A stretch of 44,790 nt of DNA from Sphingobacteriales bacterium (GTDB taxonomy: Bacteria; Bacteroidota; Bacteroidia; Chitinophagales; JADIYW01). Numbering within the stretch: position 1 is the stretch's first letter; the number at the start of each line of letters is the position of its first letter. The translations under genes and the position numbers were made by a program. Below the pieces are notes generated by a model, which saw nothing but the letters and a program-made list of their open reading frames with translations, had not been told where the DNA came from and did no database searches. Of this stretch, positions 1 through 44,790 are shown piece by piece. Location: the NCBI GenBank assembly GCA_947460245.1, contig CANHGL010000015.1, positions 1 through 44,790 of the forward strand, written 5' to 3'.

Positions 1-226
1 CGTTGCCGCACATGGAACTCTCTCTACCATCGGAATTGAAGTACACCATTTTAAAATCAAAATCTTCTGCAGTTTCCAATAGCATCAACCCATCCGCACC
101 TATACCAAAATGGCGATCACAAATCCGTTCAATAAACTGCTGTTCTTTTGGAAAAGCAAGGTTTCTGTTGTCTAACAAAACAAAATCATTCCCTGTTCCC
201 TGATATTTGAAGAAGCGATATTGCAT
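1..226 (-). CDS. dapF: Diaminopimelate epimerase, N-terminal part (cut by window edge)
   Basis: DapF interconverts LL- and meso-diaminopimelate in the cytoplasm, supplying lysine and the peptidoglycan cross-linking residue. Reading the minus strand from the ATG at 226 gives about 75 residues containing [13 protein letters not shown] near residues 8-20, RHFGIGADG around 38-46, and [13 protein letters not shown] at the very edge. The last motif carries the first catalytic cysteine of the family. The gene continues leftward outside the window, so the second half with the second catalytic cysteine is not visible. The TAnnTTTG-like element TATTTTTG lies at 231-238 on the same strand just upstream of the start, but no well-spaced -33 box was found. 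The gene is divergent from the HtrA protease gene. Confidence 0.93.
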
Positions 227-308
227 AACCCAAAAATAGTCTATTTAGAGCAATATCCTAAACTCAAATCAGGTTAACTTTTTTTAACGCTACTTAAAAT
301 TATTTTAG

Positions 309-339
309 TTGTTGTTCTCGTAAGCACAACAGAACTTTG
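309..339 (+). promoter_or_regulatory. Possible Bacteroidota-type promoter for the HtrA protease
   Basis: A TTG at 309-311 is followed after 20 bases by GAACTTTG at 332-339, which resembles the -33 TTTG and -7 TAnnTTTG elements known for Bacteroidota. The predicted transcript would start about 15 bases before the ATG at 360. The -7 box matches six of eight positions, so this is a suggestion by eye only. Confidence 0.3.
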
Positions 340-359
340 CAATAGAAAAAAGAACAATT

Positions 360-1844
360 ATGAAAAAGTTAACTGCCTATTTTATTGTCGGTGTGATAAG
401 TTCACTCAGCACACTGGGACTCAGTCGGATAGTAGGGTTACCTGATACTACTCTCCTAAAAGAAAGTGATGCCTCCCCATTTAAGCAAGAAGGGACCATT
501 GGTAAACTAGCGCCCGATGCCTTTGTGGAAGCCGCAAAAAAAAGCACACAGACGGTAGTACATATTAATACCGTCATCAAAGCAAAAAAAAGTAAGAATA
601 CACAGAACATGAATCCATTCTTCCAGTTTTTTGGAGGACCATTGGGCAGCTCGCCCTTTGATATCCCTCAACAAGACCAGGAAGGCTCCGGCTCCGGCGT
701 TATTGTTAGCGAGGACGGTTATATTGTTACCAATAACCATGTTGTAGAAAATGCTGATGAAATTCACGTTTTCCTTTACAACAACAGAGAATTTACTGGA
801 AAAGTAGTAGCCACCGATCCAAGTACAGATTTAGCCGTGGTTAAGATTGATGGTAAAAACCTCAAAGCGGTAACATTTGCTAATTCTGATGAGGTACAGG
901 TAGGACAATGGGTATTAGCTGTGGGAAACCCATTTAATCTCGCTTCAACCGTTACAGCGGGAATTGTATCTGCTAAAACTAGAAACATCAATATCCTGAG
1001 AGAGAAAGCAGGAAATCTAGCAATTGAATCCTTTATACAAACCGATGCTGCCGTAAACCCAGGAAACAGCGGAGGTGCATTGGTAGACCTAAATGGAAAT
1101 CTTATCGGAATCAATGCAGCGATAGCCACACCTACAGGATCCTATGCAGGATACTCCTTTGCTATCCCAGCTAATCTGGTAAAGAAAGTGGTGAAAGATA
1201 TCATCGATTTTGGTACGGTACAACGCGGTTTTTTGGGGGTGTCTATCCGTGAGATGGACGATGAGCTTACTAAAGATTTGAAGCTTAAAGATATTGAAGG
1301 CACCTACGTTGCAGAAGTCAACAAAGGTAGTGCAGCCGAAGACGGAGGTCTTCAGCGTGGGGATGTTATTCTTAAAGTAGACGGCTCTGTGGTGAATAAT
1401 ACTGCCGGGCTGCAAGAACATATTGCACGATACAGACCGGGTGACAAAGTAAATATTGAGATTTACAGAGATGGTCAGACAATTAATAAAATCCTTACTT
1501 TAAAATCTAAGGATAATAAAACAACCTTACTAGCCAAAGAAGAAAATTCAGGGAGCAGTACGCTGGAAAAAAAGTTAGGAATAACGCTGGAAGTATTAAG
1601 TTCGCTAGAGGCTAAAAAGATGGGTATCAGCGGAGGCTTGAAAGTGAGTAAAATTACAGACGGTATTATTCGCCAAAATACCAATATGCAGGAAGGGTTT
1701 ATTATCACGGCTATCAACAACCAGCCACTCAGCAAAAAAGAAGAATTGGAGGCAGTGTTGAGTGAAAGTAATGGCAGCGGAATTTTACTGGAAGGGAAAT
1801 ACCCTAATCAGAATGGTTTAAGATATTATGCCTTTGGGTATTAA
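360..1844 (+). CDS. degP: Do/HtrA family periplasmic serine protease
   Basis: This is a DegP/HtrA-type endoprotease, which degrades or holds misfolded envelope proteins in the periplasm. An N-terminal hydrophobic segment (about residues 5-25) acts as signal peptide or anchor. The trypsin-like domain shows the full triad: His127 in TNNHVV, Asp157 in STDLAVV, Ser237 in GNSGGA. Two PDZ domains follow, roughly 288-382 (starting near RGFLGV) and 405-490, the second being more divergent. The length of 494 residues is normal for the family in Bacteroidota. The ATG at 360 is the only start that places the signal sequence at the N terminus. It is transcribed alone, divergent from dapF, and followed by an XRE regulator 100 bases downstream. 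The symbol is given at family level; DegQ-like naming is equally possible. Confidence 0.93.
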   Translation: MKKLTAYFIVGVISSLSTLGLSRIVGLPDTTLLKESDASPFKQEGTIGKLAPDAFVEAAKKSTQTVVHINTVIKAKKSKNTQNMNPFFQFFGGPLGSSPFDIPQQDQEGSGSGVIVSEDGYIVTNNHVVENADEIHVFLYNNREFTGKVVATDPSTDLAVVKIDGKNLKAVTFANSDEVQVGQWVLAVGNPFNLASTVTAGIVSAKTRNINILREKAGNLAIESFIQTDAAVNPGNSGGALVDLNGNLIGINAAIATPTGSYAGYSFAIPANLVKKVVKDIIDFGTVQRGFLGVSIREMDDELTKDLKLKDIEGTYVAEVNKGSAAEDGGLQRGDVILKVDGSVVNNTAGLQEHIARYRPGDKVNIEIYRDGQTINKILTLKSKDNKTTLLAKEENSGSSTLEKKLGITLEVLSSLEAKKMGISGGLKVSKITDGIIRQNTNMQEGFIITAINNQPLSKKEELEAVLSESNGSGILLEGKYPNQNGLRYYAFGY

Positions 1845-1906
1845 TTCTTACTAGTAGATCTTGAATAGAAAGTAATTAATGACGTAAAAATGTCGTACGG
1901 ATGACG

Positions 1907-1937
1907 TTTGCTAATCCATTAAAAAGACCCAAATTTG
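1907..1937 (+). promoter_or_regulatory. Promoter-like -33/-7 motif before the XRE regulator
   Basis: TTTG at 1907-1910 is followed after 19 bases by CAAATTTG at 1930-1937, close to the Bacteroidota -33/-7 consensus (TTTG and TAnnTTTG). The start codon lies only 8 bases after the -7 box, so the transcript would have an extremely short leader or none. No Shine-Dalgarno sequence is present, which fits. Confidence 0.4.
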
Positions 1938-1944
1938 CACATTC

Positions 1945-2325
1945 ATGAAACCAGGAGAAGTTATAAAAGAGCTTAGAATACAAAAAGGATTAACTCAATC
2001 AGAATTGTCTGAAAGAACCCATATCACCCTCAGAACAATACAAAGAATTGAAAATAACGAGGTAAAACCCAGCATGCATTCTGTTAATGAATTAAGTAAA
2101 GTCCTGCAAGTAGATATATTAAACTTATCCAAGAAAACTCCGGAAAATCCTAATAAAATTGAATTCACCTTTAAAATCAATGATATGAACCAACTCCTCA
2201 GCGACATCAAAAGTTTAGTAAGAAACAATTGGAAATTATTACTTCTTATAGCATTACTGATAACTTTTCTGACCAATTACACTGATATAAAGGCTGGCAT
2301 ATCAGATGGCTGGAAGGGACAATAA
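1945..2325 (+). CDS. XRE-family helix-turn-helix regulator with C-terminal membrane segment
   Basis: A DNA-binding protein of 126 residues. Residues about 3-57 form a Cro/C1-type helix-turn-helix with the typical pattern IKELRIQKGLTQSELS, then RTIQRIENNEVKPS. After a linker, residues about 93-111 (WKLLLLIALLITF) form one hydrophobic segment, so the regulator is probably tethered to the inner membrane, a layout frequent in small Bacteroidota XRE proteins. The target is unknown. It stands between the HtrA protease and TrmN6 with no overlap to either, so a link to envelope stress is only suggested by the neighbour. Start ATG at 1945 gives the helix-turn-helix at the expected distance. Confidence 0.85.
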   Translation: MKPGEVIKELRIQKGLTQSELSERTHITLRTIQRIENNEVKPSMHSVNELSKVLQVDILNLSKKTPENPNKIEFTFKINDMNQLLSDIKSLVRNNWKLLLLIALLITFLTNYTDIKAGISDGWKGQ

Positions 2326-2360
2326 TATAATTTACGTTCGGCATGTTGTACCTTTACGGC

Positions 2361-3071
2361 ATGCCGAACAACTATTTTCAGTTTAAGCAGTTCAGGATAG
2401 AGCAAGACAAAACCGCCATGAAAGTATGTACAGACTCCTGCTTATTTGGAGCCTGGGTGCATCCTTCGCCTTCCACAAAAAACATATTAGATATTGGAAC
2501 GGGAACGGGCTTACTGAGTCTGATGCTTGCTCAGAAAACAATGGCATATATAGATGCGATAGAAATTGACAATGATGCATTTGAGCAAGCAAAAACAAAC
2601 ATTGCATCATCAAAATGGAACGAAAAAATAGAATTGTTGCACGGCGACGTAAGGACTTACGACTTTAAAAAAAGCTACGACTTAATTATCTGTAATCCAC
2701 CATTCTATATCAACGAGCAGGCATCTGTTGATGAAGGAGAACAGATAGCCAAACACTCCAGCAAACTCAGTCTACCAGAACTCCTCAACACCATGAAAAA
2801 GTTGGTATCAGAGGATGGAGCTGTTGCCTTACTACTTCCCTATTATCGAAAAGAGGAATGCATCTTCTTAGCATTGGAACAAGGCTTTTTTTTAGAGCAA
2901 TTAATCGATATACAACAAAGCCCTAAACATTCTTTTTTTAGGTTTGCAGGTATTTTTACAACGCATCAACCTACTGCTCCTAAGTCTTCGACAATAGCTA
3001 TAAAAAATGAAGATGATAAATACTCAGAAGCGTTTACAGAGCTACTGAAGCCTTACTATCTGAACTTGTAA
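2361..3071 (+). CDS. trmN6: tRNA1(Val) adenine-37 N6-methyltransferase (TrmN6/YfiC family)
   Basis: This SAM-dependent enzyme methylates N6 of A37 in tRNA-Val. The N terminus FQFKQFRIEQDKTAMKV with CTDSCLFGAW closely follows the family pattern. The SAM-binding motif I is LDIGTGTGLLSL, and the catalytic NPPFY motif typical of N6-adenine methyltransferases follows at about residue 110. I chose the ATG at 2361 because family members begin only a few residues before the FKQF motif. An in-frame ATG at 2343 would add MLYLYG, which looks like promoter or leader sequence. It is a single gene, 35 bases after the XRE regulator and 93 bases before the phosphatase gene. Confidence 0.9.
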   Translation: MPNNYFQFKQFRIEQDKTAMKVCTDSCLFGAWVHPSPSTKNILDIGTGTGLLSLMLAQKTMAYIDAIEIDNDAFEQAKTNIASSKWNEKIELLHGDVRTYDFKKSYDLIICNPPFYINEQASVDEGEQIAKHSSKLSLPELLNTMKKLVSEDGAVALLLPYYRKEECIFLALEQGFFLEQLIDIQQSPKHSFFRFAGIFTTHQPTAPKSSTIAIKNEDDKYSEAFTELLKPYYLNL

Positions 3072-3164
3072 AAAAAGATATCCTTCAATTCAATTAAGGT
3101 GAATTTATGGTGAACTGGTTGGAAGACACCGGAATTTAAACTAAATTAGTACATATTATTTATT

Positions 3165-5018
3165 ATGAAAAAAATCTTCCTCCTAATTTTTACTTGTTAT
3201 TTGGGCATTTCTAATGCCTATACTTTTGAGACTATAGATGATGCTATGCGCTCTATGGTAGATACCTCGCTAACCCCTTTTTACCATGGCGTAGCATCCG
3301 GTGATCCAACGCCCAATGCTGTGATGATTTGGACGCGCATAACACCTGACGTTGCCGGTGCTGTAAACGGAACCTGGCATATCGCATTGGATACAAATTT
3401 TACGCAGGTAATACAATCCGGTACTTTCAGCACAGACAGCACCGTTGATTATACCGTTAAAATTGATGTTGGCGGACTGCAACCCAACACGTGGTATTTC
3501 TATGAGTTTACAGCATTTGGAAGAAACTCCTTAACCGGAAGAACAAGAACGGCGCCGGTGAGCGGAGTAGCTCAATTGCGTTTTGCATTTGTATCGTGCT
3601 CTAATTACCCGGGTGGTTATTTTAATTCCTATGATCGAATTAAAGAGCGAAACGATATTGATGCTATATTACATCTTGGTGATTATATCTATGAATATGC
3701 CTCAAACCAATTTGGATCAACACGAGGCGATCAGCTTCCCTCTTATGAGATCTTAAATTTAGCAGATTACAGACAACGATACTCTACTTACAGATTAGAT
3801 AAGTCGACCCAAAAAATGCACCAGCAGTACCCATTTATATCTATTTGGGATGACCATGAAACTGCTAATAATGCCTATCATGATGGTGCAGAAAACCATA
3901 CACCCGGAACAGAAGGTCCATGGGATTTCCGTAAAGCAGCAGGACAGCAAGCCTACAATGAATGGCTGCCGCTACGTTTACCGGAAGCAGGAAACCCCAA
4001 TAAAATATGGCGGAAAATCAGCTATGGAAATATGGCAGATATTTTTATGTTGGACACCCGACTATATGCCAGAACACTACAAGGCGGTACCGTTACGGAT
4101 ACGTCAAAACATTTAATCGGTGAAGCACAGCTACAATGGCTGAAGACAGAACTAATGAATTCCACAGCAAAATGGAAGATTATTGCTCAACAGGTTATGG
4201 TTGGAAATTTGACACCGTTTAACCTCGTTATCAATAACGACCAATGGGACGGTTATCAGGCAGATCGTAAGAAATTGTATGATGTGATACTCAATAACAA
4301 TATCAAAAATATCATCGTTCTTACTGGCGATATACATACTGCCTGGGCTATGGATTTACCATATAATACTGCTACCTATAATGCTGCAACAGGTGCGGGT
4401 TCTGTTGGGGTGGAATTTGTTTGCACCAGTGTTACCTCACAATCTTCTCCGGTAGCTTTGGATGGCATATATCCCTTAATTAGTGCATTATTACCGCATA
4501 TCAAATATGTGGATTTATATAAGAAAGGCTATGGTATTTTAGACCTTAAAGATAGTATAGCGCAAGGTAATTTCTATTCCGTTAATACGGTTACAACAAG
4601 AGATACTGTACAACGATATGAGACAGGCTGGTATACCTTAGCTGGAACCCGCTGGCTAAAAAAAGCGACAGCTCCTTCTGTGAAAATTGATCCTCCATTC
4701 TATCAGGCACCGGAAAATCCAAGACAAACCGTATCTACCGGCATAAAAAATAATTCTAACAGCTTAGTGGTATTAAGTGCTTACCCGAATCCATTTATCG
4801 ATAAAATTTCTGTTCAATTTAGTATTGCAACAGCTACTACTATAGATTTAAAAGTGTATGATATGACAGGCAGATTGGTACAGCAAACTGATTTCGGACA
4901 ATTATCTAAAGGATTGTATACAAAAATTGTAACTTTAGATAACTTATCCCGCGGTGCTTATAAACTAGTTTTAAGTAACGGCAGAGATATAAAAGAACAA
5001 ACCATAGAAAGATTCTAA
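3165..5018 (+). CDS. phoD: PhoD-like alkaline phosphatase with T9SS type A sorting domain
   Basis: This is a secreted phosphodiesterase/phosphatase of the PhoD superfamily, releasing phosphate from organic esters outside the cell. Residues 1-18 form a signal peptide ending SNA. An Ig-like PhoD N-terminal domain follows (HGVASGDPTPNAVMIWTR, about 41-58), then the metallophosphatase domain with LHLGDYIYEY near 170, WDDHE near 228-232 and TGDIHTAW near 387, which carry the metal ligands. The last roughly 80 residues, starting at AYPNPF, form a T9SS type A sorting domain (GRLVQQ, GAYKLVL, a short basic end), so the protein is expected to be exported by the type IX system and attached to the surface or released. 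It is 617 residues long because of this extra domain. The next gene starts one base after its stop, suggesting co-transcription. Confidence 0.92.
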   Translation: MKKIFLLIFTCYLGISNAYTFETIDDAMRSMVDTSLTPFYHGVASGDPTPNAVMIWTRITPDVAGAVNGTWHIALDTNFTQVIQSGTFSTDSTVDYTVKIDVGGLQPNTWYFYEFTAFGRNSLTGRTRTAPVSGVAQLRFAFVSCSNYPGGYFNSYDRIKERNDIDAILHLGDYIYEYASNQFGSTRGDQLPSYEILNLADYRQRYSTYRLDKSTQKMHQQYPFISIWDDHETANNAYHDGAENHTPGTEGPWDFRKAAGQQAYNEWLPLRLPEAGNPNKIWRKISYGNMADIFMLDTRLYARTLQGGTVTDTSKHLIGEAQLQWLKTELMNSTAKWKIIAQQVMVGNLTPFNLVINNDQWDGYQADRKKLYDVILNNNIKNIIVLTGDIHTAWAMDLPYNTATYNAATGAGSVGVEFVCTSVTSQSSPVALDGIYPLISALLPHIKYVDLYKKGYGILDLKDSIAQGNFYSVNTVTTRDTVQRYETGWYTLAGTRWLKKATAPSVKIDPPFYQAPENPRQTVSTGIKNNSNSLVVLSAYPNPFIDKISVQFSIATATTIDLKVYDMTGRLVQQTDFGQLSKGLYTKIVTLDNLSRGAYKLVLSNGRDIKEQTIERF

Positions 5019-5019
5019 C

Positions 5020-5676
5020 ATGGCAAAGAAAGTAATAAAGAAAACAACAAAAAAAGTAAGCGCTGCTAAACCCGTTGCTATTAAAACAAAAAAAACGACT
5101 GCAGCGATAAAAGTTAAACCAGCTTCAGTTGTAAAGTCTGTTAAAGAGGACCGATTGGAGCAGCAGATATATCCTATTGGAAGATTTAAACAGCCTACAG
5201 AATTTAATGAGACACTAATTACCAAAATGATTCAGGACATCAGAATTTTGCCGGAGCATTTAAAGAGTATCAGTAAAAGAATCAATAAGAAAAAGAAATT
5301 ATCTTATACTTATCGTGATGGTGGCTGGAATATTGAACAGATTATACATCATATAGCAGACAGCCATATGAATGCGCTTATTCGATTTAAATTAGCGTTG
5401 ACAGAGAATAATCCTACAATAAAACCGTATGATCATAATTTATGGACAGAGACTGCAGATGTTCAACTGCCTATAAAAAACTCTGTTAGATTGGTTAAGG
5501 CTGTTCATGCAAAATGGGTAGCCCTATTGGAGAATATGGATAAGAACGATTGGAAACGTACTTTTTATCATCCGGAATATAAACGAACATCTACACTACA
5601 GGAAACACTTGCCCTATATGCATGGCATGGAAAACATCATGTAGCACAGATAGACGTTGCCTTAAAGAATAACTAA
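5020..5676 (+). CDS. YfiT-like DinB-superfamily metal-dependent protein with lysine-rich N-terminal tail
   Basis: Residues 50-218 closely resemble Bacillus YfiT, a DinB/BstA-type four-helix protein that binds one divalent metal and is thought to act as a hydrolase or thiol transferase. The start YPIGRFK, the block YRDGGW, HHIADSHMNALIRFKL and the end YAWHGKHHVAQI all fit. The three metal ligands are expected at His111, His203 and His207. Residues 1-45 are unusual for the family: lysine, alanine and threonine rich with KKTTKK-type repeats, like histone H1 or AlgP tails. The next in-frame Met lies at residue 70, past the core start, so the tail belongs to the protein. It starts one base after the phosphatase stop and ends four bases before the convergent TlpA-like gene. 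Confidence 0.85.
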   Translation: MAKKVIKKTTKKVSAAKPVAIKTKKTTAAIKVKPASVVKSVKEDRLEQQIYPIGRFKQPTEFNETLITKMIQDIRILPEHLKSISKRINKKKKLSYTYRDGGWNIEQIIHHIADSHMNALIRFKLALTENNPTIKPYDHNLWTETADVQLPIKNSVRLVKAVHAKWVALLENMDKNDWKRTFYHPEYKRTSTLQETLALYAWHGKHHVAQIDVALKNN

Positions 5677-5680
5677 GGAA

Positions 5681-6841
5681 TTATTGCGCAGCAGGGGAAT
5701 TAAGAAGCTTATTCAGTTTCTGATCCAGCTCCTCACCTCGCAAATCTTTAGCGATTACAACTCCATTCTTATCCAGCAAAAATGTAGCTGGAATAGCTTG
5801 TATGCTGTATGCCTGTGCTGGCACCGACTGCCACCCACCAAAATCGCATCCGTGGTGTCTCCACATCAAACCATCTTTTGAAATAGCCCTGATCCACTGA
5901 TCTCTGTTTGCATCCAGAGAAACAGAAAAGATATCAAAACCTTTAGCATGATATTTTTTATATACTTTCACAACATTGGGATTCTCCTGGCGACAAGGTC
6001 CACACCAGCTTGCCCAAAAATCAAGTAGCACATACTGACCACGGAGACTACTCAGCTGAATGGTATCTCCAGAAGGACTTTGTAAAATAATATTCGGTGC
6101 TTCACTACCAACAGCGATGCCTCCTTTAGCCTCAGCTAATAAACCATCACGATATTGTTGCATAGAAGTATACCTGTCGGTTACAAATTTGGAATCCGGG
6201 GCCAACTTATGCAGCTTTTCTGTAACATCCAGCAAATAAGGAATTTCCTCTTTAATAGATGGACCAAAAAACATCAAGGCAAAACAAGCCACTTCCGGAT
6301 TTTCTTCTTTTTCAACAAATGCTTTTAGCTCAGTGACCAAACTCTTCTGCCCAGCATCCAGAATACGCTGAATGGAATCTTTAGATACTGTTGACGAAGT
6401 TGCTTTTGCTTGAGCAAAGGTAGCTTCCAGTGCTTTATATTTTTTTTGCACCTTCGCCATAATCTGCTGAATATGCAGCGAGGAAACACTCCCTTCCACA
6501 GTATATTCTGAAAGATTTTTAAGATCCGCGTCTATATGGATATCGTCCTGTTTAGAGACATATAAAAACACGGAACTCATAGGATCTTCTCCAAAACGAA
6601 GACGGTAAATACCCGGATTAGCATACCCTTTCATTTTAAATGCATTCTTCTTTATGGTTGAAGTATCTATTACTACTGGCTGATCTCCTGAGATATCTTC
6701 CAGATATACTTTTGCCTGGTCTGCATGTGTAATATTACCCTCAATAGTATAGCTATTAGATTGCTTACAACCAGTAAACAATACAAGTGTCGAGATCATT
6801 ATCATCAGCAGAGTGATGATGGTAAAACGTATACTTTTCAT
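5681..6841 (-). CDS. TlpA/ResA-like thioredoxin-fold lipoprotein with DUF4369-type N terminus
   Basis: A predicted periplasmic thiol-disulfide oxidoreductase of 386 residues. Residues 1-25 form a lipoprotein signal with lipobox LFTGC and lipidated Cys25. Residues about 30-120 resemble the DUF4369 beta domain often placed before thioredoxin domains in Bacteroidota (YTIEGNI, KVYLED). A helical middle section follows, then an AhpC/TSA-type thioredoxin domain from about 242, with the redox motif WASWCGPC (Cys280 and Cys283) and the cis-proline region IQAIPATFLLD. The resolving pair is complete, so it should be active. The substrate is not evident: cytochrome maturation or general thiol reduction are both possible. 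It lies 28 bases downstream of alaS on the same strand and may be co-transcribed with it. Confidence 0.9.
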   Translation of the reverse strand: MKSIRFTIITLLMIMISTLVLFTGCKQSNSYTIEGNITHADQAKVYLEDISGDQPVVIDTSTIKKNAFKMKGYANPGIYRLRFGEDPMSSVFLYVSKQDDIHIDADLKNLSEYTVEGSVSSLHIQQIMAKVQKKYKALEATFAQAKATSSTVSKDSIQRILDAGQKSLVTELKAFVEKEENPEVACFALMFFGPSIKEEIPYLLDVTEKLHKLAPDSKFVTDRYTSMQQYRDGLLAEAKGGIAVGSEAPNIILQSPSGDTIQLSSLRGQYVLLDFWASWCGPCRQENPNVVKVYKKYHAKGFDIFSVSLDANRDQWIRAISKDGLMWRHHGCDFGGWQSVPAQAYSIQAIPATFLLDKNGVVIAKDLRGEELDQKLNKLLNSPAAQ

Positions 6842-6869
6842 ATATCCAATTTAGTATTAAATAAGCTGA

Positions 6870-9518
6870 TTATTTTTTATTGATAAGCAATTCTGCCTGT
6901 TGTAAAACTTCGGAAATACCATTAACATCCGTTCCACCTGCTGTAGCATAAAATGGTTGTCCGCCGCCTCCGCCTTTAATAGCCTTGGCCAATTCTTTCA
7001 CCATATTACCTGCATGTAACTGTTTCTCTTTCACTAAATTTTCAGAAATAATTACAGATATAACAGGCTTTTGATTAATAACAGCTACGGCTACAAAGAA
7101 TAAATTCTCGAATTCATGTTTTAAGTCAAACTGAATTTTTTTAAGCCCATCTGCATTAACACCTTCTATCTTTTCCAGCAACACACTGACATTATCCTTC
7201 TTCAATACCTTAGTTCGTAAATCTTGTTTTACAAGCTCTACTTTGCCCTGTTGATAGATTTCAATTTCTTTACCCAGTGCTGTATTCTCTTCTAATAATT
7301 GCTGTACTTGTTTTATTCTGTCTTTAGGATGCTTCAATACTTCATCAACCAACTGGAGTTGCTGTAATTTCTCATTTACATAATGTAATGCCATTTCTCC
7401 ACATACTGCTTCCAATCTTCTCACACCAGCAGCAACAGCACCTTCCGACATGATCTTAAACAAACCCAGTTCTCCGGTAGATCCAACATGTGTTCCACCA
7501 CAAAGTTCTATGGAATACTTTTCATCCATGATTACCACCCTTACCACGTCGCCATATTTCTCTCCAAATAAAGCCATAGCACCCAATTTCATGGCTTCAT
7601 CTTTTGGTAATTCTTTAATTACCACAGGAATGTTCTGACGAATTTTCTCATTCACTAATCGTTCTACTTGTTGTATTTCTTCAACACTCATCTTAGCAAA
7701 ATGAGAGAAATCAAATCGCAGGTATTCACTATTGTTTAAAGATCCCTTCTGTGCTATATGCTTTCCTAATACTTGTTGTAGAGCAGCTTGCAGTAAATGC
7801 GTAGCTGAATGGTGTACAGTTGTTTTTTGACGAACTGTTGCATCTACACGGGCAAGTACTTTACCTTTTAAAGATGCCGGTAACAGATCTGCAAAATGAA
7901 CAATTAAATCATTTTCTTTTTTGGTATCGGTAATCACAACGTTAAAATCATCCCCGGAAAGCATACCGATATCACCCACCTGTCCACCGCTCTCTGCATA
8001 AAAAGGTGTTTTATCCAATACCAATTGATACTGCTCCTTTCCTTTTGCTTTGATCTTTCTATACCGAAGTACTTTTGATTCTGACTCCAACGAGTTATAC
8101 CCTACGAATGTAGATTTTCCATCTGCCAGTATCACCCAGTCATCTACATTCAACTCTGTAGCTGCACGGCTTCTTTCCTTTTGTTTTTGCAATTCCTCTT
8201 CAAATCCCTGTTCATCTACAGTAAATCCTTTCTCTGAAGCAATTAACGTAGTAAGGTCTATTGGAAATCCATAAGTATCTAATAATTCAAACGCAGCTTT
8301 TCCATCTATCTGTTTTCCCTTTGTATCTGCAATAATAATATCAAGGCGCTTCAGACCAGACTCTAACGTTTTAAGAAATGAATTTTCTTCCTCCAATATC
8401 ACCTTAGTAACGAATGCTACCTGTTGCTGCAATTCAGGAAATACCGTTTCAAATTGCTTTGCCAAAACGGGTACCAATAAATGCAATAAAGGTTCTTTTC
8501 TATCCAGGTAGGAATAATAATAACGCACGGCCCTTCTAAGAATTCTACGAATTACATAGCCCGCACCGGTATTGGATGGCAACTGACCATCTGCAATAGT
8601 GAAAGAAACCGCCCGGATATGATCTGATAATACCCTAAAGGCAATGGCTTCCTTACTGTCACTCCTGTCATACTTTTTCTGTATCAGTTGCTCAATAGCT
8701 TCTATGGTTCCGCTAAAGACATCGGTATCATAGTTAGAAGATTTACCTTGTATAACCCTTACTAAACGCTCAAAGCCCATACCAGTATCCACATGTTTTG
8801 CGGGCAGTAAAGCCAAGCTTCCATCTTTTAATCTATTGAATTGAATAAATACGTTATTCCAAATCTCTATAACCTGAGGATGATCTGCATTCACCAATTG
8901 TTTTCCATCAGTTTGTTTTCGCTCCTCTTCTGTTCTACAGTCGACATGTATCTCTGTACAAGGACCGCAAGGTCCGGTATCTCCCATCTCCCAAAAGTTA
9001 TCTTTCTTGTTACCAAGCAATATTCTGTCTTCAGCAATCCACTGTTTCCAGAAATTATAAGATTCTTCGTCTTTAGGTAAATTCTCTTTTTCATCACCTT
9101 CAAAGACGGTAACGTATAATCTGTCTTTATCGAGTTTCAATACTTCTGTAAGTAGCTCCCAGCTCCAGGCTATGGCTTCTTCTTTAAAATAACCACCTTT
9201 TGGATTTTGTGGATCACCGAATGACCAGTTCCCTAACATTTCAAACATGGTATGATGATAAGTGTCTACACCAACCTCTTCGAGGTCGTTGTGCTTACCG
9301 GAAACTCTAAGACATTTTTGCGTATCTGCAATGCGCTGATTTTCTGGACGAGCATTACCCAGGAAGTAATCCTTAAACTGATTCATACCAGCATTGGTAA
9401 AAAGCAAAGTAGGATCATTCTTCACCACAACAGGAGCAGATGCTACAATTAGATGGTTTTTATCTCTGAAAAACTGTAAAAAAGCTTCACGTATTTCTTT
9501 GGCACTTTTATAGTTCAT
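6870..9518 (-). CDS. alaS: Alanyl-tRNA synthetase
   Basis: This enzyme charges tRNA-Ala and hydrolyses mischarged Ser- and Gly-tRNA-Ala. At 882 residues it is full length. The N-terminal class II catalytic domain begins with IREAFLQFFRDKNH and contains FTNAGMNQFKDYFLG and MFEMLGNWSFGD. The editing domain shows the zinc-binding pair His570 and His574 in HHSATHLL and Cys673 with His677 in CGGTH. The C-Ala domain ends with a glycine-rich KGGGGGQPFYATAGG. The start at 9518 gives MNYKSAKEIR, the usual beginning in this phylum. Upstream lies a 145-base divergent intergenic region shared with the M23 peptidase gene. Confidence 0.98.
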   Translation of the reverse strand: MNYKSAKEIREAFLQFFRDKNHLIVASAPVVVKNDPTLLFTNAGMNQFKDYFLGNARPENQRIADTQKCLRVSGKHNDLEEVGVDTYHHTMFEMLGNWSFGDPQNPKGGYFKEEAIAWSWELLTEVLKLDKDRLYVTVFEGDEKENLPKDEESYNFWKQWIAEDRILLGNKKDNFWEMGDTGPCGPCTEIHVDCRTEEERKQTDGKQLVNADHPQVIEIWNNVFIQFNRLKDGSLALLPAKHVDTGMGFERLVRVIQGKSSNYDTDVFSGTIEAIEQLIQKKYDRSDSKEAIAFRVLSDHIRAVSFTIADGQLPSNTGAGYVIRRILRRAVRYYYSYLDRKEPLLHLLVPVLAKQFETVFPELQQQVAFVTKVILEEENSFLKTLESGLKRLDIIIADTKGKQIDGKAAFELLDTYGFPIDLTTLIASEKGFTVDEQGFEEELQKQKERSRAATELNVDDWVILADGKSTFVGYNSLESESKVLRYRKIKAKGKEQYQLVLDKTPFYAESGGQVGDIGMLSGDDFNVVITDTKKENDLIVHFADLLPASLKGKVLARVDATVRQKTTVHHSATHLLQAALQQVLGKHIAQKGSLNNSEYLRFDFSHFAKMSVEEIQQVERLVNEKIRQNIPVVIKELPKDEAMKLGAMALFGEKYGDVVRVVIMDEKYSIELCGGTHVGSTGELGLFKIMSEGAVAAGVRRLEAVCGEMALHYVNEKLQQLQLVDEVLKHPKDRIKQVQQLLEENTALGKEIEIYQQGKVELVKQDLRTKVLKKDNVSVLLEKIEGVNADGLKKIQFDLKHEFENLFFVAVAVINQKPVISVIISENLVKEKQLHAGNMVKELAKAIKGGGGGQPFYATAGGTDVNGISEVLQQAELLINKK

Positions 9519-9663
9519 TGATTAGCAATGGTTTTTGTTTAATAAAAAAAGTATAACTTAGTATTTCTAAACTGTTTGTCGCAGCTATTATGTATTGGCC
9601 AATCAACGTTGCATGTTCAGAATACGAGCACAAAACAAAAATATTATTTTTTAAGCCAAATTA

Positions 9664-10635
9664 ATGGAAAAGGAAAAATATTATTACAATCCTAACACAC
9701 TAAAATACGAGAAGTATAAACTCAGTATTGGACAACGTATTTTAAGGATAGTTGGCTTTTTCACGTCTGCTTTCTTTTTCGGCTTCCTCGCCATGATATT
9801 AGGCTATACCTTCTTTGACAGTCCGGATAAACAAACGGAAAAGATTCGGTTAAAACAAATGCAGGTAAAGTATGAGATACTGGACAAACGCATAGAGTCA
9901 TTGTCAAAAGTATTGCAAGACATGGGTGATCGGGATGACAATATATACCGAACTATATTTGAATCAGACCCATTGTCTGATAATCTCAGGAATGGCAACA
10001 TAAGAAAGTCTAAAATATATGATGCACTGAGGGATCTTCCGGATGGTAAGATTGTATCAAATACCTTAGAAAAAATAGAATCATTGGAGAAAAGGACATA
10101 TGTACAATCTAAGTCGTATGACGAACTTGCCAAAATGATAAAAAATAAGGAGGAGCTACTCGCCAGCATACCGGCAATTCAGCCAGTATCCAATAAAGAT
10201 TTAAAAAGAATAGCCTCAGGATTTGGTATGCGAATAGATCCAATCTATAAAACACCGAGGTTGCATGCAGGACTGGATTTTACTGCAGAGACAGGCACGC
10301 CGGTATATGCTACTGGAAATGGTATTGTTGAGATAGCGGGTTCAGAAAGCGATGGCTATGGAAATAAGGTCGTTATTAATAATGGTTATGGGTATCATAC
10401 TTTATTTGGACACAATAGCAGGATATTGGTAAAAAGAGGACAAAGGGTATTGCGCGGACAAACCATTGCACTCGTAGGAAATACGGGGAAAAGCACGGGT
10501 CCACATTGCCATTATGAAGTTTGGAAAAATGGAAGAAAAATTGATCCTGTTAACTATTTCTTCAATGATTTATCCCCTGAACAATATGATCAAATATTAA
10601 GAATTGCAGAACAAAGCAATCAAGCATTTGATTAA
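9664..10635 (+). CDS. M23 family metallopeptidase (LytM-like), membrane anchored
   Basis: A likely peptidoglycan endopeptidase or regulator of cell-wall hydrolysis, facing the periplasm. The cytoplasmic N terminus YYYNPNTLKYEKYK precedes one transmembrane segment at about residues 27-50. A coiled region (about 55-165) and the LytM domain from about 180 follow. Zinc ligands of M23 are visible: His201 and Asp205 in HAGLDF, and His283 in HCHYEVW, with His250 in the LFGHN block. All catalytic positions are present, so it is probably active rather than an EnvC-like activator. The N-terminal YNP.TL.YE pattern is common in Bacteroidota M23 proteins. It shares a divergent intergenic region with alaS, and a MerR gene follows after 25 bases, so an operon is plausible. 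Confidence 0.92.
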   Translation: MEKEKYYYNPNTLKYEKYKLSIGQRILRIVGFFTSAFFFGFLAMILGYTFFDSPDKQTEKIRLKQMQVKYEILDKRIESLSKVLQDMGDRDDNIYRTIFESDPLSDNLRNGNIRKSKIYDALRDLPDGKIVSNTLEKIESLEKRTYVQSKSYDELAKMIKNKEELLASIPAIQPVSNKDLKRIASGFGMRIDPIYKTPRLHAGLDFTAETGTPVYATGNGIVEIAGSESDGYGNKVVINNGYGYHTLFGHNSRILVKRGQRVLRGQTIALVGNTGKSTGPHCHYEVWKNGRKIDPVNYFFNDLSPEQYDQILRIAEQSNQAFD

Positions 10636-10660
10636 AAAATACACTTTCAAAAAAGCAACT

Positions 10661-10999
10661 ATGCCATATAAAGACAAAGAAATTGAAAAAATGTATTTCA
10701 CCATCAGTGAAGTCGCCAAACAATTTAATGTTGCCGCTTCACTTATCCGTTTCTGGGAAACGGAGTTTGAAATCTTAAAACCTAAAAAAACGACTAAGGG
10801 CAACCGTTTATATACTAAGAAGGACATAGAGAATTTCAGACTTGTATATCACCTCGTTAAAGAAAAAGGATTTACTTTAGATGGCGCCAAAAAGAAACTA
10901 AAAGAGGGAAATACAAAATCCGTGGATACCCAATCTGAGATTATCTCCCACCTGAAAAATATTAAAAGCTTTCTGAAAACAATGCATGATGAATTATAG
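10661..10999 (+). CDS. MerR-family transcriptional regulator
   Basis: A 112-residue DNA-binding protein with a MerR-type winged helix near its start: YFTISEVAKQFNVAASLIRFWE, then RLYTKKDIENFRLVYHLVKEKGFTLDGA. The remaining 40 residues form a short helix instead of an effector-binding domain, so no ligand can be guessed. I set the start at the ATG at 10661. An upstream in-frame ATG at 10604 would overlap the peptidase gene by 32 bases and adds a lysine-rich stretch not seen in such proteins. The downstream lipoprotein gene begins inside its last 14 bases, indicating translational coupling. Confidence 0.87.
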   Translation: MPYKDKEIEKMYFTISEVAKQFNVAASLIRFWETEFEILKPKKTTKGNRLYTKKDIENFRLVYHLVKEKGFTLDGAKKKLKEGNTKSVDTQSEIISHLKNIKSFLKTMHDEL

Positions 11000-11564
11000 A
11001 CATACAATACTATCTAAATCTTTACCGTTTTTTTACATCATAATCTGTGTTTTTATTCTTTTAAATTCCTGCAAAAATGAAGCGACGAAGATTTCTGTAA
11101 AAAATCCATCTCCTTACTTTACAAATTTCTTTTCAGAGCATGAAGAAGGCATCTTGAAAAGTATTTCTTTTAACAGTCAGGCAGGTGAAATAAAAAAAAT
11201 AGAAAAATCTAAATTATACGAGTCCAGCAACGATCATCTGTTTTATGAGTTTAGCTATCCAAAAGACTCCACCCCTTTCGAGGAGTACGCGAATATTCAT
11301 TATTATTTCAATGAAGCCAATACATTAGATATCATTACGGCGGATATCTATCTCAACGATTCCATTCAGGAACAGCAGCTAAAAAATAATCTAATAGATT
11401 ATTACACCCAGCAATTTGGAAATCCAAAGACCGATGACTACGGTTACACAACCTGGAATGCAAGCAAAAAAGAAAAGAAAACTGATAAAGAGTATAGCTA
11501 TTCTGTAGCCATAAAGAAACTGAAAGATGACTATGGGATAAACCTGGAATATCTAAAAGAATAA
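10986..11564 (+). CDS. Small lipoprotein of unknown function
   Basis: I do not recognise a family. The 192-residue product has an N-terminal hydrophobic stretch (about residues 13-28) followed by a lipobox-like LLNSC, so it is probably an outer-membrane or periplasmic lipoprotein. The mature part is mixed alpha/beta, with a tyrosine- and lysine-rich C-terminal half. The start codon lies inside the end of the MerR gene: ATG at 10986 overlaps it by 14 bases, and a second ATG follows at 10989. This implies co-expression with the regulator and probably with the M23 peptidase. It ends six bases before the convergent barrel protein gene. The role could relate to the cell wall by association only. 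Confidence 0.75.
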   Translation: MMNYRHTILSKSLPFFYIIICVFILLNSCKNEATKISVKNPSPYFTNFFSEHEEGILKSISFNSQAGEIKKIEKSKLYESSNDHLFYEFSYPKDSTPFEEYANIHYYFNEANTLDIITADIYLNDSIQEQQLKNNLIDYYTQQFGNPKTDDYGYTTWNASKKEKKTDKEYSYSVAIKKLKDDYGINLEYLKE

Positions 11565-11570
11565 ACAGAA

Positions 11571-13304
11571 CTAGAATTCATAGCGCTTATACGGGATACT
11601 CCAGCGCAGGCTCAGATTCACAAAATTCGTTTGCATATTTCTACTGACATCTGCACTTTTTTTCTTTCTATATATATAACTCAAATCAACAAAAATATTA
11701 TGCCATGGCTCGTAGGTAGCCACAAAATCTATATAAAACGTACGAGCCTGAACACCTTGTCCGGTAGTATTTCCAAATTCACGCTCAAAGGTTCCATAAA
11801 TCTTCATAGGATTTCCGCCCCAATTGGTAGTATCTGAATCTTCCCCTTTTTTACTGTATATAAATCTCGAAGAAAGATATAACTGCTGTATAGGCTGGTA
11901 CTTAGCCTGAAAAATCAACTCTGTAAAATTTGCTCCAAGTGGATGTGCCAGCGGTTGATTATAGTGTGTCCACGAAGTTATAGTATCATAGTGAGAATAG
12001 GTATATGGTCGGGCAATATTAGCTTCCAGTTGCAAATCCAGGTGATCTACTCCAAATGCATCTATATATTTCATACCCAATTGAGCAGCAAACTTATTAC
12101 CCCACCACTTTCTTGGATGTAATAAACCATAGAATTTATTCTTGCCGGGGGTACTGAATTCCTTGCTGAAATTAAACTCATCCAGCAACAATTGTCCGTA
12201 AATCTGACAATGCTTGGCGAAATTCACCTTAAAATCAAAACCTAAAAATGCATTATCCGGAGAGCCTAGTGCCTGCTCAACAGAACGATAAAAAATTATG
12301 GGATTCAAGTATTGTAATTCAAAACTGTTCTCCCTCCTGAACATGACACTTTCAAAAATACCAATATTTACATTCTTGGTAACATTGATACTTAAATGAT
12401 GCATCGCCATATATTTCTTAGTCAGCAAACCATCAGCACCATGCGCATAATACTTTGTCATTTCTGCAAAAATATTCTGATAGTTAATCTTCCAGATATT
12501 CGTATTTAATTTCAGGAACAGATAATTAGCTCCGAAATCAGATAAAAAAGCAGAACGTATTCCATCTCCAATAAAATTATTATCATAACCGAACTGAATA
12601 TGAAAATGCTTACTAGGTGTAACCGTAACGTAACCTTTAGCCAGGAAATAATCGTATCCATTCGATTTATACTCTTTCCAATAACCCGCTCCTGGTGGCG
12701 TTTTAGTTTGTCGGATATACTGTTCTACATAGTTAGGAAACTTTCCCTGCTCTGAAAGGAATAAGGCATAGAATCCAAATATATCATCAACCTGTCCGCG
12801 CACCTCAAAACCTTTTGAAGTAAGGTATTTAAATTTCTTATCGCTAAACTCCTCTCCTAATTTAATCTGAACAGCCGGATCTACAGATGCAGCAAAATGG
12901 GGTATTTTTATACTCAGAAAATGTGCTGGATGGGTAAATAAGAATTTTAGTTTTGGTTTTTCAGGCAAGACCGTGTGTTCATCATCAAATTCAAAATTAT
13001 CTTTATAGATATAGTCGATATTCTTTTTATCTAATTTCGTCAAACGCCCCTCCTTCATATCAGTTAAAGAATCAATATTATTGACAAAATCGACAATCAT
13101 CTTCCTGTCGTAGGGCTTATTAGATGTATGAAACTGATTAACGAGACCCGATTTAATTTCCAGTCTTTCTAAATAGTGATTTGCCTCAGAACCAATAGGA
13201 AGATAGGTGCCTTGCGAAAAGGCATCGAAACCAGTACCTAATGAAACAAGAAGCAAAACTAGAGCGCTACTCAAAAAACTCATTTTTAAACCCATACAAA
13301 ACAT
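11571..13304 (-). CDS. Outer-membrane beta-barrel protein, possibly Wzi/RemB-like
   Basis: A 577-residue protein with an N-terminal signal peptide (hydrophobic about residues 9-28, cleavage near DAFSQG) and a long region rich in alternating aromatic and polar strands, ending in a Phe (YKRYEF), as expected for outer-membrane barrels. The segment after the signal, YLPIGSEANHYLERLEIKSG, and the overall plan suggest the Bacteroidota capsule-assembly Wzi or RemB-like group; this assignment is from memory of the family and is tentative. Two further in-frame Met codons at residues 4 and 8 could be the true start (13295 or 13283). It is transcribed alone and converges with the small lipoprotein gene. 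Confidence 0.7.
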   Translation of the reverse strand: MFCMGLKMSFLSSALVLLLVSLGTGFDAFSQGTYLPIGSEANHYLERLEIKSGLVNQFHTSNKPYDRKMIVDFVNNIDSLTDMKEGRLTKLDKKNIDYIYKDNFEFDDEHTVLPEKPKLKFLFTHPAHFLSIKIPHFAASVDPAVQIKLGEEFSDKKFKYLTSKGFEVRGQVDDIFGFYALFLSEQGKFPNYVEQYIRQTKTPPGAGYWKEYKSNGYDYFLAKGYVTVTPSKHFHIQFGYDNNFIGDGIRSAFLSDFGANYLFLKLNTNIWKINYQNIFAEMTKYYAHGADGLLTKKYMAMHHLSINVTKNVNIGIFESVMFRRENSFELQYLNPIIFYRSVEQALGSPDNAFLGFDFKVNFAKHCQIYGQLLLDEFNFSKEFSTPGKNKFYGLLHPRKWWGNKFAAQLGMKYIDAFGVDHLDLQLEANIARPYTYSHYDTITSWTHYNQPLAHPLGANFTELIFQAKYQPIQQLYLSSRFIYSKKGEDSDTTNWGGNPMKIYGTFEREFGNTTGQGVQARTFYIDFVATYEPWHNIFVDLSYIYRKKKSADVSRNMQTNFVNLSLRWSIPYKRYEF

Positions 13305-13501
13305 ATTAATATTAAAGCAGGAAATACACAGTAAATATAATAAATAGCAAGCAAATCAGAGAAATATAGTACCCTGGCTTCAGGTACCTCTTATCCATCA
13401 TTAAGCACAATTGTTAATAGTATCCCCCTTGATTTCATCCTTATTCACAAACGATTTTAAAAAAAATCATGTAGGTTTGAATATTCATTAAAAACAATCC
13501 T

Positions 13502-14767
13502 ATGAAGCAACAGCAATCTGTTTCCGTTAATTATCAGATTACCATTATCGGTATCCTATTTTTTATCTTTGGTTTTATTACCTGGGCAAACAGCTCTTTA
13601 ATACCTTATTTTAAAATCGCCTGTGAACTCGGCGAAGGCGCACAATCCTTTTATGTTGCGTCCGCATTCTTTGCTGCCTATTTTTTTATGGCGATTCCAT
13701 CTTCCTATATCTTAAAATTTACAGGTTTCAAAAGGGGTATGTCTTTGGGATTATTCGTAATGGGAATAGGTTGCTTGTTATTTATTCCTGCAGCACATGC
13801 CAGGAGCTATAACTTATTCTTAATAGGTTTATTCATAATTGGTTCAGGGTTAGCCCTACTTCAAACAGCATCTAATCCTTATGTAACTGTTCTCGGACCC
13901 TTAGAGCGTGCCGCACAACGCATCTCTATTATGGGTATTTGCAATAAAATTGCAGGAATAATTGCTGTCTATGTACTTGGCTCCATTACACTAAAAAATG
14001 CAGATGTTATTAAGGAAAAACTTCTTACACTGAGTGAAGCAGAAAAAAACATAGAACTCAATGCACTTATATCCAGAGTTATACAACCCTATACTTTACT
14101 TGCAGCTATACTCTTCTTTCTAGCCATCATTATATTCTTTATAAATATGCCTGAAATCAGGGAAGATGAAACTGCAACAGAGAGTACCGAAAATAAGCAA
14201 ACAAGCATATTTAATTTCCCTTACTTATTTCTCGGAGCCCTAGCCATATTTTTTTATGTGGGAGTAGAGGTCATCAGTTATGACTCCTTTACCAACTTTG
14301 GCGAGTTCTTGGGTTATAAGCTAGAAGTAGCCAGGAACTTCCCCACCTATACAGGATATGCTTTATTAGCAGGATATATTTTCAATATTGTGACCATACC
14401 GAGATACATTTCTCAGCAGAAAGCATTACTAGTCTTAACATTACTAAGTATTATACTGGTATTCCTAACTATACTTACCAAAGGTCAAACTGCGGTAGTC
14501 TGTTTCTTATTGCTAGGATTTTCAAATGCTGTAATGTGGCCGGCTATTTGGCCGCTCGCTATTGAAGGCTTAGGAAAGTATACTAAATTAGGATCTGCAC
14601 TATTAATTATGGGTATAGTAGGTGGAGCTATTCTGCCTCCATTATATGGGAAATTCTCTGAATTTCTTAACAATAAGCAAACAGCCTATATCATTATGAT
14701 ACCAGCCTATTTATATATCTTGTTTTACGCGTTAACCGGACATAAGCTTGGGAAGCAAAAGAGATAA
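13502..14767 (+). CDS. MFS sugar permease of the FucP/NagP type
   Basis: A 421-residue inner-membrane transporter with about 12 transmembrane helices. The first helix FFIFGFITWANSSLIPYFK is typical of the FHS group (fucose, glucose/galactose and N-acetylglucosamine proton symporters), as are LLQTASNPYVTVLGP and the later NAVMWPAIWPLAIEGLGKYT. These motifs identify the family firmly, but the sugar cannot be told from sequence alone. It lies 10 bases before the dihydroorotase gene and on the same strand, so they may share a transcript although the functions seem unrelated. No sugar kinase or regulator is adjacent. Confidence 0.9.
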   Translation: MKQQQSVSVNYQITIIGILFFIFGFITWANSSLIPYFKIACELGEGAQSFYVASAFFAAYFFMAIPSSYILKFTGFKRGMSLGLFVMGIGCLLFIPAAHARSYNLFLIGLFIIGSGLALLQTASNPYVTVLGPLERAAQRISIMGICNKIAGIIAVYVLGSITLKNADVIKEKLLTLSEAEKNIELNALISRVIQPYTLLAAILFFLAIIIFFINMPEIREDETATESTENKQTSIFNFPYLFLGALAIFFYVGVEVISYDSFTNFGEFLGYKLEVARNFPTYTGYALLAGYIFNIVTIPRYISQQKALLVLTLLSIILVFLTILTKGQTAVVCFLLLGFSNAVMWPAIWPLAIEGLGKYTKLGSALLIMGIVGGAILPPLYGKFSEFLNNKQTAYIIMIPAYLYILFYALTGHKLGKQKR

Positions 14768-14777
14768 GTATTGAATC

Positions 14778-16112
14778 ATGAGGTATCTAATAAAAAATGG
14801 AAAACTAATTAATGAGGGAAAGATTGAGGAAAAAGATATTCTGATTCAAAATGATTTTATTGTAAGAATTGACAGTTCCATTTCTGATAATCAGGCTGTA
14901 GTAATTAATGCAGTAGGAAAATATATTATACCGGGTATTATAGATGATCAAGTTCATTTCAGAGAACCAGGATTAACCCATAAGGCAACTATTTATTCTG
15001 AATCAAAAGCAGCTGTTGCAGGAGGCGTTACATCCTTTATGGAACAACCAAACACAAAACCCGCTGCACTCACACAGGAATTACTAGAGGAAAAATATCA
15101 AATAGCAGCAACAGCATCCTTGGCTAATTATACCTTTTTCATGGGCACCTCCAATGAAAATTATGAAGAAATCATGCGTACTGATTTCAGCAAAGTAGGT
15201 GCCCTTAAAATATTCATGGGATCATCAACCGGCAACCTGCTTGTAGACGACAATTCTGTTTTAGAAAAACTGTTTGCAAATGTTCCGGGCATTATCGTTA
15301 CACATTGTGAAGATGAACATACAATTAAAGAAAACACGGATAGATACCTGGAACAGTTCGGGGAAAACATACCGATGAATTACCATCCGGTTATCAGAAA
15401 CTCAGAGGCTTGTTATTTGTCTTCTAATTTTGCTATAGGTTTAGCAAAAAAACACAATACACGCCTACATATATTTCATTTATCTACAGAAAAGGAATTG
15501 GAATTATTCACCAATACTATTCCACTAAAAGACAAAAAGATTACTGCAGAAGTTTGCGTGCACCATCTGTATTTCCAAGAAGAAGACTATGCCCGACTGG
15601 GCAGTCAGATAAAATGCAATCCGGCAGTAAAATATCAGTCGGATAAAGAGGCGCTGTTCTTGGCTATGCTGGATGATAGATTGGATATTATAGCTACTGA
15701 TCATGCCCCTCACACCTGGCAGGAAAAACAACAAACCTACCTTAAGGCTCCAGCTGGTCTTCCGCTCGTTCAACACGCTCTAAATATTATGTTGGATTTC
15801 TTTCAGAAGGATAAAATAAGTTTAGAAAAAATTATTGAAAAAATGTGTCATGCACCTGCTGTATGTTTTAAGATTAATAAAAGAGGTTTCTTAAGAGAAG
15901 GTTATTATGCCGATCTTGCCATCATAGATACAGAGGAGATCTGGAAAGTAGAAAAATCTAATATACTTTACCAATGCAACTGGAGCCCTTTCGAAGATCA
16001 AACTTTCAAAGGAAGAGTACAGCAAACATTTATAAATGGTAATCTAGTCTATAATAAAGGAGTATTTGATGAAACAGTTAAAGGCAAACGTTTATTGTTT
16101 GACATAAGCTAA
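14778..16112 (+). CDS. pyrC: Dihydroorotase (class I type, amidohydrolase fold)
   Basis: This enzyme closes carbamoyl-aspartate to dihydroorotate in pyrimidine synthesis. The 444-residue protein has the metal-dependent amidohydrolase layout: N-terminal beta sandwich (YLIKNGKLINEG), PGIIDDQVHFREPGLTHK near 51-68, LKIFMGSSTGN with the Lys expected to be carboxylated, VTHCEDE and LHIFHLST with further zinc histidines, and the catalytic TDHAPH with Asp308. The usual HxH of strand 1 reads QxH here (Gln58, His60), a point taken up in the findings. pyrE lies 25 kb away, so the pathway genes are scattered. A PLP enzyme gene follows after 33 bases. Confidence 0.92.
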   Translation: MRYLIKNGKLINEGKIEEKDILIQNDFIVRIDSSISDNQAVVINAVGKYIIPGIIDDQVHFREPGLTHKATIYSESKAAVAGGVTSFMEQPNTKPAALTQELLEEKYQIAATASLANYTFFMGTSNENYEEIMRTDFSKVGALKIFMGSSTGNLLVDDNSVLEKLFANVPGIIVTHCEDEHTIKENTDRYLEQFGENIPMNYHPVIRNSEACYLSSNFAIGLAKKHNTRLHIFHLSTEKELELFTNTIPLKDKKITAEVCVHHLYFQEEDYARLGSQIKCNPAVKYQSDKEALFLAMLDDRLDIIATDHAPHTWQEKQQTYLKAPAGLPLVQHALNIMLDFFQKDKISLEKIIEKMCHAPAVCFKINKRGFLREGYYADLAIIDTEEIWKVEKSNILYQCNWSPFEDQTFKGRVQQTFINGNLVYNKGVFDETVKGKRLLFDIS

Positions 16113-16145
16113 ACTATATTATTCCTTTCAAATTAAATTCACATT

Positions 16146-17378
16146 ATGAATACACACTTAAAAAAGGGTTTTCACTCTATCTGCGTAAAAGATCCTATCA
16201 TAGATGGTTTATCTGCGCATGTGCCTCCTATCTATGCAACTTCAACATTTACATACGAGAATCTAGATGCTGCATTTGATTTTTTTAAAAATGGTGGGAC
16301 TAATAAAGACACTTTTACCTATTCAAGATTAGGCAATCCATCTGTAAAATTTGTAGCTGATAAAATTGCGTCATTGGAAGCCTATGCATTAGAGGATGAA
16401 GAAGGCAAACCTTTAAAGGCATACGGCATGTTGTTTGCGTCTGGCATGGCGGCAGTTACTGCTTCCATAATTGCAATTGTAAAATCTGGTGATAAAATAA
16501 TAACCCAAGGAAACTTATACGGTACAACCAATGAATTGCTTACCACCACACTCAAAGATCTGGGTATTGAAACTATTTATGCAGACTTGAAAGACCTTTC
16601 ATTTGTAGAGGAGGCTATCCTCAATGATGAAAAAATTAAGCTTTTATATATTGAAACTCCTGCAAATCCAACTTTGGAATGTTTTGACCTGAATGCACTC
16701 GCCAAGATAGCAAAAAATCGAGGCATCAAAACTGTGGTTGATAATACTTTTGCTACTCCTTATATCCAACAGCCCTTAAAATATGGTATTGACTTCGTTG
16801 TGCATTCATCCACCAAATTTCTGAACGGGCACGGCACAGGAACGTCCGGTGTTCTAATAGGAAAAGACAGCAACTTCATGCATACCAAAGTGTATGGCAT
16901 ACAAAAAATGACAGGTGGTATTTGTTCTCCATTTGAAGCCTTTCTTCTAAATAACGGCATTAAAACCTTGCCACTTAGGATGGATCAGCATCAAAAAAAT
17001 GCGATGCAATTAGCTCTGTTTTTAAAAAATCATCCAAACGTATCTAAAGTAAATTACCTGGGTCTTGAAGATCATCCAGATTATATTATCTCAAAAGGAC
17101 AGATGTATGGTGCCAGTGGTATGATTAGCTTTGAAATAAAAGGAGGAATAAATGCCGGTATGCAATTTATGCGCGCCATTCAGTTTTGCACCTTAACAGC
17201 TTCATTGGGAACTGCAGACACATTGGTTACTCACCCCGCTTCTACCAGTCATGTAAATATGCGCAATGAACAACGGTTAAAACATGGAATAACAGAAGGA
17301 TTAATTCGTGTTTCAGTGGGATTAGAAAATATTGAAGATATTATTGCAGATTTCCGTCAGGCACTAGATAGTTTTTAA
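16146..17378 (+). CDS. Cys/Met-metabolism PLP-dependent enzyme (trans-sulfuration family)
   Basis: A fold-type I PLP enzyme of the cystathionine gamma-synthase / O-acetylhomoserine sulfhydrylase / methionine gamma-lyase family, 410 residues long. Visible marks are HVPPIYATSTF near 25-35, YSRLGNPS near 59-66, FASGMAAVTA, the segment IETPANPTLE, and VVDNTFATPYIQQPLKYG. The PLP lysine is Lys224 in VHSSTKFLNGHG. The C-terminal SLGTADTLVTHPASTSH is also typical. Which reaction it performs (synthase, sulfhydrylase or lyase) cannot be decided from the sequence. It follows pyrC by 33 bases and converges with rnr, with 14 bases between. Confidence 0.9.
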   Translation: MNTHLKKGFHSICVKDPIIDGLSAHVPPIYATSTFTYENLDAAFDFFKNGGTNKDTFTYSRLGNPSVKFVADKIASLEAYALEDEEGKPLKAYGMLFASGMAAVTASIIAIVKSGDKIITQGNLYGTTNELLTTTLKDLGIETIYADLKDLSFVEEAILNDEKIKLLYIETPANPTLECFDLNALAKIAKNRGIKTVVDNTFATPYIQQPLKYGIDFVVHSSTKFLNGHGTGTSGVLIGKDSNFMHTKVYGIQKMTGGICSPFEAFLLNNGIKTLPLRMDQHQKNAMQLALFLKNHPNVSKVNYLGLEDHPDYIISKGQMYGASGMISFEIKGGINAGMQFMRAIQFCTLTASLGTADTLVTHPASTSHVNMRNEQRLKHGITEGLIRVSVGLENIEDIIADFRQALDSF

Positions 17379-17392
17379 AAGTAAAAAACAAA

Positions 17393-19414
17393 CTACAGCA
17401 GTTCACCCTTTACAGATACAGCGGCTGCCAACTCAAAATCTATAGTCTTTTTCTCTATATCAACTCCGGTAAGCTTAACCTCTATTCTATCGCCAAGTTG
17501 ATATACATGTCCACGCCTTAAGCCTACCATACACAACTTACGTTCATTATAGCTGTAATTATCATCCTGCATCGTCTCTACACGAATAAGTCCTTCACAG
17601 TTATAGCTAGGTATTTCAACATATATACCCCAATTTTTAACACCGGAAATCACACCAGAGAAATGCTCGCCAATCCTATCCAACATAAATTCAGCCATCT
17701 TATATTTAACAGATGCGCGTTCTGCTTCTGCTGCAGCACGTTCCCGTTCACTACTATGCTTGCACCTGAACTCCAAATCTTCAGCGGTAGGTAATTTCTT
17801 ATCGTTTAGAATTCTTGCTAACAAACGATGTACCATTACATCCGGATAACGACGGATAGGTGATGTGAAATGCGTATAATATTCAAAACCTAATCCATAA
17901 TGCCCAATATTATTGGTGGTATAGATTGCTTTTGCCATGGTCCGTATAGCCAGTTGCTGTAATACGGCCTCCTCAGGTTTACCTTCCAGTTCCTTCATCA
18001 ACCTATTTAAATCTCTGGCAATCTGTTTCGGATTATCAAATTGAATTTTGTATCCAAACTTTTGCGCAAATAAAGAAAAATCAATCAACTTTTCTTGATT
18101 GGGAAGATCGTGCACACGGTATACAAAAGGAACTTTACCATTTTCATTTTTTTCTTTACCTACAAATCTGGCAACGGCTTTATTAGCCAGCAACATAAAG
18201 TCTTCAATCAGTAAATGCGCATCTTTTCGTTCTTTTACATACACCCCTATTGGCTTGCCGGAATCATCTAACATAAATTTTGTTTCCGGCGCTTCGAATC
18301 CAATAGAACCCTGTTTAAAGCGCTCCACTCTAAGAATATGTGCCAACTGATTTAATTGAAGCAGTTCCTCTTTAAATGGACCATCCTTTCCCTCTAATAT
18401 CTCCTGTGCTTCCTCATAGGAATAACGCTTCTGAGAGTGTATCAGCGTTCTACCAAACCAGATATCTTTTACATTAGCTTTTTCATCGAGTTGAAATACT
18501 GCAGCAAAACAGCATTTATCTTCATTAGGACGTAAAGAGCAAATAATATTGGATAATCGTTCGGGAAACATAGGTGCTACCCTATCTACCAGATATACGG
18601 AGGTAGCACGTTTAAATGCTTCCTTATCTAAAGCCGTATTTTCTTTTACATAGTGAGCGACGTCTGCTATATGAACACCTACTTCAAAATATCCATTCTC
18701 TAGTTTTCTAAACGACAAGGCATCATCAAAGTCTTTAGCATCAGCAGGATCAATTGTAAATGTAGGGATGTTAGAAAAATCTCTTCTTTTACTCTTCTCA
18801 TCATCAGAAATAGTTAAAGGGAAATCATCTGCCTCATTCAAAACTTCTTTGGGAAAAGAGGTAAAGAAGCCGTTTTCTACCAAAATAGATTTCATTTCTA
18901 TATCATTACTACCGGCCTGACCAAGGATCTCTGTAATATGTCCAATTGGATTTTTATCTTTTGGTCTCCATTCGGCGAGCTCAACTACCACCTTATCTCT
19001 GTGTTTAGCTTTTTGAGATCTTGCTTCCGGGACATAGAAATCCACCTTTATCCCCGTATTATCAGGAACTACAAAACAAGTATCATTCATTCTTTCAACC
19101 ACACCAATAAAATGAGTCCTCTTCCGCTTAACTACCTCTACTACCATTGCCTCGGGCCTACCGGCACCAGGTTTATGCAATCTCATAATCTTAACCGTAT
19201 CCCCATCAAAGGAATGGTTGGTATTCTTTCTATGGATAAAGAAATCTTTGGTTTTACCCTCAACGGTTACAAAGGCATCTCCACTTCTGGCTACATCTAT
19301 GATGCCCAGCATTTCTTCGCCTACGATAAATGATTCGTGATTCTTATTATCCGCCTTTTTATCTCGCTTAAAGTGATTGTTGGACGATTTGTTAATTTTT
19401 TTCTTCTTTGACAT
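17393..19414 (-). CDS. rnr: Ribonuclease R
   Basis: A processive 3'-5' exoribonuclease that degrades structured RNA. The 673-residue product has a lysine-rich N terminus, cold-shock-like OB domains (about 30-200), the RNB catalytic domain with IDPADAKDFDDALS around residues 221-234 containing the metal-binding aspartates, HIADVAHYV, and the end block YTHFTSPIRRYPDVMVHRLL. An S1 domain (about 580-660) includes FSGVISGVKNWGIYVEI. It is slightly shorter than the E. coli enzyme, lacking the long C-terminal basic extension, as usual for Bacteroidota. It is monocistronic, with a 159-base divergent region toward the carbohydrate cluster. Confidence 0.95.
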   Translation of the reverse strand: MSKKKKINKSSNNHFKRDKKADNKNHESFIVGEEMLGIIDVARSGDAFVTVEGKTKDFFIHRKNTNHSFDGDTVKIMRLHKPGAGRPEAMVVEVVKRKRTHFIGVVERMNDTCFVVPDNTGIKVDFYVPEARSQKAKHRDKVVVELAEWRPKDKNPIGHITEILGQAGSNDIEMKSILVENGFFTSFPKEVLNEADDFPLTISDDEKSKRRDFSNIPTFTIDPADAKDFDDALSFRKLENGYFEVGVHIADVAHYVKENTALDKEAFKRATSVYLVDRVAPMFPERLSNIICSLRPNEDKCCFAAVFQLDEKANVKDIWFGRTLIHSQKRYSYEEAQEILEGKDGPFKEELLQLNQLAHILRVERFKQGSIGFEAPETKFMLDDSGKPIGVYVKERKDAHLLIEDFMLLANKAVARFVGKEKNENGKVPFVYRVHDLPNQEKLIDFSLFAQKFGYKIQFDNPKQIARDLNRLMKELEGKPEEAVLQQLAIRTMAKAIYTTNNIGHYGLGFEYYTHFTSPIRRYPDVMVHRLLARILNDKKLPTAEDLEFRCKHSSERERAAAEAERASVKYKMAEFMLDRIGEHFSGVISGVKNWGIYVEIPSYNCEGLIRVETMQDDNYSYNERKLCMVGLRRGHVYQLGDRIEVKLTGVDIEKKTIDFELAAAVSVKGELL

Positions 19415-19573
19415 TCAAATTCTTATAATACTCACCTAAAAATACGATTATTTGTCGGCATTGTCTAAATACCTTGCAGATGGATGCAATCAGAATAATT
19501 TCATTTGTGATTTTAAATAAGCATTCAGCAACTCCAAATCAACGGATTTACTATCTTTAATCATTAATTATTA

Positions 19574-21586
19574 ATGATGATACACATACAAAAAATTGCT
19601 TTACTACTTTGTTTTATATTGGCTTTCTTTAAGCCTACAATACTTAGCGCCAATAACCCCGATTTTGAAGCCAGACGGAATGCACTTGTTGACAGTGGAT
19701 TGGTCTACTTTAATGACAATGCTATATCCCTTCAAGCATACAGAGGATTACCGGTTAACCAGGCTACCCTTACTTCTTATCTGGATGGACTAAGATCTGG
19801 CCAAAATGCAGATTTTCAGGTTGTACAACTAGTTCGTGTATTGGAGTTATCAAATGGAGAATATGACAGTCAGATTTTACCTGTATTTGACTCTTTACCA
19901 TTTTGGCTAACAAATGGTGAAACGAAACGCGAATATTGGTCTGAAAACCATATGATTCTTTGGATGTCATCGGATTGGCTCATGTATGAAAAATATGGAA
20001 AAACAATAGACAGTAGTTTAGAATTACGCCTCAGACATTATTTAAAGCTTAAGCTTCAGTATGGCTTTTATGAATTCTTTTCCTCTGTATATGCACCATA
20101 CGCTTTGGCTGGATTACTTAACCTGTCTGACTTTGCAAGAGATCCTGAAATAAAAAGTGATGCTACCAAAGCTGCACAGAATCTTTTGAAAGAAATAATT
20201 TTATTAACTAATGACAAAGGGGTCTTCTATCCTACTGCAGGAAGAAATTATCACGGGAAATATGACAACCCTTATGGTCAAAGTCACAATAACTTAATTT
20301 ACTTACTTACCGGCCTTGGTCCTTTACCCTTAGGTGTTTCTACTGCAGGCGGAATATTTGGTAGCTCTAATCTACCGGTAGATGAAATAATTAGTTCTTA
20401 CAGAACTACAGTGGATACGACATTTATCAATGGACATTATTTAACAGATGGTTTCAGTATCAATCAAAATATGTCTAAGAATGATAAGACTATCTTCCAA
20501 TGGAGTTCAGGTGGATATTTCCATCCGGATGTAGCAGTAGCTACGGCTACACTTATTCAAGATCTGAATCTTTGGAATCACCCGGAATTCAGAGAATTCA
20601 GATCTTTTTCTTCTTTAGATATTTCCGGAGCAAGAGATCTGGCTTTATTGGCAAGTTCTATTTCTCAAAGCTCTGTACTTAGCAGAGAAGAAATCTCTAT
20701 TTTCAAAAATAAATCTATTACACTCTCTTCCGTTCACGATTTTTGGAAAGGAAAATTAGGATATCAGCAGTTCCCATGTGTTGCGAATATCGGCACAACA
20801 GCAATCTTTACAGGTTCAGGGAAACCAGAACCAAACTGGGACGACAGACCAGCACTTCACGCCAATGAGCACCTTCCTTGCGTAACTCAGAAAAGCAATG
20901 TAGCCTTAATTATGTATAGACCAGAAAGGGGCCTGTCCTTATTCAATCATAAAGATTTAGATGTTGCCCTACACTGGAAAACTGAAGACTATGATGAAGA
21001 AAGAGAAAGTGGATCCTGGCTATTAGGAAGACAAGGCAATAGCTATGTCGCAGTTAGAAGAAAATGTAGCGGAACCATAAATAATGTGAAAGCCTGCAGC
21101 GATCCTGATGCTCAAACCTGGGTAATCGTAATTGGTAATGATGACATGTATAATAACTTCGATAATTTCCAACAGATTATTGAACAATCCGAATTTACGG
21201 AGAAATGGTATTATAATGGCGGTACTTCCGAATGGGTATACTATGCGCAGATAAAAGTAGATGGAAAAACAGTGGAGTACACTTGGAATGGCGATGCTGA
21301 ATCAGGACCTACATCTCCGGATGCAAATATCCAAAGTAGCACAATAAATGTATATCCAAGTCCAGCATCAGATCAAATTAGTATAGACTTATCCTCTATT
21401 CAAAACCAATCGGTTAAAATTGAGATTACCAATATGCTGGGACAAAAAATATATAGCGATCAATCAAGTGCTGTATCAACCAGAATAAAACAAATTAACA
21501 CCTCTGGTTTTTCTACCGGATTATATCTTGTAAATGTTTCCAGCGGAGATACCCGTTACACGAGAAAAATAATGATAAAGCGGTAA
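19574..21586 (+). CDS. Secreted alpha/alpha-toroid-like protein with T9SS sorting domain; candidate polysaccharide lyase
   Basis: No named family is assigned with confidence. The 670-residue protein has a signal peptide (about 1-26, ending LSA) and a helix-rich N-terminal half with pieces such as YWSENHMILWMSSDW (121-135) and NYHGKY with YGQSHNN (225-240) that look like an alpha/alpha toroid carrying conserved polar Asn, His and Tyr residues. A beta-rich part follows (about 380-580). From about 595 (INVYPSPASDQIS) a T9SS type A sorting domain ends in RYTRKIMIKR. It heads a three-gene cluster with a GH88/GH105-like and a GH43 enzyme, spacing 17 and 10 bases. GH88/105 enzymes need products of polysaccharide lyases, and no other lyase is nearby, so I infer a lyase role. 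Starts at 19574 and 19577 are both possible. Confidence 0.65.
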   Translation: MMIHIQKIALLLCFILAFFKPTILSANNPDFEARRNALVDSGLVYFNDNAISLQAYRGLPVNQATLTSYLDGLRSGQNADFQVVQLVRVLELSNGEYDSQILPVFDSLPFWLTNGETKREYWSENHMILWMSSDWLMYEKYGKTIDSSLELRLRHYLKLKLQYGFYEFFSSVYAPYALAGLLNLSDFARDPEIKSDATKAAQNLLKEIILLTNDKGVFYPTAGRNYHGKYDNPYGQSHNNLIYLLTGLGPLPLGVSTAGGIFGSSNLPVDEIISSYRTTVDTTFINGHYLTDGFSINQNMSKNDKTIFQWSSGGYFHPDVAVATATLIQDLNLWNHPEFREFRSFSSLDISGARDLALLASSISQSSVLSREEISIFKNKSITLSSVHDFWKGKLGYQQFPCVANIGTTAIFTGSGKPEPNWDDRPALHANEHLPCVTQKSNVALIMYRPERGLSLFNHKDLDVALHWKTEDYDEERESGSWLLGRQGNSYVAVRRKCSGTINNVKACSDPDAQTWVIVIGNDDMYNNFDNFQQIIEQSEFTEKWYYNGGTSEWVYYAQIKVDGKTVEYTWNGDAESGPTSPDANIQSSTINVYPSPASDQISIDLSSIQNQSVKIEITNMLGQKIYSDQSSAVSTRIKQINTSGFSTGLYLVNVSSGDTRYTRKIMIKR

Positions 21587-21603
21587 AAGGAGAAAGGAAC
21601 ACC

Positions 21604-22752
21604 ATGACCAAAAAACCGCTAATCCTTCTTGTTTTTTTATTCACTATGAATAGTGGTTATCTTCTTGCCCAAACCTGGACAGACACTTTAGACCTATATG
21701 CAAGAACACAGTTTATGCCGCCTTCCAAGTTTCAGTGGAAATGGCAGAAGGCAGCATTATTGAGCACTATGGTAAAACAATACGATAAAGCTGAAGAGAA
21801 AAAAAAAGAGATCTACCTCAAATACATTCAAAAATGCATGCAAAAAACCATGCAACAAGCAAATGGTAAAACACCGAATGCTGTTGCATCAGGACTTGGA
21901 ATGGCATTTCTATATCGGGTTACACGTGAAGGAAAATATAAAGAGGTTTGTGACAAGATCTACAAAGATTATCTACTTATTAAAAGAAGTAAAGACGGTG
22001 GAGTCTCGCACCTCGTAAAGAATATAGAACTATGGGATGACACGATCTTTATGATTGGTGAATTTCTTATCGAAATGTATCGTGCTACAGGAGATACAAA
22101 TTATATTGATGAATTGGTGAAGCAAGTTTCTATACATCGCAACAAACTACAGGATCCGGAATGGGGATTATGGGTGCACGGTTGGGATAACGATAATAAG
22201 TCACACTGTACCTTTTGCGGGCAAATGTATTGGCCAGATAAAAGCACAAGAAAAAGCAGTGAAATTTGGGGACGAGGAAATGGATGGATTGTTGTTACAC
22301 TATCAGACGCTATAGAGTGCCTGCCTCAAGAAAACAAACAAAGAAGTATACTTACAGGATATCTAAAAGAAATGCTTTACCGACTTCCGGAGTTGCAGGA
22401 TAAGAATACAGGACACTGGTATCAACTTCCGGTTAAGAACAATCATCCCAAAAACTACATAGAAAGTTCATGCACTGCCATGTTTGCGTATGGAATTTCA
22501 AGAGGTTTGCAAATGGGTATTATTCAAGATAGTAGTTATAATAAAAGTGTTGAACTTGCCTATATAGGGTTAAGAAACTTCAGTGTTCAAAAAATAAATA
22601 ATGACTATATCACTACCAAAAATGTTTGTAAAGGAACATGTATTGGCGATGAAACGTATTACCTAAACAGAAAAGTATGCCATGGAAAACCCTTTGGTAT
22701 CGGTATGTTCATCGCCTTTGGCAGAGCGTATGAGCGCATAGCCAAACCCTAA
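21604..22752 (+). CDS. GH88/GH105-type unsaturated uronyl hydrolase
   Basis: Enzymes of this clan remove the unsaturated uronic acid left at the non-reducing end by polysaccharide lyases, acting by hydration of the double bond. The 382-residue protein has a signal peptide (about 1-22, ending LLA), a six-hairpin alpha/alpha barrel, LWDDTIFM at 143-150 with the catalytic aspartate region, and WGRGNGW at 222-228, a strong signature of the YteR-like group. Repeated short segments such as TGHWYQLP and YIESSCTAMFAYGI support the fold. It lies 17 bases after the toroid protein gene, with an AAAGGAGA stretch in the gap that could act as ribosome binding site, and 10 bases before the GH43 gene. Rhamnogalacturonan or a related uronic glycan is the likely substrate. 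Confidence 0.85.
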   Translation: MTKKPLILLVFLFTMNSGYLLAQTWTDTLDLYARTQFMPPSKFQWKWQKAALLSTMVKQYDKAEEKKKEIYLKYIQKCMQKTMQQANGKTPNAVASGLGMAFLYRVTREGKYKEVCDKIYKDYLLIKRSKDGGVSHLVKNIELWDDTIFMIGEFLIEMYRATGDTNYIDELVKQVSIHRNKLQDPEWGLWVHGWDNDNKSHCTFCGQMYWPDKSTRKSSEIWGRGNGWIVVTLSDAIECLPQENKQRSILTGYLKEMLYRLPELQDKNTGHWYQLPVKNNHPKNYIESSCTAMFAYGISRGLQMGIIQDSSYNKSVELAYIGLRNFSVQKINNDYITTKNVCKGTCIGDETYYLNRKVCHGKPFGIGMFIAFGRAYERIAKP

Positions 22753-22762
22753 ATCTATCCGA

Positions 22763-23707
22763 ATGTATCGCATCAGATGCTTGCAACTCACAATTTTATT
22801 TTTTATCTCCCCTATTTGCCTTGCTCAGCATCCCATCATCACAACGCAATATACTGCCGATCCTTCTGCAAGAGTTTTTAAGGACACAATGTACCTATAT
22901 CCATCACATGATAAGGAAGATGCAAAGTGGTTTAACATGTCTGACTGGCATGTATTTTCCAGTGTAGATATGAAAAACTGGACCGACTATGGCATTGCAT
23001 TATCACTAGATAGTCTGCAGTGGGCAAAAAAACTGGCATGGGCTCCAGATTGTGCCTATCGAAATAATAAATACTATTTCTATTATCCGGTAGAAAAAAA
23101 TTATATTGGCGTAGCTGTTGGAGATCGTCCTTCAGGGCCATTTACAGACCCGTTACAAAAACCACTTATTAAAAGGACAACACCAGGCGTAATTGCAAAG
23201 AGAGGCCTTATTGATCCGACATTATTCATGGATGACGATAGTATACCTTATCTTATTTTTGGACAGAATACTGTCAATATAGTAAAGCTAAATAGCGACA
23301 TGATTTCATTTAAGGACAGTGTAAAAAGTATAAAAGGTGCAAAAAAATTCTTTGAAGGAGCATGGATGCACAAATACAACGGTAAGTATTATCTATCTTA
23401 TTCCGGCAAAAGTAAACTAGCAGCAAGAGGAAAAATACATTATGCCATATCAGATAACCCTTATGGCCCTTTTACACACAAAGGAGTAATAATAGGAAAG
23501 GTAAATAGTGGAACCAATCATGCCTCGATAGTTGAATTTAAGAGTAAATGGTATATCTTTTACCATACCGCAGATTTATTCTTAAAAAAACATCCAGAGG
23601 TTAGTAAATACAGTACCAAGAAATACTTCCGAAGATCTGTATGTTTTCAGGAGTTAAACTATAACAATGATGGCACTATTCAAAAAGTCCACCTGCACAA
23701 AAAATAG
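22763..23707 (+). CDS. Glycoside hydrolase family 43 protein
   Basis: A secreted five-bladed propeller enzyme, probably an arabinofuranosidase or xylosidase trimming side chains. The 314-residue protein has a signal peptide (about 1-21, ending CLA). The three GH43 acidic residues are visible: Asp33 in YTADPSARVF (general base), Asp151 in LIDPTLFMDDD (pKa modulator) and Glu198 in FFEGAWMHKYNGKYYLSYS (general acid). The propeller repeats DWHVFSSVDMKNW and APDCAYRNNKYYFYY also fit. It ends 15 bases before the convergent ABC ATPase gene. It completes the three-gene carbohydrate cluster, which lacks SusC and SusD homologues, so uptake must rely on genes elsewhere. Confidence 0.88.
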   Translation: MYRIRCLQLTILFFISPICLAQHPIITTQYTADPSARVFKDTMYLYPSHDKEDAKWFNMSDWHVFSSVDMKNWTDYGIALSLDSLQWAKKLAWAPDCAYRNNKYYFYYPVEKNYIGVAVGDRPSGPFTDPLQKPLIKRTTPGVIAKRGLIDPTLFMDDDSIPYLIFGQNTVNIVKLNSDMISFKDSVKSIKGAKKFFEGAWMHKYNGKYYLSYSGKSKLAARGKIHYAISDNPYGPFTHKGVIIGKVNSGTNHASIVEFKSKWYIFYHTADLFLKKHPEVSKYSTKKYFRRSVCFQELNYNNDGTIQKVHLHKK

Positions 23708-23722
23708 CATATTAAAAGAATA

Positions 23723-25504
23723 CTAGATATGCTGGAATCTAGCTTTTATATCTTCTAAATTACCTTTTGGAATAGCAGCAATTAGTTTTTTAGTATATTC
23801 TTTCTGAGGATTATTATAAATATCATCTGCGATGCCCATCTCTTCAATCTTACCTTTATTCATCACCACCATTCTATCGCTCATAAACTTAACTACACTA
23901 AGATCGTGAGAGATAAAGATATAGGTGAATTTAAACTCCTCTCTTAATTGAATCAACAAGTTTAGTACTTGCGCCTGTACAGAAACATCCAATGCAGATA
24001 CAGATTCATCACAAATAATAAACTTTGGATTTAGTGCCAGAGCACGCGCTATACATATACGCTGACGCTGACCACCTGAAAACTCGTGCGGATAACGTTG
24101 AAAATGCTCTGCTTTCATATTCACCTTCTCCAATAATTCAATCACTTTATCCTTACGTTCAGCGTCATTACTGAGCTTATTATGCACTTGCATAGGCTCC
24201 ATAATGGCATTACCAATAGTCATTCTTGGGTTTAAAGAAGAATATGGATCCTGAAAAATAATCTGCATATGCTCACGCATCTCTTTCAATTCTTTAGGCT
24301 GCAGACTAACAATATCTTTTCCATCAAAAATCGCCTTACCTTGAGTAGGTTCCACTAAACGTAAAATCGTTCTGCCAAGGGTTGTTTTACCACACCCACT
24401 CTCTCCTACCAAACCCAAAGTTTCCCCTTCATTTACTTCAAAACTTACATCATCTACTGCTTTTACATATTCGATAGGCTTTCCGAAAATATTTGTTTTA
24501 GAAGGAAACCAAGTTGAAAGATTCTTGACCTGAAGTATGGGAGCATGTTGCTGCAATTCCGTAAATCTTTTTTTAGTTTGATCTTCACTAACTACAAATG
24601 CATCAATCAACTGCTTCATATCAGAAGTTTTCTCTGATATCACCCCGTCTTTCTCTTCCATAAAATCAGCAATAACCGGTAATTTAGTCAGTCGCTTACC
24701 GAGTGGCGGTCTGCATGCCAATAAGCCCTTGGTATAAGGATGCTGAGGATTAGAGAAAATATCAACAACAGATCCCTGTTCTACAATTTTCCCTTTATAC
24801 ATCACCACTACCCTGTCCGCAATTTCTGCAATAACACCAAGGTCGTGCGTAATAAATATAGTAGACATTCCTGTCTCTTTACTTAAATCATTAATTAGAT
24901 CCAGAATAGTTTTCTGCACTGTTACATCTAAAGCTGTAGTTGGCTCATCGGCTATCAGAATCTTGGGCTGACAACTCATTGCCATAGCAATCATAACGCG
25001 TTGCTTCTGACCACCAGATAGTTGATGTGGATACGATTTTAGAATACGTTCAGGATTAGGGAGTTTTACTTTGTGAAACAACTCTAATGTTTTTGCCTCA
25101 GCTTCTTTCTTGGATATCTTCTGATGCAACATAATAGCCTCCATTACCTGGTTTCCACAAGTAAATACAGGATTCAGCGATGTCATAGGTTCCTGAAAAA
25201 TCATAGAGATTTCATTACCTCTGAATGCACGCATTTCACTTTCAGGGATACTCACTAAATCAATAGGAGTCTTGCCATCACGATAGTAATTAATCTTACC
25301 ACCTGTGATCTTACCCGGAGGATTTGGTATCAGACGCATAACAGATAAAGAAGTAACAGATTTTCCGGAGCCGGATTCACCTACGATTCCAATAACTTCA
25401 CCTTTATTTACATGAAAGGAAACATCATCTACAGCACGCACTAAACCATTCTCCGTTCTAAATTCTGTCGTTAAATTTTTTACCTCTAAAAGTAGTTCAC
25501 TCAT
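23723..25504 (-). CDS. Fused double ATP-binding protein of an oligopeptide/dipeptide ABC importer
   Basis: Two DppD/OppD- and DppF/OppF-like ATPases are joined in one 593-residue chain. Domain 1 has Walker A GESGSGKS (42-49), signature LSGGQKQR and Walker [14 protein letters not shown]. Domain 2 has GESGCGKT (near 364-371), FSGGQRQR and [13 protein letters not shown]. Each is followed by the oligopeptide-type C-terminal extension ([18 protein letters not shown] after domain 1). Such fusions are normal in Bacteroidota. Permease and binding-protein genes are not adjacent, so the ATPase must work with components encoded elsewhere. The C-terminal extension of domain 2 is short. It is transcribed after the exonuclease gene, with 53 bases between. 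Confidence 0.93.
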
Positions 25505-25557
25505 AAAATATCATTTGTAAAGAAGCTTTGTTTGGATCACATCATTTTTTCGAAAAG

Positions 25558-26283
25558 TTAACAGAACCTAACATTGCTCTCCGAAAATAAGGATAATCCT
25601 TTCAATTTTAAAATAATTTGTGCTACGGTGAGCACATCTTTCTGACAATACGTTTTAATTCTTTCTAATCCCTTTTCTTCCCAGTATACCTTACCAACGT
25701 CTTTACCGGATATATCGTCTTTAGGCGAAGGAATTCCTAAACAAAATGCAAGTAATTTTAAAGATATATACCCTTTATAATCGCCAAACTTCCATAGCTC
25801 CATGGTATCAACCAAACCTGCTTCCCAAGGCTTTTTACCCTGAAGGCTTTCAAAATAATCAGGCATTTTCATGCCATTCATTAATAATCTTCGGCAGATA
25901 TATGGTATATCAAACTCTTTAACATTATGACCTACAATAGAAAGATTTCTACTAACAGCCAAACGTTCATTTATAAAATTTGAAAACTCTATTAATAGCT
26001 TTTTCTCGTCATCCCCATAAAAAGATTTCAACTCAAAACCCTGAAACATTCCATCCTGAAAGGTATAACCAACAGAGATGCAAACAATCTTTCCAAATTC
26101 AGCAAAAATTGGACAATTATTAAAATAAAAGGATTCCACAGATTCTTCTGCCGTTCTGAATTTCCCTTTCTTTTCTTCCCATAAAGATTGTTCGTAATTA
26201 TCTAATTCCTTGAAATGTGGAACCTTAGGAACAGTTTCAATATCCAAAAAAAGCAAATCATCCATCTTTAAGTTATCCAGCAT
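25558..26283 (-). CDS. Predicted PolB-related 3'-5' exonuclease (PF10108 type)
   Basis: A 241-residue DnaQ-like nuclease related to the proofreading domain of family B DNA polymerases. Exo I is FLDIETVP with Asp14 and Glu16; Exo II is around SIVGHNVKEFDIPYICRRL; Exo III is in the C-terminal YCQKDVLTVAQIILKL with the final acidic ligand. The stretch WEAGLVDTMELWKFGDYKGYISL is characteristic of this Bacteroidota-common family. It has no polymerase domain, so it acts as a stand-alone nuclease in repair or maturation. The start at 26283 (MLDNLKMDD) may be six codons early: Met7 at 26265 is an alternative. Confidence 0.85.
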   Translation of the reverse strand: MLDNLKMDDLLFLDIETVPKVPHFKELDNYEQSLWEEKKGKFRTAEESVESFYFNNCPIFAEFGKIVCISVGYTFQDGMFQGFELKSFYGDDEKKLLIEFSNFINERLAVSRNLSIVGHNVKEFDIPYICRRLLMNGMKMPDYFESLQGKKPWEAGLVDTMELWKFGDYKGYISLKLLAFCLGIPSPKDDISGKDVGKVYWEEKGLERIKTYCQKDVLTVAQIILKLKGLSLFSESNVRFC

Positions 26284-26396
26284 ATATCATTGGTTAATCA
26301 TTTAAAAATATTGAAGAATAATAATTATGCAATATACATTATCTATCAAAATATTTTGATTAAATTCGCGTTTAAACCATTATAAATTAGCTAATT

Positions 26397-27359
26397 ATGT
26401 CTCAAAACTCAAACAGCGGCTCTGGCAACAGTAAAATACATGCAATGTATATTGTCTTAATCGCTCTACTGATTGGAGGATTGGTGTATACCAATATCGT
26501 TCTAAAAAAATCAAAAGAAACTATTGTAGTCACTACTAAACAACGCGATGATATAGAACTCCTTAAAGAAGAGCTCGATAATAAATACGCAGAATCTTTA
26601 CAAGAGATTGAAAGTTACCGAGCTGAAAATGCAGGCCTAGACAGTTTATTGTCTGTAAAAGAAAAAGAACTAACAGATAAAAAAGTAAAAATTGATGAAT
26701 TACTCCGACAGATTTCATCCTTAAAAGCAGGTGACGCTGCCAAAGCTATGTTATTATCCAATGCTCAGACTATGATCCGACAAATGGAGGAAGATAAAAT
26801 GCGTTTACAGACTTCTATAGATTCCTTAATAGTAGTTAATAAAAAACTTTATGAAGAAAAAGATAGTGTTACTGGTCAGCTAACATCAACCCTTCAAAAG
26901 AAACAACAGGTTGATAGAGAAAATCAAAAGATGAAAGAAAGAATAGATAAGGCATCGATTCTTAGCACGGCCAATATTCAATGTTCACCGATACGTATCA
27001 CCAGAAAAGGAAATGAAGATGAAGTAAAGAAAGCTAAAGATGCTGAGAAACTTCGTGTGTGCTTTGATGTATTACAAAATAAAATTGCTCCTGCCGGACA
27101 GACAGAAATTGCTGTTCGCATAATATCTCCGGATGGCTCTACCATACAATTACAGAATTTAGGTAGCAGCACCTTTAAGGAAGCAACTACAGGTAATGAA
27201 ACTCCTTATACATACATGATATCACCAGATTATCAGAATGATGCTAAGACCGTTTGCTCTTATTGGGCGCAGACTTTTAAATTCAGTGCCGGAAAATATT
27301 CTGTAGAAATTTATCAGAAAGGATTCCTTATTGGTCAATCTTCATTTACCATGAAATAA
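26397..27359 (+). CDS. Membrane-anchored coiled-coil protein of unknown function
   Basis: I recognise no family. The 320-residue protein has a short serine/asparagine-rich N terminus, a single hydrophobic segment (about residues 15-35, MYIVLIALLIGGLVY), and a long heptad-like coiled coil (about 40-195) rich in Glu, Lys and Leu. A compact beta-rich domain follows (about 200-320), including INITA-like strands such as AEIAVRIISPDGST and two cysteines in IQCSPIRI and LRVCFDVL. The anchored-rod shape with a periplasmic head suggests a structural or scaffolding role in the envelope, by analogy only. It is followed by a strong intrinsic terminator and stands as a single transcription unit. Confidence 0.75.
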   Translation: MSQNSNSGSGNSKIHAMYIVLIALLIGGLVYTNIVLKKSKETIVVTTKQRDDIELLKEELDNKYAESLQEIESYRAENAGLDSLLSVKEKELTDKKVKIDELLRQISSLKAGDAAKAMLLSNAQTMIRQMEEDKMRLQTSIDSLIVVNKKLYEEKDSVTGQLTSTLQKKQQVDRENQKMKERIDKASILSTANIQCSPIRITRKGNEDEVKKAKDAEKLRVCFDVLQNKIAPAGQTEIAVRIISPDGSTIQLQNLGSSTFKEATTGNETPYTYMISPDYQNDAKTVCSYWAQTFKFSAGKYSVEIYQKGFLIGQSSFTMK

Positions 27360-27377
27360 ATACTTAAATAATAATAT

Positions 27378-27410
27378 AAAAGGGCAGCTGCAGAGTTGCC
27401 CTTTTTCTTT
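27378..27410 (+). terminator. Rho-independent terminator after the coiled-coil gene
   Basis: Perfect 9-base arms AAAAGGGCA (27378-27386) and TGCCCTTTT (27397-27405) enclose a 10-base loop and run into a T-rich tail to 27410. It lies 19 bases after the stop codon of the upstream gene and should end that transcript before the DMT transporter gene. Confidence 0.85.
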
Positions 27411-27442
27411 AGATGTTATATTTCATGACTTAAAAAATTAGC

Positions 27443-28351
27443 TTGAATACAAAATTCCTAAAAGGTGTAATACTCGTTTTCATTGGAGCCGTTTGTTTCT
27501 CAACAAAAGGTATTTTTGCTAAACTGGCATTTCGTTACAATATAAATGGTATTCAATTATTGATGCTTAGAATGTTATTTTCGCTGCCATTTTATATAAC
27601 TATCTTGTCTTATACTTATAAAAAAACAATTACACCACGAATCAACAAAAATGACTGGATTACTATTTTTACTATGGGAATTGTTGGCTACTATCTTGCA
27701 GCACTATTTGACTTCCTTGGATTACAATATGTAAGTGCCTCTCTGGAAAGAAATATAATTTTCACCTATCCAACCTTTGTATTATTATTTGGCTTTTTAT
27801 TTTATAAAAGATCCGTTCAACATCTTCAACTTATTGCGGTGATACTTTGCTATGTAGGAATTATTATAGCTTTTTATTCCGATCAGAAAATGTATATGAA
27901 TGCAAATCTCACTAAAGGTACTATATATGTATTATTGAGTGCATTAACCTATGCATTATATCTGGTAAGCAGCGACAAACTAATAAAAAATATCGGACCA
28001 ATACAATTCACCTGTATTTCCATGATAATATCTGGCGTTGCGGTGCTGATTCATTATTTAATAATTTATGGCTTTCAGTTATTATCATTTCCTAAAGAAG
28101 TCTATTTCTTAGGATTTGGCTTAGCCATTATAGGTACCGTTCTTCCTACATTTTTAATGACGAAGGGTATTGAGATAATTGGATCTTCAAATATGTCCAT
28201 TATTGCAAGTACCGGACCGATAGCTACAATTTTTCTATCTTATATTTTTCTTCAGGAAGAGTTAACACTACTTCATGGCTTTGGAACTTTACTGGTTTTA
28301 ATTGGCGTGCTTGTTTTAAGCATTAAAGGTGGAACAACAGAACTCACTTAA
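27443..28351 (+). CDS. EamA/DMT-superfamily transporter, TTG start
   Basis: A 302-residue inner-membrane protein with about ten transmembrane helices in two EamA repeats (about 8-138 and 155-295). Marks are FSTKGIFAKLAFRY in helix 1 with the conserved N-terminal proton-coupled DMT pattern, and the second-repeat end ATIFLSYIFLQEELTLLHGFGTLLVLIGV. The cargo is unknown; amino acids, nucleotides and drugs are all transported in this family. The start is TTG at 27443, since the only upstream ATG (27424) opens a two-codon frame ending in TAA and no in-frame ATG precedes helix 1. It heads a plus-strand run of six genes and is 33 bases downstream of a terminator. Confidence 0.85.
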   Translation: MNTKFLKGVILVFIGAVCFSTKGIFAKLAFRYNINGIQLLMLRMLFSLPFYITILSYTYKKTITPRINKNDWITIFTMGIVGYYLAALFDFLGLQYVSASLERNIIFTYPTFVLLFGFLFYKRSVQHLQLIAVILCYVGIIIAFYSDQKMYMNANLTKGTIYVLLSALTYALYLVSSDKLIKNIGPIQFTCISMIISGVAVLIHYLIIYGFQLLSFPKEVYFLGFGLAIIGTVLPTFLMTKGIEIIGSSNMSIIASTGPIATIFLSYIFLQEELTLLHGFGTLLVLIGVLVLSIKGGTTELT

Positions 28352-28396
28352 ATGCGATTTTTTATCTACTTTTACAACTTTAAAACAAGCTGAAAT

Positions 28397-29188
28397 ATGA
28401 TGTTTCAAAAAGATTTATTTAAAGACAAAATTATATTGGTAACCGGAGGTGGAAGTGGAATAGGATATACTATTGCGAAACACTATCTTGAGCTAGGCGC
28501 TATTGTTTATATTGCTTCCAGAAATAGTGAAAAAATTGAACACGCAGTAAAAGAATTAAGCGAATTTGGAAAGGTTATAGGAAGTGTTACTGATATCAGA
28601 GAACCAGAACAAATTCAGTCATTAGCAAATAAAATTAAAACAGAATTTGGAAGACTTGACATATTGATAAATAATGCAGGTGGACAATTTCCATCAGCCG
28701 CTGAAAATATCAGTTTCAATGGCTTTCGTGCGGTAGTTACCAATAATCTTATCGGTACATTTTATGTGACTCAAATTATGGGCAACACCTTTTTTATACC
28801 CCAGAAGGATGGAAATATCATAAATATTATTGCAAATATCTTTAGAGGTTTTCCTGGTATGGCACATACCGGAGCTGCACGTGCCGGTGTAGATAACCTA
28901 ACTAAAACTCTCGCAATTGAATGGGTTAGATATAATATTCGGGTAAATGCCATTGCCCCCGGAATTATATTGTCTTCCGGATTAGATACCTACCCACCTG
29001 CCATTCTTAAAGATATAACAGAAGGTATCCCCAATAAAAGAATGGGAACCATGGACGAAGTAGCATGGCCAGTATTATTTCTTTCCTCACCTATGGCCTC
29101 TTACATTAACGGCGAAACACTCTATGTAGATGGCGGAAATCGTCTTTGGGGTGATCAATGGAAGATGTGGAGTGAATCATTAACCTGA
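28397..29188 (+). CDS. SDR oxidoreductase resembling peroxisomal trans-2-enoyl-CoA reductase
   Basis: A 263-residue short-chain dehydrogenase with the Rossmann motif TGGGSGIG near residues 16-23, the NNAGG loop, and the C-terminal INGETLYVDGG. Where classical members have YxxxK, this one reads HTGAARAGVDNLTKTLA, with His in place of Tyr at the usual place. The same HxGAARAGV pattern occurs in the PECR group of enoyl-CoA reductases, so a CoA-thioester or related acyl substrate is more likely than a sugar or steroid. NADPH preference is not decided. It sits between the DMT transporter and a MATE pump in a same-strand run; the 45-base gap upstream leaves room for its own promoter. Start ATG may be 28397 or 28400. 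Confidence 0.87.
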   Translation: MMFQKDLFKDKIILVTGGGSGIGYTIAKHYLELGAIVYIASRNSEKIEHAVKELSEFGKVIGSVTDIREPEQIQSLANKIKTEFGRLDILINNAGGQFPSAAENISFNGFRAVVTNNLIGTFYVTQIMGNTFFIPQKDGNIINIIANIFRGFPGMAHTGAARAGVDNLTKTLAIEWVRYNIRVNAIAPGIILSSGLDTYPPAILKDITEGIPNKRMGTMDEVAWPVLFLSSPMASYINGETLYVDGGNRLWGDQWKMWSESLT

Positions 29189-29209
29189 TACAGACTTATA
29201 TAATTATTT

Positions 29210-30556
29210 ATGCAGATTGAAGGTACATATAAAGAAATCTGGAAGATTGCCTTGCCTATAATTTTAGGAAGTTTGGCTAACAGCATCAACCAGTTGATTG
29301 ACACTGCCTATTTAGGCCATTACTCAAAAGTTGCATTAGATGCAGTAACCTTATCTGGCATTTTTTACTTTAACGCCACTTTTGTTGCTGGAGGATTTGC
29401 AAGAGGCTGTCAAATTATAATAGCTCGCTACAACGGCGAAATGAATTATAAAAAAATCGGTAAAGCATATGATCATTTATTAGTGTTCTCCATACTGCTT
29501 TCTCTGCTTATAATGTTGTTCTTTAAATATGCAGGACCTGCAATTATAGAGCTATCTATTGACTCCATACAGATACAGAAAGAAGCGATGCTCTATATCG
29601 AGTATATGAATTATGGGGTACCAGCAGTAGTTTTTGCATTATGCTTTAATGCGTTTTATTCCGGTATTGGAAAAACACGAATAATTACTATTGCAACTGT
29701 ATCCATGACGGTAGCAAATTGCATACTTGGATATCTACTTATTTACGGTAAATTAGGTCTTCCTGAATTAGGTATAAAAGGTGCTGCTATTGCTACTACT
29801 ATTTCTAATTATATCCTAATGGCAATCTATATTGTCTATTTCATCAGACAGCAGCATGCAAAATGGTATAGCGCATTACAGTTTAATGCAATCCGAATCA
29901 AACAATTTAAGAAAATAATTGACCTCTCCACCCCCATCGTTATTCAAAATCTAATTGGATTTTCCTCGTGGCAGTATTTTTTTCTATGCGTAGAAAAAAT
30001 AGGAGAACATGAGTTAGCAGTTTCAGGAATACTAAAAAGTATTTATATTTTCCTGGGTATCCCGGTATGGAGTCTTGCAACCGCCAACAATACCATCATC
30101 AGCAATATCATAGGACAAAAAAAATTAGAAAATGTTGTACCTGCCTTAATCAAAGTTTTAGTATTAACTGTTGGTATTTCTATAGGACTCACTTTAATGG
30201 TATTGGTATTTTCAGATCCAGTATTATCGCTTTTCACTAATGATGCAGTAATTTTAAAAGATGCTATAGCACCCTTCTATACACTGCTATTTGCTATGAT
30301 TTTTTTCTCCTCAGCAATGATTATGAATCAAGGTATCACCGGAACCGGTGCAACAAGTATACCTGCCATCGTTGAGCTTATATGTGCATTTATCTATATT
30401 GCTTATTGTTATTATTTTATTCAACTGCATCACAGTAAATTATATATTGCATGGGGGTGCGAAGCTGTATATTGGTTTTGTCTTGCATTTTTTAATGTAA
30501 TATACTGGGGTTCAGGGACGTGGAGAAAATACATACAAAAAGTAGATGCCGAATAA
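29210..30556 (+). CDS. MATE-family efflux transporter
   Basis: A 448-residue inner-membrane antiporter with 12 transmembrane helices in two six-helix halves. The start IWKIALPIILGSLANSINQLID is the classic MATE opening, and the GIFYFNATF and AIATTISNYILM segments fit the pattern. MATE proteins export cationic drugs or metabolites in exchange for sodium or protons; the coupling ion and substrate cannot be read here. The start ATG at 29210 lies 21 bases after the SDR gene. It probably belongs to the same transcript. Nothing suggests transfer: base composition matches its neighbours. Confidence 0.92.
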   Translation: MQIEGTYKEIWKIALPIILGSLANSINQLIDTAYLGHYSKVALDAVTLSGIFYFNATFVAGGFARGCQIIIARYNGEMNYKKIGKAYDHLLVFSILLSLLIMLFFKYAGPAIIELSIDSIQIQKEAMLYIEYMNYGVPAVVFALCFNAFYSGIGKTRIITIATVSMTVANCILGYLLIYGKLGLPELGIKGAAIATTISNYILMAIYIVYFIRQQHAKWYSALQFNAIRIKQFKKIIDLSTPIVIQNLIGFSSWQYFFLCVEKIGEHELAVSGILKSIYIFLGIPVWSLATANNTIISNIIGQKKLENVVPALIKVLVLTVGISIGLTLMVLVFSDPVLSLFTNDAVILKDAIAPFYTLLFAMIFFSSAMIMNQGITGTGATSIPAIVELICAFIYIAYCYYFIQLHHSKLYIAWGCEAVYWFCLAFFNVIYWGSGTWRKYIQKVDAE

Positions 30557-30601
30557 AATCAATTTTAATTTGTAATTTACATTTACAATCCTTAATGAAA
30601 T

Positions 30602-31348
30602 ATGCCGGAGCAAAATAAACAATGGTTTGAAATATGGTTTGATTCACCATTATATCATATTCTATATAAAAACAGAAACCAGCATGAAGCCCAGCATTTC
30701 ATCGACAAACTTCTGAAAGAGATTCCCGTTGAATATGGAAAAATACTCGACCTTGCATGTGGAAAGGGCAGACATGCCTATTACCTTGCAGAAAAAGGAT
30801 ATGAAACGATAGGTTTAGATTTATCGGAATCCAGTATAGCATTTGCAAAGTCCATGTATCAGTTACCTAATCTTGAATTTTATGTTCACGATATGCGATT
30901 GCCCTATCGTATTAATTACTTCGACTATATTTTTAATTTCTTTACCAGCCTTGGCTATTTTAATGATTTAAAAGAAAATGAAAAAGTATTAGAAAGTATG
31001 CATCTTGGCCTAAAAGACAACGGATATATTCTAATTGACTTCATGAATACAGAGAAAATACTGCAAAATCTTGTTCACAGAGAAAGCAAAGAAATAGACG
31101 GTTATCAATTCTATATTCGAAGAGAAAATAGCAATGGTAAAATTATTAAGCATATTTCTATAGAAAAAGATGAAAAACTATGGATGTTTCGGGAAGAAGT
31201 TCAGACCCTGATGCAGCATCATTTTCATACATTAATAAACAATACAGGATTTACTTTGGTTAAAGAATATGGAGATTATGAACTAAATCCATTTAATCCA
31301 AAAACATCAGATAGGTATATATTATTAGCTAAGAAAACAGCAATATGA
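30602..31348 (+). CDS. Class I SAM-dependent methyltransferase
   Basis: A 248-residue methyltransferase with motif I ILDLACGKGRHAYYLAEKG (about 48-66), the acidic end of strand 2 in TIGLDLSESS, and motif post I DMRLPY. The C-terminal half carries a beta sheet with VHRESKEIDGYQFYIRR. The family of small methyltransferases with LACGKGRH is broad, and the acceptor substrate is unknown. It overlaps the start of the following SDR gene by four bases (ATGA at 31345-31348), which signals translational coupling. Both may act on the same small molecule, but this is inference from arrangement only. Confidence 0.88.
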   Translation: MPEQNKQWFEIWFDSPLYHILYKNRNQHEAQHFIDKLLKEIPVEYGKILDLACGKGRHAYYLAEKGYETIGLDLSESSIAFAKSMYQLPNLEFYVHDMRLPYRINYFDYIFNFFTSLGYFNDLKENEKVLESMHLGLKDNGYILIDFMNTEKILQNLVHRESKEIDGYQFYIRRENSNGKIIKHISIEKDEKLWMFREEVQTLMQHHFHTLINNTGFTLVKEYGDYELNPFNPKTSDRYILLAKKTAI

Positions 31349-31992
31349 ATAAAGTAATAGTAATCATTGGTGCAGGCCCTGGGATTGGAAGTGCTGTTGC
31401 GGAAAAATTCGGTTTAAATGGGTTTACAGTAATTCTTATTTCAAGAAGGAAAGATATACTGGAAACACTTACTAAAACGCTTATAGAAAAAGGAGTAGAT
31501 GCACATTATTTCGTTGGAGATGCGGGAGATGCAGGCTCAATTAAGGATGCCTTTGACCAAATTTGGGAAAAGTGGAACCATATTGATGTATTACACTATA
31601 ATGCAGCAAAACTAAAAATGGTAAATATTGCCAATGAAACAGCTGATGGACTTACCAGAGATTTTAAAGTTAATGTTGCAGGCATAATGACTGCAGTTGG
31701 ATTAGTAGCACCAGATATGGAGAAAAAGAAGGAAGGCACCATATTAATAACGGGAGGTGGATTTGCCCTTCAACCCAATCCAGATTATGGATCACTGTCT
31801 ATAGGCAAAGCCGGCTCAAGAAGCTTAGCAGCTTCATTGCACGATGCACTAAAAACTAAAAACATATTCGTAGGTACCGTTACTGTATGTGGCCTTGTTA
31901 AACCGGATGCACCAAAGCATAACCCACAGAATATAGCCGGACAGTTTTGGAGCTTATACGAAAACAGAAATACATTTGAAATACAGTACTAA
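31345..31992 (+). CDS. Short-chain dehydrogenase/reductase, non-classical
   Basis: A short SDR of 215 residues. The coenzyme motif GAGPGIG lies at 9-15, with an IISRRK-like strand end suggesting NADP. The active-site region reads TGGGFALQPNPDYGSLSIGKAGSRS, where the lysine is kept but the tyrosine four residues before it is Leu. A related SDR subgroup has the same SL..GKA pattern, so this is a family trait and not a mutation. The first gene of the overlap pair is the methyltransferase gene (ATGA overlap). The next gene begins about 10 bases downstream. It is shorter than usual at the C terminus, which may remove the substrate-loop region. Confidence 0.82.
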   Translation: MNKVIVIIGAGPGIGSAVAEKFGLNGFTVILISRRKDILETLTKTLIEKGVDAHYFVGDAGDAGSIKDAFDQIWEKWNHIDVLHYNAAKLKMVNIANETADGLTRDFKVNVAGIMTAVGLVAPDMEKKKEGTILITGGGFALQPNPDYGSLSIGKAGSRSLAASLHDALKTKNIFVGTVTVCGLVKPDAPKHNPQNIAGQFWSLYENRNTFEIQY

Positions 31993-32001
31993 TTGACAAA
32001 G

Positions 32002-32979
32002 ATGAATAGACTATTTTTTTTACTATTGGGATTACCCCTTTTATGTGTTGCTCAAAATTTAGGTAATTTCAAGCCTGAGCTACAGCCAAGTGCACCTGAC
32101 TATTCCGTGGAAAAGAATTGGAGCGCACTACCCTTTAGAAAAGATGCTGGAGATTTTACGTTAAAAAAAGAAACATGGATTAGTGATTCATTGAAAGCAG
32201 TAGATGTATTTTATATCTATCCAACACTCTATAGAAAGGGAAATACATGGTGTGCTGATCTTAATAATGAAAAATTAAATAAACAGATTGATAAGTTTCC
32301 TGTACGATTTCATACCTCTATATTCAATAGTATTGCAAGAGTATACGCACCAAGATACAGACAAGCTATTATTGAATCCTTCTATGATACTACCGGAAAT
32401 GGAAATAAAGCGCTCGATTTTGCGTATCAGGATGTAAAAGCCTCATTTGAGTATTATATGAAATACTATAATCATGGCCGTCCCATTATTATAGTTTCAC
32501 ACAGCCAGGGAACAGCACATGCAAGACGATTACTTAAAGAGTATTTTGATACCCCTGACATGAAGAAACAATTAGTCTGTGCCTATATTGTAGGGTATGG
32601 AATCTATCCGGAAAACTATACTGTATTAGAGCCTTGTTTAAATCCAACGCAAACCAACTGCTATGTAAGCTGGGCATCTTTTAAAGACTTACATATTCCA
32701 TCCAAAAACAATTTACTGTATGGTAAATTCTGCGTTAACCCAATAACATGGACAACAGATACCTCTAAGGCTTTTAGTAAATGCGGTATTTTTTTAAATC
32801 TGAACCATAAACCCTATGCTACCAATGCTAAAATTAAGGATCAATATTTATGGGTAAATACTAAATTGCCTATAGTAAAAAGAATGAAGGTACTCCATGT
32901 GGTAGATTTCAATCTTTTCTGGTATGAAATCCGAAAAAATGCCTCAGATAGATTAAAAAACTATCTCAATAATCTGTAG
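32002..32979 (+). CDS. DUF3089-type secreted alpha/beta hydrolase
   Basis: A protein of 325 residues from the ATG at 32002. A TTG at 31993 directly after the upstream stop would add MTK, which is less likely because the ATG gives the better signal peptide (about 1-18, ending CVA). The mature part carries the DUF3089 opening VDVFYIYPTLY and a nucleophile elbow HSQGT (IIIVSHSQGTAHARRL), so a serine hydrolase acting on esters is likely. Catalytic acid and histidine are not firmly placed. Several cysteines (for example CWAD-like WCADL, ETNCY and FCVN) could form disulfides in the periplasm. It ends the six-gene plus-strand run; an AT-rich 160-base region follows. Confidence 0.82.
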   Translation: MNRLFFLLLGLPLLCVAQNLGNFKPELQPSAPDYSVEKNWSALPFRKDAGDFTLKKETWISDSLKAVDVFYIYPTLYRKGNTWCADLNNEKLNKQIDKFPVRFHTSIFNSIARVYAPRYRQAIIESFYDTTGNGNKALDFAYQDVKASFEYYMKYYNHGRPIIIVSHSQGTAHARRLLKEYFDTPDMKKQLVCAYIVGYGIYPENYTVLEPCLNPTQTNCYVSWASFKDLHIPSKNNLLYGKFCVNPITWTTDTSKAFSKCGIFLNLNHKPYATNAKIKDQYLWVNTKLPIVKRMKVLHVVDFNLFWYEIRKNASDRLKNYLNNL

Positions 32980-33011
32980 TTTTTTATTACAAATTAATAT
33001 CTTTTTAATTT

Positions 33012-33036
33012 ATATGTTAATTCATTATTAACATAT
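33012..33036. repeat. Inverted repeat upstream of the HMA-like/AraC regulator
   Basis: Perfect 10-base arms ATATGTTAAT (33012-33021) and ATTAACATAT (33027-33036) flank a 5-base spacer TCATT. It lies about 104 bases before the regulator start, in an AT-rich region without a gene, so it may be an operator or a transcript-end hairpin for the upstream gene. The half-site ATATGTTA recurs in another inverted repeat at 34199-34229. Confidence 0.6.
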
Positions 33037-33057
33037 TTGTTAAAACAGTATTATATT

Positions 33058-33083
33058 TATATGCATATATGATAATTATCATA
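33058..33083. promoter_or_regulatory. Two abutting perfect palindromes before the AraC regulator
   Basis: TATATGCATATA (33058-33069) is a perfect 12-base palindrome, and TATGATAATTATCATA (33068-33083) is a perfect 16-base palindrome that begins within its last two bases. The second resembles a contracted metal- or peroxide-regulator box (GATAAT/ATTATC). They lie 57-82 bases upstream of the regulator start and are plausible operator sites. Confidence 0.45.
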
Positions 33084-33139
33084 ATTTTAAATTTATAAAT
33101 ATTTAATAGAGTACATTACAAACAGCTTATAGGTAGAAT

Positions 33140-33703
33140 ATGAATATATATATAAAGCACGACCATCGCAGGTTATTTGAAATCGTATTAAAAGAGCAAT
33201 TTGAGTTGCTGAATGTAGACTATAAACTAAGTGGTATGGGCGAAATAAATATCGCAGATAAAACCACTAAAGAACAGTTCAAATCATTAACAAGTGCATT
33301 AAGCAGATATGGTATAGAAATTGTAGATAGTCAGAAAAGTACCCTTGTGCAGAAAATAAAAGATGCAATTATAGAAATGGTTTGGGACGATGGAAAGCTT
33401 CCTGCCTCAAAAATATCCTATTACCTGTCTAAAAAATTAAACCATAGTTATGGTTATTTATCTAATTTATTTTCAGAAATAACATATACCTCTATTGAAA
33501 ATTATATCATTCTACAAAAAATAGAAAGAACTAAAAAAATGATTCTTGAGGATGAAATGACACTCACAGAAATATCATATCACCTCAATTACAGTAGTGT
33601 AGCTCATCTGTCTAGTCAATTTAAAAAAACTACCGGAATTACACCAAGTACATTTATGAGAGTAGTAAATAAGCGTAAATTAAACTTAGCTAATACCATC
33701 TAA
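33140..33703 (+). CDS. AraC-family regulator with degenerate HMA-like N-terminal domain
   Basis: A 187-residue regulator. Residues about 1-65 have the babbab spacing of a ferredoxin-like HMA domain: IYIKHDHRR.FEIVLKEQFELLNVDY, then ALSRYGIEIVDSQKS. Related Bacteroidota proteins carry a cysteine pair (C..C) in the first loop; here that place reads HDHRRLF and the whole protein has no Cys, so metal binding through thiolates is lost. Residues about 95-180 form the AraC helix-turn-helix pair, with YGYLSNLFSEI and a second helix TLTEISYHLNYSSVAHLSSQFKKTTG. It is likely a transcription regulator of the nearby small stress-type genes. It is preceded by a dense palindrome cluster and followed by a CheY-like gene 11 bases on. 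Confidence 0.85.
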   Translation: MNIYIKHDHRRLFEIVLKEQFELLNVDYKLSGMGEINIADKTTKEQFKSLTSALSRYGIEIVDSQKSTLVQKIKDAIIEMVWDDGKLPASKISYYLSKKLNHSYGYLSNLFSEITYTSIENYIILQKIERTKKMILEDEMTLTEISYHLNYSSVAHLSSQFKKTTGITPSTFMRVVNKRKLNLANTI

Positions 33704-33714
33704 AAAAACAAAAA

Positions 33715-34164
33715 ATGGCTGCAGAGAAAATTATTAAAGTATTACTTGCAGATGATGATGCAGAGGATAGAATATTATTTAAAGAAGCTATTGAGAGTTT
33801 AAAAGTAAATACTTCACTTACACTGCTGAATGACGGGATACAACTAATGGAGTATTTATATAAAAATGGAGACAATTTACCCCATATAATATTTCTTGAT
33901 TTAAATATGCCTATGAAAAATGGCTTAGAATGTCTTCAGGAAATACGTAAAAATAATAAATTCAAAGATATAACAATCGCGATATACTCCACATCAGGCT
34001 CAGAAAAAGACATAGAAGATACCTTTGTTCAGGGAGCCAATGTATACATAAAAAAGCCTAATGACTTTAATAGCTTAAAAAGAGTATTATTAGAAGCTAT
34101 CACTAAAGACTGGCAATACCATACATCCGGACTTAATAAAGAGACCTTTTTCCTAAGCATATAA
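33715..34164 (+). CDS. Orphan CheY/Rcp1-like response regulator
   Basis: A single-domain receiver of 149 residues. Acidic pocket residues are Asp13-Asp15 in LLADDDAEDR, the phosphoacceptor is Asp62 in IIFLDLNMPMKNG, the conserved Thr/Ser region is IAIYSTSG, and the lysine is in VYIKKPN. There is no output domain, so it must act by protein-protein contact, as in Rcp1-type phytochrome-partner regulators. No histidine kinase is in the window. It starts 11 bases after the AraC gene stop and is likely co-transcribed. A strong inverted repeat follows 34 bases after its stop. Confidence 0.92.
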   Translation: MAAEKIIKVLLADDDAEDRILFKEAIESLKVNTSLTLLNDGIQLMEYLYKNGDNLPHIIFLDLNMPMKNGLECLQEIRKNNKFKDITIAIYSTSGSEKDIEDTFVQGANVYIKKPNDFNSLKRVLLEAITKDWQYHTSGLNKETFFLSI

Positions 34165-34198
34165 CGCGCTTTCTACTTTTTATCATCAATAGTGAAAA

Positions 34199-34229
34199 CC
34201 TTATAACATATTCAGGATATGTTATAAGG
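34199..34229. terminator. Long perfect hairpin after the response-regulator gene
   Basis: Perfect 13-base arms CCTTATAACATAT (34199-34211) and ATATGTTATAAGG (34217-34229) flank a 5-base loop TCAGG. There is no uridine-rich tail, so it is either a weak terminator, an RNA-stabilising hairpin or a protein-binding operator. It shares the ATATGTTA half-site and a 5-base TCA-start spacer with the repeat at 33012-33036. Confidence 0.5.
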
Positions 34230-34273
34230 CCTCAATACCATTTTAATATCACCTTCGTAAAAATAATGTAGGA

Positions 34274-34612
34274 ATGGGATTATCTGTAATTGATGAAAAG
34301 CTAAGGATAGGTAGTAGTACTAGTTGCACCAGGAGTTTAAGGGATATTTTTGAAAACGAATTAAAAGATATATATCGATTGAATGGCATGAATAAAACAA
34401 AGTATTCAGGCTCATGCATTGATGATTTATCAGAAACAAGGAATGAAATGGTAAATAGGGCCGAAAAATTATTTTGTTTGCTGAGTGTAGCTCAACCAAT
34501 AAATGAAAATAATAATTATGAAATATTAAGTCATAAAATTGGACAACAAATACAAAAAATAAAGAAAGATTTAGAAGTCGTTAATGGTCAGCTGTTATAT
34601 AGTCAAAATTAA
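34274..34612 (+). CDS. Small protein with DUF892 (YciF)-like segment
   Basis: A 112-residue product. The part SLRDIFENELKDIYRLN (about residues 21-37) matches the first helix of the DUF892/YciF ferritin-like family, in which a diiron site is built on four helices. The remaining 75 residues do not show the rest of that fold, and the iron ligands cannot be identified, so it is either a truncated or degenerate relative or only a local resemblance. The C-terminal part is helical with IGQQIQKIKKDLEVVNG. Start ATG at 34274 lacks a clear ribosome binding site. YciF-type proteins are stress-induced, matching the neighbours. Confidence 0.5.
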   Translation: MGLSVIDEKLRIGSSTSCTRSLRDIFENELKDIYRLNGMNKTKYSGSCIDDLSETRNEMVNRAEKLFCLLSVAQPINENNNYEILSHKIGQQIQKIKKDLEVVNGQLLYSQN

Positions 34613-34699
34613 ATTGTTACAGATATAAAGATAAAAAATTTCAAATAAAATATATTGAAGATTACGCAAAGAGCATTGTCAAAAATAAAAAATAAAAAT

Positions 34700-34981
34700 A
34701 TGAAAACGGTAGCACAAAAAAAAGATCAGAAAAAGAGATCAGCCAGAAAATCAGTAAAATCTATATTTAAGAAACAAAAAAAGAATCCAAAATCTAATAT
34801 TTCAGAAATGAAGTCAAATGAAAAAACTGAAAATCAGAAGAGTTATTTAGAGCATGAAGCAGAGCATGCTATAATTACGAATGAAGATGAACAACACCAA
34901 GTAACCAATATTATAAAATCTTATGAAATGCAGGGTGAACAATATTTAATACGGAGAATTAGAGTAGGGTCTTTTTTTTAG
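34700..34981 (+). CDS. Small lysine-rich protein of unknown function
   Basis: A 93-residue protein. Residues 1-45 are strongly basic and low in complexity (KKDQKKRSARKSVKS, FKKQKKNPKSN); residues 50-75 are acidic (LEHEAEHAI, NEDEQHQ), and the end is basic again. No domain is recognised. A nucleic-acid or acidic-partner binding role is a guess. I prefer the ATG at 34700; an in-frame TTG at 34655 would add 15 residues (MKITQRALSKIKNKN). It stands between the DUF892-like gene and the DUF5670-like gene in the same AT-rich cassette. Confidence 0.5.
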   Translation: MKTVAQKKDQKKRSARKSVKSIFKKQKKNPKSNISEMKSNEKTENQKSYLEHEAEHAIITNEDEQHQVTNIIKSYEMQGEQYLIRRIRVGSFF

Positions 34982-35021
34982 CAGCACCCTACTTTAATTT
35001 TCTAACGGAAATATCATTTGT

Positions 35022-35189
35022 ATGAAGAATATATTATATGCCATAGCGTTATTATTGGTAGTTATCTGGTCTATTGCATTTTTTGTATACAAAGTTAATA
35101 ATGCTATTCATGTACTAATAATTTTAGCAATAATTGCAGTGATTATAAGCATAGTGCAAAGCAGAAAAGAGCATAATAAAACTTTATAA
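35022..35189 (+). CDS. DUF5670/lmo0937-like mini membrane protein
   Basis: A 55-residue protein not long enough to be listed by default gene finders with a 60-residue cut-off. It has two hydrophobic segments: LYAIALLLVVIWSIAFFVY (5-23) and HVLIILAIIAVIISIVQ (30-46), separated by a KVNNAI turn and ending in a basic tail SRKEHNKTL. This two-helix plan with a W in the first helix and an IHVLLVIAI-type second helix is that of the lmo0937 family (DUF5670). Such genes are often stress-induced in Bacteroidota and lie near CsbD or YciF genes. Start ATG at 35022 and stop TAA at 35187-35189. Confidence 0.75.
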   Translation: MKNILYAIALLLVVIWSIAFFVYKVNNAIHVLIILAIIAVIISIVQSRKEHNKTL

Positions 35190-35261
35190 TTAACATTTTC
35201 ATTAGTATAGTATGTATAAGTAACAGGGGAAACCTTTACTTTTATAGTCTAGTCTAATGGC

Positions 35262-35843
35262 ATGCAGTACTTTAAAGAATGGGATTATCAGTTATTCAAT
35301 TATATAAACCATAGCTTCTCTAATAGGTTTTTTGATATTTTAATGCCGGTTTCGAGAAATGCATCCACTTGGATCCCTCTTTACGTTTTATTGGGCATCT
35401 TTATCATCCAAACATTTAAAAGAAATGCTTGGATATATATTGCATACATAATAATCGTATTTGCATTGACGGATGCCCTTTCTTATCAGGTTTTAAAACC
35501 ATTTTTCGGAAGACTCAGGCCCTGTCATGATCCATTCTTTCATGCCAGATTATTACTTAATCATTGTGGAAGTAACTTTGGGTTCCCTTCTAATCATGCC
35601 GCAAATCACATGGGATTAACTATAAGTATAATTTTATTAAGAATTTTCAAATCTAACTTGTCTACTGCCTTGCTTGTAGCCTGGCCTCTTCTCATTGGAT
35701 TTGCACAAATTTATGTTGGTGTCCACTATCCTGCAGATATAATTGCAGGATACCTAACTGGCGCACTCATATCGGTATCAATATATTTCATAGGGAAAGC
35801 AACACTCACAATCGTAAGCATGAACACAACTACAATAAAATAA
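35262..35843 (+). CDS. PAP2-family membrane phosphatase
   Basis: A 193-residue integral membrane phosphatase with about five to six transmembrane helices. The three PAP2 motifs are present: KPFFGRLRPC (79-88, with Lys79, Arg84, Arg86), FPSNHAAN (108-115, with the catalytic-proton His112) and VGVHYPADIIAG (152-163, with nucleophile His155 and Asp159). Substrates in this family include undecaprenyl pyrophosphate (BacA-independent recycling) and phosphatidic acid; the sequence cannot decide. It ends 17 bases before the tRNA-His gene on the opposite strand, with transcription converging. Confidence 0.92.
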   Translation: MQYFKEWDYQLFNYINHSFSNRFFDILMPVSRNASTWIPLYVLLGIFIIQTFKRNAWIYIAYIIIVFALTDALSYQVLKPFFGRLRPCHDPFFHARLLLNHCGSNFGFPSNHAANHMGLTISIILLRIFKSNLSTALLVAWPLLIGFAQIYVGVHYPADIIAGYLTGALISVSIYFIGKATLTIVSMNTTTIK

Positions 35844-35860
35844 TGGGAGAAAAAAAGATG

Positions 35861-35935
35861 GGACACGTATGGGGCTCGAACCCATGACCCTCGGTACCAC
35901 AAACCGATGCTCTAACCAACTGAGCTAACATGTCC
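35861..35935 (-). tRNA. tRNA-His (anticodon GTG)
   Basis: Reading the minus strand gives a full cloverleaf: acceptor GACATGT paired with ACGTGTC (one G-T), D-arm starting GCTCAGTTGG, anticodon stem TCGGT/ACCGA with loop TTGTGGT (anticodon GTG at 35898-35900), and T-arm with loop TTCGAGC. The extra 5' G at position -1, a mark of tRNA-His, is encoded at 35935 and faces discriminator C73. The CCA end is not encoded. Confidence 0.95.
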
Positions 35936-35978
35936 ATATAGTTTAAAGAACTAAGCGACAAAGATAAAAATTAAAAAT

Positions 35979-36008
35979 AAAAATCCCCACGAGCGTGGGG
36001 ATTTTTTT
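35979..36008. terminator. Bidirectional terminator between tRNA-His and ahcY
   Basis: A near-ideal hairpin of 12-base arms AAAAATCCCCAC (35979-35990) and GTGGGGATTTTT (35995-36006) around a GAGC tetraloop, with A-runs on one side and T-runs on the other. It can end ahcY transcription on the minus strand, and plus-strand readthrough as well. Confidence 0.88.
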
Positions 36009-36030
36009 ATAGAAACTTATAAAGCGTCTA

Positions 36031-37359
36031 TTAATATCTGTAGTATTCAGGTTTATAAGGCCCTTGAACAGGTATTTTCAAATATTCACTTTGCGTAGTG
36101 GTTAACTCTTCTAGCTCCACACCTATTTTAGCTAAATGTAAACGTGCTACTTTTTCATCCAGATGCTTAGGCAACATGTATACTTTATTCTCATATTTAT
36201 CTGTATGCAACCACAACTCTAATTGAGCAATCACCTGATTAGAGAAGGAATTTGACATTACGAAAGATGGATGACCAGTTGCACAACCAAGGTTTACCAA
36301 ACGACCTTCTGCCAATAAGATAATATCTTTACCATCAATCGTATAAAGATCCACCTGTGGTTTAATCGTATTTTTAGTATGACCATAGTTATCATTCAAC
36401 CAAGCAACATCGATTTCAATATCAAAGTGACCGATATTACATACAATTGCCTTATCCTTCATTAACTTGAAATGCTCCCCGTTAATGATATCTCTACATC
36501 CTGTTGAGGTTACCACTATATCCGCTTCTTTCACGGCATCTTTCATCTTCTTTACTTCATAACCCTCCATAGCGGCTTGTAATGCACAAATTGGATCGAT
36601 TTCTGTAATAATTACACGAGCACCTGCGCCTCTTAAGGAATCAGCAGATCCTTTTCCGACATCGCCAAAACCTGCAACTACTGCTACTTTACCGGCAATC
36701 ATAACATCTGTTGCACGACGAATCGCATCTACGCAACTTTCACGGCAACCGTATTTGTTATCAAACTTAGATTTTGTAACAGAATCGTTAATATTGATAG
36801 CTGGCATCAATAAGGTACCCGCCTCCATTCTTTCATACAAGCGATGAACACCAGTTGTAGTTTCCTCTGACAAACCCTTTATACCTGCAGCTAATTCAGG
36901 ATAGTTGTCAAATACCATATTAGTCAAATCACCACCATCATCAAGAATCATATTAAGTGGACGTTCAGGAGATCCAAAGAATAAAGTTTGTTCTATACAC
37001 CAGTTAAACTCTTCTTCATTCATACCTTTCCAAGCAAAAACAGGTATACCAACAGCCGCAATAGCAGCAGCAGCATGATCCTGAGTAGAAAAAATATTAC
37101 AAGAAGACCAAGTAACTTCAGCCCCTAAAGCAACCAATGTTTCAATAAGTACTGCAGTTTGGATAGTCATGTGAAGACAACCGGCAATCCTTGCTCCTTT
37201 AAGCGGTTGGGAAGCACCAAATTCCTCACGAAGAGCCATTAAACCTGGCATTTCTGCTTCAGCTAAAGTAATTTCTTTTCTGCCCCATTCAGCCAGAGAC
37301 ATGTCTTTAACCTTGTATTTCAAGTTAAAGTCGATAGATGTTAATGTAGTAGTAGACAT
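36031..37359 (-). CDS. ahcY: Adenosylhomocysteinase (SAH hydrolase)
   Basis: It splits S-adenosylhomocysteine to adenosine and homocysteine and so relieves product inhibition of methyltransferases. The 442-residue protein is full length, with the start block [12 protein letters not shown], the motif [32 protein letters not shown], the NAD-binding GFGDVGKG near residue 229-236, and the C-terminal end [15 protein letters not shown]. It lacks the roughly 40-residue insertion seen in some bacterial homologues. It is monocistronic, followed by a terminator, and preceded by a -7-like box at 37380-37387. Confidence 0.96.
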
Positions 37360-37379
37360 ATAATTCTTATTTTATGATA

Positions 37380-37387
37380 CAAAATTA
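37380..37387 (-). promoter_or_regulatory. Possible -7 box of the ahcY promoter
   Basis: On the minus strand TAATTTTG matches the Bacteroidota -7 consensus TAnnTTTG at every fixed position. A T-run lies at about the -33 place, but no clean TTG. The leader to the ATG at 37359 would be about 15-20 bases. Confidence 0.35.
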
Positions 37388-37430
37388 GCACAGAAGCTGC
37401 TAAAAAAAGTTGCCATAGGACAAGAAATAA

Positions 37431-37997
37431 TTATCGTATCTGCTTTTTAATCCTACTTAAGGAGGTTGGAGTAACCCCTATAAAAGATGCCAGGTATTTT
37501 TGTGGAATAGACTGCAGCAATTCAGGTTTATTCAATAAATCCAAATAACGTTGCTCGGCTGTATCCCGTTGCAATGCCGTAAAACGCTCTAATAAATTCA
37601 GAATGACATCCTCCCAAAACTTTCGCATCATCTCCTGCATCTGAGGATAAACCGTATACAAACTATCCAATTCTTTTTTTGAAAGATATAGTATCTCTGT
37701 ATCCTCTATAGCTTGAAGAAAATAGTTGGAGGGCGTCTCGCTGATATAACTATAAATCTCTATTGCTGAAGAATGCTTAAGTGCAAACCAAACAGAGACT
37801 TCAACCTCATCCTGAATATAATACAAACGAAGACAACCGCTTTGTACAAAAATCAGATCTTTGCAGGTCTCTCCTTGTCTTAAAAGAAATTCATTCTTCT
37901 TAATAACCCTTTTTCTAAACTTAGATGTGATATCCGCTAAATCTTGTTCAGGGAACTTAACATAGGCATCAAAAAATTGATTTAACTCCAACGACAT
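37431..37997 (-). CDS. Crp/Fnr-family transcriptional regulator
   Basis: A 188-residue regulator with an N-terminal cyclic-nucleotide-binding-like beta roll (about 20-110), including LLRQGETCKDLIFVQSGCLRLYY, and a short C-terminal winged-helix region ending YLASFIGVTPTSLSRIKKQIR. It belongs to the large Bacteroidota group of short Crp proteins. The phosphate-binding Arg-Ser pair of cAMP binders is not obvious, so the ligand is unknown. It is divergent from the alpha/beta hydrolase gene 118 bases away, and a perfect palindrome lies 4 bases before its start. Autoregulation and control of the neighbour are plausible. Confidence 0.88.
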   Translation of the reverse strand: MSLELNQFFDAYVKFPEQDLADITSKFRKRVIKKNEFLLRQGETCKDLIFVQSGCLRLYYIQDEVEVSVWFALKHSSAIEIYSYISETPSNYFLQAIEDTEILYLSKKELDSLYTVYPQMQEMMRKFWEDVILNLLERFTALQRDTAEQRYLDLLNKPELLQSIPQKYLASFIGVTPTSLSRIKKQIR

Positions 37998-38001
37998 AGA
38001 A

Positions 38002-38013
38002 ATACTATAGTAT
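38002..38013. promoter_or_regulatory. Perfect palindrome next to the Crp regulator start
   Basis: ATACTATAGTAT is a perfect 12-base palindrome located 5-16 bases before the Crp-family start codon on the minus strand. It lies in the divergent region and may be an operator of the regulator itself; it does not resemble the E. coli CRP box. Confidence 0.35.
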
Positions 38014-38103
38014 GTTTTAAAGTTACTTAAAGATATGAAGAGTAGCTAAAAAGAAAGTGAAAATAATTTTAGCGCATTAGCCAATCTATGTGTAACTTTA
38101 AAT

Positions 38104-38110
38104 AGGAGGT
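38104..38110 (+). promoter_or_regulatory. Strong Shine-Dalgarno before the alpha/beta hydrolase
   Basis: AGGAGGT at 38104-38110 stands 5 bases before the ATG at 38116. In this window nearly all other genes have no recognisable Shine-Dalgarno sequence, which makes this one stand out and fixes the start. Confidence 0.6.
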
Positions 38111-38115
38111 GTAAT

Positions 38116-38985
38116 ATGACTTTAAATGAGTGGAAAAACAACGGAATATACTTAGATGTGTATGGCAACCCTGTTTTTCACCTACACAAGAATACAGGAA
38201 ACACAACTATTGCGTTCCTACATGGTTATCCATCTTGTTCTTACGATTACCACAAAATACTCCCCTATCTAACCGATGAATACTCCTATATTATTCACGA
38301 TCATTTAGGATTTGGATTATCTTCCAAGCCAAATAACTATTCCTATTCTCTGATTGAGCAAGCTGAGATCGCTATGGAACTATGGAAAAAATCAGGTATC
38401 AAGGAAATCCATTTAGTTGCACATGATTATGGCACCAGCGTGGCCAATGAAATCATCGTTCGTAAGCTTCGTGGACATGAGCCGGTAAAAATTAAAACGG
38501 TTACCTTTTGTAATGGCAGTATGCACATAGAATTAGCAAAATTAAAATTAGTCCAGAGAATTCTGAAACATCCTGTATTAGGGAAATATGGCTCTAAACT
38601 CATAAATAAAAGTATGTTTTCAAGCACCATGCGCTCTTTGTGGTATAATAAGAGCAGTTTCGATATAAAGGAAATAGAAGTATTATGGGATATGCTCATG
38701 ATAAACAATGGCAAAAACATCATACATAAAATCAGCCAGTACAACAACGAACGGGTTAAATACTGGGACAGATGGATTGGAAGTTTACCTCATTTAAATA
38801 TCCCTACGCATATTCTTTGGGCTCAAAATGATCCAATTGCGATAAGCACTATCGCAGAAAAACTGGAAAAGGAAATACCGCATGCTATCTATGAAAAAAT
38901 AGAAAGATGTGGACATTACCCTATGTTAGAGAAACCAGAAGAATGGATACATAAAGTAAAAAGTTTCATCAAGGATTACGATTAG
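38116..38985 (+). CDS. Alpha/beta hydrolase (MEST/haloalkane-dehalogenase-like)
   Basis: A 289-residue alpha/beta-fold hydrolase. The oxyanion region is LHGYPSCSYD, a HDHLGFGLSSKP loop follows, and the nucleophile elbow is VAHDYGTSVA with Asp104, so an Asp rather than Ser nucleophile as in epoxide hydrolases, haloalkane dehalogenases and MEST-like proteins. The catalytic His lies in CGHYPMLEKPEEW near residue 270. The substrate is unknown; the HDYG pattern is that of the MEST group. It is divergent from a Crp-family regulator and carries a strong Shine-Dalgarno, suggesting a regulated and well-translated gene. Confidence 0.88.
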   Translation: MTLNEWKNNGIYLDVYGNPVFHLHKNTGNTTIAFLHGYPSCSYDYHKILPYLTDEYSYIIHDHLGFGLSSKPNNYSYSLIEQAEIAMELWKKSGIKEIHLVAHDYGTSVANEIIVRKLRGHEPVKIKTVTFCNGSMHIELAKLKLVQRILKHPVLGKYGSKLINKSMFSSTMRSLWYNKSSFDIKEIEVLWDMLMINNGKNIIHKISQYNNERVKYWDRWIGSLPHLNIPTHILWAQNDPIAISTIAEKLEKEIPHAIYEKIERCGHYPMLEKPEEWIHKVKSFIKDYD

Positions 38986-38990
38986 TAAAT

Positions 38991-39023
38991 ATTGTGAAAT
39001 GAATTTAGCGTTTCATATATTTG
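38991..39023 (+). promoter_or_regulatory. Promoter-like motif before ftcD
   Basis: ATTG (38991-38994) is followed after 21 bases by TATATTTG (39016-39023), a full match of the -7 TAnnTTTG consensus. The -7 box ends only 3 bases before the chosen ATG at 39027, so the transcript would be leaderless or start within the first codons, which weakens the call. Confidence 0.35.
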
Positions 39024-39026
39024 AGT

Positions 39027-39995
39027 ATGTTCTCCACCACCGACCAAATCATAGAGTGTGTTCCTAACTTCTCTGAAGGTCGTAATCATAATATTATAAA
39101 AGCAATAGAGGCATCCATTGCAAACACACCTCATGTGAAGCTAATGCATGTGGATATAGGTTTAGATGCAAATCGAACGGTATATACCTTTGCAGGAAAA
39201 CCTGATGCAGTATTAGATGCTGCATTTTATGCTATTAAAACTGCTGCTGAATTAATTGACATGAATACCCATAAGGGAGAACACCCAAGAATAGGTGCTT
39301 GTGATGTTTGTCCGCTAATACCAATTCAAAATATCTCTATGGAGGAAGTTGTTCAACTTTCTAAAAAATTAGGTGAGCGAATTGGATCTATAGGAATACC
39401 TGTCTACTTATATGAATATTCAGCACAAAAAAGCAATCGAAAAAATCTAACTAATATTCGCAAAGGAGAATATGAAGGCTTAAAGAAAAAGCTGATGATT
39501 AACGAGTGGATACCCGATTATGGACCAAGAGCATTTAACCAACAATTTGGTGCAATGGCACTGGGTGCTCGTAAATTTCTGTTGGCATACAACATCAATT
39601 TAAAAAGCAAAGATGAACATCTGGCAAAAGAAATTGCTAAACAAATACGAATTATAAGAGACAAAAAAGACAATAGCTATGAAAGTAATTTATTTAATCA
39701 TGTAAAAACTATTGGTTGGTATATGAAAGAATTCCAATGCACACAAATATCAACTAATATTACAGACATAGAAGCAAGTCCTTTGATAGACGTATTTACA
39801 CAAATACAAAAAATAGCTCGAGTTTATGGTATCGATACCAATGGCAGTGAACTGATTGGATTGCTGCCACTAAAAGCACTTCAACATCCAAAAATGACTA
39901 TTGACGAAGCCATTGAATACCTGGGATTAAATGCCGTCAAAAAATTCAATAAACAGGAAAGAATAATTGAATACTATCTCCACATCCATCCCTAA
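39027..39995 (+). CDS. ftcD: Glutamate formimidoyltransferase
   Basis: It transfers the formimino group of formiminoglutamate to tetrahydrofolate, the last step of histidine degradation. The 322-residue protein starts from ATG 39027; the TTG at 39021 would add two residues. The N-terminal motif IIECVPNFSEGRN, the segment DVGLDANRTVYTFAG-like IGLDANRTVYTF, and KGEHPRIGACDVCPLIP with the catalytic His-containing loop are all typical. It is the stand-alone formiminotransferase domain without the cyclodeaminase half. No other hut genes (hutH, hutU, hutI) are in the window. An AEC transporter follows 18 bases later. Confidence 0.93.
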   Translation: MFSTTDQIIECVPNFSEGRNHNIIKAIEASIANTPHVKLMHVDIGLDANRTVYTFAGKPDAVLDAAFYAIKTAAELIDMNTHKGEHPRIGACDVCPLIPIQNISMEEVVQLSKKLGERIGSIGIPVYLYEYSAQKSNRKNLTNIRKGEYEGLKKKLMINEWIPDYGPRAFNQQFGAMALGARKFLLAYNINLKSKDEHLAKEIAKQIRIIRDKKDNSYESNLFNHVKTIGWYMKEFQCTQISTNITDIEASPLIDVFTQIQKIARVYGIDTNGSELIGLLPLKALQHPKMTIDEAIEYLGLNAVKKFNKQERIIEYYLHIHP

Positions 39996-40013
39996 ATGTA
40001 TAAATTGTAATAA

Positions 40014-40904
40014 ATGGAAATTCTACTACTGATTTTTTTGACAGGATGGGCAATTACCTATTTGAAACCAGAAATCAGAGATTCTTACAAAAAAATAAAT
40101 AAACTTATTATTTACATTGTCATTCCATGCCTAACTTTTTCAAAAGTAAGTCAGTTAAAAATATCCGATAATATCTTATATCCTGCTGCTGCTGCGTGGG
40201 TTATATTCATTATTGCAGCCATCTTTATATATGCAATTGCAAAACCATTTCAATTAAATAAAAAAACAATCGGGTGCTTAATCCTTTGTTGTGGCTTAGG
40301 GAATACCTCCTTCATTGGATATCCATTTATTCAATACTACTTTGGTGAAAAAAATATGACTTATGCTATTTTTGTTGATCAACCAGGAAGCTTCCTGATT
40401 CTTTCTACATTAGGCATCTCAGTAGCTACTTATTTTGGATCTAATAAACATGATTTGAAAGCTATAATAAGAAAAATCATCAGCTTTCCTCCATTTATTA
40501 TATTTATAGCGGCCCTAGTAATTCCGTCTTTTTGGATAGATAGTAATATAATTAACAGATTAGCCAGTATTGGCAAACTGGTAACTCCACTTGCAATATT
40601 TTCTATCGGTATGCAGTTTAATCTAAATTTTAAGGAAATACCATGGAAAAGTTTTTTCATTGGAATTGTCTATAAATTAGTTTTGGCACCGTTAATAATC
40701 TACATAACATACTTTATCATTTTACAAAAGAACAACATGATATCTACCATCTCTGTAATAGAGTGTGCTATGCCACCAATGATTACAGCTTCCATTTTAG
40801 CAACAGAATTTGAATTAGATGAAAAGCTTGCTGCAAGCTTACCTACCTTAGGGCTTCTAGTTTCTATTCCAACACTTTTAATATGGAAATCGATACTCAC
40901 TTAA
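40014..40904 (+). CDS. AEC-family (auxin efflux carrier type) transporter
   Basis: A 296-residue inner-membrane protein with about ten transmembrane helices. Visible family marks are ILLIFLTGWAITYLKP in helix 1, YIVIPCLTFSKVSQLK, GLGNTSFIGYPFIQYYFG with the conserved Asn-Thr-x-Phe-x-Gly helix break, and CAMPPMITASILATEFELDE near the end. The family carries organic anions such as malate or malonate; the substrate here is unknown. It starts 18 bases after ftcD and may be co-transcribed. Its last four bases overlap the convergent NUDIX gene. Confidence 0.88.
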   Translation: MEILLLIFLTGWAITYLKPEIRDSYKKINKLIIYIVIPCLTFSKVSQLKISDNILYPAAAAWVIFIIAAIFIYAIAKPFQLNKKTIGCLILCCGLGNTSFIGYPFIQYYFGEKNMTYAIFVDQPGSFLILSTLGISVATYFGSNKHDLKAIIRKIISFPPFIIFIAALVIPSFWIDSNIINRLASIGKLVTPLAIFSIGMQFNLNFKEIPWKSFFIGIVYKLVLAPLIIYITYFIILQKNNMISTISVIECAMPPMITASILATEFELDEKLAASLPTLGLLVSIPTLLIWKSILT

Positions 40905-41557
40905 ATTACCGCCTGTAAAACATCTATTACCGAAGGATACATATTTGTGAAATAAGAAACCAATGCTTCTTTTTTCACCCATCTAACCTCTTCAATATCT
41001 TCTTCTGCCTGAGGGATTAATATTTCATTAGATAAAGCCTTCATCTCATACCAAAATGAAACTTTCATGGCAATGGTATCTCCGATAAAATAAGAATGGT
41101 ATGTTGCATCATTGTCTATTTTAGTAAAACGAATCGGACGTACTAGTTCCACTCCTTTCAGCCCCGTCTCCTCTTCTACTTCTCTAATAGCCGCAAATTT
41201 CATAGTTTCATCGGCTTCTATTTTTCCTTTAGGCAGATCCCAACTTCCTCTCCTGTAAATCAATAAGACTTCGTCTTGTTCATTAAAAACAACACCTCCT
41301 GCAGCCTCAATACATTGAAAACAGGAAAGTACCTGAGATAACATAAAACGCTGATCCAAACCAAATAAAATAAAATTAGATGTATTTACATTGCTCATAA
41401 GCAGCTTCAATACCGACTGGAAATTTTTTAAATCTGTAAAAGGTTTAATAATAAATTCATCTTGCATCAAATTATCCACATGAGCAGGATTCTGACACAG
41501 GTAAACTATCTTGTTATTGATAAAAAGTTTATACATTTGAACAAAATGAGCATTCAA
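40901..41557 (-). CDS. NUDIX hydrolase with N-terminal extension
   Basis: A 218-residue pyrophosphohydrolase. The NUDIX box matches in full: Gly111, Glu117, Arg125-Glu126, Glu129-Glu130 and Gly132 (GX5EX7REUXEEXGU) within KGKIEADETMKFAAIREV. It is preceded by AAGGVVFN and LLIYRRGSWDLPKG as in Ap4A or ADP-ribose hydrolases. The first 80 residues are an additional domain with no recognised family. The substrate is unknown. The gene converges with and overlaps the AEC gene by 4 bases and is divergent from pyrE 54 bases away. Confidence 0.9.
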   Translation of the reverse strand: MNAHFVQMYKLFINNKIVYLCQNPAHVDNLMQDEFIIKPFTDLKNFQSVLKLLMSNVNTSNFILFGLDQRFMLSQVLSCFQCIEAAGGVVFNEQDEVLLIYRRGSWDLPKGKIEADETMKFAAIREVEEETGLKGVELVRPIRFTKIDNDATYHSYFIGDTIAMKVSFWYEMKALSNEILIPQAEEDIEEVRWVKKEALVSYFTNMYPSVIDVLQAVI

Positions 41558-41611
41558 TAAAAGAACTAATTTACATCTATTATATAAATATAAAACATAA
41601 AAAGTATTGCT

Positions 41612-42259
41612 ATGGAAAACAATGTTTATAAAGAAAAATTAGCCGAACATCTTCTAAAAATAAAAGCTATACAACTTAACCCACAGTCACCTTTTACATG
41701 GGCGAGTGGTTTAAAATCTCCAGTATATTGCGATAATAGAAAATTATTATCCTATCCTGAAATCAGAGACTTTGTAAAAGAGGGCCTTGTAAGTTTAGTA
41801 AATGAATATTTTCCACATACTGAATGTATTGCAGGGGTAGCAACAGCCGGAATTCCACATGGAGCAATTATTGCTGATGCACTTAATTTACCATTTATAT
41901 ATGTTCGATCCAAGCCAAAAGAACACGGACTAACAAACACTATAGAAGGCGAATTAAGACATGGACAGCGAGTGTTGGTTGTTGAAGATACTATTTCAAC
42001 GGGTGGAAGCTCTTTAAAAGCAGTCCAGGATCTTAGAACTTCTGGTGCTGAAGTAATTGGAATGATTGCCATATATAAATATGGATTTGAGCGTACAAAA
42101 CAGAGGTTTTCCGATGAAGGGGTAATATTAAAAACATTAACTAATTACAACTTCCTGATACAAGCTGCTGAACAGAACCATTATATAACTCCTGATGATT
42201 CTGACACTCTAAAATCATGGAACTCTGATCCAATAGAATGGAGTAAAAGATTTGAATAA
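41612..42259 (+). CDS. pyrE: Orotate phosphoribosyltransferase
   Basis: It joins orotate to PRPP to form OMP, the fifth step of pyrimidine synthesis. The 215-residue protein has SPFTWASGLKSPVYCDNRK (26-44), GVATAGIPHGAIIAD (75-89), YVRSKPKEHG and the PRPP-binding loop VLVVEDTISTGGSS (121-134). Length and motifs are those of a normal single-domain PyrE. Start ATG at 41612 is unambiguous. A DUF445 gene follows 11 bases later and a terminator after that, so the two probably form a unit. Confidence 0.96.
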   Translation: MENNVYKEKLAEHLLKIKAIQLNPQSPFTWASGLKSPVYCDNRKLLSYPEIRDFVKEGLVSLVNEYFPHTECIAGVATAGIPHGAIIADALNLPFIYVRSKPKEHGLTNTIEGELRHGQRVLVVEDTISTGGSSLKAVQDLRTSGAEVIGMIAIYKYGFERTKQRFSDEGVILKTLTNYNFLIQAAEQNHYITPDDSDTLKSWNSDPIEWSKRFE

Positions 42260-42270
42260 AAAATATCACC

Positions 42271-42888
42271 ATGTTACTCTTAATAGATATCTTAAACTGG
42301 AAGACTTGGTCTATCCCTATTATTGGCGCTTTTATTGGATGGATAACCAATTGGCTGGCCATAAAAATGCTTTTCAGACCAAGAAAACCCTTCAAATTAT
42401 TATTTATAACCTTCCAAGGAATATTTCCTAAAAACAAACCTAGGATTGCAGAAAAACTAGGCATAATTGTACAACGCGATCTAATTAATTTTGGTGACAT
42501 AAAAGATCGGCTACAAGATACAGATGCCTTATATAACTTTAAAGAAGAAATAGCACTGAGGGTAGACTATGCGATACGCGAAAGAATAGAAAAGAGTGCA
42601 CTATTAGATGCCATTGTTCCAGATCAATTAATTCAAAGTGTACACAAGACCATTGTTGACGAGATTGAAAAAAACCTACCTAATGTTATCGGAACCTCTA
42701 TTGATAAGATTGAGCAAAAATTAGATATTCAAACATTAGTTCAAAGAAAAGTAGAACAGTTTTCTGATGAGAAACTGGAAAAACTTTTACTGGATATCAC
42801 CTCCAAAGAATTTACATTTATTGAATTAATTGGAGCTGTACTGGGCTTTCTAATCGGCATAATACAATTAATTATCAGCTCGTTTTAA
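42271..42888 (+). CDS. DUF445-family membrane protein
   Basis: A 205-residue protein. Its start WSIPIIGAFIGWITNWLAIKMLFRPRKP (about residues 13-40) contains the highly conserved GW.TNWLA.KMLFRP motif of DUF445. A helical middle with coiled-coil tendency and a C-terminal transmembrane segment LIGAVLGFLIGIIQLIISSF follow. The biochemical role is unknown; the family is typical of cell-envelope proteins. It begins 11 bases after pyrE and is followed by a terminator. Confidence 0.87.
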   Translation: MLLLIDILNWKTWSIPIIGAFIGWITNWLAIKMLFRPRKPFKLLFITFQGIFPKNKPRIAEKLGIIVQRDLINFGDIKDRLQDTDALYNFKEEIALRVDYAIRERIEKSALLDAIVPDQLIQSVHKTIVDEIEKNLPNVIGTSIDKIEQKLDIQTLVQRKVEQFSDEKLEKLLLDITSKEFTFIELIGAVLGFLIGIIQLIISSF

Positions 42889-42891
42889 ATT

Positions 42892-42922
42892 AAAAAAAGC
42901 CTTACTAAGTAAGGCTTTTTTT
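42892..42922. terminator. Bidirectional terminator between DUF445 gene and repeat protein
   Basis: GCCTTAC (42899-42905) pairs with GTAAGGC (42909-42915) around a TAA loop, flanked by seven A on the left and seven T on the right, so it works in both directions and serves both convergent genes. Confidence 0.9.
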
Positions 42923-42938
42923 ATAATATTTCTGAGCG

Positions 42939-44790
42939 TCATTTAATTAATGCAACGGTACCCTTTTGTGTCCTGGGTCTGTTATTTACCAAATCATAGT
43001 AATCTAAAACCCAAACATAAGTATCCTGAATAGATTGATTTTTATAAAATCCATCCCATGCATTACTGAATTCAGTTGTAGTATATACTAACTCTCCCCA
43101 TCTATTGAATATAGAAAATTTATAGTCTTTAAAGTCACTGCAATACCTAAGTGCCTTCAATTCATCATTCTCATTATCAAAATTAGGGGTAAATGCCGCA
43201 GGTACGAAGAATGTGCAATTACAATCTTTATCCTCTACAAATACTGAATCAATTAAGGATCGACAATTATTTATATTATTTACTACGTAAAGGCTAAATA
43301 CACCACCATTATTCGTAAGTGGCTGAGCAATATTATTTGAATTTAAACCCTGAGCTGGGATCCAGAAATAAGAATAATTTGGCACTGACGGAGTTCCGAT
43401 AGACAATGGTATATGCGGACAAGTAAATGCTTGATCCGGACCTGCATCAGCAATTGGTATCAACGTATCTATACCAATTCTTACTTCATCCGTAGATAAA
43501 CATCCCGTTATATTATTAAATACTGTAACCTGGAATGTACCAGTAGCGTTAGCTGTAGGTTGCGCAATATTCGTAGCATTTAAACCTATTGCCGGTGACC
43601 AAGTATAGGTATTGTCAGGAGTATTAGGCGACCCTAAAGTAATACTTGTTATTCCACATGTTAATGTTCTATCAATACCGGCATCAGCAACTGGTAATGT
43701 CACGTTTTTAGCTACTACTACCTGATCATTTGATGTACACCCATTGGATGTATTAGTTACTGTCAATGTATATGTACCCGGCACTGTAGCGGTAGGCTGA
43801 GATATAGTAGGATTATCTAATCCAGCAGCAGGCGACCAAGAATAGGTATTTCCAGGGGTTGATGGCCCTCCGATTGAAACACTCAATACTCTGCATGTAA
43901 GCGCAAGGTCTGCACCAGCAATAGCTGATGTTGTATTTATATTCTGACGAATGAATACCGATGAAGTTGATTTACATCCATTAGAATTATTCGTTACAGT
44001 TACAGTGTAATTATTCGCCTGTGTTGCAGTTGGCTGTGCCAAGGTTGAATTACTCAATCCCGTATTCGGTGTCCAGGAATAAGAATTCCCTGATATAGCA
44101 GGTGTGCCTATCGTAATAGATGGAGATGCACAGGTTAGCGTTTGGGTTAAACCTGCATCTGCTGTAGGTCTTACGGTATCTAATGAAATTACAATTAGAT
44201 CTGAACTAATACAACCGTTTATCGTATTCGTTACTGTTAAGGTATAAGTGCCCACCGCAGTTACCGTAGGTTGTGCAACTGATGAATTACTTAAGCCTAT
44301 ACTAGGACTCCATGAATATACATTCCCAGATATTGATGTTGAACCTAATACATAGCTTGGATTTGTGCACGTTAGCGTTTGATCTACTCCTGCATTTGCT
44401 ACTGGTGCTGTTATATTTTGTGATATCACAACTGCATCACTTGCACTACAACCATTCGCCGTAGTAGTTACCGTTAAGGTATATGTACCCGCAGCTGTTG
44501 CTGTTGGTTGTGCTATCGATGTAGAGGATAATCCTGTACCTGGACTCCAGGAGTAGGTATTACCGCCTGTTGCTGCTGCGCCAAGTGTTACACTCGTAGT
44601 CGTACATGTTAGCGTTTGATCCAATCCTGCATTTACTGTTGGTAGAACTATACCAGAACTTATTACTACTGTATCTTTTGCAGTACAACCATTCGCCGTT
44701 GTCGTTACCGTTAAGGTATACGTTCCTGCAGCAGTTGCTGTTGGTTGTGCTATCGATGTAGAAGATAATCCTGTACCTGGACTCCAGGAG
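42939..44790 (-). CDS. Large Ig-like repeat surface protein with T9SS type B (gliding-motility-type) C terminus, 5' part outside window
   Basis: The visible 3' part codes for about 617 residues with the start lying beyond the window. Six 79-residue repeats with consensus AG.DQTLTC...GN.YSWSP..GLS...AQPTAT..GTYTLTVTNT.NGC are in perfect phase, and a seventh is cut by the edge. Each unit carries two conserved cysteines (TC and NGC) that could form a disulfide. The C-terminal domain begins near VPAAFTPNFDNENDEL and ends WDGFYKN...GTVALIK, which is the CHU_C / gliding-motility-associated domain that directs type IX secretion of type B cargo. A surface adhesin or matrix role is likely. The TTG at 44624 is not a start, since the frame stays open to 44790 with another repeat. 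Confidence 0.9.
   Translation of the reverse strand, partial: SWSPGTGLSSTSIAQPTATAAGTYTLTVTTTANGCTAKDTVVISSGIVLPTVNAGLDQTLTCTTTSVTLGAAATGGNTYSWSPGTGLSSTSIAQPTATAAGTYTLTVTTTANGCSASDAVVISQNITAPVANAGVDQTLTCTNPSYVLGSTSISGNVYSWSPSIGLSNSSVAQPTVTAVGTYTLTVTNTINGCISSDLIVISLDTVRPTADAGLTQTLTCASPSITIGTPAISGNSYSWTPNTGLSNSTLAQPTATQANNYTVTVTNNSNGCKSTSSVFIRQNINTTSAIAGADLALTCRVLSVSIGGPSTPGNTYSWSPAAGLDNPTISQPTATVPGTYTLTVTNTSNGCTSNDQVVVAKNVTLPVADAGIDRTLTCGITSITLGSPNTPDNTYTWSPAIGLNATNIAQPTANATGTFQVTVFNNITGCLSTDEVRIGIDTLIPIADAGPDQAFTCPHIPLSIGTPSVPNYSYFWIPAQGLNSNNIAQPLTNNGGVFSLYVVNNINNCRSLIDSVFVEDKDCNCTFFVPAAFTPNFDNENDELKALRYCSDFKDYKFSIFNRWGELVYTTTEFSNAWDGFYKNQSIQDTYVWVLDYYDLVNNRPRTQKGTVALIK
43223..44790 (-). repeat. 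Tandem array of 237-base (79-codon) repeats
   Basis: At least six full units plus a partial one occupy this range, each exactly 237 bases without insertions or deletions. The blocks at 44448-44553 and 44685-44790 differ at seven positions in 106 bases, all of them silent, so they code for the same 35 residues. The unit nearest the C terminus is the most divergent. Confidence 0.9.

Follow-up and report, generated by a model that had tools for sequence, protein, structure and literature searches.

The window analyzed here (a stretch of DNA of 44,790 nucleotides) carries a three-gene glycan cluster whose first gene probably encodes a secreted, toroid-type polysaccharide lyase, a reading which rests on its conserved lyase-type residues together with its presence in nearly all of the related genomes that bear a GH105 gene. 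We are somewhat less sure that this lyase belongs to an undescribed sequence family, where "undescribed" refers to the libraries searched (Pfam, NCBIfam, PHROGs, and the PDB). The fuller interpretation, toward which we lean slightly, is that gene 1 founds a new PL family, that this family forms the T9SS-exported arm of a larger superfamily marked by invariant E-N-H, E..Y, and R and containing other untyped branches, and that gene 1 starts a Sus-less three-enzyme pathway whose parts are chromosomally scattered in most hosts. An earlier note on this DNA had named gene 1 as the prime lyase suspect, and the phylogenetic profile, the E-N-H, E..Y, and R positions kept unchanged in distant homologues, and the lack of the other lyases tested all support that suspicion.

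A three-gene cluster without Sus genes

All three genes lie on the + strand. Gene 1 (19574..21586; 670 amino acids) is followed after 17 bases by gene 2 (21604..22752; 382 amino acids), which is followed after 10 bases by gene 3 (22763..23707; 314 amino acids); these open reading frames and spacings reproduce the cluster as it had been described. The cluster lies between an RNase R gene that is divergent to it and an ABC transporter gene that is convergent with it, and housekeeping genes make up most of the other long open reading frames scanned in the window. In keeping with the earlier statement that no known lyase is nearby, neither a known lyase nor SusC/SusD was found among the long open reading frames scanned near the cluster. 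The adjacent SusC/SusD pair of a Sus-type polysaccharide utilization locus is thus not found among the open reading frames scanned in the window, and the whole host genome holds no SusD-like_3 match. The absence of SusC/SusD had been noted before and called unusual; the absence stands, but it proved to be what the loci read generally show for this module. In Bacteroidota, the degradation of glycans is usually traced through Sus-linked loci, and Sus-based searches would miss the present module because it has no Sus genes nearby, is exported by T9SS, and is scattered in many genomes.

The gene 1 product was identified as T9SS cargo, as previously proposed, from an N-terminal signal peptide at approximately residues 1–25 (...FFKPTILS; 19574..19648, +; boundary by eye) and a C-terminal type A sorting domain at residues 593–668 (21350..21577, +; Pfam Por_Secre_tail PF18962, 3.9e-16; TIGR04183, 9.9e-13). 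Elsewhere in the window, positions 3165–5018 encode a PhoD-like phosphatase that also bears a T9SS tail.

Gene 2 matches Pfam Glyco_hydro_88 (PF07470, 7.9e-72), and its best PDB match is YteR (1nc5, 2.4e-40). Alignment to YteR places H136, W144, D146, M150, H192, W222, and W228 of gene 2 on His132, Trp141, Asp143, Met147, His189, Trp211, and Trp217, all of which are listed among the conserved catalytic-site residues (PMC4528949); D146, the counterpart of the catalytic Asp143, is encoded at 22039..22041 (+). Seven of the nine listed residues are therefore the same letter, and at the other two, Tyr41 and Asp88 of YteR, gene 2 has Trp and Asn, which are also the residues of YesR and RhiN at these positions (PMC4528949). 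This match to the unsaturated rhamnogalacturonyl hydrolases YteR, YesR, and RhiN identifies gene 2 as a GH105 enzyme of the unsaturated uronyl hydrolase type, although it differs from them in having a signal peptide (read by eye) and a partner that is not a known RG lyase. GH105 is described as containing 4,5-unsaturated glucuronyl or galacturonyl hydrolases only, and one member has been shown to act on the product of a lyase from the same locus (PMC8406133). Gene 3 is a GH43 enzyme of arabinofuranosidase/xylosidase-like type with a signal peptide (Pfam Glyco_hydro_43 PF04616, 8.4e-44; PDB 5a8c, 1.5e-67), and its catalytic acids (the Asp of TADPSA, the Asp of LIDPTLF, and the Glu of FFEGAW) align with those of the PDB enzymes. 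The GH88/GH105 and GH43 assignments of the earlier note were accordingly borne out for both enzymes, with gene 2 being GH105 and YteR-like rather than GH88-like.

We also considered whether a known RG-I or heparinase-type lyase might serve the GH105 enzyme. This was dropped, as RGI_lyase occurred in none of the 24 genomes with all or part of the module, and Hepar_II_III_C was absent from 22 of them. A profile search of the host genome for four families found no Hepar_II_III_N, Lyase_8_N, Hepar_II_III_C, or RGI_lyase.

Co-occurrence of gene 1 with GH105 and GH43

A close homologue of gene 1 was present in 23 of the 99 genomes nearest to the host (host counted), and a GH105 orthologue (at least 47% identity) in 18. 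Seventeen genomes carried both genes, six gene 1 alone, one GH105 alone, and 75 neither; the single GH105-bearing genome that lacks gene 1 is only 72% complete. The overlap gives a Fisher P of 3e-13, a value not corrected for descent, and when GH105 labels were shuffled within families the observed overlap was reached in 19 of 20,000 shuffles. Pairwise identities of the two proteins correlate with r of 0.85, but co-evolution and common descent could both produce such a coefficient, and we do not count it as evidence. Gene 1 and GH105 sit side by side in seven loci, and this recurrence led us to discard the idea of a chance neighborhood. In nine genomes the GH105 gene lies away from gene 1, mostly amid unrelated genes, and since the genes are unlinked in many genomes their co-occurrence is not due to linkage. 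GH43 orthologues (62–70% identity) were found in nine of the 99 genomes, all nine of which carry gene 1 and GH105, and the GH43 gene is unlinked from the other two everywhere except in the window. The nested distribution, in which gene 1 is the most widespread of the three and GH43 the least, recovered the gene set independently of linkage, and it could be the trace of an ordered pathway.

The profile bears directly on two alternatives to a lyase. If gene 1 were a glycan-binding surface protein, or an enzyme of another type, co-inherited with GH105 through one lifestyle, its presence without GH105 in several genomes, and the lack of a neighboring GH105 beside its homologues in Gammaproteobacteria and Desulfobacteraceae MAGs, would be readily accommodated; we regard this as improbable, both because GH105 occurs without gene 1 in one incomplete genome only and because the polar residues that remain invariant in remote homologues (see below) point to an active site. 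The second and main rival, a toroid glycoside hydrolase that would use the pair E124/E167 in the same pathway and itself produce no unsaturated ends, sits poorly with a profile that, by its association with GH105, implies an unsaturated product.

The first phylum-wide search for gene 1, whose query alignment still contained the T9SS tail, was discarded because its matches were nearly all to tails. In a sample of 395 genomes across the phylum, full-length matches were confined to the host and to one remote copy in genome G066 (approximately 25% identity), with three further genomes matching around the ENH motif. These few matches indicate that members of the close family occur mainly within this order. 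No relatives of gene 1 were found among viral contigs or plasmids. One genome without GH105 (G068) holds a homologue split across two overlapping frames (L037:7016-9023), which is perhaps a decaying copy.

Conserved residues and fold of the gene 1 protein

Relatives of gene 1 at 41–53% identity comprise one Bacteroidetes, one Desulfobacteraceae, and one Gammaproteobacteria MAG sequence, the latter two of which are without the T9SS tail. Across 24 homologues, including those of the Desulfobacteraceae and Gammaproteobacteria MAGs, two motifs are near-invariant and hence not due to chance: WSENH at residues 122–126 (19937..19951, +) and G-x-x-E-F..Y, which in gene 1 reads G164-F-Y-E167-F168-F-S-S-V-Y173 (20063..20092, +). 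The WSENH, NYHGKY, and YGQSHNN blocks reported previously at 122–126 and 225–240 were all located (the latter two at 225–230 and 234–240), with NYHGKY and YGQSHNN being loosely conserved, and in the close family only. A comparison of 13 sequences, spanning the close family to remote homologues at approximately 15% identity, left F81, E124, N125, H126, L136, G164, E167, F168, Y173, R224 (20243..20245, +), and P435 invariant. H126 is the only His kept in all 13; within the beta half the most conserved is H433, at 75%. N125 and Y173 are separated by 48–61 residues over the 13 sequences, and the catalytic residues of toroid lyases are Asn, Tyr, and His with an Asn/His-to-Tyr spacing of approximately 53–63 (PMC12088678, Table 4). 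Neighboring Asn-His pairs are known in PL39 (N186/H187; PMC12088678) and PL5 (N167/H168; PMC8511899).

These alignments also supply an argument for the glycoside hydrolase alternative, as E124 and E167 are no less invariant than N125, H126, and Y173. The neighboring Asn-His with a Tyr is, on the other hand, a lyase signature, and although toroid hydrolases (GH146, GH76, and GH105) do appear in the fold lists described below, they rank lower than the toroid lyases. Taken together with the profile, we consider a hydrolase unlikely and retain the lyase as the preferred reading. Counting against the lyase are the lack of an invariant His in the beta half, the six gene 1 genomes without GH105, and the weakness of the fold matches.

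The remote homologues (approximately 15–21% identity) include lipoprotein-like proteins and others, and no Pfam or NCBIfam family was found for them. One lipoprotein-like family, characterized by the motifs TENHIL and GFxEF (L034:6906-8549, L035:6613-8277, L036:6045-7691, and L042:40-1689), is homologous to gene 1 (hhalign, 96.8%), and in genome G062 such a gene lies approximately 7 kb away from gene 1. Three others (L091:1093-2907, L092:544-2184, and L093:1054-2937) share GDTENH and EFDSPxY motifs; by eye, the gene upstream of the first two encodes a BNR-like beta-propeller protein and that upstream of the third a trehalase-like toroid protein.

Searches of Pfam, NCBIfam, and PHROGs returned no family above cut-off for gene 1 beyond its T9SS tail, and PDB chains matched through the tail only, whether the single protein or a 25-member profile was used. 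In these libraries, gene 1 consequently falls in no known family of non-lyases, an outcome on which the earlier note had made its proposal depend. Neither gene 1 nor its homologues matched the Hepar_II_III (PF16889/PF07940) or Lyase_8 (PF08124/PF02278) models. Profile-profile comparison by hhalign gave a score of 30 against Hepar_II_III (probability 3.9%, not significant), with 12 unrelated control families scoring 14–21, and a probability of 0.07% against the PL8 (Lyase_8) set, also not significant. With the searches covering Pfam, NCBIfam, PHROGs, and the PDB, gene 1 might be a lyase of an already described CAZy family which has no Pfam or NCBIfam model and no PDB structure. This is a variant of the lyase reading, compatible with the same mechanism; we think it rather unlikely, in that no PDB chain matches the gene 1 profile beyond the tail and no family like gene 1 was found in the literature, both of which are weak tests.

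Structure prediction was limited by a shallow alignment, the AF2 models having been built from four sequences, and the pLDDT of the full-length protein was poor (58.7) with a trimmed version little better (61.7). At this low confidence, the models show a helical half to approximately residue 360 followed by an all-beta half; in the catalytic region, the all-beta C-terminal part covers approximately residues 383–572 (20720..21289, +), of which only the last part is confident. Models of this quality do not reliably bring N125, H126, and Y173 into a common pocket. Among 350,542 chains, the top six Foldseek matches of the trimmed model were PL12 4fnv, PL15 3a0o (two chains), PL12 4mmi, PL15 3afl, and PL8 1hn0, with weak, near-background scores (E of 9.5e-4 to 1.9e-2, TM of approximately 0.2). 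VIA-align rows were mostly PL12, PL15, PL17, PL21, PL35, PL39, and PL8, with Z up to 9.0 and rmsd of 17.9, near the background quoted for the tool. What speaks for the putative toroid fold despite these scores is that a single enzyme superfamily holds all of the top places. As to the toroid look attributed to gene 1 at the outset, the fold comparison leans to toroid lyases, while the model is poor and the matches are weak.

Gene 1 can be compared with three groups of lyases. The heparinase II/III superfamily families PL12, PL15, PL17, PL21, PL35, and PL39 resemble it in having helices in the N-terminal half and only beta structure in the half after it (in gene 1, from a low-confidence model) and in a similarly spaced set of invariant Asn, His, and Tyr residues, and they supply its top fold matches; they differ in that gene 1 has no Hepar_II_III sequence match and in using a His of the beta domain as second acid/base, of which the gene 1 family has no invariant equivalent. 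PL5 has an adjacent Asn-His plus Tyr on a toroid (N167, H168, and Y222 in Smlt1473), as proposed for gene 1, but is listed with a barrel and without a beta-sheet domain (PMC12088678, Table 3). A PL8 lyase is the sixth-ranked Foldseek match, yet the His of PL8 lies near the Tyr and not beside the Asn. Neither PL5 nor PL8 matches gene 1 in sequence.

Proposed pathway and its significance

We propose that the gene 1 protein leaves the cell by the type IX secretion system and would cleave a uronic-acid-containing glycan extracellularly by beta-elimination. N125 and H126, perhaps with R224, would neutralize the uronate carboxylate, R224 being the proposed contact to this group of the substrate, and Y173 may act as both acid and base. 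A single Tyr serving as donor and acceptor is a scheme known for some lyases (PMC8511899), and we infer that it fits gene 1 better than a His/Tyr pair because the beta half has no invariant His. The GH105 enzyme would then take off the new 4,5-unsaturated end, probably in the periplasm, after which the GH43 enzyme may remove the following residue, which is probably alpha-L-arabinofuranose or beta-xylose. Since a GH105 enzyme is paired with a GH43 enzyme resembling alpha-L-arabinofuranosidases and beta-xylosidases, the gene content suggests a glycan that bears uronate and contains arabinose or xylose; our guess is one such as occurs in arabinogalactans or pectin side chains.

One of the closest systems is PUL5, an arabinogalactan locus of Bacteroides plebeius with a GH145 lyase, GH105, and GH43_24 (PMC8406133), which likewise combines a lyase, a GH105, and a GH43 on one uronate-bearing glycan. 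The lyase of PUL5 is a beta-propeller within a polysaccharide utilization locus, whereas that of the present cluster is a putative toroid enzyme exported by T9SS with no Sus genes. If gene 1 is indeed a lyase, it founds an enzyme family not recognized by the sequence libraries searched. Such a new family of toroid lyases would add to the enzymes known to act on acidic polysaccharides and, seemingly lacking the beta-domain His, would test the relationships among toroid lyases. Lastly, in genus g24 (L101, L103, L105, and L109) the unlinked GH105 gene lies directly 3' of a gene for a secreted lactonase-like beta-propeller, a possible further member of the pathway.
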